From Saprospiraceae bacterium (GTDB lineage: Bacteria > Bacteroidota > Bacteroidia > Chitinophagales > Saprospiraceae): 35,022 nucleotides of DNA. The translations under genes were made by a program, and so were the position numbers. Below the pieces are notes generated by a model that was not told the origin of the DNA, made no database searches, and worked only from the letters and a program-made list of their open reading frames with translations. Location: NCBI GenBank assembly GCA_013214355.1, contig JABSSL010000118.1, positions 1 to 35,022 on the forward strand. The letters run 5' to 3'. Positions 1-35,022 of this stretch are shown piece after piece (the stretch's first letter is position 1; each line of letters opens with the position of its first letter).

Positions 1-89
1 AAAGACCACCAGGACCAATTACCATGGATCGAGGGTTGAAACGCTTCAAAGATTTTTGTACCCTTCAGGATTTAATTAAGGACCCATGA
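1..89 (+). CDS. Possible 3' end of an unidentified CDS (5' end outside window)
   Basis: The frame starting at base 3 is open from the window edge to a TGA at 87-89 and reads like protein (ends ...LKRFKDFCTLQDLIKDP). The other two forward frames stop within the stretch. Only about 28 residues are visible, so no function can be given. Repeat copy A begins two bases after the stop, so the repeat may have inserted right behind this gene. The stretch is too short to exclude a chance open frame. Confidence 0.3.
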   Translation, partial: RPPGPITMDRGLKRFKDFCTLQDLIKDP

Positions 90-91
90 TT

Positions 92-256
92 TGTGTATAA
101 ACCGTAGACATAAATGCACGAAAATCCCACCTGTATATCTGGCTATGTATATGTTGTCACGCTGTGACAGGCGCTAGTACTGACTGCTTGCGATTAAATA
201 TCTCTAGCTATGAATCCCAGTAAAACCGTGTCTTTTGGGTATACGGTTTATACACA
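92..256 (+). repeat. Dispersed repeat copy A, 165 bp with 15-bp terminal inverted repeats
   Basis: The left end TGTGTATAAACCGTA (92-106) is the exact reverse complement of the right end TACGGTTTATACACA (242-256). The body from about 107 to 241 is nearly identical to copy B at 381 onward and, inverted, to copy C ending at 34936. A core hairpin TGTCAC-GCT-GTGACA lies at 155-169. Like B, this copy lacks about 31 bp that C has. No target-site duplication is visible at its flanks. Inference: a small non-autonomous mobile element (MITE-like) or a rearranged fragment of a larger repeat. Confidence 0.75.
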
Positions 257-380
257 TCTCTATTTCAACTAAAAAACAATGATTACATGAGAAGGAAATT
301 TTGTCAAATTAATATGCATTCCTGATTTATATCCAGGGATGTTACCTTCAGTTTCGAAATTCAATTCTGTCAGCCATACT

Positions 381-621
381 TGTGTATAAACCTGTAGACA
401 TAAATGCACGAAAATCCCACCTGTATATCTGGCTTTGCATATGTTGTCACGCTGTGAAAGGCGCTAGCACTGACTGCTTGGGGTTAAATATCTCTAGCCA
501 TGAATCCCAGTAAAACCGTGTCTTTTGGGTAAGGTATATATGTCCTGCCCCTCGAAATAATATCCCAAAATGATGAAGTTCAAAAAACTAGAACCACCTA
601 ATTTCAACCACTCCACTTCGG
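381..621 (+). repeat. Dispersed repeat copy B, about 240 bp
   Basis: It starts TGTGTATAAACC like copy A and runs in the same orientation. It matches A to about 532, then continues where A stops, and matches inverted copy C through the segment ending near 621. It carries the same roughly 31-bp deletion as A relative to C, so A and B are closer relatives. One hairpin arm is changed (GTGAAA instead of GTGACA). No second TGTGTATAAACC end was found, so this copy looks truncated on the right. Its reverse strand holds a short reading frame (494-658) related to the one in copy C. Confidence 0.8.
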
Positions 622-658
622 AGGTTTGAGCTCCAGCCTGCCTAAATTTTAAACCCAT
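494..658 (-). CDS. Short reading frame in repeat B (54 codons), related to the one in repeat C
   Basis: The frame begins with ATG inside the 645-680 palindrome and ends at TAG 494-496. Over its last 42 residues it matches the product of 34567-34791 at 32 positions, with no gaps and the same stop codon. A shared stretch is GYYFEG(Q/R)DIY followed by PKRHGFTGI. The start region is unrelated between the two, so this is probably the tail of a formerly longer gene carried by the repeat. Of 15 base differences I counted in the shared part, 5 are silent, so selection for a protein is not shown. Not recognised as a known family. Confidence 0.25.
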   Translation of the reverse strand: MGLKFRQAGAQTSEVEWLKLGGSSFLNFIILGYYFEGQDIYTLPKRHGFTGIHG

Positions 659-680
659 CGAATTCGATGGGTTTAAAATT
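645..680 (-). terminator. Perfect 36-bp palindrome after the decarboxylase gene, probable terminator
   Basis: Bases 645-662 are the exact reverse complement of 663-680 (arms AATTTTAAACCCATCGAA), with no spacer. It lies 23 bases beyond the stop of the leftward decarboxylase gene. As RNA it would fold into a long hairpin with an AU-rich base, which fits a terminator. The lack of a loop spacer and of a clear U tract also allows a protein-binding dyad. Confidence 0.6.
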
Positions 681-703
681 CCAAGATATGTTAAGACCCT
701 TCT

Positions 704-2110
704 CTAATCATGAATTGTTTGTTCCAACTTTACTGCATTACTAGCCTGCTGAAAGATAGAAATGGTTTTTCGGATATCCTCTTCTGTGGTGACCCATGAA
801 CAAACACTGATCCGAATCACTACCTGACCATTCCAAGAAGAAGGCCCCACCCAGCATTCTCCAGATTGCTGCACATATTGGATCACTTTGCTTGTTTGTT
901 TATCATTTTGTAGGCGAACAAGAACCTGATTGAAAACGACTTCGTTAAGAATTTCAAATCCTACATCAGCTAGGCCCTCCTCCAGCTGTTTCGCCCTTTG
1001 GTGGAAACCTAAAATCATCTCATCTACACCGGTCTTGCCAAGGTACTTTAGCGTAGCCCATAATTCAATGGCCCGAGAACGTTTGGATAGTTCCGGTGTG
1101 TAAAGTAGAGGATCACGTTGCTCACTGAACACGAGGTATTCCCCACTTGCCTGCAGAGCGCTAATCAAAGCATTCTGGTGTTTACATAAGATGATACCGG
1201 AATCATAAGGCGTGTTCAGAGTCTTATGGCCATCCACTGCCCAAGAATCGGCTTTTTCAAATCCTTTCGTCAAGTATTTCAATTCTTGGACCGCTGCGGC
1301 CCAGAGCCCGAAGGCGCCATCCACATGGACCCAGGCTCCGGCAGTGTTGGCTCTTTCGCAAACACTATCGAAATCATCATAGGCTCCGGTATTGACATTG
1401 CCGGCTTGGAGGAGCAATAGGCAAGTGTTGTCCAAGGATGGTAAGGCTTCCACCACAATCCTGCCTTGCTCATCTGCCGGGATCCATTCGATATTGGCTC
1501 TACCGAAGCCCAACATGGCCAGGGTCTTCTTTACGCTGGCGTGTACTTGCTCATGGGCGAGAATACGAATGGATGGAGCACCATTTAACCCTTTTTCATT
1601 GATATCCCAGCCTTGGTTTTTCAATAGCTGATAGCGTGCTGCGGCCAAGCCACAGAGATTGGCCATGGAAGTGCCGCTGACGAAGCCCGCCACCGTTTCC
1701 TGAGGTAGACCAAAGATTTCCCGTAGCCATTTTTCACAGACGGATTCTAGTTTAGCGTTGATTGGAGAGGTGAGGTATAAGCCGCCGCATTGATCCCAGA
1801 CATCGGCTAGCCATTTTACACCCAGGGAAGCTGGCACTGCGCCTCCATTGACAAAGCCAAAGTATCGCCCGCCAGTCTGAGCAATGGTAGCTGGGCCTCC
1901 GTATTGGTGCAATTGGCCCAAGACAGCAAGTGCTGAACCAGATTGCTCGGGTAGTGCTTCATCAAATACTTTCAGGTTTTCTAGACTTTGTTTTGTAGGG
2001 AAAACCTGCATTTCATCAATTCCATCGATATAATCGTAAGCAAAGTTTCTTGCTTTGTCGAAGATTTGCTTGTCTCGGAGTTCCTTAGACATTTGGGCTT
2101 GTAAATTCAT
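704..2110 (-). CDS. PLP-dependent group II amino-acid decarboxylase
   Basis: The 468-residue protein belongs to the pyridoxal-dependent decarboxylase family of fold type I, which includes aromatic-L-amino-acid, 2,4-diaminobutyrate and glutamate decarboxylases. The lysine that binds the cofactor lies in VDGHKTLNTPYDSG, and the aspartate for the pyridine nitrogen is in WVHVDGAFG. AGNVNTGAYDDF is the usual substrate/cofactor loop. Length is typical. No signal peptide, so cytoplasmic. The substrate cannot be read from sequence. Conserved Gly/Thr patterns run from start to end, so it is probably intact. No Shine-Dalgarno precedes the ATG, as is common in this phylum. The next gene upstream ends 35 bases away, so the two may share a transcript. 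Confidence 0.88.
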   Translation of the reverse strand: MNLQAQMSKELRDKQIFDKARNFAYDYIDGIDEMQVFPTKQSLENLKVFDEALPEQSGSALAVLGQLHQYGGPATIAQTGGRYFGFVNGGAVPASLGVKWLADVWDQCGGLYLTSPINAKLESVCEKWLREIFGLPQETVAGFVSGTSMANLCGLAAARYQLLKNQGWDINEKGLNGAPSIRILAHEQVHASVKKTLAMLGFGRANIEWIPADEQGRIVVEALPSLDNTCLLLLQAGNVNTGAYDDFDSVCERANTAGAWVHVDGAFGLWAAAVQELKYLTKGFEKADSWAVDGHKTLNTPYDSGIILCKHQNALISALQASGEYLVFSEQRDPLLYTPELSKRSRAIELWATLKYLGKTGVDEMILGFHQRAKQLEEGLADVGFEILNEVVFNQVLVRLQNDKQTSKVIQYVQQSGECWVGPSSWNGQVVIRISVCSWVTTEEDIRKTISIFQQASNAVKLEQTIHD

Positions 2111-2145
2111 CGTTTTTTGTTTGTTATGGTGGTGTGTGCGTTATT

Positions 2146-2796
2146 TCAAAAAGTGTTTTTACTGCACTTTAATAGCCAATAATAATCCCACTCTATCCAA
2201 TGCCATTCGCTTATTTCACTGAATAAAACCTGCTTTAATTCCGATTCAGTTGGAAAATTCTTCATAACCTCAAACACTTCACCGGAAGCTAAGCTTCTGC
2301 TTTGAAAAGTGTTACCTTTTTTATCTCTTCTGCTGATGGGGGTACTACTATCTTTCACATATCGATTATCTAGGAAAATGAGGCTTGCTCCCTGGCTTAA
2401 CTGAGATAGGCAGTTGGTGAAAAAGGATTCCCAATCATCACGTGCAATATGAGAAAGTATAAATCCACCAAACAATCCCTCATAGGGAGTTTTGGGTAAG
2501 GGCATTCGATATAGATCTTGGATTTGAAATTTCACATTTTGCTGAGGATAGTCTTTTTGTCTTGCGATGGAGAGGACTTCGGGATTAATATCAGTGGCGA
2601 GGATCTTTTGGGCGGAGGAGGATAGGATTTGGGTCCAATAGCCTGTTCCACTCGCAATTTCTAGGATCCTTTTTCGGGGAAACTGTTGCGAAAGGTATTG
2701 TCGGATCTGTCCTAAGTCTTTTTGTCTTTCTGGTTTTTCGTAGACGGCTTCATACTCCTTGGCTCTAAGTTTATAGTAGCGAATCTGCTCATTCAT
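2146..2796 (-). CDS. Class I SAM-dependent methyltransferase
   Basis: This is a 216-residue cytoplasmic methyltransferase of the Rossmann-like class I fold. The S-adenosylmethionine-binding glycine motif ILEIASGTGYW lies at about residues 44-54, followed by an acidic motif II (ATDINPE) that would bind the ribose. GLFGGFILSHI is the expected motif near strand 4. The substrate is unknown: small molecules and protein residues are both possible for this group. It starts at the first ATG, whose N-terminal helix (YYKLRAKEYEAVY) is typical. It lies upstream of the decarboxylase in the same direction, but nothing in the sequence links the two functionally. Confidence 0.82.
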   Translation of the reverse strand: MNEQIRYYKLRAKEYEAVYEKPERQKDLGQIRQYLSQQFPRKRILEIASGTGYWTQILSSSAQKILATDINPEVLSIARQKDYPQQNVKFQIQDLYRMPLPKTPYEGLFGGFILSHIARDDWESFFTNCLSQLSQGASLIFLDNRYVKDSSTPISRRDKKGNTFQSRSLASGEVFEVMKNFPTESELKQVLFSEISEWHWIEWDYYWLLKCSKNTF

Positions 2797-3015
2797 AGAA
2801 AGGTGGTCCTAGGTGCGTGGATCAGTGGCTGAAGCACTAAACTTCAGCGCTCATTGACTATACGGGTTTGATTTGGAAAAAGGCCTTTGGGGTATTGAGC
2901 TCTTCCCAAGATTATTGAAGAAAGAGGTATACTATAAACTATAGAAAGAGGGCAAATAGTTCCTAATGGATGGAAGAAAATTGCCCTTTGCCCGCCGTGA
3001 AAAACACTTTGTAGG

Positions 3016-3036
3016 ATCCCCTATTTGGAAGGGGAT
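3016..3036 (-). terminator. Hairpin overlapping the stop codon of the 3021 lipoprotein gene
   Basis: ATCCCCT (3016-3022) pairs with AGGGGAT (3030-3036) around a 7-base loop. The leftward gene stops inside the stem, and a short T-rich stretch (GTGTTTTT) follows on the transcribed side. This is a plausible but weak intrinsic terminator. Confidence 0.4.
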
Positions 3037-3527
3037 AGTTCTGTCAGTTTACTAATCTGGTTCTTAAAATATTCCTGGTATTCATCGAAAGATTTCTCCT
3101 TTAAGACTATCCGGTAATTACTTTGGGCAATAGGGAGAATGGACTCTATTTCGTCATGATCTGCCATTTTTTCTTCTAGCATCTTACCATATTTGGTGGC
3201 CTGATCGAGGTTGTCAAAACGTCGTATAATCAAGAGCGGATCTTTAATACCCTGCTCTGGTTCAAAGGCAATCAAGGATACCCTTAATTTAGCCTGGACA
3301 TCTTCTGCAAGTAAGCTAGTGAGCTCCTCCTTAAGACTAGTGGAGTGATCCTCTTCCTTGGCTTTCAAGGAGATGGGCTTTAGATTGATGACGACATAGT
3401 GCAGTGCTTTGGCTTCGTCTGTGAATATTGGAGCTTCTTTGGTAATGGAAACAGATTCTTCGTTGGATTGGCAGGCAGTCAAGATTATTAGACCAAACAA
3501 CAGGAATAACTGGGCGGTATTTTTCAT
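3021..3527 (-). CDS. Lipoprotein resembling the C-terminal domain of PorW/SprE-type proteins
   Basis: The start is set at the internal ATG (3527) because it opens a classic lipoprotein signal (MKNTAQLFLLFGLIILTAC, with the lipobox cysteine at 19). The longer upstream frame would bury it. The mature part, about 150 residues, has the pattern hYVVINLK...LIIRRFDNLDQATKYGKML...SNYRIVLKEKSFDEYQEYFK. I recognise this pattern from the C-terminal end of PorW/SprE, the large TPR lipoproteins linked to type IX secretion and gliding. Here it stands alone, without TPR repeats. The role is unproven: a periplasmic accessory protein is the best guess. It ends in a hairpin and lies upstream of a 224-base spacer. 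Confidence 0.6.
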   Translation of the reverse strand: MKNTAQLFLLFGLIILTACQSNEESVSITKEAPIFTDEAKALHYVVINLKPISLKAKEEDHSTSLKEELTSLLAEDVQAKLRVSLIAFEPEQGIKDPLLIIRRFDNLDQATKYGKMLEEKMADHDEIESILPIAQSNYRIVLKEKSFDEYQEYFKNQISKLTELSPSK

Positions 3528-3638
3528 TCTATTTAGGTGTTTTACAATAGAACGTGCGGTGAGGCCTGGAATTGATAGGAGCAAATTATTTAACACCCTG
3601 TGATCGGCTGTCAGCCTCGGAATGTATCTTTTATCAGT

Positions 3639-4055
3639 TCAAAGCTCTCCATAGAAATCAACTGCTGGGCTAACCAGCGTGGTGAGTTCGACTTGATGGC
3701 CGTCCGGATCTCGTAGGTAGATGGAGTGAAAAAAATGATGGTCCTGCCAGTCGTAGGGAATACCTTTGACTTCGAATTGCTTTCGTGCTTTTTCAAAGTT
3801 TTCGGGATCGACCTGGAAAGCAAAGTGATCAATCTTGACCCCTCTATGGCCTGGATTGAGCGGTGGATCCTCCGGTTTTGCGGGGAAAAGAGCGATGCCA
3901 GTTTTTCCCGCCAGTAAAAAGATTGGGATCGGCCCCCATTCCTCTTTCTGGTAAGGCTTAAGCCCCAAAACATCGACGTACCAATCTCTAGCTTTATTGA
4001 TATCTGCTACTCGAAGGGCAACATGGTCAAGAAACTGAATTTGAAAATCTGCCAT
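3639..4055 (-). CDS. VOC superfamily protein (glyoxalase/bleomycin-resistance type)
   Basis: A 138-residue protein with two beta-alpha-beta-beta-beta modules: FLDHVALRVADINKARDWY at the start and IDHFAFQVD... ending in YLRDPDGHQVELT. The likely metal ligands are His11, His77 and Glu123, the spacing seen in glyoxalase-fold metal enzymes such as fosfomycin-modifying proteins and dioxygenases. The substrate cannot be inferred. It is cytoplasmic and full length for a single-domain member. The GNAT gene upstream ends 32 bases away, so it may be co-transcribed with 4088-5862. Confidence 0.8.
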   Translation of the reverse strand: MADFQIQFLDHVALRVADINKARDWYVDVLGLKPYQKEEWGPIPIFLLAGKTGIALFPAKPEDPPLNPGHRGVKIDHFAFQVDPENFEKARKQFEVKGIPYDWQDHHFFHSIYLRDPDGHQVELTTLVSPAVDFYGEL

Positions 4056-4087
4056 GTGTAAAGGAAGTTGTTTGGTCCCTTATGAAA

Positions 4088-4729
4088 TTAAAACTCTACG
4101 GCATTAAAGTTCTTCAATTGCTCGATAAAATCGTTGGGAGCCTTAGAGGTCTGTAATCGTGCATAGGCTTGAGTTGGCATATACTGTTGCAAGTAGGGCT
4201 TACAAGCTTCCCAATCATTAGTGCGAGTACCGATGATTGGATCCGTCAGAATTTTAAACCCAAAGTCTGAATACAACTTAATGGCGCGGTAACTGCCTGG
4301 TTGGGTGTGCAAATAAATAGGATAGGCTGTGTCCGGAAGATCTTGTAGGATGATAGAAAGCAAGGCACGACCTATTCCTCTCCCTTCAAACCCTTTGAGC
4401 ACCTTAAGCCAGTGAATAGTATTAAACAATCCATAGGCTTTCCAGAGCAGGCAGGTAGCAATGGGTTGATCCTTTTCATCACAAATGAACAATGTATCTT
4501 GATAGAACTGCTCTTCCTTACCCCCATAAGTACTATGGAAGAAGCCTGTCATGAAACCTTCGTATTCTTTAGCTTCTGTTGGGTTATCGAATGGGAAGGC
4601 TTTCCATATCGGCAGTTCATCTTTGCGACAGCTGCGCACATGGTAGCCATCGGGTAAGGGAATCAGTGCAGATCTATTTAATTGGGGGCACATCATAAAC
4701 AAATCTAAATCGGGAATTTCTTCTTCCAT
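4088..4729 (-). CDS. GNAT family N-acetyltransferase
   Basis: The 213-residue protein has the acetyl-CoA-binding motif A as LKGFEGRGIGRALL (Gly-x-Gly pyrophosphate loop), followed by motif B with GSYRAIKLYSDFGFKIL. The N-terminal part (YHVRSCRKDELPIWKAF) is the usual first strand and helix of the fold. The acceptor substrate is unknown. The upstream gene stops only 5 bases before this start, so the two are almost certainly one transcription unit. A C-terminal extension of about 50 residues beyond the GNAT core (KPYLQQYMP onward) is not assigned. Confidence 0.82.
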   Translation of the reverse strand: MEEEIPDLDLFMMCPQLNRSALIPLPDGYHVRSCRKDELPIWKAFPFDNPTEAKEYEGFMTGFFHSTYGGKEEQFYQDTLFICDEKDQPIATCLLWKAYGLFNTIHWLKVLKGFEGRGIGRALLSIILQDLPDTAYPIYLHTQPGSYRAIKLYSDFGFKILTDPIIGTRTNDWEACKPYLQQYMPTQAYARLQTSKAPNDFIEQLKNFNAVEF

Positions 4730-4734
4730 CTTGA

Positions 4735-5862
4735 CTATTTTTGCAGGAAGGTTTTGCAGGCTTTGGCAGAATAAATCCTTCTCAGGACGCCCAGTGCTGG
4801 TTCGTGAAAATCATCTGGCAGGTCTAACACTATAATCTTCAAGTGAGTTCCCGTTTCTGAGGTAGATCTTGCCTTAATTACCATTTTTCCCAATTTCTCC
4901 AATAGCTTGCTCGGAAGTTCATACTTCTCTTTTAACGCTATCTCTTGCATGAGTAGGTTAGAGACTTCTACTAACTTCAGTGGGTAGCTTGAGCTATCTG
5001 GTGGCACCAATTTTGAAAAATCAAGATAGTCTGTCAGCTCAATATTTTTGTTGAGCGGAGTCTTTTGCTTAACCACATGAATTTGAAAGGGAAGCCACTG
5101 CTCTCCATTAAAGGCATTGTGTAAAACGATTGCTAAATAGTCTCCCACTACGGCTTGATTGGATAGGAATTGATCTTCGATAAATCCGAATGACTCGTTT
5201 AAGAAGATATCGCTGAGTGCCTTGAGACTATACTTGTTTTTCTTGTAGATGTTTACTTGTTGCCCATTAGGGAAGAAGTCTGAAGGTTGGTCTGTTCGGC
5301 TAATTAGCTCAATGGCTCCCAAGGCGTCATATTCAATGTGATAGAGTGGATGTTGCGGAGCCTGTTTAAAAGCATCATAATTATTTAGAGTTTGGATGCG
5401 CTGAAGTCGATCATTTTCGAAAAAATAGTACTCAGCTGTATTCACCACACCTGGCGAATAGGAGACGAAATGATCCGCCAAACCCGCTTTACGCTTTAAG
5501 TAGGCCAGTCCTTCTAGTTTTCCTTGTTTGAAATGAAAAACGCTGGAAGAGTCGGTATTGTGCTGGATGAATTTTTGGTAGGAACCACTCGAGGAGTGGA
5601 CGGTTCGCTCTTCGAAAATAATTTGATCCTCCGCATCGTACCCTAGTCGGATATGGGTCTCATCTTGAGCTTCCTCATAGATCTTTCCTTTAGCTAGTCG
5701 TGCCCGTTCTATTTGTAGCAAAGCCAGATGAACCTGCGGTTCGGTAGCCCAACGGTAGTATCGGATTTGAGCTTGGATGGACTCTTTATAGTACTCAATT
5801 GGATTCTGATGACTTTCGAATTGGGTTTTGAGATCAGAAAGAAGTTTTTCCAATGTAGGCAT
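4735..5862 (-). CDS. Conserved-looking cytoplasmic protein of unknown function (375 aa)
   Basis: I do not recognise this family. The protein has no signal peptide or membrane segment. It starts with a helical segment (LEKLLSDLKTQFESHQNPIEYYKESIQAQIRYYRW) and continues with alternating short beta-like strands and polar turns (YDAEDQIIFEERTVHSSSGSYQKFI, HIEYDALGAIELISR). Such text is often seen in bacterial immunity or housekeeping proteins with beta-sheet repeats. The C-terminal part ends in a hydrophobic strand KIIVLDLPDD. It lies 5 bases upstream of the GNAT gene, probably the first gene of that unit. It is a real gene by length, uninterrupted frame and normal amino-acid composition, but no function can be proposed. 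Confidence 0.65.
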   Translation of the reverse strand: MPTLEKLLSDLKTQFESHQNPIEYYKESIQAQIRYYRWATEPQVHLALLQIERARLAKGKIYEEAQDETHIRLGYDAEDQIIFEERTVHSSSGSYQKFIQHNTDSSSVFHFKQGKLEGLAYLKRKAGLADHFVSYSPGVVNTAEYYFFENDRLQRIQTLNNYDAFKQAPQHPLYHIEYDALGAIELISRTDQPSDFFPNGQQVNIYKKNKYSLKALSDIFLNESFGFIEDQFLSNQAVVGDYLAIVLHNAFNGEQWLPFQIHVVKQKTPLNKNIELTDYLDFSKLVPPDSSSYPLKLVEVSNLLMQEIALKEKYELPSKLLEKLGKMVIKARSTSETGTHLKIIVLDLPDDFHEPALGVLRRIYSAKACKTFLQK

Positions 5863-5940
5863 GGTAGAAGAAAGCGTGAGGTGTTAGGTAATCTTTTCAG
5901 CCTAGGGAAATCCCTATTTAATAATGATTGGACGATGACA

Positions 5941-6945
5941 TTAAAAGCCTTCTACACCCATTACAGTCGTATATTTGAAACTCAACTTCTTGTCTGGATA
6001 GACTTTTTTGAAAGCGGACTGTACCATTAAGGTCGCTTCATGGAAGCCGCAGAGAATCAATTTCAACTTCCCAGCGTAATTATTGATATCTCCGATGGCA
6101 TATATACCTGGGACGTTGGTTTGGTAGTTAAAGGTATCTACATCTATGGCATTCTTGGTGATGTTCAAATTCCAATTGGCGATGGGCCCCAACTTTGGCG
6201 TCAGACCAAACAATGGAATGAAGTAATCCACTTCCTGTTGTATGTCCCCTGCTGTCTTATGGCGGATGGTCACTTCTTCTAAGCGTTCCGCTCCTTGTAG
6301 ACCAACCACCTGGGCTTCAGTAATCAATTTGATTTTGTTAGCCTCATGCAGCTCCATCACTTTCTCAACACTATCAAGGGCCCCTCTGAAGGAGGTCCGT
6401 CGATGTACTAAGGTCACTTCTTTGGCTACTTCTGCCATGTAGATCGCCCAATCTAGCGCCGAGTCTCCTCCCCCAGCGATCACAAGGCGCTTATCTGTAA
6501 ATTCCTCTGGATTCTTGATCATGTAAACTACTCCCTTCTTTTCGTAATCACCAATATTCCCAATGGGAGGCTTGCGCGGTTCGAAACTGCCTAGACCACC
6601 AGCAATGGCAACGACTGGGGCGTTGATTTGGGTTCCTTCGCTTGTGGTCAAAAGAAAGGAATCGTCTTCCAAACGCGTTAGTTCTTCCGCTCTTTCCCCT
6701 AGGGTGAAGCTTGGCTTGAAGGGTTCAATCTGTTTCATCAGATTATCCACCAAGTCTCCAGCCAGAACCTCTGGAAAACCAGGGATATCATAGATCGGCT
6801 TCTTGGGATAGATCTCAGAAAGCTGTCCGCCCACTTGTGGAAGGGCATCCACTAAGTGGCAACGCAATTTGAGTAGTCCCGCTTCAAAAACGGTGAAGAG
6901 GCCGACTGGGCCTGCTCCTATGATTAGAATATCTGTTTTTATCAT
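5941..6945 (-). CDS. TrxR-like ferredoxin/flavodoxin-NADP(+) reductase
   Basis: With the start at 6945 the protein is 334 residues and opens with the FAD-binding motif IIGAGPVGLF. The frame extends 15 codons further upstream but without a plausible start. A second dinucleotide motif, VIAGGGDSALDWAIYMAEV, would bind NADPH. The C-terminal FAD motif is YAIGDINNYAGKLKLILCGFHEA. The CxxC that defines thioredoxin reductases between the NADPH motif and the centre is absent, so this is the ferredoxin-NADP reductase branch (YumC type). It would pass electrons between NADPH and ferredoxin or flavodoxin. It lies downstream of the molybdopterin oxidoreductase in the same direction and may supply or drain its electrons (inference). 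Confidence 0.85.
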   Translation of the reverse strand: MIKTDILIIGAGPVGLFTVFEAGLLKLRCHLVDALPQVGGQLSEIYPKKPIYDIPGFPEVLAGDLVDNLMKQIEPFKPSFTLGERAEELTRLEDDSFLLTTSEGTQINAPVVAIAGGLGSFEPRKPPIGNIGDYEKKGVVYMIKNPEEFTDKRLVIAGGGDSALDWAIYMAEVAKEVTLVHRRTSFRGALDSVEKVMELHEANKIKLITEAQVVGLQGAERLEEVTIRHKTAGDIQQEVDYFIPLFGLTPKLGPIANWNLNITKNAIDVDTFNYQTNVPGIYAIGDINNYAGKLKLILCGFHEATLMVQSAFKKVYPDKKLSFKYTTVMGVEGF

Positions 6946-6992
6946 GTGTTTACTGCCTTTACTAGGGTAAGTGATCGGGTTGCGGGGCAAAT

Positions 6993-7217
6993 CTAATAAG
7001 GTTTGAAATCATCGCCAATCTTTTGGAAAAGATGTTGATAGAATGCCATTCCAGCCTTACTTGTCCGCCTGCGTCCTGCTCGTAGTGCGGTAGAGCTGAC
7101 TTTCTTGAACAAGCGGAACGAAATTCTTAAGGGAGTGAGTGGATGGAAAAGTGGAAATTTTGAACTGCTTTGGTCTGCGCTTCTTTCGGGGGAAGGAGTG
7201 GAAGAGGTTTGTTGCAT
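6993..7217 (-). CDS. Possible small basic protein (74 aa), unknown
   Basis: The frame is open from further upstream, but the ATG at 7217 gives a sensible small protein. It has a Ser/Pro-rich N-terminal third, then a basic segment (LRISFRLFKKVSSTALRAGRRR) and a compact end (KAGMAFYQHLFQKIGDDFKPY). No gene lies on the other strand, so it is not a shadow. It lies 47 bases before the reductase gene and 184 bases after the molybdopterin enzyme gene. I do not recognise it, and it could be a chance frame in a spacer. Confidence 0.35.
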   Translation of the reverse strand: MQQTSSTPSPERSADQSSSKFPLFHPLTPLRISFRLFKKVSSTALRAGRRRTSKAGMAFYQHLFQKIGDDFKPY

Positions 7218-7401
7218 AATACTATTGTTTTGACTAGGGGATTCATTACGGTTTACAAATGAAGTCGATCTTTTCACACCCGTACAATCAGTGATAATAA
7301 TTGCTGTATCAATGGTGTATTTAGGCATGAAAAAATCAAGGTGCCTCCTGACAGAACACCCAAGGACAGAATACGTTTAGGAAAAGTCTAATTTGCTACG
7401 A

Positions 7402-9696
7402 TTAAGCTAGCGCTTCTTCTAAGACCTTCTCCAACTTTACCCGGACATTTTTATGATAAGGGGTCTTGGCTAATGGGTCACAGTAAGTGGCAGCAGTAAG
7501 CACATTGGGCATGGCACCCACTTCCCTGTAGCTTTGGTTCTTACCGTAATTTAGGCCATGACCATGAGGCATGGAGATTACGCCGGACCGCACCTCGTCC
7601 GTGATGGTGACTACTATCTTTATGGAGCCGGTAGGGCTGGTCAATTGTACTGCATCTCCTTCCTTAAGCTCATGCAGAGCCGCGTCAGCAGGGTTTACCT
7701 TCAAAGCTCCTTCCTTGTCCGTTTTTGCCCATTCCAAGTTCCTGATCACCGCATTGGCATTATAGGTACGTCGTTCTCCGGCAATGAGATTGAAGGGATA
7801 TTCCTTTTCAAGAGCAGCTTGGTTCTCTAAGACCTCTGGTAGCTTTAACAACCAATCCTCTAAGAGTTCGGGAATGTACAAGTTCACCTTTTTGTCTGGC
7901 GTCTTCATAAGGTCCCAGACCTTGCTGTAGTCATGTTTACTGACCTTAATTCCAGAAGGACTATTTAGGATCTTATCAAAGATGATATTACCAAGTTCAG
8001 CCCCTTTCCCTTCAATCCCCGCATTGCGGATGGCCTCGGGGTACTTACTGGCATACAATTGAGCAGCAAACCAGACGAAGGCAGCGCTATCCGCTCCTTC
8101 GGGAAGCGTCTTACCTAGGGTATCTCGCAAAACAACCGCCGAAAATTGTCGTAATTCTGGATGTTGCATGGAGGCTTGCATGAAGGCCCCTTGGAAGATG
8201 CCTCGCCCTGGATTCTCCTTGTCCTTTTGTGCGGCTTCTCGAAGCTCTGTCAAGTCTACATCCAAGGCACCCATCGCTTTGATCAGTCGAGTATAGATTT
8301 CTGGCTCACTTAAGGTTCCCTCCAAGGGTGGGAAGATTGGTTTACGAAGGTGGTAGAAGTTCTCCGTAAAGAAGGCTGACTCGTACTTCTCAAACTGATT
8401 GGAAGCGGGCAAGACGTACTGAGCTTCGCGAGCAGTTTCCGTCATAGCTACATCTATCACTACCATCAAGTCCAGCTTTTTATAAGCTTTAATCTGTGCT
8501 TGCGTATCCGCCCAGTTCAGTACGGGGTTGCAGCTGTCTACTACCAGTGCTCTAAGCCGCTCTGGGTGGTCGGTGTCAATTTCTAAGGAGAGAACATTGG
8601 GTGGATAAACCTTGGCAATTTCTCTGGCTTTAGTCACCTTGGTGGTCATTCCCCCTTCACCCAGATCTCTAGAGTGGCCGATAAGCGGAATAAACCAAGT
8701 AACTAGATGGTTGGTGCCTTGCTTATTGAAGTTTCCAGTGATAAGAAAAAGTAGCCGTTTGAGGTAGGCATTTAAGGTGCTATTGAGGCTCATTTCAATA
8801 CCGAGATCAGAGCGAATAGCCACGCTCTTGGCAGCTGCCATTTTCCGGGTCACTTCTAGCACCAATTCATAAGGGACCCCCGCGATTTCTGTATACTCCT
8901 TGACGGGTATATCCATGAAGTACGGCATGACTGCTTCAAAGCCATTGGTGTGCGCGGCAATGAAGTCCTTGTCTTCTAGGCCTTCTTGCACGATGATTCC
9001 TAGCATAGCCGACATTAACCAAGCGTCCCGTCCGGGCTTCACTTGTAGCCAATAATCTGCTTTTTTGGCAGTTTCCGTCTCTCGCGGATCAATCACAACC
9101 AATGTTCGGTTCTTATCACGGGCAATTTCTCCAATCACTCGTCTAGCTCTAGCCATTCCATGGGCTTGCATCGGGTTTGCTCCAATGACTACCCCAAATT
9201 CTGCCTCATCAATAGGTTCGCCGTAGGCCACATTTTGTCGGCCGAATAGTTTACCATGTACCCAAAAATTACCCGTCTTTTCTTGCGCAATGGAGGAGTA
9301 AATGTAAGGGGTTCCGCAGGTTTTTCGGAATGCAGCAGCATACATCTGTGCCATATGATTACCCTGTCCACCTCCACCTGCATAGGCAATGCTAGTACCC
9401 CCATGCGTATCCCGAATTTTTACCAGTTTATCGGCAATTTCTTGGATAGCGGTGTCCCAAGAGATGGCTTCGAAGGAACCATCTTCTTTCTTGCGGAGCG
9501 GCGTGGTCAGTCTTTCTTGATCTTGGTAATAATTAAGGCGGGTAGCTTTTTGGCAGATGTAACCCTGTGAGGTGGGGTGATCTTTATCCCCGGTGATCTT
9601 GACAATCTTTTGGGTTTCATTATCGACTTCAATATCGATGCCGCAATTGATTGAGCAAAGAATGCAGGCTGACTTATGGACAGTGGTGGTGGACAT
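7402..9696 (-). CDS. Single-subunit molybdopterin oxidoreductase with N-terminal [4Fe-4S] site (formate dehydrogenase/nitrate reductase superfamily)
   Basis: The start is placed at 9696 (MSTTTVHKSACILC), giving 764 residues; an ATG eight codons earlier (9720) would overlap the upstream stop. Cys11, Cys14, Cys18 and Cys48 form the N-terminal [4Fe-4S] cluster motif. The body has the molybdopterin fold (ISWDTAIQEIADKL, TLVVIDPRETETAKKADYWL, WADTQAQIKAY), and the last 110 residues form the dinucleotide-binding domain (FNLIAGERRTYNANAVIRNLEW, PHGHGLNYGK). No selenocysteine codon or obvious Cys is visible where formate dehydrogenases place the Mo ligand (near GTPYIYSSIAQEK), so the substrate is open. 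There is no Tat signal, so it is cytoplasmic. The DUF7009-like gene upstream is 17 bases away, so the two are one operon. Confidence 0.85.
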   Translation of the reverse strand: MSTTTVHKSACILCSINCGIDIEVDNETQKIVKITGDKDHPTSQGYICQKATRLNYYQDQERLTTPLRKKEDGSFEAISWDTAIQEIADKLVKIRDTHGGTSIAYAGGGGQGNHMAQMYAAAFRKTCGTPYIYSSIAQEKTGNFWVHGKLFGRQNVAYGEPIDEAEFGVVIGANPMQAHGMARARRVIGEIARDKNRTLVVIDPRETETAKKADYWLQVKPGRDAWLMSAMLGIIVQEGLEDKDFIAAHTNGFEAVMPYFMDIPVKEYTEIAGVPYELVLEVTRKMAAAKSVAIRSDLGIEMSLNSTLNAYLKRLLFLITGNFNKQGTNHLVTWFIPLIGHSRDLGEGGMTTKVTKAREIAKVYPPNVLSLEIDTDHPERLRALVVDSCNPVLNWADTQAQIKAYKKLDLMVVIDVAMTETAREAQYVLPASNQFEKYESAFFTENFYHLRKPIFPPLEGTLSEPEIYTRLIKAMGALDVDLTELREAAQKDKENPGRGIFQGAFMQASMQHPELRQFSAVVLRDTLGKTLPEGADSAAFVWFAAQLYASKYPEAIRNAGIEGKGAELGNIIFDKILNSPSGIKVSKHDYSKVWDLMKTPDKKVNLYIPELLEDWLLKLPEVLENQAALEKEYPFNLIAGERRTYNANAVIRNLEWAKTDKEGALKVNPADAALHELKEGDAVQLTSPTGSIKIVVTITDEVRSGVISMPHGHGLNYGKNQSYREVGAMPNVLTAATYCDPLAKTPYHKNVRVKLEKVLEEALA

Positions 9697-9713
9697 AAAA
9701 ACAGGTTTTTCGA

Positions 9714-10097
9714 TTAACAAGCTTCAGGTGATTCAGGAGCTAACTCCCAAAATGTATCTGATTTATCTTCTTCTGGCCTATCCAGGCAAGGAAAGTCTTT
9801 TTCGATTAACAGATGTAATTCTTCTCCTTCCGGAACAGGAATACGCTTCTCTATTCCGACCTGGTTGGAATTAATCCAGGTATTTGCTTCCTTATTGGGG
9901 ATGGACACCCGGAGAAAGGTATCTGCCAGTGAAGCTGTCACCCCCTCTGCTTGCTCATCGATCTCCAAAGCAAATCGAAGAAGTGTACCTAACGGAAATC
10001 GGATACGCTCCACCACTTGCCCCTCTGCTTTTAGCTCCTCTATTTCTGACTTGCGAATACGGATGCGGATGCTATTATGGGTAGTTCGAAGTTTCAT
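9714..10097 (-). CDS. Small conserved protein paired with the molybdopterin oxidoreductase (DUF7009-like)
   Basis: A 127-residue cytoplasmic protein starting MKLRTTHNSIRIRIRKSEIEEL. It is rich in beta strands and charged residues and carries only two cysteines, one at the very C-terminus. The opening NSIR(I/L)R(I/L)...SEIE pattern is one I associate with a domain of unknown function (DUF7009) found next to molybdopterin oxidoreductases; this assignment is from memory and should be checked. It is the first gene of the leftward redox unit and sits directly opposite the TetR gene, so it is the probable TetR target. A role as chaperone or assembly factor for the enzyme is inference from the pairing only. 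Confidence 0.6.
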   Translation of the reverse strand: MKLRTTHNSIRIRIRKSEIEELKAEGQVVERIRFPLGTLLRFALEIDEQAEGVTASLADTFLRVSIPNKEANTWINSNQVGIEKRIPVPEGEELHLLIEKDFPCLDRPEEDKSDTFWELAPESPEAC

Positions 10098-10110
10098 GTA
10101 AAAGTCATTT

Positions 10111-10130
10111 AAGAGAGTATTTACTCTTTA
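10111..10130. promoter_or_regulatory. Operator-like palindrome 1 between DUF7009-like gene and TetR gene
   Basis: AGAGTA-TT-TACTCT (10114-10127) is a perfect 6+6 inverted repeat. The surrounding 20 bases match a second site at 10150-10169 at 14 of 20 positions. Both lie in the 101-base divergent promoter region, which is where a TetR dimer would normally bind. Confidence 0.5.
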
Positions 10131-10149
10131 AAAATACGCTAAGGCGATT

Positions 10150-10169
10150 AAGAGAGCAAATACTTTCTT
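10150..10169. promoter_or_regulatory. Operator-like palindrome 2 upstream of TetR gene
   Basis: AAGAGAGCAAATACTTTCTT is an imperfect dyad (7 of 10 base pairs) with the same AAGAGAG...TACT layout as the site at 10111-10130. The two centres are 39 bases apart. It lies about 30 bases before the TetR start codon and could serve autoregulation. Confidence 0.45.
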
Positions 10170-10198
10170 ATTTTTACGAGAAATATTATCCGAGTTTA

Positions 10199-10804
10199 AT
10201 GAAAAGGAATACGCGCAACGCGGCTAAAACGAAACAGGAGATTATTGAAAAGTCGGCTCCTATATTTAATGTCTACGGATATGCAGGGACTAAGATGCAG
10301 ATGCTGGTAGATGCTACCGGCTATCAGATGGGAGGGATATATAGGCATTTCGAAACTAAGATGGACCTGGCTAAGGAAGTTTTTCGATATAATTTCGAGG
10401 TACTTGTAAAAAGCAATCTGGATTTAAAGCCGGAATTATCTCCTAAGGAAAAGTTGCTGCAAATTATCGATAACTACCAAGCGATGGTGGTGAGGCCCAA
10501 AGTTGTCGGTGGTTGCCCCATTTTGAATACCAGTACGGAGGTCGATGATACTGATGTAGACCTTAGTATGCTGACCAAGTCCTTTATCCAGGAGATTATC
10601 GGTGAAATCGAGCTAATCTTGGCAGAAGGTAAAAAAGTAGGAAGTTTTCGAACTGACTTTGACCCAAAAGAGGAGGCCGTGTATCTATTTGCGTCATTTG
10701 AAGGGGCTATTCTTTTAGCAAAATCACTCCGGAAGCTGAGTCCGGTACTGATCGTGTTTGGGAAAATCCGTGAATACCTGGCGGAAAAAGTATTCTTAGC
10801 CTAG
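10199..10804 (+). CDS. TetR/AcrR family transcriptional regulator
   Basis: A 201-residue regulator with the TetR helix-turn-helix at about residues 13-60 (FNVYGYAGTKMQMLVDATGYQMGGIYRHFETKMDLAKEV). It has an all-helical ligand domain whose centre contains VVGGCPILNTSTEVDDTD. That GGCP-N-x-x-x-E pattern marks the TetR C-terminal subtype of YxaF/LmrA-like repressors. The gene diverges from the molybdopterin oxidoreductase operon, with two matching dyads between them, so it probably represses that operon and itself. The effector is unknown. It ends 20 bases before the convergent gene at 10824. Confidence 0.87.
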   Translation: MKRNTRNAAKTKQEIIEKSAPIFNVYGYAGTKMQMLVDATGYQMGGIYRHFETKMDLAKEVFRYNFEVLVKSNLDLKPELSPKEKLLQIIDNYQAMVVRPKVVGGCPILNTSTEVDDTDVDLSMLTKSFIQEIIGEIELILAEGKKVGSFRTDFDPKEEAVYLFASFEGAILLAKSLRKLSPVLIVFGKIREYLAEKVFLA

Positions 10805-10823
10805 CGCAGCATAAGTTTGCCCG

Positions 10824-11453
10824 TTACTGCTGGCGTAAAATCTGCCCTCCTTTAAGCGTGTAATGCAGAGGCCCGTTCCAACGTTCAAGCTTTCCCTCAC
10901 CCCAGATTTCATATTCCAGGTCCGGCAATAGGATGTCAAGCTGACCGACTTCTTTTTCGAATACTTGTAGGCTTTCCAAAGGAGCATCATTGTAGTCGTC
11001 TTCCCCACCTTGGGCAAGAGCAGGAATGGCTCCATAGAACTTCAAAATCCGATTTTTCAGTCCGAATACCTTAATGGAAATATCTCCATCTTCCATACCA
11101 AATACAGCTAGGATATAGTGGAGGCCTTTTTCCTTGCTTCGATAAAACTTGGAGTGGACAATATAGCCTTCTTCGCCCTCTTCACAGCTTCTTCTAAGGA
11201 TCGTATTCTCCCCCTGCTGGACCACGATATAGTTTCCTGCTTTTCCCCAGGCTAGGATCCAATGGAGGTTACTGTCAATGCTGCATTGCCCCACGACGCT
11301 TAAGCTATCTAGAGTAGGAGGTGTCTTGGATGGAGAGCAGCCGATTTCCTGTAAGAGCGTAGGTGCTTGCGCTGATAAGCCTAAGTCAAAGTATAATACA
11401 AAAAAGGCAATGGCAGGAATGACAGTGAATCGGTTCATATATATGGTTTTCAT
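10824..11453 (-). CDS. Secreted protein of unknown function, translationally coupled to the esterase-like gene
   Basis: The 209-residue product has an N-terminal signal peptide (hydrophobic run VIPAIAFFVLYFDLGLSAQA) and predicted export. The mature part is beta-rich with two or three cysteines (EIGCSPS, GQCSID, RRSCEEG) and repeated strand-turn units (NLHWILAWGKAGNYIVVQ, LHYILAVFGMEDGDISIKVFGL). I do not recognise the family. The ATG at 11453 overlaps the TGA of the upstream gene as ATGA, so translation is likely coupled. A second ATG five codons in (11438) would also give a good signal peptide. The product is probably periplasmic or on the cell surface. Confidence 0.65.
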   Translation of the reverse strand: MKTIYMNRFTVIPAIAFFVLYFDLGLSAQAPTLLQEIGCSPSKTPPTLDSLSVVGQCSIDSNLHWILAWGKAGNYIVVQQGENTILRRSCEEGEEGYIVHSKFYRSKEKGLHYILAVFGMEDGDISIKVFGLKNRILKFYGAIPALAQGGEDDYNDAPLESLQVFEKEVGQLDILLPDLEYEIWGEGKLERWNGPLHYTLKGGQILRQQ

Positions 11454-12601
11454 TTGCGTTTAAGTTTGTTCAAGCCTTTGATTGTTCCGCAAATTATCAA
11501 AGCATCATGTTCATCAGCAAATGGCATCTCAGAGCCTTTGAGAAGGTTGTGCTGATTCATCCAATAGACTTTTGAGGATTTTAAATTTAACTCCTTTCTG
11601 ATGGATTTATCCAAGCGTTTTCTGGCCTTTATGCCTACCGAGAAAATGGATTTGCTCGTCTTCTCCATGAGATGCTCGACTAGAGATCTATTGGACTGCC
11701 AAGCCGATCCGTTAGCCTCCCATTTCGCATTTTTTGATAAATGGATATCGGCTCCCCAGAGCATGTATTTATTATGATTTGGAGCCCATTGTGTCATCAA
11801 CCATTGCGTGTTTTCTGCCATAATTGAATCTCGGAATTGATGTTTTTCTTGATAGGTGGGCAGCTGCATAAGATCCAACAGATGGATGCGATTGGCTAGA
11901 CATTGTAAGGTAAATTGATAGCGTATTTCACTCGTGGGCAAAGATTCAAAAATTAGCTCCCTGTGAACAGCGAAAGAATCCCGCATCCTTACATAGGCAG
12001 TTCTGATGTTATTTGCTTTCTGTTGAGGTAAATAAGTACCTCTATAGGCTTTACCAATTGCGGGCTCCCAATTACTTCTTAGCTCCACAAAGGAAGAATC
12101 TACTTTTCGCATTTCTTCGGCATAGGCAGCATTAAGTCTTTTAAGTTTTCGATGTAAGTAGCGAGAAAAACGAAAAGACTTTGGCCCTTTCAGGTCACAA
12201 CCCCAAAACCAAAGAAAATTTCCATCGGACCATTCCGCAGTCTGGTACCGGAAAAGCGCTAGCGTGGATTTTGTCTGCCAAATGGTATATAGCGCTTCTT
12301 CTAAATGTTCGCGATCGTTCAACTGTTCTTCGTAAGCCATAAAGGAATTGACAAATCCAGATTCAAAGATCAGGACTTTAAAGTCTCCCTTTTGGTGTAG
12401 ATGCTTGATCAGTTCAAGTTTGACTTCCAGGAAGGTTTCTACCCAGTGTGACTCTTCGCCTAAACAAAGAATATCATACTGACTGATTTCCGCTGCGATC
12501 TGCGACCATGCAGGCTGATCTTTCTGAATGTCGTTAATGATTTGAGTATAGCTGATTTTAGCGGTGCAGGATAGTATAAAGAAGATAGCAATTTTTCGCA
12601 T
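11450..12601 (-). CDS. Erythromycin esterase-like (Ere/TiaB fold) exported protein
   Basis: The start at 12601 gives a clear signal peptide (MRKIAIFFILSCTAKISYTQ), and the mature protein of about 360 residues follows. Landmarks of the erythromycin-esterase family are in order: ILCLGEESHWVETFLEVKLELI (Glu and His of the active site), FKVLIFESGF (second Glu), RDSIMAENTQWLM, and WGADIHLSKN (the conserved GxxxH region). Ere enzymes hydrolyse the macrolide lactone, but many chromosomal relatives have unknown substrates. Here the protein is exported, unlike EreA/EreB, which argues against a simple resistance role. It is the first gene of a coupled pair with 10824-11453. Confidence 0.72.
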   Translation of the reverse strand: MRKIAIFFILSCTAKISYTQIINDIQKDQPAWSQIAAEISQYDILCLGEESHWVETFLEVKLELIKHLHQKGDFKVLIFESGFVNSFMAYEEQLNDREHLEEALYTIWQTKSTLALFRYQTAEWSDGNFLWFWGCDLKGPKSFRFSRYLHRKLKRLNAAYAEEMRKVDSSFVELRSNWEPAIGKAYRGTYLPQQKANNIRTAYVRMRDSFAVHRELIFESLPTSEIRYQFTLQCLANRIHLLDLMQLPTYQEKHQFRDSIMAENTQWLMTQWAPNHNKYMLWGADIHLSKNAKWEANGSAWQSNRSLVEHLMEKTSKSIFSVGIKARKRLDKSIRKELNLKSSKVYWMNQHNLLKGSEMPFADEHDALIICGTIKGLNKLKRK

Positions 12602-12738
12602 GAATAATCTGTATTTCCAAGTATTTAGGGGGGGTAGAAATAACATAGGGCTTTGTGTGGCAATTAAGAAATCATGTGCTATCTAATGGGTAACGCTTGG
12701 GACGCTGGTTTTTTCAAATCCATAGTCTCGTCGCGATC

Positions 12739-13572
12739 CTACTCTAGCTTTATCTCTCCCATGGCCATCCGATTACAGTCCAGCAGTACAGACTGCAATT
12801 CATGCCCCTCACTTCTAAGCGGATCCAGTGCTTTAACGAGTTTCGTTCTCAATTCGAATAACTTCTGCTTATCGTGCTGTGCAGCCTCACGAACGAAGCG
12901 AATCTTCATTTTGGCCTCTTGTTGATTTTGTTTTGGGTTAAACCAGCCATTCAATTCCGAGCACTGGTGGCAAATCCCATTCTTATTTACTAAGGCACAG
13001 CGCTGGTCAAAGATCTCAGTCATGGAAGATCGCGCCTTTTGCAGGAAGTACTTCACTTGCCCTTCGGACTTATCGAGAATAATCATGATTTCCTTTACGG
13101 AAAAGTCATAAATATCTTTCAGCAAAAGTACCATCTGATTTTCAATCGGAAGATTTTTACCGATACAGGTGAAGCAGGTATCGATATGTTCTTTGATCTC
13201 ATAGCGGCCAAAGATTGAAGTATGGGCCGTGTGTTCTAAACGTCCGATTAGTTTTGGATTGGACAGGACGATGTCCTTCGCCTGTTGTGATACATCGGGT
13301 GTCCATCTTTTGCGTTTATACATTGCATTGTGAGCGAGGTTGGAGGCAATTTGGAACACCCAGGTTTTGAGGCTGGCCTCTCCCCTAAAGCTAGCCAGTT
13401 TATCAAACGCTCGAATGAAAGTGTCATGCGCAATATCTTCCGCATCTGCCCGGCTAGCCAAGAGTCGGAAGAGATAAGATTTTAATTGGTCTTGAAAAGC
13501 GATAAACAAAGATTGGAAGGCGTGAATATCTCCTGCTTTTGCTTTATCTAGGTTTCGTTGATATGAGTTCAT
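12739..13572 (-). CDS. ECF sigma-70 factor with cysteine-rich C-terminal extension
   Basis: Region 2 (about residues 15-90: LYRLLA-type LKSYLFRLLASRADAEDIAHDTFIRAFDKL, then SFRGEASLKTWVFQIASNLA) and region 4 (about 140-185: FSVKEIMIILDKSEGQVKYFLQKAR) are complete, so this is a working ECF sigma. After region 4 there are about 90 extra residues, with Cys192, Cys201 and Cys204 in RCALVNKNGICHQCSELNG, and a further CxxC (133/136) in the linker between regions 2 and 4. I have seen this arrangement in Bacteroidota sigma factors. It could bind zinc or sense redox state, but this is inference. No anti-sigma gene sits next to it. A strong hairpin lies just before the start codon. Confidence 0.83.
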   Translation of the reverse strand: MNSYQRNLDKAKAGDIHAFQSLFIAFQDQLKSYLFRLLASRADAEDIAHDTFIRAFDKLASFRGEASLKTWVFQIASNLAHNAMYKRKRWTPDVSQQAKDIVLSNPKLIGRLEHTAHTSIFGRYEIKEHIDTCFTCIGKNLPIENQMVLLLKDIYDFSVKEIMIILDKSEGQVKYFLQKARSSMTEIFDQRCALVNKNGICHQCSELNGWFNPKQNQQEAKMKIRFVREAAQHDKQKLFELRTKLVKALDPLRSEGHELQSVLLDCNRMAMGEIKLE

Positions 13573-13587
13573 CTGTCAAGATTGCAT

Positions 13588-13612
13588 GGGTACACCCCTG
13601 GGGAGTGTACCC
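13588..13612 (-). promoter_or_regulatory. Strong hairpin in the sigma factor leader
   Basis: GGGTACAC (13588-13595) pairs exactly with GTGTACCC (13605-13612), and a CCC/GGG inner stem can extend it. It sits 15 bases upstream of the sigma start codon and just after the stop of the gene at 13620. There is no U tract. It may be a terminator or processing site for the upstream gene, or a structure that modulates sigma translation. Confidence 0.4.
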
Positions 13613-13619
13613 GAGGTGT

Positions 13620-14006
13620 TTAATTTAACCAAGCTTTGGCTGCTTCGATGGAGGAAAAGTTTCTCAGTGCGAATTTTCCTTCCGTTTTCTCAATTTCCTT
13701 GGCATGCTCCAATGCTGCTTCCGGCATGATGTAAGCTACTTTTTGAATCCCTAGTTTGTAGTAGCGAGGATAATGTTCATTCTTCTGCCAAATTGGAAAT
13801 TCTAGTGGTAAACTCAGTTGGAAGTTACGAACATCAATGATAATCTGTTTGGCTTGGTATTCGAAGCCATAACCGATGAAGTTAGAACAGGCTTCTTGAA
13901 AATCTTCATAGGTCATTTTGCTATGGCCTTCTTCCCAGCGGAATTGAATGGCTTGTAATGTTGACTGATAACTGAGACTGTAGAATCTGTTTCGAAAGAT
14001 GTACAT
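13620..14006 (-). CDS. Small protein resembling SpoIIAA/STAS-like fold, unknown function
   Basis: A 128-residue cytoplasmic protein. The layout is strand-helix with a central hydrophobic strand followed by Asp (AKQIIIDVRNFQLSLPLEFPIWQKNEHYPRYYKLGIQKVAYIMP) and a C-terminal EAAKAWL helix. This resembles STAS/SpoIIAA-like single-domain proteins of Bacteroidota, but no catalytic or phosphorylation motif is clear. It is followed by the sigma factor gene 47 bases downstream, so both could belong to one stress circuit (inference). It starts at the first ATG. Confidence 0.6.
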   Translation of the reverse strand: MYIFRNRFYSLSYQSTLQAIQFRWEEGHSKMTYEDFQEACSNFIGYGFEYQAKQIIIDVRNFQLSLPLEFPIWQKNEHYPRYYKLGIQKVAYIMPEAALEHAKEIEKTEGKFALRNFSSIEAAKAWLN

Positions 14007-14030
14007 GCTATGCTTTTTTGAGGTTGGTAA

Positions 14031-14642
14031 TTATTGTTTACTTACCGGCGCTGTTAAGGTCGTTGGCCGGCGATCTGCCGTACACATGTTATTGTCGGGG
14101 GGACGAACTCCGAAGTATAGCAGCCCCTCCGCATCTAAAGCAAGCAGATCGTGGTCTTCATCACAGACTTCCACCGCTGCCCATAGCGCACAGCCAGCTT
14201 CGGATATGTCCTTTTCCTTATCTAGTTCCAACTGGCAATTGCCAAAACCGAAGGCTTCAATCAAATCTGTGTTATCCGTAAGTAAAGTCAAGAATTTCTT
14301 TTCTTCCCGGAATAAGGCATTGTAAGTGTTGGGTACAAGAGTTGATCTGTCGAGCACTTGATAAGTACCGTAAGTCCGAAATTGAAATACCTTTTGGTGT
14401 AGTTCAGGATCAAGACCGAGTGTAAATTCAAGCGTCCATTTACTATTGTCGAAAGTGAAGATGCGTTGTCCAAAGGCCTGACCATAACTGTATGGAACCA
14501 GGTCTAGATAAGTACCAGATAACTGTTCCAATTGCTCTTTCATGGAAGGTTCGGTAGCGTTGGTCTTAGTCATCGAGCAAGCAAGTACAGCAAGGGACAA
14601 AGTTCCTCCAATGAGGATAGCAAAAGCTTTACGTTTTTTCAT
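14031..14642 (-). CDS. Lipoprotein of unknown function
   Basis: The start at 14642 (MKKRKAFAILIGGTLSLAVLAC) gives a basic n-region, a hydrophobic core and a lipobox ending in Cys22. The mature protein of about 180 residues has beta-rich text (SKWTLEFTLGLDPELHQKVFQFRTYGTYQVLD) and five further cysteines (GNCQLE, AGCALW, EVCDED, NMCTAD). The family is not recognised. It is probably on the inner or outer membrane facing the periplasm. The gene at 13620 follows 24 bases downstream. Confidence 0.62.
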   Translation of the reverse strand: MKKRKAFAILIGGTLSLAVLACSMTKTNATEPSMKEQLEQLSGTYLDLVPYSYGQAFGQRIFTFDNSKWTLEFTLGLDPELHQKVFQFRTYGTYQVLDRSTLVPNTYNALFREEKKFLTLLTDNTDLIEAFGFGNCQLELDKEKDISEAGCALWAAVEVCDEDHDLLALDAEGLLYFGVRPPDNNMCTADRRPTTLTAPVSKQ

Positions 14643-14754
14643 TTTCAGCATTTTTTAATGATCAAAAGCATTGAATTTTGCACTCTGACCATTGAGGTAG
14701 CTGAAACGGATGAAAAATGATCAACTTTTTTTCTTCTAACCTATTTTTTTGGAT

Positions 14755-15624
14755 CTAAACCTGTAGATATGGCGTCCTTTGGATGCTTGTTCGCTTCCCC
14801 TTATGCATTTTAGGCGTATCAATTTTCATTTGATACTCATAGCAATCTAGCAGATCTGTGCCGGGGCAAAACTGGTAATGTCTGTGGTGTAAGGTGATGT
14901 CTTCATATTCTTCAAAGTCAAATTCACCATTGAGGAATTTTGATCCAATCTGTTCGAAATCTTGCCGGGTCTGGGTAGAAACGGTGTCGATTCCGCTTAA
15001 TGTTTGGATGACGTATCCCTGCACCTCTCTGTTGTAGGCCTGCAGAATGTTCATTTCTCCCAAACTGAGACCTGTTCTTTTGAGCAGCCGGTTGGTCCAT
15101 TTCTGGAGGAGGGAAGAGGGTTTGGAGAGATCCTCTATTATCTCCTCCCGTTTTTCCATCCCGTAAAAGGTATGGATATCCCTTACGTCCAATAGTAGGT
15201 ACTTTTCCAGTTGCTTTTTACTCTCCGAGATATGTGATAAATGCCATTGTAAATCCTCTAAGTCCTCCCTATTTGTTATTTCGTTGGTGGCAGCAGCGCT
15301 CACCTCTTCAATTTCTTGCCGCAAGCTTTCCGTATTCAATAGGTGCTCGATTTGAAAGGACTCATTTACGGCATAGTAGAGTGAACGGGGGCGACCATAG
15401 AGCGGACTACTCAGATCAAATTCACTTAAAAACTTTAGGCTTGATAAAATGCCTTTGGGGTAATGGGCTTCGATAATATTATGTTCCAGCAGTCGGAGTA
15501 CGAGCTGATACGACCTTTCAAATTGCGGACCGTGGTTGTGCACAAAGTCTAGATACTCCTGCCGATGAATCTGGTAGAAGATATCTTCGCCGATCTGCCA
15601 CTTTGGGAGGAGAGTACTGGTCAT
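14755..15624 (-). CDS. Unknown cytoplasmic helical protein (289 aa)
   Basis: I do not recognise it. The protein has no signal peptide or transmembrane segment. It contains long helical segments with Glu/Lys/Leu content (LRQEIEEVSAAATNEITNREDLEDLQWHLSHISESKKQLEKYLLL) that may form a coiled coil or helical bundle. The N-terminal third (DIFYQIHRQEYLDFVHNHGPQFERSYQLVLRLLEHNII) might be a winged-helix-like domain. The end is basic and low complexity (KMHKGKRTSIQRTPYLQV). The frame is uninterrupted over 870 bases with no gene opposite. It is followed 112 bases later by the lipoprotein gene in the same direction. Confidence 0.55.
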   Translation of the reverse strand: MTSTLLPKWQIGEDIFYQIHRQEYLDFVHNHGPQFERSYQLVLRLLEHNIIEAHYPKGILSSLKFLSEFDLSSPLYGRPRSLYYAVNESFQIEHLLNTESLRQEIEEVSAAATNEITNREDLEDLQWHLSHISESKKQLEKYLLLDVRDIHTFYGMEKREEIIEDLSKPSSLLQKWTNRLLKRTGLSLGEMNILQAYNREVQGYVIQTLSGIDTVSTQTRQDFEQIGSKFLNGEFDFEEYEDITLHHRHYQFCPGTDLLDCYEYQMKIDTPKMHKGKRTSIQRTPYLQV

Positions 15625-15977
15625 ATACAGGCTAATTGTCTGATTTAGATTTGATTAGGAGTAATACTTAATGTGTTACTTTATGGTTGAACCCCGTGAA
15701 TATAAAACCAGGAATTGAATTTTCTGGATTTTCCTCTTTGAAAGACAAGATATGGAAAAGGTTCTGCTTACGAACTAAAGCAAAGCCTATCCACTCCGTG
15801 GCTGATCATTGATCTCAAGACATAATTTCTGAGTAAGGTCTCGAAAAAGAACCTGTTTTTACGCTTCTCCTAAATAATTTTCTGAAATTGAGAGGGATTG
15901 CTTTACTGTGTCGTGCGTACAAAAAAACCGCCAAGTGACGTAAAAGCAATTTTAACTACTTTCATTAGATCAATCGC
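15625..15977. other. 353-base spacer between divergent genes
   Basis: This AT-rich region separates the leftward gene at 15624 from the rightward regulator at 15978. I see no open frame of note, no clear inverted repeat and no full TAnnTTTG box. It presumably holds both promoters, but no specific site can be supported. Confidence 0.5.
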
Positions 15978-16586
15978 ATGTCAGAACAAGGGAAAATCCG
16001 GATTCGACAGCTTGCGGAACAATTCCAACCGCTCACGGATGCTGCTTGGGAAGAGCTGAGTGCGCTGTTTTCCTATGTGGAATTAAAGCGTGGAGCGTAT
16101 TTTGTCCGAGAGGGTGAGTACAATGATAAATTGGCTTTTATCTTGGATGGCGCTTTGCGAGCCTACTATCTGGATGCAAAAGGGGATTTTTACAATAAGA
16201 CCTTTTTCATTGAAAACACCTTTGCTGCTTCTTTAGCCTCTATACTGCAGGATATTCCCAGCTTCCTAAATTTTGATGCTTTGGTCGATACACAAATGTG
16301 GCAGGCGAGCTATAAACAGCTGACTCAACTCTTCGATAAACATCGTTGCATCGAAAGGATGGTTAGAAAGATCATCGAATATGAATGGGTGATCAAGAAA
16401 GAACAGCGAGAACTACGTCTGGTGCTGAATGATGCTGCCCAGCGCTATGCTTACTTTCAAGAAGAATATCCAGGATTAGAAAACCAAATTCCACAATACC
16501 ACATTGCTTCTCATTTAGGTATTACGCCCATCCAGTTGAGTAGAATTAGATCCCAACGCAAACGCAATCAAAAAACGAAGCAGTGA
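15978..16586 (+). CDS. Crp/Fnr family transcriptional regulator
   Basis: A 202-residue protein with an N-terminal cyclic-nucleotide-binding-like beta barrel (about 25-110: VELKRGAYFVREGEYNDKLAFILDGALRAYYLDAKGDFYNKTFF). It has a long dimer helix and a C-terminal helix-turn-helix (about 170-195: YHIASHLGITPIQLSRIRSQRK). The Arg/Ser pair that binds cAMP phosphate is not evident, so the ligand is unlikely to be cAMP. The HTH text ASHLGI(T/S)P-QLSRIR is the usual Bacteroidota form. It ends 7 bases before the convergent symporter gene. The target is unknown. Confidence 0.82.
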   Translation: MSEQGKIRIRQLAEQFQPLTDAAWEELSALFSYVELKRGAYFVREGEYNDKLAFILDGALRAYYLDAKGDFYNKTFFIENTFAASLASILQDIPSFLNFDALVDTQMWQASYKQLTQLFDKHRCIERMVRKIIEYEWVIKKEQRELRLVLNDAAQRYAYFQEEYPGLENQIPQYHIASHLGITPIQLSRIRSQRKRNQKTKQ

Positions 16587-16593
16587 TCTTTTC

Positions 16594-18141
16594 TTACTGG
16601 AAGATAATATGTAGTGCAATTAAAGAGGTGAGTAAGCCCACTCCAACCTGCAAGATTCGGGGAGAATCGTAGACAATAAGCTCATTCCAACTTCTCCATT
16701 TACTTTGAAACAGTGCCAATCCAACGGCAAAGAAGGCAATCAAAATCACCCACATGGCTCGTACAAAGTAATTCATGTCTGGGAAGAAATACAGAATTAG
16801 TAGATGCAATGGAATGGTGGAAAGAAAAGCCGCTAGCACCAGCCTTGGATTGGGCGTCACCAAGAAGGCGGCACTACAGATCAATACGACTATTCCACAG
16901 TTGATATAGTATCTCAGCTCATTAAGGGTATGCGTAAAAGCAGCATCAGGGTTTTCAAACTTCAAATAGAGCAGTACTAAACCCATAGTTACACCCGTTA
17001 CCAAGGTGACTAGGATCGTCTTTCGCCCTGCTCCTACCACTTCGGTATCGGTAGCTTCCTTATTGAGGTATTCCCTGTAAATGTCAATAGACCAAAGTGT
17101 GGCTAAGGAGTTGAAAGTGGAATCTACCGTACTCATGAGGGAAGCAAAGAGAGCGCAGAGAATCACGCCTTTGACCCCTACCGGTAGATAAGTTTTTACT
17201 AAATATGGATAAGCCATATCCGGTTCGGCCAGTCCATCCGGTCCCAAGATTCCAAAAAGTGCAATTCCTGGTACCACAATCAAAACAGCCATCACATACT
17301 TCATCACCCCTCCTACCATCAGACCAATTTGAGCCTCTTTTAGGTTTTTAGCAGCCAGAGATCGTTGCATAATCGTCTGATTGGCGCACCAGTAATTGAT
17401 GTTCAATAGGAAGAGACCGAACATATGGATCCACGGAAGAGTAGGATGATCCGCGGGTAGATACAGGTGCATCAAGTCTGGCGTTTTCTCATACAATTGC
17501 CCCCAGCCCCCGAGTTCTCTGATGGAAACAAAGAGTACCACAAAACCACCTATTAACAATATGCTGAACTGTATGATATCCGTTTTGACCACCGCATTCA
17601 GGCCACCAAGGTAAGTGTAGATAGCGGAAAAGATTCCTAAGCCAACAATCATTACCGAGATCCGAGTAATGCGTTCTTCGCTAATAAAGGATAGATAATC
17701 AGCAAAGACAAGATCTGCTGCATAGGCGCCCCAGAAAAGAGCAGCGCCTAAGGTGATGGTCGAAAAGATTGCTAAGTTGGCCAATGAGTAGAAGAGTGCT
17801 ACCCTGCTACCTAATCGCTTCTTAATGTACTGCGTAATTGTGATCACCCTCTCCTTCAGAAATAAAGGCACAAATATAAAGGCAGCCATCAGAATTCCCT
17901 GTACCGCATTGATCTCCAAACTCGCCTGCGCCAAACCAAACAGATAGGCTGACCCCATCATACCTAAAAACTGATAGCCATTGATGTTAGTGGCTATGGA
18001 GGAAAGCGCAATAGAAGGCCAACGGAGGTTTCTGGAACTTAAGAAATACTGCTCAATACTTACATCTTTCTGTACTCTGCCGGAAACGGCAACCCAAAAA
18101 ATGATGATGAAGTAGAGGCAAACAATGGTCAGATCTATCAC
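16594..18141 (-). CDS. Sodium:solute symporter family transporter (SGLT-like)
   Basis: The 515-residue inner-membrane protein has about 13-14 hydrophobic helices in the LeuT-like SSS arrangement. NINGYQFLGMMGSAYLFG at the first inverted repeat, YTYLGGLNAVVKTDIIQF and LCALFASLMSTVDSTFNSLATL are signature stretches of the sodium-binding SSS family. The overall look is that of the sugar branch (SGLT), not proline or pantothenate carriers. It is the last gene of the operon AKR-monooxygenase-symporter, 57 bases after the monooxygenase, so it should import the substrate of that pathway across the inner membrane. It starts at the first ATG before the first helix. Confidence 0.87.
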   Translation of the reverse strand: MIDLTIVCLYFIIIFWVAVSGRVQKDVSIEQYFLSSRNLRWPSIALSSIATNINGYQFLGMMGSAYLFGLAQASLEINAVQGILMAAFIFVPLFLKERVITITQYIKKRLGSRVALFYSLANLAIFSTITLGAALFWGAYAADLVFADYLSFISEERITRISVMIVGLGIFSAIYTYLGGLNAVVKTDIIQFSILLIGGFVVLFVSIRELGGWGQLYEKTPDLMHLYLPADHPTLPWIHMFGLFLLNINYWCANQTIMQRSLAAKNLKEAQIGLMVGGVMKYVMAVLIVVPGIALFGILGPDGLAEPDMAYPYLVKTYLPVGVKGVILCALFASLMSTVDSTFNSLATLWSIDIYREYLNKEATDTEVVGAGRKTILVTLVTGVTMGLVLLYLKFENPDAAFTHTLNELRYYINCGIVVLICSAAFLVTPNPRLVLAAFLSTIPLHLLILYFFPDMNYFVRAMWVILIAFFAVGLALFQSKWRSWNELIVYDSPRILQVGVGLLTSLIALHIIFQ

Positions 18142-18198
18142 GGCTTTGTCTTATGGCAGTTTAGTAGGCTTTATTCAAAACTAATAAAATCCTGTTGC

Positions 18199-19362
18199 TT
18201 ATCGTCTTTCTCCCGCCGCCAAGGGTGTCGCGGGCTCTTGGGCTGGTCGCCGACCTTGGGCTTCTGGCATAGAGAAGGTTTGAATATTTGGCAATACGTA
18301 TTTGGCAAAAAGCTTACACTCCTCAGCGTGAGGGTAGCCAGAGAAGATAAAGGCACGCATTCCCATTTTCATGTAGCGGTTGATTTTTTCGAGAATTTGA
18401 TCCGGGGTGCCGACTAAAGCCGCCCCACAGCCCGATCTTGCCCGGCCGATACCGGTCCAGAGGTTGGGCTCCGCGAAGCCTTCTTCGTCTGCCATTTCAC
18501 GGGTTTGCGTTTGTCGGCTTACGCCATAGGATTTGGCATCTAGCGCCCGTTCTCGGATTTCTTTCCCTTTCTCATCTTCGACATATTTCATCAGCGATTT
18601 GGCAGCTTCTCGTGCTTCGGATTCCGTTTCCCGTACAATGACATGTACCCGCAAACCGAAATCAACTTTTCGCCCGTAGCCTGCCGCTTTCCGACTCATG
18701 TTCTCCATCAACCCTTGGAGCTTTTCCTCTGTTTCAGGCCACATCAAGTACACATCACAGTGCTCAGCGCAAAGGTCAACCGCTGGATCAGAATAACCAC
18801 CGAAATAGAGCAAAGGTCCTCCATTCTGCTGGTAGGGTTTCATGGGATCCGGAGAATCCAACTGGAGGTTGTAAAATTCTCCTTTAAAGTCGATGTGATC
18901 TTGGGTCCACCCTTGCTTGAGAATCTCTATAACTTCTCGGGATCGCTGATAACGCGCCTCAGAACTCAAATTTGTTCCGGGTAAATTTGAAGAGATGATG
19001 TTAATTGTGAGGCGTCCTTTCAGGATATGATCTAAAGTTGAAATAGCTCTTCCAAGCATTGGTGGGTGAACCTCTCCACAGCGAATAGCTGTTAATATGT
19101 TGATGTTAGACGTTAAGGGGGCTACGGCTGAAGCAAAAGTTAAGGTATCCTGACCTACTTGATAGGAGGAAGGACAGAGTATATTTCTAAAACCTAATCG
19201 ATCCGCTGTTAGTAGTACGTTGGAAGTATTACTCCAATCACTTTTGAATCGAATATCGTGCCTACCCAAAAAGCGGTCATCTCCATTGCAGAGTGGAGCA
19301 AACCAGGCTACTTCAGCTCCTTTAAGGTGTGGTGATCTTATCTCTATTTTTGTGTTTTCCAT
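18199..19362 (-). CDS. SsuD-like FMNH2-dependent sulfonate monooxygenase; candidate sulfoquinovose monooxygenase
   Basis: This LLM (bacterial luciferase-like) enzyme of 387 residues is close to alkanesulfonate monooxygenase SsuD along its length. By motif, the sulfonate/flavin residues of SsuD are kept: Arg238 and His240 in [11 protein letters not shown], Arg309 in [12 protein letters not shown], Tyr343 in SGYPHAEE. The reactive SsuD Cys54 is not kept (region [10 protein letters not shown]). Such enzymes use FMNH2 and O2 to release sulfite from a C-sulfonate and leave an aldehyde. No flavin reductase gene adjoins, so FMNH2 must come from elsewhere. The C-terminal tail is Pro/Ala/Arg-rich. The AKR gene lies 40 bases upstream and the sugar symporter 57 bases downstream: this context points to a sugar sulfonate such as sulfoquinovose (inference). 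Confidence 0.83.
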
Positions 19363-19402
19363 GATCCGGTTGTATTAATCATCCATCTGGGTTTCAACTC
19401 CA

Positions 19403-20290
19403 CTAAGGTACCTCCTGTCCTACTGAGGCTTCCCAGAGCTTATACCATTCCTGATGTGAGAGAGCCATGTACTGGGCTTGAGCTGCTACAGTTATACGTT
19501 CTGGCTTAGAGCTGCCCAGTACTGGAATGATCCCTGCTGGATGTTTGTAAAGCCAGGCCAAAAGGATCTGATCTAGCGTGGCATCGTATTTTTCCATTAA
19601 TGGTTGTGCAGCTTTTCGAATCCGGATAGATTGTTCGTCCTCCCGGTCGGTAAAAATACGGCCTCCTCCAAAGGGGGACCAGGCAGTAGGACTTATTTTG
19701 CTCCTTTGACATTGCGTAAGTGTGCCATCCTGGAAAGCATCCAAGTGCAACAAGGAAATTTCTAGTTGATTCGTAATTAGCGGGATCAAGTCGTTGAGTA
19801 AGTCAAATTGGTGAGTGGTAAAATTTGAAACACCAAATGAGCGCACTTTACCGGCTTGGTGAAGCTGCTCATATCCCTCCGCAATATCATGTGGATTCAT
19901 CAATAAATCAGGTCGATGTAATAGCAACACATCAATCTGATCTACACCCAATGCGCGTAAGGAATTATCAACCGAAAGCAAGAGGTGCTCTTTACTTGAA
20001 TTATAGGATTTGATCTGATGGGAGGGACGATTCTCCGTGATCATCTTAATCCCGTACTTGGTTGTGATCTGGATCTTAGACTTTAGATCTGGTCTGCGCT
20101 TAATGACCCGGCCAAAATTCTCCTCTTCGGTATAATGCCCATAAATATCGGCATGATCAAAATCCCGCAAGCCTAAATCGAGACAGTGGTCTATCAGTTG
20201 CTCCACCTCCGACGTTTCCAGTTTAGCGCCCCAAACGCCCCATCTCATGGTGCCTATGATTAAGGGGGAAAAAGTGATCTGATTATCCAT
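19403..20290 (-). CDS. Aldo/keto reductase (YdhF-like), candidate 6-oxo-glucose reductase
   Basis: The 295-residue NADPH-dependent reductase has the AKR tetrad visible as Asp45 and Tyr50 (FDHADIYGHY), Lys78 (TTKYGI) and His125 (LLLHRPD). The text follows E. coli YdhF closely to the C-terminus (QEWYKLWEASVGQEVP). Its phosphate-loop region is PVLGSSKPERI, typical for NADP(H). It is first in the operon with the sulfonate monooxygenase. In the sulfo-SMO pathway the reductase SmoB turns the 6-oxo-glucose left by the monooxygenase into glucose; this role is proposed from context, not from residues. A LacI operator and -7 box lie directly upstream. Confidence 0.85.
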   Translation of the reverse strand: MDNQITFSPLIIGTMRWGVWGAKLETSEVEQLIDHCLDLGLRDFDHADIYGHYTEEENFGRVIKRRPDLKSKIQITTKYGIKMITENRPSHQIKSYNSSKEHLLLSVDNSLRALGVDQIDVLLLHRPDLLMNPHDIAEGYEQLHQAGKVRSFGVSNFTTHQFDLLNDLIPLITNQLEISLLHLDAFQDGTLTQCQRSKISPTAWSPFGGGRIFTDREDEQSIRIRKAAQPLMEKYDATLDQILLAWLYKHPAGIIPVLGSSKPERITVAAQAQYMALSHQEWYKLWEASVGQEVP

Positions 20291-20354
20291 ATACAGTTTG
20301 ATTTGGCCTCGTCAACAGCCAATTTGTTTAAATCCATACTTGCTCTACTGCAAG

Positions 20355-20362
20355 CAAATATA
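20355..20362 (-). promoter_or_regulatory. Bacteroidota -7 box of the AKR-monooxygenase-symporter operon
   Basis: On the minus strand the bases read TATATTTG, a perfect match to TAnnTTTG. Transcription would start near 20348, about 57 bases before the AKR start codon. The -33 region falls on the operator at 20379-20392, so a bound repressor would block RNA polymerase. Confidence 0.6.
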
Positions 20363-20378
20363 GTAAAAAGAAGAAAAT

Positions 20379-20392
20379 TGTAAACGTTTACA
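20379..20392. promoter_or_regulatory. LacI-family operator TGTAAACGTTTACA
   Basis: A perfect 14-base palindrome with the central CG typical of LacI/GalR operators. It lies between the LacI gene and the AKR gene, 16 bases upstream of the TATATTTG box. A related half site (CTTAAACGACTATA, 9 of 14 matches) occurs at 21507-21520 before the GH13 gene. Confidence 0.75.
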
Positions 20393-20436
20393 TTATCTGC
20401 TGACTTCCACGCCTTTACTGCAGCCGCTGCCAGGTA

Positions 20437-21459
20437 TTATTGAGCCTGTTTAATCTTATTGGAAGACTGTCTCACCATCAACTTGATTGGCAGAACTCGC
20501 TGGACACTTGTTGCTGTTGAAGATGCTGATGCCAATTCATCAAGTAGAGAAGTCGCAGCCACTTTACCAACCTCCTCGCTACTCTGACTTACGGAGGAGA
20601 GACTCGGATTCAAGTAAGAGCAAAAAACATTATTTCCGAAGCCGACCACAGCTACTTCTGTTGGTACCGAAATATTGAGTTCCGACAGTATATTCAAAGC
20701 CACCAAAGCCGCAATGTCACCATTGGCGAAGATGGCATCTGGCCGATTACCAGATGAGAGCATCTCTTTCAGCTGCTGAATATCTCTTGGATCATCATCA
20801 TCAAAGGGAATGGAACGCTCAGTGTCCATAGCAAAGCCATGTTCAATAAGAGCAGCTTCAAACCCCCTCCTCCTTTCGGAAAATATACTTACACTATCCT
20901 TCCCCGCTAGATGGATGATTCGCTTACAACCTTGTTCGATCAAATGCGTAGTAGCACGATGCGCGCCGGTATAATTATCAATCACGATCGTATTGAAATT
21001 CCCAAGTTCAATCTTCCGATCGAAAAGCACGACGGGAATCTCTGCTGCTGTCAAATTTTGTAAATGGTCAATTTGCGTTGTTTCTTTAGAAAGAGATATA
21101 ATCACCCCGTCCACACTCAGTTGTCTCAGGTTCTCCAAAATGGCCTTTTCTTTTTCTAGGGACTCGTGAGACTGACAAATGATAATGTTATATCCGGCCT
21201 TACTCAGGATTTCCTCTATACTCTTGATCGCGACAACAAAAACATCACGACTGATGACCGGAACTACTACACCGATCGTATTGCTTTTGCCACTCCTTAG
21301 GGCAGCTGCCATTTTATTTGGGCGATAGTTTAATGATTTGGCTGCCTCGAGCACGATCTCCCGAGTTTTCTCCGTCACTAACTCACTCCCGTTAAATACC
21401 CTAGAGATCGTGGCCAAAGAAAGTCCGGTCACCCTAGCTAAGTCCTTCATATTTGCCAT
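20437..21459 (-). CDS. LacI family transcriptional repressor of the sugar locus
   Basis: The start at 21459 (MANMKDLARVTGLS) places the N-terminal helix-turn-helix in the usual position; an earlier ATG at 21483 would add eight residues. HTH and hinge are MKDLARVTGLSLATISRVFNGS and NYRPNKMAAALRSGKS. The rest is a periplasmic-binding-protein-like sugar domain (TIGVVVPVISRDVFVVAIKSIEEIL, DGVIISLS, DAIFANGDIAAL, VVGFGNN). It should bind a sugar or sugar derivative and release DNA. Its operator sits 45 bases beyond its own stop, in front of the AKR operon, and a half site lies before the divergent GH13 gene, so it probably controls both units. Confidence 0.88.
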   Translation of the reverse strand: MANMKDLARVTGLSLATISRVFNGSELVTEKTREIVLEAAKSLNYRPNKMAAALRSGKSNTIGVVVPVISRDVFVVAIKSIEEILSKAGYNIIICQSHESLEKEKAILENLRQLSVDGVIISLSKETTQIDHLQNLTAAEIPVVLFDRKIELGNFNTIVIDNYTGAHRATTHLIEQGCKRIIHLAGKDSVSIFSERRRGFEAALIEHGFAMDTERSIPFDDDDPRDIQQLKEMLSSGNRPDAIFANGDIAALVALNILSELNISVPTEVAVVGFGNNVFCSYLNPSLSSVSQSSEEVGKVAATSLLDELASASSTATSVQRVLPIKLMVRQSSNKIKQAQ

Positions 21460-21468
21460 GACATCAAT

Positions 21469-21476
21469 TATATTTG
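21469..21476 (+). promoter_or_regulatory. Bacteroidota -7 box for the GH13 gene
   Basis: TATATTTG matches TAnnTTTG exactly and predicts a start of transcription near 21483, about 42 bases before the GH13 ATG. No convincing -33 TTTG was found at the usual distance, so this is moderate support. A half LacI operator at 21507-21520 would lie in the transcribed leader. Confidence 0.45.
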
Positions 21477-21506
21477 CATCCAACGGATAAAAGTAAGACT
21501 TAGAAA

Positions 21507-21520
21507 CTTAAACGACTATA
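21507..21520 (+). promoter_or_regulatory. Partial LacI operator upstream of GH13 gene
   Basis: CTTAAACGACTATA keeps the left half TAAACG of the perfect site at 20379-20392 and matches it at 9 of 14 bases. It lies 4 bases before the GH13 start codon. It could give weaker repression, or be chance. Confidence 0.3.
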
Positions 21521-21524
21521 CAAA

Positions 21525-23168
21525 ATGACAAAGACCTGGTGGAAGGAAAGTGTCATCTACCAGATCTATCCGAGAAGTTTTCAGGATAGTAACGGGGATG
21601 GCGTTGGCGACTTGCAGGGTATCATTCGCCGGCTAGATTACCTTAAATTGTTAGGTGTTGATATTCTATGGTTAAGCCCCATATTTAAATCTCCGAATGA
21701 CGACAACGGCTACGATGTTAGTGATTATCGTAGTATCATGGACGAATTTGGGACCATGGAAGATTTTGATGACTTACTTGCTGGGGTGCATGAAAGAGGT
21801 ATGAAGTTAATCTTGGACCTAGTTCCGAATCACAGTTCGGATGAACATTTCTGGTTCCAAGAGGCGAGGAAATCCAAAGACAATCCTTATCGCAACTACT
21901 ATCATTGGGCAGATGAGCCGAGAACGAATTGGCAATCTTTCTTCAGCGGCTCTACCTGGGAATATGATGAGCAAGCAGAAGCGTATTATTTGCACCTCTT
22001 TTCAAAAAAGCAACCTGATTTGAACTGGGAGAACCCGAAATTGAGGCAAGAGATTCATGATATCATGCGCTTTTGGTTTGATAAGGGTATAGATGGATTT
22101 CGAATTGATGTGATCCCTTTTATTTCCAAACGCCTAGATTGGCCAGACGGTGATCCAAATAATTTTGAGCAAACCATTTTGGAGATCTACTCCAATGGCC
22201 CCAGGTTACATGAGTATCTAAACGAAATGTACGAAGAAGTATGTTCGAAGTATGATGTCATGACGGTAGGGGAAGGCATTGGCGTCAAGCCGCACAACAG
22301 TCTAGAATATGTAGATGAAAATCGTAGAGAGCTCAACATGCTCTACCATTTTGATCATGTGACCATCAATTACGGCCCAGGTGGAAAGTACGATCCCGTC
22401 GATTGGAAACTCAGCACTTTTAAACAACTATTTCTGGATTGGGATCAAGCTATAGCGGACAAAGGCTGGATCAACATTGTCCTTGACAATCATGATTTTC
22501 CGAGAATGGTTTCCCGCTATGGAAATGACGGGCTCTACCGAAAAGAGTCGGCAAAACTATTAGCTACGATGCTCCTGACCCTTCGAGGCACGCCCTGTAT
22601 CTATCAAGGGAGTGAGATTGGTATGATTAACGTGGCTTTTGACTCTCTGGATGAATACGATGATGTTGAAGTTGTGAATATGGTCCGGGAATGGCGTGAA
22701 GCAGGCAAAGATCCCTCTCCTCTCCTACCGGCAGTCCAGCAGCAAGGTCGTGACAATGCTCGCACACCGATGCAATGGGATGACTCCGTCCATGCTGGTT
22801 TCACTTCGGGAACACCTTGGCTTAAATTGAATCCTAGCTATCAGACCATTAATGTCACGGAAGCGCTAGCAGATCCAACTTCCATCTTTTACTACTACAA
22901 AGACCTCCTGGCTTTCCGTAAGGTCAATCCGACCCTCATCTACGGGGATTTTGAGCTCATCGCTCCTAATTCCGAACAGCTGTTTGCTTATCGAAGATGG
23001 GATGCACAGAACGAATTTCTGGTTTTTTTGAATTTTTCTTCAGAAACCTTACCCATCGAAGCCTTGGCAGATTGGGGTAGTTATCAATTGGTAAAATCAA
23101 ATTATTTGGAGGCCAGTATTCCAATGCGGCCATGGGAATGCAGAATATATCAACGTCAAGTTCAGTAG
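21525..23168 (+). CDS. GH13 alpha-glucosidase (oligo-1,6-glucosidase type)
   Basis: The 547-residue protein is a full-length GH13 enzyme. Conserved regions appear in order: DLVPNHSS (I), GFRIDVI with nucleophile Asp195 (II), VGEGIG with acid/base Glu250 (III), DNHDFPR with Asp324 (IV), and QPDLNWENP. The Val after the nucleophile is the residue linked to alpha-1,6 preference in oligo-1,6-glucosidases. There is no signal peptide, so it acts in the cytoplasm on short imported alpha-glucosides. It diverges from the LacI gene by about 65 bases. It could release glucose or a glucose derivative from alpha-glycosides. Known sulfoquinovosidases are GH31 or GH188, so a role on sulfoquinovosides would be new and is not assumed. 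Confidence 0.9.
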   Translation: MTKTWWKESVIYQIYPRSFQDSNGDGVGDLQGIIRRLDYLKLLGVDILWLSPIFKSPNDDNGYDVSDYRSIMDEFGTMEDFDDLLAGVHERGMKLILDLVPNHSSDEHFWFQEARKSKDNPYRNYYHWADEPRTNWQSFFSGSTWEYDEQAEAYYLHLFSKKQPDLNWENPKLRQEIHDIMRFWFDKGIDGFRIDVIPFISKRLDWPDGDPNNFEQTILEIYSNGPRLHEYLNEMYEEVCSKYDVMTVGEGIGVKPHNSLEYVDENRRELNMLYHFDHVTINYGPGGKYDPVDWKLSTFKQLFLDWDQAIADKGWINIVLDNHDFPRMVSRYGNDGLYRKESAKLLATMLLTLRGTPCIYQGSEIGMINVAFDSLDEYDDVEVVNMVREWREAGKDPSPLLPAVQQQGRDNARTPMQWDDSVHAGFTSGTPWLKLNPSYQTINVTEALADPTSIFYYYKDLLAFRKVNPTLIYGDFELIAPNSEQLFAYRRWDAQNEFLVFLNFSSETLPIEALADWGSYQLVKSNYLEASIPMRPWECRIYQRQVQ

Positions 23169-23295
23169 ACTATGGAGAAGCAAAACACTAGGCTTCTTCA
23201 TCTGCTGGAGTATAGGGTGGTTATATTGGTATCTTTAGGCATTATGTAAGTGCTTGATTTTAAGGTGTTTTACTAGGTGTTGACGATTTTTGGAA

Positions 23296-23324
23296 AAAAA
23301 ACCTTTCCTGGGCAAAGGATTTTT
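23296..23324 (+). terminator. Possible intrinsic terminator after the GH13 gene
   Basis: CCTTT (23302-23306) pairs with AAAGG (23314-23318), and flanking A and T runs (23296-23300 with 23320-23324) extend the stem past one A/A mismatch. It ends in TTTTTC. It lies 128 bases after the GH13 stop and about 50 bases before the SCO gene. Confidence 0.4.
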
Positions 23325-23370
23325 CTAAAACGGACATCTAAGGGATAAAGACAAGCTTAAAATCATTGCT

Positions 23371-24066
23371 ATGAAGTTGTTGCATGCTCATTTTTTGTTG
23401 GCAATCATGATCCTTGGAGTAATCGGCTGTGGGGCTCCTCAGAATCAGAAAGAAACAAAGGAAGGTAAGGTGAGTACCCTTAACAGTAGAGTCGAAACAC
23501 TCCCCTACTATGGCGATCCCTCCTTCACCCCTCAATGGCTGGCACCCCATGCTAAGGAATTAGATAACTTTCATCGTATTTCCGCTTTTTCTCTACTTAA
23601 TCAGGAGGGAGAAACTTTGCGGACCGAAGACTTACGGGGCAAAATCTACGTGGCAGATTTCTTCTTTACTAGCTGCCCCGGAATTTGTCCCAAAATGACC
23701 AGTAACATGGCCCTCCTACAAGAAGCCTTTTTGGAGGACCCTAAGGTAGTATTGCTTTCTCACTCCGTCACACCAGAAAGAGATTCCGTACCGGTGCTCA
23801 GGGCGTATGCCGAGGACAAAGGTATTCTTGCTCATAAATGGCATTTGCTAACTGGAGAACGACAACAGATATACAGCCTGGGTAGAAATGACTACTTCAT
23901 TGAGGAAGATCTCGGTGTAGAAAAGGATGTGGATGACTTTCTTCATACGGAGAACTTCGTCCTAGTAGATGGAAATCTACATATCCGCGGGATCTACAAT
24001 GGCCTCAATAAGTCCGACATCAATCAATTGATAGCAGATATACAAACCTTGAAAAAAGAAGGTTGA
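23371..24066 (+). CDS. SCO1/SenC family copper lipoprotein
   Basis: A 231-residue lipoprotein. The signal MKLLHAHFLLAIMILGVIGC ends at a lipobox cysteine (Cys20). The thioredoxin-like domain carries the copper site Cys102-x3-Cys106 (SCPGICPKM) and the third ligand His192 (DDFLHTENF), as in SCO proteins that deliver copper to the CuA centre of cytochrome c oxidase or keep its cysteines reduced. RDSVPVLRAYAEDKG and FVLVDGNLHIRGIYNG are typical of the family. It is anchored in the periplasm. No oxidase gene lies nearby. Two intrinsic terminators follow, so it is the end of its transcript. Confidence 0.9.
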   Translation: MKLLHAHFLLAIMILGVIGCGAPQNQKETKEGKVSTLNSRVETLPYYGDPSFTPQWLAPHAKELDNFHRISAFSLLNQEGETLRTEDLRGKIYVADFFFTSCPGICPKMTSNMALLQEAFLEDPKVVLLSHSVTPERDSVPVLRAYAEDKGILAHKWHLLTGERQQIYSLGRNDYFIEEDLGVEKDVDDFLHTENFVLVDGNLHIRGIYNGLNKSDINQLIADIQTLKKEG

Positions 24067-24086
24067 TAAGTTTGAAGTTAATAGGT

Positions 24087-24118
24087 TACCTGATTATTCA
24101 TATGAATCAGGTATTTTT
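24087..24118 (+). terminator. Intrinsic terminator 1 after the SCO gene
   Basis: TACCTGATT (24087-24095) pairs perfectly with AATCAGGTA (24105-24113), a 9-bp stem with a 9-base loop, followed at once by TTTTT (24114-24118). It starts 20 bases after the SCO stop. Confidence 0.85.
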
Positions 24119-24121
24119 AAG

Positions 24122-24153
24122 AAAGGCCCTTCTGCAGGAGGGCTTTTCTTTTT
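24122..24153 (+). terminator. Intrinsic terminator 2, tandem to the first
   Basis: AAAGGCCCT (24122-24130) pairs with AGGGCTTTT (24139-24147), one G-U included, then CTTTTT. It lies 3 bases after terminator 1, so the two act in tandem and make read-through into the next gene unlikely. Confidence 0.85.
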
Positions 24154-24273
24154 GTACCCATTCATATAATGCCTTATCTTTAGGAAAGAACCCTCAAAGT
24201 CTATCCTCTGCACGTCTAACTTATTTTTTCACCAGCTAGCAATAAATTGAATCTAAATCCTTAAAGCCGAAGT

Positions 24274-24981
24274 ATGAAAAGACCTGTCGTACATTTTGAA
24301 ATTGGTTGTGAAAATCTATCAGGGACCTTAAAATTTTATGAGGAAGTCTTTAATTGGAAAGGTGTTGCAGAGGGCATTTCAGCCAGGATCGATGCCGATA
24401 CAGGGCGAGGGATATCTGGACATATTACTGCCCTTGGACACGAACCGCACAAGTACATCACCTTTTATATAGAAACGGAATCCTTAGAAGAGGATCTGAG
24501 AAAGTTAAAGGCCGCTGGTGGAGAAAAGATGCTAGGTCCTTTCCCTGTGGGAGATGGTCGAGAATTTGCTTGGTTTAAAGACCCTGCTGGGAATATGCTT
24601 GGTCTCATTACCCCATTGAAAAGGGAGAAAGGTCCAGTATCCTTGGTAAAGGAATGGTTTGAAAAATGGGAGAATGGCAACTATCAAGATCTACCGATTA
24701 CCGAAGATTTCAAGCACACTAGCCCGTTCGGCACCATCTCTGGGAAAGCCACTTACCTACAGACAGTGATGGCGAATGAAGATCAATTCCTTGGGCATAC
24801 TTTTGAGCTCTTAGATGAGGTTTACGGCGAAAACAAGGCTTGTATCCGCTATCGAGTCATGAAAGGGGAGCATGAACTAGAGGTAAGCGAGTGGCAGTAC
24901 TTTAATGGAGGTTTGATTCAGGAAATAGTGGCACACTATCACATCGGTGAGATTCGGGAAGAAAGAAAGCTTAATAGGTAA
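24274..24981 (+). CDS. VOC domain fused to SnoaL/NTF2-like domain
   Basis: The 235-residue protein has two parts. Residues 1-115 are a VOC (glyoxalase-like) domain of the CFP30B/PhnB style (VVHFEIGCENLSGTLKFYEEVFNWKG, then EFAWFKDPAGNMLGLITP). Residues about 120-230 look like a SnoaL/NTF2-like fold (LVKEWFEKWENGNYQDL, DFKHTSPFGTISGKATYLQ, VSEWQYFNGGLIQEI). The SnoaL part follows the cone-shaped beta pattern of small-molecule-binding or polyketide-cyclase-like proteins. The natural substrate is unknown. It is cytoplasmic, alone on its strand after the terminators, and convergent with the hydrolase gene (36 bases between stops). Confidence 0.75.
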   Translation: MKRPVVHFEIGCENLSGTLKFYEEVFNWKGVAEGISARIDADTGRGISGHITALGHEPHKYITFYIETESLEEDLRKLKAAGGEKMLGPFPVGDGREFAWFKDPAGNMLGLITPLKREKGPVSLVKEWFEKWENGNYQDLPITEDFKHTSPFGTISGKATYLQTVMANEDQFLGHTFELLDEVYGENKACIRYRVMKGEHELEVSEWQYFNGGLIQEIVAHYHIGEIREERKLNR

Positions 24982-25017
24982 GAGAATCATATGACTTCCC
25001 TAGGTAGGAAAAGATCC

Positions 25018-25932
25018 TCAGGAAAGTTGAGTCAGTAAATTGACCATCTCCTCCTGCAAAGCCGTTTTGACGGTAGACTCATGAGGGGAGTGTCCCCCAT
25101 CTACCAATCTTAACTCAAAATGTTTGTGCTTCTCGGCCAGTTGGATGGCCAACTTTGGGGTGGTAATCATATCGTAGCGCCCATGTACCAGATGGATAGG
25201 GATATGTGAAATCGTATGTAGGTGATTGATGATGTACTCATCCGGTAAAAAGAAGTCATTGATAGAAAAATGAGCGAGTATCCTAGCATATTGCCTTTGA
25301 TTGGCTCCCGCAAGCCTAGATTCGATTTCTGCTTGAGTATAGGGGATCTTCCGGGAGACCGATATGCCATAGTGCATTAATTCATAGGCCAGCTTATCTT
25401 GCAGCGCGGGCAGGCCTTCCAGGATTTGTTTAAAATAGTAGGAGCCGATGGAGCCGGAATGGGATGCAGGAACTTGCCTTAGATATCTGGAGACGGCTTT
25501 GGGGTAGAAAAGAGCGACTTCTCCTTCCTCGAAAAACTGCCGTTCGTTCTTAGAGGCAGTAAACAATCCGCGCAATACTAAACCGGAAACTCGATTGGGG
25601 TGTGTAATGGCAAATAGCAAGGCGAGTGTGCTCCCCCAGGAACCTCCAAAGAGAATGACCTTAGCCAGGTCTAGTTCCTCCAATAGTACCTGAATATCAG
25701 CGACTAAGTTTTGTGAAGTGTTGTTCTCTAAACTACCTGCAGGACGACTTTTGCCTGCTCCTCTTTGATCCAAAAGGATCACATTGACAACTGTAAGGTC
25801 AAAGTAGCCCAGGTCATTTTGCGAAGTACCCAAGCCAGGCCCTCCATGCAGGAATAGAATAGTCGGGCCACTCAGATTGCCATGGCGTTCGTAATAGAGT
25901 TGATGTCCATCGGTCGTTGAGAGAAAAGCCAT
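25018..25932 (-). CDS. Alpha/beta hydrolase, proline iminopeptidase family (S33)
   Basis: A 304-residue alpha/beta hydrolase with the oxyanion loop HGGPGLG (about residues 29-35), the DQRGAGKS motif, the nucleophile elbow GGSWGS (Ser98), an Asp in HGRYDMITTP and the His in DGGHSPHE. HGGPG plus DQRG(A/C)GxS is the hallmark of proline iminopeptidases, which cut N-terminal proline from small peptides. The helical cap (about 135-230) is present. Some members act on amides or other substrates, so the specificity is not certain. No signal peptide. The membrane-anchored gene at 25959 lies 26 bases upstream. Confidence 0.88.
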   Translation of the reverse strand: MAFLSTTDGHQLYYERHGNLSGPTILFLHGGPGLGTSQNDLGYFDLTVVNVILLDQRGAGKSRPAGSLENNTSQNLVADIQVLLEELDLAKVILFGGSWGSTLALLFAITHPNRVSGLVLRGLFTASKNERQFFEEGEVALFYPKAVSRYLRQVPASHSGSIGSYYFKQILEGLPALQDKLAYELMHYGISVSRKIPYTQAEIESRLAGANQRQYARILAHFSINDFFLPDEYIINHLHTISHIPIHLVHGRYDMITTPKLAIQLAEKHKHFELRLVDGGHSPHESTVKTALQEEMVNLLTQLS

Positions 25933-25958
25933 ATTCTGTTTGGTGCTTTTATGAGCTT

Positions 25959-26471
25959 TTAGCGTTCGCTAATCTTGAAATCGGGGAACTGCAACACTTG
26001 ATACGATTGCCCCTGAATACTTGTGTCCTGATAAGTGGGACTGAATTTTTTTCTTAAATAGGTAGTATAACGGCATTTAAGTGGACAGCGAGCTTCTCCA
26101 TCTAAGGCTCCAAGCGGGTATTTAATTCTGATAGAATCCTGCTCAAAGGTAAAGTTGAAACCAGCTGTGAATTTACAAGCTGGCCCCTCACCTTCTCTGA
26201 CATGGGCCGCCCTCATCCATCCTTGTCCTCTGTCTTTTAAGTGCAAGGTAACTTGGACGGTTCCTAAGGTGTCACAAAGTATCGTCTTGGTATAAGTTTG
26301 AGCAACCCAAACGCTATCGGGTAAATTGCTCTTGGGAGTAGGGTATTCCACCTTGCCCTTGTTGGTATTTCTCATTTGCGTCATCACTATACCAATGCGT
26401 CCACCGATGTAAATCAGCGCTAGAATGAAGACGAGGATTCGGACAAATAGCTTAAGCATATTGAATAGCAA
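25959..26471 (-). CDS. Membrane-anchored protein of unknown function
   Basis: A 170-residue protein with one N-terminal membrane segment (LFVRILVFILALIYIGG). It has a soluble part facing the periplasm that is rich in beta strands and has four cysteines, at CDTLG, ACKFT, ARCPLKC, probably two disulfides. A second ATG four codons in (26459) would give a tidier signal anchor. The family is not recognised. It is co-directional with the hydrolase gene 26 bases downstream. Confidence 0.58.
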   Translation of the reverse strand: MLFNMLKLFVRILVFILALIYIGGRIGIVMTQMRNTNKGKVEYPTPKSNLPDSVWVAQTYTKTILCDTLGTVQVTLHLKDRGQGWMRAAHVREGEGPACKFTAGFNFTFEQDSIRIKYPLGALDGEARCPLKCRYTTYLRKKFSPTYQDTSIQGQSYQVLQFPDFKISER

Positions 26472-26530
26472 GTTAAGCCTTTTCTAGTTTAGAATCCGTG
26501 TATTTATCGCTTGGTTATGAAGGTGCTTTA

Positions 26531-27349
26531 TCAAATGGGTGTAGGTGTAAAATCTTCGACGCTCAACCCATCGTCTTGGATTTGTTCTAGGTTTAGTATT
26601 CGCTGAAAGGGAAGTAATCCCTTGTTCTTTAGTTCCTCGTTAAGCTGGTCGGCGTACTGATGGGCAAAGCGTTCCTTTTCCTCAGAAGGAAGCGCATGAT
26701 ATCGTTCCCATCTTTGATTCCAATTCAGTTCGTCTCCTTCTGGTGCTTCGACCACTTGGCAATAATGTACATAATGACCAAATTCATGAGGAAGGGTGCG
26801 TAAAAGTTGTGTTTGGCGTACCTTATCCAGTTGTAGGCTTGTTGTAAAAGACCGTTTACCTTCCACAAAGGCGTGACCGTCTTGTTGTAGCCTTTGAAAT
26901 TCCCTTTGCATTTCAAGGCTCTGTTTTTTAGGTATTTTCAGTTGACCATCCAGGTCAATTGCTTCTAGGATGATGGCAGGTTCATGAATTCCTTCAAATT
27001 CGAATGAATAAATGAGCCTCCCCCAGACTGGATTAAGGAGCTCTTCCTTGCGTTTGGGTTGTCGCAGAATAATGAGTGATAGCTCCCCGTAGTCAGCAAC
27101 GGGAATCAATGATAGTAATTTGCACAAGTCTTCTATCGTGCAAGAATAAATACAAGTTTCCCGGGTAGCTTCTACCACGAATCGAAAGGTGTGATCTTGT
27201 ACAGTACGCTCTACCACCTTGTAGTCCGCTAAGCGTTCGTAGAATACCTTAGCATCATGCCAAGATGAAGGGATGACCATCCTATTGTTCTGGCTGCGAC
27301 CCTGTTTGGCGGTGCCAATATTCTTATTTCTTCTAGAAGGATTCTTCAT
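26531..27349 (-). CDS. Predicted zinc metallopeptidase-like protein (HEFGH motif)
   Basis: The 272-residue protein has a zincin motif His188-Glu189-Phe-Gly-His192 in TLPHEFGHYVHYC, with a candidate third ligand Glu226 in SEEKERFAHQYADQL. This spacing is typical of gluzincins. No signal peptide; the first 24 residues are basic. The N-terminal half (about 30-140) is a mixed alpha/beta region not recognised. It is a conserved-type protein whose substrate is unknown, perhaps a cytoplasmic protease or an effector-like enzyme. An internal start at Met24 would remove the basic tail. It lies 60 bases upstream of the 25959 gene. Confidence 0.62.
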   Translation of the reverse strand: MKNPSRRNKNIGTAKQGRSQNNRMVIPSSWHDAKVFYERLADYKVVERTVQDHTFRFVVEATRETCIYSCTIEDLCKLLSLIPVADYGELSLIILRQPKRKEELLNPVWGRLIYSFEFEGIHEPAIILEAIDLDGQLKIPKKQSLEMQREFQRLQQDGHAFVEGKRSFTTSLQLDKVRQTQLLRTLPHEFGHYVHYCQVVEAPEGDELNWNQRWERYHALPSEEKERFAHQYADQLNEELKNKGLLPFQRILNLEQIQDDGLSVEDFTPTPI

Positions 27350-27557
27350 CTAACTTTCGTTTACCAACCTACTTTCTCAGTATTATATGAAATCTTATCC
27401 AGATGGAAATGGATTCTATTAGTTTTATGATTCTTCTGGATCAAAGCCATAGGTGTGAATTAAGAATATATTCTAAGTCAGTTCCAGGTTTAAGCATTGC
27501 TTTCGGAGCTAATAGAAGATAGTGAATCGTTGGTGAGGAAGCACAAAAAATCCTAAA

Positions 27558-28058
27558 ATGAAGAAAACAAGTGTCCTGTTATTATTATGCCTTGTTTGCA
27601 GTTGCGCAAAAACAATCGAAGTTGGGAATGAGAAAAGAACGAAGAATGTGCCCCCATCTACTACTACAGGGAAGGTTGCAGCAGTTTTGAATCAAGCCAG
27701 TATTGAACATCAGGAAAACGTGATTGAAATTTACCAAGCGTTTCAAGCAAAAAGTAAAGAAAACGAATGGCTCAGTGTGATCCATCCGCTGGAAGTAAAC
27801 GACGTCTCCTTTATCAGAATGTCCGCTTTTACTTTGGACTTAGAAAGTAAGGGTGAGGTGCAATTTCGGATATACGACAAAGGTCAATGGAGTTCTTGGA
27901 CTGAGCTGCCGGAGAGCCGAGAGCAGGTAAATCCAAACCGGAGAGTTTTTAGTGGCCTTAATATTTTTCAAGATGTGGAGAAGATCCAATTTAAGTCCAA
28001 TGGTGCCACTCAATCTCCAGTGGTATTTCGATTGTTTGTTGCCCTTAACCAAAATTAG
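27558..28058 (+). CDS. Lipoprotein paired with the secreted amidase
   Basis: A 166-residue lipoprotein: the signal MKKTSVLLLLCLVCSC ends in a lipobox, with the acylated cysteine at 16. The mature part (FTLDLESKGEVQFRIYDKGQWSSWTELPESREQVNPNRRVFSGLNIFQDVEKIQFKSNG) resembles the N-terminal domain found in some Bacteroidota N-acetylmuramoyl-L-alanine amidases (WTELPE... / VQFKSN pattern). Here it is encoded as a separate gene that stops 30 bases before the amidase start, so the two probably work together at the cell surface. The resemblance is from memory and should be checked by profile search. Confidence 0.6.
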   Translation: MKKTSVLLLLCLVCSCAKTIEVGNEKRTKNVPPSTTTGKVAAVLNQASIEHQENVIEIYQAFQAKSKENEWLSVIHPLEVNDVSFIRMSAFTLDLESKGEVQFRIYDKGQWSSWTELPESREQVNPNRRVFSGLNIFQDVEKIQFKSNGATQSPVVFRLFVALNQN

Positions 28059-28088
28059 AAGATGGGAAAATCGACCTGCTATCTGAAA

Positions 28089-29372
28089 ATGAAATTGCTT
28101 GTCCTTGTCATCCTTTTGTCTCCTGGACTTGAGATCAGTGCCCAGGACTGTGAACAACCCAACTATTGCGATAGACTTTGCTGGGGTCCCCAGGGAAATC
28201 ATCCGGCGCAATCCAATCCTGCATTTACCGACCCAAGCCATATTATTGTGCATCATTCAGGTGACAACCTAATATGGCCCGTTGGGACAGATTTCAAGCT
28301 GGTCGTTCAGGCCTACTGGGATCAGCATGTAAATACAAATGGCTGGTCGGACATCGGCTACAACTGGCTGATTGACAGAAATGGAGTAATCTATGAAGGT
28401 AGGGGGGATGGCGTTCGTGGGGCTCATTTTAGCTGTATGAACCAATCGACCACTGGCATCTGCCTGATTGGGAATTTTGAACTCGAGGCCCCATCTGAAG
28501 CTGCGCTTAATAAATTAAAAGACTTATCTGCATGGGAAGCTAGCGATAAGGACCTAGATGTGCTTACGCCGAGCCGGCACAATACTTCTCAATTGGATCT
28601 TTTCCCCTTATCTGGGCATCGGGATGGCAATCCTTCGCCTGCTCCGCACTCCTGTGCGAGTGGCACCGTCTGTCCGGGGCAAAACCTATATAGCCTCTTG
28701 CCCTTTGCCAGAATCGATGTCGGGAATTATCAGTGCTACAATGGTAATCCCAATCTACTTGATTGCACTGATGCTGTTAGTCTAGGCTGTGGCGAAATGT
28801 ATTCGGGGGAGGCTTCCCTCGATTCTTCTGGTGTCTTTTCGTATGCTTGTAATAATTGGACAGAAACAGGTCCAGAAAGAGTTCACATCATCACTCCAAC
28901 CGCTGATGGACCAATAAAAGCTGAACTGTCTGGGTTTTCAGGAGATCTCGATGTCTATATCCTGGGAAGTTGCGACCCTTCAGACTGTCTGGGAACTGTT
29001 ACCTCCAATGCCGCTATTTATGAGGAAGCCAAAGCTGGACAGTCCTATTTTGTGGTGGTAGATTCAGATGATGGTAGCGCCAGTGGGTATCAGTTATTGA
29101 TCAGCTGCCCCAGTCCAGTCGATACGGAAGACCCAAACTTAGCTTCCCTCATTACCGTATTCCCCAATCCCGCCCATGATTGGCTACATTATCGACTACC
29201 AGCTCAAGTGAAACTGCAGAAAATAGAGATCATCAATAATTTTGGGCAGATTCTACAGATAGATGATCGGCAGGGGACCATCGATGTCAGTCCTCTCCCT
29301 GCCGGAACGTATTTTCTTAGGTTTACCGATCAAAACAATAGCAAGACAAGCGTGAGGTGGGTGAAAAATTAG
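28089..29372 (+). CDS. Secreted N-acetylmuramoyl-L-alanine amidase with PPC-like and type IX sorting domains
   Basis: The start at 28089 gives a clean signal peptide (MKLLVLVILLSPGLEISAQ); an ATG at 28062 adds nine residues. In numbering from that earlier ATG, the amidase_2/PGRP domain spans about 55-215, with zinc ligands His64/65 (IIVHHSG), His186 (LSGHRDG) and Cys204 (GTVCPGQ) and the conserved Tyr100 (GYNWLIDRNG). A PPC-like beta domain follows (about 260-350, SGDLDVYILGSC...GQSYFVVVDSDDGS). The last 70 residues are a type A T9SS sorting domain (VFPNPAHDWLHY...AGTYFLRF). It cleaves the amide between MurNAc and the peptide and is exported to the surface or medium by T9SS. Confidence 0.9.
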   Translation: MKLLVLVILLSPGLEISAQDCEQPNYCDRLCWGPQGNHPAQSNPAFTDPSHIIVHHSGDNLIWPVGTDFKLVVQAYWDQHVNTNGWSDIGYNWLIDRNGVIYEGRGDGVRGAHFSCMNQSTTGICLIGNFELEAPSEAALNKLKDLSAWEASDKDLDVLTPSRHNTSQLDLFPLSGHRDGNPSPAPHSCASGTVCPGQNLYSLLPFARIDVGNYQCYNGNPNLLDCTDAVSLGCGEMYSGEASLDSSGVFSYACNNWTETGPERVHIITPTADGPIKAELSGFSGDLDVYILGSCDPSDCLGTVTSNAAIYEEAKAGQSYFVVVDSDDGSASGYQLLISCPSPVDTEDPNLASLITVFPNPAHDWLHYRLPAQVKLQKIEIINNFGQILQIDDRQGTIDVSPLPAGTYFLRFTDQNNSKTSVRWVKN

Positions 29373-29474
29373 ACGCCTATCCTGTCCAAGTTACCTCTTA
29401 GGAAGCGATAAGCTATCCATATTATCTACATTCTTTGGTCTTTAAGCTGATCCGTGCATTGAATTTTCTTGAAT

Positions 29475-29498
29475 GGCACTGTGTCTGATGGCAGTGCC
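29475..29498 (+). terminator. Hairpin after the amidase gene, possible terminator
   Basis: GGCACTG (29475-29481) pairs perfectly with CAGTGCC (29492-29498) around a 10-base loop, 102 bases after the amidase stop. It lacks a U run (TTAG follows), so termination is uncertain. Confidence 0.35.
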
Positions 29499-29658
29499 TT
29501 AGTCTGCTGTGCTGCACCGGCTAAAGTTCTATATCTCACCGAAAAGTCCGCATTTACAATTGGGAACGATTACCCTGCCTAGGTAGACCATCTTTGTAAC
29601 ATCAAATGGAAAACAAACATTACTTCACCCATCTAAAACAATCTACATGTTACTATCA

Positions 29659-30921
29659 ATGAAAGCTTATGCTAAACAGCCGCTTAATCTCTTTTCTCTC
29701 TTAATCTTGTTTTTACTACTAGGGAGTACGTCCTGTAGTAAAGAGGATAATCAGCCGAGCAATCCTCCCTCTTCCATCACTACTCCTGCAGCACTTACTG
29801 CTGCTTTAACTGAAATCTATCAGGATTCAGATGCCCCAGGATTTGCAGTGTCAGTAGTTAAGAATGATGGCATTATCTATCAACAGACCTTTGGGCAAGC
29901 GAATATTGAGGCGAACATAGCTTATTCAAACCAAACTGTTCAAGCCATTGGTTCTATCAGCAAGACCTTTGTAGCGGCTGCTATTGTAAAAGCCATAGAG
30001 CAGGGACATTTTACCTTGGAAACGGATATCAATGATATTTTACCGATTGAATTGGTAAACCCCAAGCAAGCTGATCATCCAATTCTTGTTAAGCACTTGG
30101 TCACCCATACCTCTGGTCTCCTAGATAATATCGAGATATACTTGGCAGGATATCATATTTTACCTGGAGAGGATTTATCGGGAACTGGGGCCCAATTATT
30201 GCAAGAAGCTCTGGGGGCTTCTCAGCGGCCCACGGCAGATTTAGATGAGTTTCTAGCAGAATACTATCTGGAGGATGGCGACTTATATGCCTCCAATAAC
30301 TTTGGAGCGATTGATCCTGGTACTGTTTGGAATTACTCTAATATAGCGACCTCCCTAGCTGCCTATTTAGTAGAGACGGCAACGGGAGTTGATTTTAGAA
30401 CATATGTCGCCGCCCATATTCTGGAGCCCTTGGGTATGAGCCATTCAGGCTATGATATTAGTGAATTTGATCCCCAGCAAGTTGCAACCTTGTATTGGGA
30501 CAAAAATACTCCTCTCCCTGCCTATTCCCATGAGTCTTATCCAGACGGTAGCCTAATGACCTCCAATGAGGATTTATCAAAGTACTTGCTAGATATGATG
30601 AAGGGTGTAAAAGGACAGTCCTCTACCCTCTTTTCTCCGGCTGGGTATGACCTGCTTTTTACAGGCTTACTTCCCAATGGTGTGGTTCCCGCCAGCATTG
30701 CCAAAAATCAAGGCGTTTTCTGGTTTTTGGACAACAACACCGTGCAACATTCGGGTGCAGATCCTGGTACTACTTGCCTCCTGGAATTTGATCGTTCTGG
30801 CGAATCAGGTTATTTCTTGTTGACGAATATGGATGAATCAACCGAGGAGCACTCAGTCGCTTGGCGCCAGTTCAGTACTAAGATTGAACAAGCGATCAAT
30901 GCCTTTATAGAGGCGAACTAA
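29659..30921 (+). CDS. Beta-lactamase-fold serine hydrolase (class C/esterase type), lipoprotein
   Basis: The start at 29659 gives the lipoprotein signal MKAYAKQPLNLFSLLILFLLLGSTSC; a start at 29647 adds four residues. In numbering from 29647, the nucleophile motif is Ser103-I-S-Lys106 (GSISKTF), the Tyr is Tyr230 (WNYSN) and the third motif is His368-Ser-Gly (QHSGADPG). This is the arrangement of the class C beta-lactamase / EstB / D-Ala-D-Ala peptidase family. The substrate may be peptides or esters rather than antibiotics. It should be exported and lipid-anchored. It is transcribed rightward alone, after a 287-base spacer with no clear site. Confidence 0.85.
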   Translation: MKAYAKQPLNLFSLLILFLLLGSTSCSKEDNQPSNPPSSITTPAALTAALTEIYQDSDAPGFAVSVVKNDGIIYQQTFGQANIEANIAYSNQTVQAIGSISKTFVAAAIVKAIEQGHFTLETDINDILPIELVNPKQADHPILVKHLVTHTSGLLDNIEIYLAGYHILPGEDLSGTGAQLLQEALGASQRPTADLDEFLAEYYLEDGDLYASNNFGAIDPGTVWNYSNIATSLAAYLVETATGVDFRTYVAAHILEPLGMSHSGYDISEFDPQQVATLYWDKNTPLPAYSHESYPDGSLMTSNEDLSKYLLDMMKGVKGQSSTLFSPAGYDLLFTGLLPNGVVPASIAKNQGVFWFLDNNTVQHSGADPGTTCLLEFDRSGESGYFLLTNMDESTEEHSVAWRQFSTKIEQAINAFIEAN

Positions 30922-30946
30922 TAGTGTGGTTTAAAATAAAACTATG

Positions 30947-30974
30947 GAGCGATATGGACCTGTCTGTATCGCTC
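30947..30974. terminator. Bidirectional terminator between serine hydrolase and LysE genes
   Basis: GAGCGATA (30947-30954) pairs exactly with TATCGCTC (30967-30974) around a 12-base loop. It lies 25 bases after the rightward stop and 6 bases before the leftward gene's stop. On the leftward strand it is followed by a T-rich stretch (ATAGTTTTATTTT), so it serves that direction best. Confidence 0.7.
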
Positions 30975-30980
30975 TCTTGC

Positions 30981-31610
30981 CTAATTATTTGTCCTTTTTA
31001 CTAGGGACAGCATGATACCACTAAAGATGAGCAAGGCGCCTACGATCTTATTCTGCAGGTGTACTTTTTCTCGATTTTCGAGATAGGACTTAAGTTGTTC
31101 TGCGAAGCGAGCATAGATGAGTAGAGAAATCCCATCGATTGCCAAAAAGGTTAGTGCAAGAATAGATACCTGTAGGAGGAAAGGAGCATTTGGATCAAGG
31201 AATAAAGGGAATAAGGCAGCAAAGAACACAATGGCTTTCGGGTTGGCAGCAGACATTAAAAAGCCCTCACCATACAACTTAGTAAAACTCCTCTCTTGTT
31301 CTTTGTTGGCGGAGAGCTCGATTTCGACCTTGCCAAAAATCTTCGACAAGCCCATGTAGATTAAGTAGGCTACTCCACACCACTTGATAAACTGGAAAAT
31401 GGTCCCAGAAGAAATAACAAAAGAAGCTAGCCCTACGGAAGCTAAAGCAATCTGACACAGATTGGCGCTCAGGTCCCCTAGGATCGTTCCGACGGTCCTT
31501 TTGGCGCCATATTTCATGCTATTTGCCGTAGCTAACAACACGCTGGGGCCTGGGGTAAAGGCAATGAGGAGTACAGTTCCTACAAAAGATAGCCATACAG
31601 ATAATTCCAT
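30981..31610 (-). CDS. LysE/RhtB family amino-acid exporter
   Basis: The start at 31610 (MELSVWLSFVGTVLLIAFTPGPSVLL) is preferred. An earlier ATG at 31634 would fall inside the predicted promoter and disturb the first helix. The 209-residue inner-membrane protein has about six helices and the LysE signature TPGPSVLLATANSMKYGAKRTVGTILGD, with the conserved NPKA motif (SAANPKAIVFFAALFP). It exports amino acids or related small molecules; the substrate is unknown. A predicted -7 box lies about 20 bases upstream, so it has its own transcript. Confidence 0.88.
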   Translation of the reverse strand: MELSVWLSFVGTVLLIAFTPGPSVLLATANSMKYGAKRTVGTILGDLSANLCQIALASVGLASFVISSGTIFQFIKWCGVAYLIYMGLSKIFGKVEIELSANKEQERSFTKLYGEGFLMSAANPKAIVFFAALFPLFLDPNAPFLLQVSILALTFLAIDGISLLIYARFAEQLKSYLENREKVHLQNKIVGALLIFSGIMLSLVKRTNN

Positions 31611-31631
31611 GATCGTGAGTTTTAGATGTAG

Positions 31632-31639
31632 CAAAACTA
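31632..31639 (-). promoter_or_regulatory. Bacteroidota -7 box for the LysE gene
   Basis: The minus strand reads TAGTTTTG, a match to TAnnTTTG. It predicts transcription start near 31625, 15 bases before the ATG at 31610. A TTG for the -33 region lies 16 bases upstream, slightly close, inside the hairpin arm 31653-31671. Confidence 0.45.
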
Positions 31640-31652
31640 AGTTACACTATAA

Positions 31653-31693
31653 TTGCAAGACTGTAGCCCAGCTCCTGGGCTACAGTCTTGCAA
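31653..31693 (-). terminator. Perfect 19-bp hairpin overlapping the GNAT stop codon
   Basis: TTGCAAGACTGTAGCCCAG (31653-31671) pairs exactly with 31675-31693 around a 3-base loop. The leftward GNAT gene's last codons and its TAG (31680-31682) lie inside the stem. It is followed by a weak T-rich stretch. The most likely role is intrinsic termination between the GNAT and LysE genes. Confidence 0.75.
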
Positions 31694-32102
31694 AATCTAA
31701 ATACATACCCTTGGAGGCAGGTAAAGTATCCCGAAAGCCAAATTTTTCATACAAGAAAGCAGCATCTCCATCCGCTATCAAGCTGACGTAGCAGCTCTCG
31801 GGTAAGTTTTTACGAATATAGTTCGAAATAGCATGCATAATCTGCTTACCTAGCCCCTGCCCTTGAAATTCAGGATGAACACAGATATCTACTACTTGGC
31901 AAAAACAGCCGCCATCTCCAATGACCCTCCCCATTCCAATCGGTTGTTTACCTTTCTTCAGTAATACGGTGAACAGGGAATTCGGCAGTCCTTTTTCGCT
32001 GGCTTCAATGCTTTTGGCCGAAAGGCCGCTGATCACTCGCAAGTGTCGGTAAGTTTCAGCAGGAAGTTCATTTTCGATGATGGTAAAATCGTGCATAACC
32101 AA
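31680..32102 (-). CDS. GNAT family N-acetyltransferase
   Basis: The 140-residue protein has the acetyl-CoA motif A in VVDICVHPEFQGQGLGKQIMHAI (Gln-x-x-Gly-x-Gly), and AFLYEKFGFRDT as motif B. The start is either the first Met or Met3 (32096). The substrate is unknown. The gene lies 4 bases after the thioredoxin-like lipoprotein gene in the same direction, so the two are co-transcribed. Its 3' end is folded into a long hairpin. Confidence 0.85.
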   Translation of the reverse strand: MVMHDFTIIENELPAETYRHLRVISGLSAKSIEASEKGLPNSLFTVLLKKGKQPIGMGRVIGDGGCFCQVVDICVHPEFQGQGLGKQIMHAISNYIRKNLPESCYVSLIADGDAAFLYEKFGFRDTLPASKGMYLDFARL

Positions 32103-32106
32103 AGAA

Positions 32107-33561
32107 TTATATATGCCTACGAATTAGATCTAGAAGTTCAGTATCGCTTGGCCGAGGGGCGTCGTCTTCCAATAAATGGCCCTCGGAGTCAAATAGCAAA
32201 TACCGGGGAATGGTCTTGATTTGATAACGCTGATAAAGCTCGGAAGATTCCCAGTTGGTAATGATATAATTATGCTCTTCCTGTTCAATACCTTCCATTT
32301 TTGCAGCCCGTTTCCAGGCTTCGAGTTTCTTGTCGATGGAGATCCGAACCACCGCTAGATTGTTCTTACCCAGCTTTTCCTGTAGTGTTTGTACCGCAGG
32401 CATCTCTTTCCGACAAGGGACACACCAGCTCGCCCAAAAATCTACCAGGATTACTTTCCCTTTTTCTGCGGCTAAGGCTTCCGCAAAGGTTCGAGCCTCA
32501 TCGCCTAGAAGGGGTTGCATCCTGTCCTCTTGTCCCCTTGAAACTTTGGCAAGTTCTTGGGTGGCTGCTTTCTCGGCCACCAGGCTCTCCCACTTTGGCG
32601 TATAGATTTTGTTGCTATCGATAGCCTGTAGTTTTTCCAGATAAGATTTGAATTGCGATTTTTCCACAAAGTAGATGCTCTTCAGGTAACTATCCAAAAG
32701 GGCCAGTCGTAACTTTGGCGTAAGAAAACTAGCTTGATCAGCTACCCAATCAAATTGCCTGGCATTTTTAACTCTTCTTTCTCCCCGGAAATATTTAAAG
32801 AGCACAACGGTTCGAAGATAAGTAAGGTAGTCCTTGTCCGAGGCCCAGGCGTCCTCGTTTAGGTTTACGGAAAAATCCTCTAGGGAAAGTTCGGCTTGTT
32901 GATTTTGGGCTGCATAGATCTTTTCACGGGCATGATCTAGTTGTAGCTTTCTACTTCTTTTGTTGTAAAAACTTCTGGAGACTTGGCCTTGACCAGCTAA
33001 GCTATCCAATAGAAATAGCCCATTGGCGAGAATTAGATCGCTATCTCTCCCCAAACCTAACCGCTGACCTTTGGCTTGAAAGCCATAAGCGTCAGTCGAT
33101 AGATTCTTTTTGTAAAGAAGATAATTGAAGTTTAGTTCAGCCCATGACTTTGAAGCATGCAGTAACTCAAACATGGGGTATTGTAAGGTCTTATCAGCGG
33201 TTACCTGCAAGGTGTCTATGGCAATCCGTAGACTATCCCCTCGATGCAGTGTAATTTCATAGAAGAAGGAAATCATTGGATCGCCACCGAGGATTCGGAT
33301 GGAATCCTGTGAGGGTACAGTGATCGACCACCTTTCTTGTTCCGGACCGAAAAAGAGCATATCTGGTTTATCCTGGAATTCGTCATGGAAGAGATTGGTG
33401 AAAAGAGCCTGAGTAGTATCGAGCATGCTGATATGAACTTCATCTCTAACCATCGTCTTTGTGGAGGTCTCTAAGGTGGAGGTGTCTTCAATTTCGACAC
33501 TGGGTTCTGAATGACAGCCGAAGAGGCAGCTGAGGAGTAGAAATGGCAAAAGCTTTCGCAT
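32107..33561 (-). CDS. TlpA-type thioredoxin-like lipoprotein
   Basis: The 484-residue protein is exported by a lipoprotein signal (MRKLLPFLLLSCLFGC). The C-terminal ~140 residues form a TlpA/ResA-like thioredoxin domain with the redox motif CVPC in VDFWASWCVPCRKEMPAVQTL and the cis-Pro in KTIPRYLLFD. The N-terminal ~330 residues are an accessory region, beta-rich then helical, as is common in Bacteroidota thiol-disulfide oxidoreductases, with no cysteines apart from the lipobox ones. It probably reduces disulfides or assists cytochrome or surface protein maturation in the periplasm. The GNAT gene follows 4 bases downstream; ModA lies 80 bases upstream. Confidence 0.87.
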   Translation of the reverse strand: MRKLLPFLLLSCLFGCHSEPSVEIEDTSTLETSTKTMVRDEVHISMLDTTQALFTNLFHDEFQDKPDMLFFGPEQERWSITVPSQDSIRILGGDPMISFFYEITLHRGDSLRIAIDTLQVTADKTLQYPMFELLHASKSWAELNFNYLLYKKNLSTDAYGFQAKGQRLGLGRDSDLILANGLFLLDSLAGQGQVSRSFYNKRSRKLQLDHAREKIYAAQNQQAELSLEDFSVNLNEDAWASDKDYLTYLRTVVLFKYFRGERRVKNARQFDWVADQASFLTPKLRLALLDSYLKSIYFVEKSQFKSYLEKLQAIDSNKIYTPKWESLVAEKAATQELAKVSRGQEDRMQPLLGDEARTFAEALAAEKGKVILVDFWASWCVPCRKEMPAVQTLQEKLGKNNLAVVRISIDKKLEAWKRAAKMEGIEQEEHNYIITNWESSELYQRYQIKTIPRYLLFDSEGHLLEDDAPRPSDTELLDLIRRHI

Positions 33562-33641
33562 TATACTAGAGATTTAAGGTGTTCTCCCATATAGATGTAG
33601 AAGTTAGGGGCAATGGTGCTTATAGATCCAGCTAATCCTAA

Positions 33642-34451
33642 TCATAATTCTACTTCATATCCAAAATCCTGAAGGATGGCTTTTGCCGCTGCAGAGGATA
33701 AGAAATCATAAAAGGCTTGAGCCGCTGAATTGTCCCTTCCTTTTCGGTTGATTAGCACTACACCTTGCTCTATGGGCGAATATAATGAAGCAGACAATGG
33801 CGTCCATTGCCCTTTACCTTGTAAAGTGGGAGATAAAACGACGGACATGGCGGTAAAACCAACTTCTGCAGACTGGGTAGTAATGAATTGATTGGTTTGG
33901 GCAATGCTTTCACCGAAGACCAACTTCCCTTGGAGCTCAGGTAAAAGGCCATGTTCCTTCATCGCTTCTTCGGCAGCCATCCCATATGGGGCTACCTTGG
34001 GGTTCGCCAAAGCAATATGCCGAATAGCAGGATCTTTCAAGTTATCCAGGCTCGGCTCTAGCCCATCACGCATGGACCAAAGCACTAGTTTGCCAAGGGC
34101 ATATACTTTTGGAGGGCGGCTGGCCAAACCACTGTTTTGGATTTCATTGGGATACTTCATATTGGCGGACACAAAGACATCAAATGGTGCTCCCTGCTGG
34201 ATCTGGGCCGTTAATTTACCAGATGAACTCACGCTAGTTTGGCATCTGATGCCTGATTCCTCCGTAAAGGCTTTGGTGAGTTCTTCCATGGCGAACTGCA
34301 TATTGGCTGCCACGGCGATTGCTATGGTTGGAGCGGGAGAGGCCTCCCCCTCCCCTGCTCCTGAGTGCGTTCCACAAGCTTGTATACCTACTACAAGGAA
34401 GAGAATTTGGGAAATTGGGAGCAATGACCTGATTTGTGATATCCGTAGCAT
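33642..34451 (-). CDS. modA: Molybdate ABC transporter substrate-binding protein ModA
   Basis: The start at 34451 gives a lipoprotein signal (MLRISQIRSLLPISQILFLVVGIQAC). The mature protein of about 240 residues shows the ModA/PBP type II pattern: IAIAVAANMQFAMEEL, SSSGKLTAQIQQGAPFDVFVSAN, IALANPKVAPYGMAAEEAM, and VLINRKGRDNSAAQAFYDFLSS. It binds molybdate or tungstate in the periplasm. The usual partners modB and modC are absent on either side. The upstream sequence has a strong promoter (TTG-N18-TATCTTTG) only 4 bases from the ATG, so the mRNA may have almost no leader. It may supply the Mo enzyme at 7402-9696 (inference). Confidence 0.9.
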   Translation of the reverse strand: MLRISQIRSLLPISQILFLVVGIQACGTHSGAGEGEASPAPTIAIAVAANMQFAMEELTKAFTEESGIRCQTSVSSSGKLTAQIQQGAPFDVFVSANMKYPNEIQNSGLASRPPKVYALGKLVLWSMRDGLEPSLDNLKDPAIRHIALANPKVAPYGMAAEEAMKEHGLLPELQGKLVFGESIAQTNQFITTQSAEVGFTAMSVVLSPTLQGKGQWTPLSASLYSPIEQGVVLINRKGRDNSAAQAFYDFLSSAAAKAILQDFGYEVEL

Positions 34452-34455
34452 CTCG

Positions 34456-34484
34456 CAAAGATAGGTATTCGAAATATAGACCAA
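34456..34484 (-). promoter_or_regulatory. Bacteroidota promoter of modA, nearly leaderless
   Basis: On the minus strand the -7 box is TATCTTTG (34463 down to 34456), a perfect TAnnTTTG. The -33 TTG (34484-34482) is 18 bases upstream. Only CGAG separates the box from the ATG at 34451, so the predicted transcript begins at or next to the start codon. Confidence 0.6.
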
Positions 34485-34566
34485 TGTTTGTCTGTAGGAA
34501 CAAATTTGATAATCAGACAGATCTTGGCTTTGCTTTTGATCAGCTCGAGCCCTTTCTTGAATAGAA

Positions 34567-34791
34567 TTGAAATACGGCTTTTATCTTGAACTTCTTATTC
34601 TTTTGTTATGCAAGAAGCCTAGCGAAACACCAAAAGTTTCGGTCCGGCACCTTTGGAAAAATTCGGATGTGGATTGGTCGAAATTAGGTGGTTCTAGTTT
34701 TTCGAACTTCACCATTTTGGGATATTATTTCGAGGGACGGGACATATATCCCGTACCCAAAAGGCACGGATTTACCGGGATTGATGACTAG
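34567..34791 (+). CDS. Small reading frame overlapping repeat C (74 aa), related to the frame in repeat B
   Basis: The last 42 residues match the reverse-strand product of 494-658 at 32 positions, with the shared stretches KLGGSSF, ILGYYFEG and PKRHGFTGI. The first 30 residues (MKYGFYLELLILLLC...) look like a short hydrophobic helix and are not shared. A terminator-like hairpin follows its stop by 8 bases. It could be the end of a gene carried by the mobile repeat. No known family recognised, and the protein may not be made. Confidence 0.3.
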   Translation: MKYGFYLELLILLLCKKPSETPKVSVRHLWKNSDVDWSKLGGSSFSNFTILGYYFEGRDIYPVPKRHGFTGIDD

Positions 34792-34936
34792 GGATATTTA
34801 ACCCCTAGCGGGGTTTTGTCTAAAGCTTGTTCAACCCTGAGCGGTCAGTGCTAGCGCCTGTCACAGCGTGACAACATATGCATAGCCAGATATACAGGTA
34901 GGATTTTCGTGCATTTATGTCTATGGTTTATACACA
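34661..34936 (-). repeat. Dispersed repeat copy C, about 276 bp, inverted relative to copies A and B
   Basis: Read on the minus strand it starts TGTGTATAAACC (34936 down to 34925) and matches B base for base with few changes, to about 34661. It carries about 31 bases absent from A and B, including a hairpin at 34800-34819. It retains the core hairpin TGTCAC-AGC-GTGACA. It is the longest copy and the only one with the terminator-like segment. Confidence 0.8.
34800..34819 (+). terminator. Terminator-like hairpin within repeat C
   Basis: AACCCC-TAGC-GGGGTT followed by TTGTCT lies 8 bases after the stop of the small frame at 34567-34791. This is the classic intrinsic terminator layout on the plus strand. 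The segment is deleted in copies A and B. Confidence 0.6.
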
Positions 34937-35022
34937 TCTAAATAAGTTGATATGTAATTATTAAATTGTGGAGATGGTCACGAGCATATTTCATCCAAAG
35001 AGTAGTGCAGATTATATGAATT
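34937..35022. other. Right edge of the window, no feature seen
   Basis: This AT-rich stretch after repeat C shows no open frame or inverted repeat I can support. An ATG at 35016 could start a gene outside the window, but nothing confirms it. Confidence 0.3.

Follow-up and report, generated by a model that had tools for sequence, protein, structure and literature searches.

The window (the whole stretch of 35,022 nucleotides analysed) carries a compact operon of an aldo/keto reductase (AKR), a flavin-dependent monooxygenase and a symporter that very probably constitutes a sulfolytic sulfo-SMO system for sulfoquinovose in a Saprospiraceae-like bacterium. In the proposed pathway, (i) the SGLT-type symporter would carry sulfoquinovose, or a small glycoside, across the inner membrane together with sodium; (ii) SmoC, using O2 and FMNH2 from an unlinked flavin reductase, would cleave the C-S bond, yielding 6-dehydroglucose and sulfite; (iii) the AKR would convert 6-dehydroglucose to glucose, which would enter glycolysis; and (iv) the LacI-family regulator, bound to TGTAAACGTTTACA a short way upstream of the -7 box of a Bacteroidota-type promoter, would repress the operon until an inducer, a sulfosugar or product, releases it. 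ORF calls and Pfam/NCBIfam searches agree with the gene order given by the first-pass annotation, namely AKR, monooxygenase and symporter genes running leftward, then lacI, with a GH13 gene diverging from it (Table 1). The intergenic gaps of 40 bp (AKR to monooxygenase) and 57 bp (monooxygenase to symporter) fit a single leftward operon. As that annotation had also reported, neither a flavin reductase nor an exporter adjoins the operon among the ten ORFs scanned (positions 14755-25932).

Table 1. Predicted features of the locus
Feature	Position	Strand	Evidence
Sodium:solute symporter, SGLT-like; proposed importer of sulfoquinovose or its glycoside	16594..18141	-	PF00474 9.9e-46
SmoC-type FMNH2-dependent sulfoquinovose monooxygenase (LLM), predicted	18199..19362	-	PDB bits, identity, tree
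Aldo/keto reductase, SmoB/SquF/YdhF clade; proposed 6-dehydroglucose reductase	19403..20290	-	PF00248, PDB bits, tree
Bacteroidota-type -7 promoter box TATATTTG	20355..20362	-	Sequence; 16 nt downstream of palindrome
Perfect palindrome TGTAAACGTTTACA, proposed LacI operator of AKR-SmoC-symporter operon	20379..20392	.	Motif searches
LacI-family regulator	20437..21483	-	PF00356 + PF13377
GH13 oligo-1,6-glucosidase-like alpha-glycosidase, divergent from lacI	21525..23168	+	PF00128 4.6e-163

The monooxygenase and its partner genes

At the sequence level, the window monooxygenase is a SmoC-type enzyme of the sulfo-SMO pathway, distinct from SsuD. Its best solved relatives in the PDB search are 7oh2 (495 bits; 57.1% identity) and 7olf (487 bits), compared with 198 bits and 33.0% identity for SsuD. 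In the monooxygenase tree, one node (0.89) unites it with 76 of the 80 locus proteins and five rhizobial or roseobacter SmoC-type sequences, and the SsuD clade (support 0.997) falls outside that node; the first-pass annotation had been prepared to abandon its proposal if the enzyme clustered with SsuD or other LLM enzymes, and it groups with SmoC. The residues on which that annotation relied (R238, H240, R309 and Y343) are all present, but they are common to 7oh2/7olf and SsuD (1nqk) in the alignment and therefore mark sulfonate monooxygenases generally, without telling SmoC from SsuD. Separation comes from other stretches, CPSSYQ in SmoC where SsuD has IPTGRS, MWPE on the SmoC side and GLVRGGAG on the SsuD side, and at each of these the window enzyme has the SmoC version. 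Its pocket motifs are of SmoC type; in the Spirosoma and Emticicia enzymes these are changed in part. In the tail, a loose TPL motif occurs in 59 of 81 locus proteins; the strict form P[AS]TPL, carried by few proteins, was dropped. Identity as an ordinary alkanesulfonate monooxygenase used for sulfur scavenging is highly improbable: the SsuD equivalog TIGR03565 is indeed its best NCBIfam family, but the score of 262.9 bits is about half the curated cut-off of 518.2, the tree already contradicts this identity by leaving the enzyme outside the SsuD clade, and no ABC-type sulfonate transporter was found among the ten window proteins scanned around the monooxygenase. We rejected SsuD identity on the score and the tree.

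The AKR matches 4r9o (230 bits), YdhF (215 bits) and 7bby (203 bits), the last of which we take to be SmoB, and in the tree it falls in a clade with SmoB, SquF and YdhF, grouping with YdhF (0.99). It is nearer YdhF than SmoB, and the SmoB-like role that the first-pass annotation gave it is putative. The symporter is best matched by the sodium/glucose cotransporters 2xq2/3dh4. The first-pass annotation had called for a search for the gene set across Bacteroidota, and its parts proved to differ in recurrence: a symporter relative is present in 49 of 81 smoC loci and an AKR in 33 of 81, and among the 44 of these loci that extend 2.5 kb or more to either side of smoC, the symporter lies within 2.5 kb of smoC in 33 and the AKR in 14. 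Many Bacteroidota SmoC enzymes may thus use another substrate or an unlinked reductase. Named examples are Flavobacterium sp. ASW18X (L056), where LacI, GH13, FMN reductase, AKR, SmoC and symporter all occur, and Phaeodactylibacter xiamenensis KD52 (L039), where SmoC and the symporter are found and the AKR is not linked. Separately, a 339-aa protein with a weak Pfam hydrolase match below the cut-off recurs near smoC in six loci; a PDB search with it returned no match.

The 30 full-flank loci without a nearby AKR also bear on an alternative in which the SmoC-like enzyme desulfonates some other sugar or non-sugar sulfonate, for example another 6-deoxy-6-sulfohexose or a small alkanesulfonate, and no sulfoquinovose pathway is present. 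In Spirosoma, diverged SmoC-like enzymes have SusCD and amino acid permeases as neighbours, one of them an amidohydrolase and a sulfite dehydrogenase as well, and the annotated stretch shows no AKR; judging from these contexts, members of the family may have come to act on other substrates. For the window this alternative is distinctly improbable, since the pocket motifs altered in part in Spirosoma and Emticicia are intact and the enzyme is accompanied by a LacI of sugar type, a symporter of SGLT type and a linked AKR from the clade that holds the 6-dehydroglucose reductases.

Regulation and the flavin and sulfite steps

The perfect palindrome TGTAAACGTTTACA lies 88 bp before the AKR gene. 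At up to one mismatch it occurs 11 times in the 81 smoC loci, distributed over seven loci with the window's included, compared with a mean of 0.28 sites and a maximum of 2 for 40 control palindromes in the same loci. All 11 sites, seven of which come from the three related loci L056, L057 and L074, adjoin genes for the AKR, SmoC, FMN reductase, a SorA-like sulfite dehydrogenase, a PF03601 exporter or LacI. Flavobacteriaceae-type loci have the palindrome also beside the flavin reductase, sulfite dehydrogenase and exporter genes that the window does not carry. The proposal that the locus performs the sulfo-SMO chemistry with a different importer and regulator is strengthened by this conserved palindrome, which ties the AKR-SmoC-symporter set to the remaining pathway genes of relatives. 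A TAnnTTTG box, presumably the Bacteroidota-type -7 promoter consensus, also follows the palindrome by 16-18 nt in L057, L074, L014 and L004; L056 and L019 have no exact instance. Four loci, those of the window, L056, L057 and L074, combine the palindrome with a LacI; in L004, L014 and L019 the palindrome is present and no LacI of this kind was found within the stretch covered. The DNA-binding region of the window LacI is 65-66% identical to those of three Flavobacteriaceae-type smo loci, and the recognition-helix stretch GLSLAT is identical in all four proteins. The nominal TTG start of LacI is probably too early, since the ATG 24 bases in (position 21459) aligns with the starts of the relatives and is the likelier true start.

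The conservation of a promoter palindrome together with its regulator suggests putative LacI repression, so that the operon is probably under repressor control, and it suggests that some members of the group have a sulfo-SMO regulon governed by LacI. The palindrome is not a general mark of smoC loci: among 60 genomes of relatives, exact copies were limited to the window's own and one other, the 3-kb surroundings of which held no match to window proteins, and the reversed control occurred in 4 of 60. Within the window's own genome, the count at up to one mismatch (one site versus two for the reversed control pattern) was not above control, and in six proteobacterial stretches (L103, L104, L105, L114, L115 and L118) searched at up to three mismatches, a single site with three mismatches was found, in L105. 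Where present, the palindrome offers a handle for finding the remaining pathway parts in a genome.

As to those parts, the genome has nine FMN_red proteins, all unlinked to the operon. An FMN reductase is linked in L056, L057 and L074; compared with eight of the nine, such linked enzymes from relatives find a match of only 23-24%. Sulfo-SMO clusters lacking a flavin reductase are on record in the portion of the literature available to us, and a linked enzyme (SmoA) therefore appears not to be essential (PMC9594981). For the sulfite, a search of the genome for a SorA-like sulfite dehydrogenase, run without a positive control, gave no match, and one PF03601 protein is encoded elsewhere, unlinked to the operon.

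The GH13 enzyme and the gateway step

The GH13 protein is closest in the PDB to the oligo-1,6-glucosidases 9u7v and 1uok (656-668 bits). It has the catalytic triad and -1 subsite of oligo-1,6-glucosidase, with nine residues unchanged in 1uok numbering (D60, Y63, H103, R197, D199, E255, H328, D329 and R415); we take these to be the catalytic and -1 subsite positions, including the His near O6. Differences lie on the aglycone side, where M256 is replaced by G, P257 by I and Q330 by F; F330 is found in 23 of 23 Bacteroidota GH13s compared, among which positions 256 and 257 vary.

The first-pass annotation had cast this protein as the different glycosidase of the pathway, a role to which the active-site residues lend no support. 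That it acts as the sulfoquinovosidase in place of GH31 and GH188 is unlikely, even though several observations favor it: (i) neither known type, YihQ-type GH31 or GH188, was found in the window's genome; (ii) a GH13 gene is linked to the operon, in differing arrangements, in the window, L041 (same contig as L160), L163, L056 and L074; (iii) in L056 and L074 it starts within 10 bp of the FMN reductase stop, under the palindrome; and (iv) eight of the nine genomes with the nearest GH13 (at least 69% identity, the window's included) have smoC, compared with 108 of 398 overall, kinship being uncorrected. Against this, all nine -1 subsite residues are as in 1uok, the His near O6 included; linked GH13s show nothing at the inspected columns that unlinked ones lack; 97 of the 162 family genomes (out of 398) with a GH13 have no smoC; and four of the nine nearest GH13s have no smoC within the stretches fetched around them. 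Concerning the known types, the nearest GH188-like match in the genome has 28% identity over query residues 31-290, and neither of the two GH31 proteins is of YihQ type: yihQ scores 77 bits with the alpha-glucosidase II-like one, and falls beyond the E limit with the other, which resembles 4xpo (titled alpha-glucosidase, presumably an alpha-galactosidase). In L060 and L062, AKR and SmoC flank a GH188-like protein.

Alternatively, the GH13 is an ordinary alpha-glucosidase merely adjoining the operon and the bacterium uses free sulfoquinovose only, to which we give a little less than an even chance. The ordinary active site, the frequency of GH13 without smoC and the absence of a palindrome copy between lacI and GH13 in the window favor this view; it has to contend with a linkage that recurs in loci of Saprospiraceae and Flavobacteriaceae type, by a rough estimate more often than expected by chance (3 observed versus 0.2 expected). 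Also counted against it are the smo genes of L057, which have a LacI but no GH13 within the stretch covered, and the position of the palindrome before the smo operon, observations from which LacI seems to be part of that operon. A broader proposal is quite unlikely: under it, the GH13s of this Bacteroidota clade would form a third class of gateway glycosidase alongside GH31 and GH188, with sulfoquinovosyl glycerol, or a glucoside that places sulfoquinovose in the +1 site, as substrate, and would belong to a LacI regulon that spans uptake, desulfonation, the supply of flavin, the oxidation of sulfite and export.

Relation to known pathways and significance

The preferred reading, a sulfo-SMO system for sulfoquinovose, makes the gene set a predicted variant of the pathway of Agrobacterium, Rhizobium and roseobacters (SmoA flavin reductase, SmoB reductase, SmoC monooxygenase), with which it shares a SmoC-type enzyme (56-60% identical), an adjoining AKR and the same expected products, glucose and sulfite. 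It differs in its SGLT-type symporter, where Ruegeria and Rhizobium SL42 have TRAP importers and Agrobacterium presumably an ABC type; in its LacI, where the regulator is GntR; in its AKR, which is nearer YdhF; and in that neither a flavin reductase nor an exporter, GH31 or GH188 is linked to it. Fuller sets occur in Ruegeria TM1040 and Rhizobium SL42 (LLM, AKR, flavin reductase, Gfo/Idh/MocA protein and putative sulfate exporter). In the accessible text of a 2026 survey, a genome counts as sulfo-SMO positive when SmoB and SmoC genes occur together (PMC13372026); here both gene kinds adjoin, the reductase being nearer YdhF than SmoB. The sulfo-ASMO cluster (SquD, SquF) of Novosphingobium pentaromativorans likewise has LacI, AKR, LLM and alpha-glucosidase genes, with no flavin reductase annotated in the stretch; its LLM enzyme is 50-51% and its LacI 25% identical to the window's, its 669-aa alpha-glucosidase does not match the window GH13 at E 1e-8, and it has a TonB receptor and glycerol genes, with no symporter in the stretch. 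GH31 (YihQ) or GH188 (SqgA) would be expected at the gateway step for sulfoquinovosides, a place where the window's genome offers the GH13 instead.

Sulfoquinovose is made and degraded at about ten billion tons a year (PMC10755693). Reviews, in the sections consulted, assign the SmoC route, which depends on oxygen, chiefly to alpha- and betaproteobacteria (PMC9594981, PMC12890257), to which the 2026 survey, in its accessible text, adds Actinomycetota and Spirochaetota (PMC13372026). Here, a large Bacteroidota genome has a compact gene set that very probably serves a pathway usually described from other phyla. With a SmoC-type enzyme in 108 of the 398 genomes sampled from the family, roughly one in four, a large group would join the possible degraders.

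Assignment of the monooxygenase and the reductase

The five genes of the locus (see table) were borne out by ORF calls, and the families claimed by the first-pass annotation (sodium:solute symporter, luciferase-like monooxygenase, aldo/keto reductase [AKR], LacI regulator, and GH13) were confirmed; the window lies on contig C22 of an 11.2-Mb genome in 224 contigs. The best PDB matches of the monooxygenase were 7oh2 (495 bits) and 7olf (487 bits), which we take to be the SmoC structures of Agrobacterium and Rhizobium oryzae, followed by 7jv3 (223 bits) and 1nqk (198 bits), the latter presumably E. coli SsuD, the alkanesulfonate monooxygenase; the record titles of these structures read alkanesulfonate monooxygenase or methanesulfonate sulfonatase. 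Identity to the window enzyme was 60.1% for Ruegeria TM1040, 57.1% for 7oh2, 55.6% for 7olf, 51.0 and 49.7% for Novosphingobium, 45.7% for Rhizobium WSM4643, and 33.0% for SsuD. The phylogeny suggested in the first-pass annotation, a FastTree tree of the window protein, 80 locus proteins (the best 80 of 147), and 15 references, placed the window enzyme with the SmoC type: one node (0.89) comprised it, 76 of the 80 locus proteins, and five rhizobial/roseobacter SmoC-type sequences, with the SsuD group (0.997) outside, and the remaining four locus proteins attached at the next node outward, which was poorly supported (0.12). The five references were monophyletic (1.0), and their sister was L066, from a MAG labelled Thiotrichaceae (0.999). 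The residues R238, H240, R309, and Y343, to which attention had been drawn earlier, are kept in the window enzyme but are common to SsuD and SmoC alike.

The SmoC-type stretches CPSSYQ, MWP[ED], and ARSG occurred in 79, 81, and 79, respectively, of 82 sequences (window, the best 80 of 147 loci, and one Spirosoma protein). These positions are partly altered in Emticicia and Spirosoma relatives, and no AKR was present in the annotated stretches around them, which suggests that these enzymes act on other substrates. On a Spirosoma oryzicola plasmid (L101:2441-13414), a diverged SmoC-like enzyme, probably acting on another sulfonate, is accompanied by SusC/SusD, an amidohydrolase, an amino acid permease, cytochrome c, and a sulfite dehydrogenase, the AKR being absent from the stretch. 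The 34-kb Emticicia oligotrophica plasmid pEMTOL05 (L100:6489-12417) carries an LLM enzyme, a sodium symporter, and GH95 consecutively.

The AKR scored 230 bits to 4r9o, 215 to YdhF, and 203 to 7bby, which we take to be the SmoB structure. With AKR paralogues from the window's genome as the root, the AKR tree had one clade (0.99) comprising the window AKR, 33 other locus AKRs, YdhF, three SmoB, two SquF-type sequences, and the AKR of L060 (a MAG labelled Anaerolineales); an inner node (0.99) united the window AKR, 30 of the 33, and YdhF, with SmoB not inside. SmoB and SquF, 6-dehydroglucose reductases according to excerpts of PMC13372026, PMC12890257, and PMC9594981, flank this node in the tree, making the same function plausible for the window AKR. 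Within the SmoB/SquF/YdhF clade, the tree groups it with YdhF, short of strict SmoB orthology.

Distribution and gene neighbourhood

A SmoC match (E up to 1e-60) was found in 108 of 398 sampled genomes of the window's family, and in 67 of the 275 good ones. Of 147 places confirmed in the contig search for SmoC relatives, the best 80 were used; their record titles were mostly Saprospiraceae, Lewinella, Flavobacteriaceae, or other Bacteroidota, with a minority of Chloroflexi (2), Anaerolineales (2), Thiotrichaceae (1), and a few "bacterium" only; the closest named relative of the monooxygenase among these 80 was in an uncultured Lewinella MAG (94%). Across these 80 loci and the window, a neighbouring symporter was present in at least 49 loci, an AKR in 33, GH13 in 4, and LacI in 4, all lower bounds because many stretches are short. 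A search for the gene set across Bacteroidota, proposed earlier, recovered it in part: 44 of the 80 loci have flanks of 2.5 kb or more to the left and right, and in these a symporter lay within 2.5 kb of SmoC in 33, an AKR in 14, and both in 12. SmoC and the symporter are thus the stable core, the AKR being often elsewhere or absent, and its scarcity counts against every Bacteroidota SmoC belonging to a complete pathway; the window itself has all three.

In L079:8600-12670, L080:1948-6021, and L081:2648-6703 (Candidatus Arcticimaribacter and a Flavobacteriaceae MAG), a GntP-type permease precedes SmoC and the symporter, and no AKR is present in these stretches. Six loci (L037, L038, L045, L061, L065, and L078) share a 328-345-aa protein encoded no more than about 2 kb from smoC; the L078 copy (6993-8009) gave a weak alpha/beta-hydrolase match only and no PDB relative.

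A palindrome and a proposed regulon

No second site in the genome comes within one mismatch of the palindrome TGTAAACGTTTACA; a reversed control pattern has two sites there, so that its position matters rather than its number. Across 81 loci (1.15 Mb; the window and the best 80 of 147), 11 such sites were found in 7 loci, all adjoining pathway genes, whereas 40 palindromes with permuted half sites averaged 0.28 sites in the same loci and never exceeded 2, kinship of loci being uncorrected; 7 of the 11 come from the three related Flavobacteriaceae-type loci L056, L057, and L074. As the other 74 loci have no site at this threshold, regulation through the palindrome, a proposed operator, belongs to only part of the smoC group. 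In their DNA-binding region of 62 residues, the four LacI proteins are 65-66% identical, and all have GLSLAT as the recognition-helix stretch.

Positions and arrangement of locus genes, palindrome sites, and GH13 genes
Locus	Feature	Position (strand)	Context
Window	Symporter	16594-18141 (-)	
Window	SmoC-type monooxygenase	18199-19362 (-)	
Window	AKR	19403-20290 (-)	
Window	Perfect 14-bp palindrome	20379-20392	88 bp before AKR start
Window	LacI	20437-21483 (-)	
Window	GH13	21525-23168 (+)	divergent from lacI
L056, L057, L074	Palindrome sites		AKR/FMN-reductase divergent promoter
L074	Palindrome site		lacI
L056	Palindrome site	19405	SorA-like sulfite dehydrogenase, gene from 19513
L057, L074	Palindrome sites		PF03601 protein
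L004, L019	Palindrome sites		smoC
L014	Palindrome site		AKR
L041/L160 (one contig)	GH13		downstream of smoC and symporter
L163	GH13		AKR-SmoC-symporter-GH13, one run, one strand
L056, L074	GH13		start within 10 bp of FMN reductase stop, under palindrome

The Bacteroidota-type -7 box has the consensus TAnnTTTG. Such a box lies 16-18 nt after the palindrome in the window, L057, L074, L014, and L004, but L056 and L019 lack an exact one at this distance. Upstream of the PF03601 genes the interval is different, 11 nt in L057, with box and palindrome overlapping in L074. The exporter-like protein of these two loci belongs to Pfam family PF03601 and aligns at 25-26% with a Ruegeria protein annotated as a putative sulfate exporter. 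In L010, a SorA-like protein directly follows the symporter, with no palindrome site. In L057:12870-17456, the smo operon is followed downstream by genes for a sulfite dehydrogenase, a small protein that weakly matches heme-binding ones, and an FGGY kinase, whose substrate might be glycerol or a sugar set free by the pathway.

The glycosidase and the proposed pathway

The GH13 protein scored 656 bits to oligo-1,6-glucosidase 1uok and keeps all nine checked -1 subsite residues; at the inspected columns, no residues special to linked GH13s emerged against 16 unlinked ones. Among the 398 family genomes, 162 have the GH13, 108 smoC, and 65 both, against 44 expected (Fisher p 2e-6, kinship uncorrected), and in 3 of the 65 the two are linked on one contig, where genes placed uniformly in 6-Mb genomes would give about 0.2. 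No smoC was near the GH13 in the fetched stretches for 4 of the nine nearest GH13s. Linkage in the window's genus cannot be judged, since in G196 the two genes apparently lie at the ends of two contigs and in G121 the GH13 is beside a cut lacI, with smoC not found. On balance, part of the group shows a tie between GH13 and the pathway, but the enzyme's sugar pocket looks suited to glucose.

Neither a YihQ-type GH31 nor a GH188 was found in the window's genome. GH188 sulfoquinovosidases have been described, GH31 enzymes being the only kind known before them, according to excerpts of PMC10755693. A GH188-like SqgA homologue stands between the AKR and SmoC in L060:1620-5068 and L062:1120-4562 (the L060 copy scoring 234 bits to 8qc2), in MAGs labelled Anaerolineales; their SmoC is Bacteroidota-like (73%), and the binning may be wrong.

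The SmoC route is mainly alpha- and betaproteobacterial in excerpts of PMC9594981 and PMC12890257, and sulfo-SMO clusters also occur in Actinomycetota and Spirochaetota in those of PMC13372026. In the portions of openly licensed full texts available, no description of this Bacteroidota system was found; an earlier mention of Bacteroidota clusters is possible. The window locus is real, and its candidacy as an oxidative sulfoquinovose pathway of Bacteroidota is well supported, its chemistry being predicted from sequence. The earlier proposal of the same chemistry with another importer, regulator, and glycosidase stands for the first two, in which the pathway would be a new variant, and only possibly for the glycosidase.
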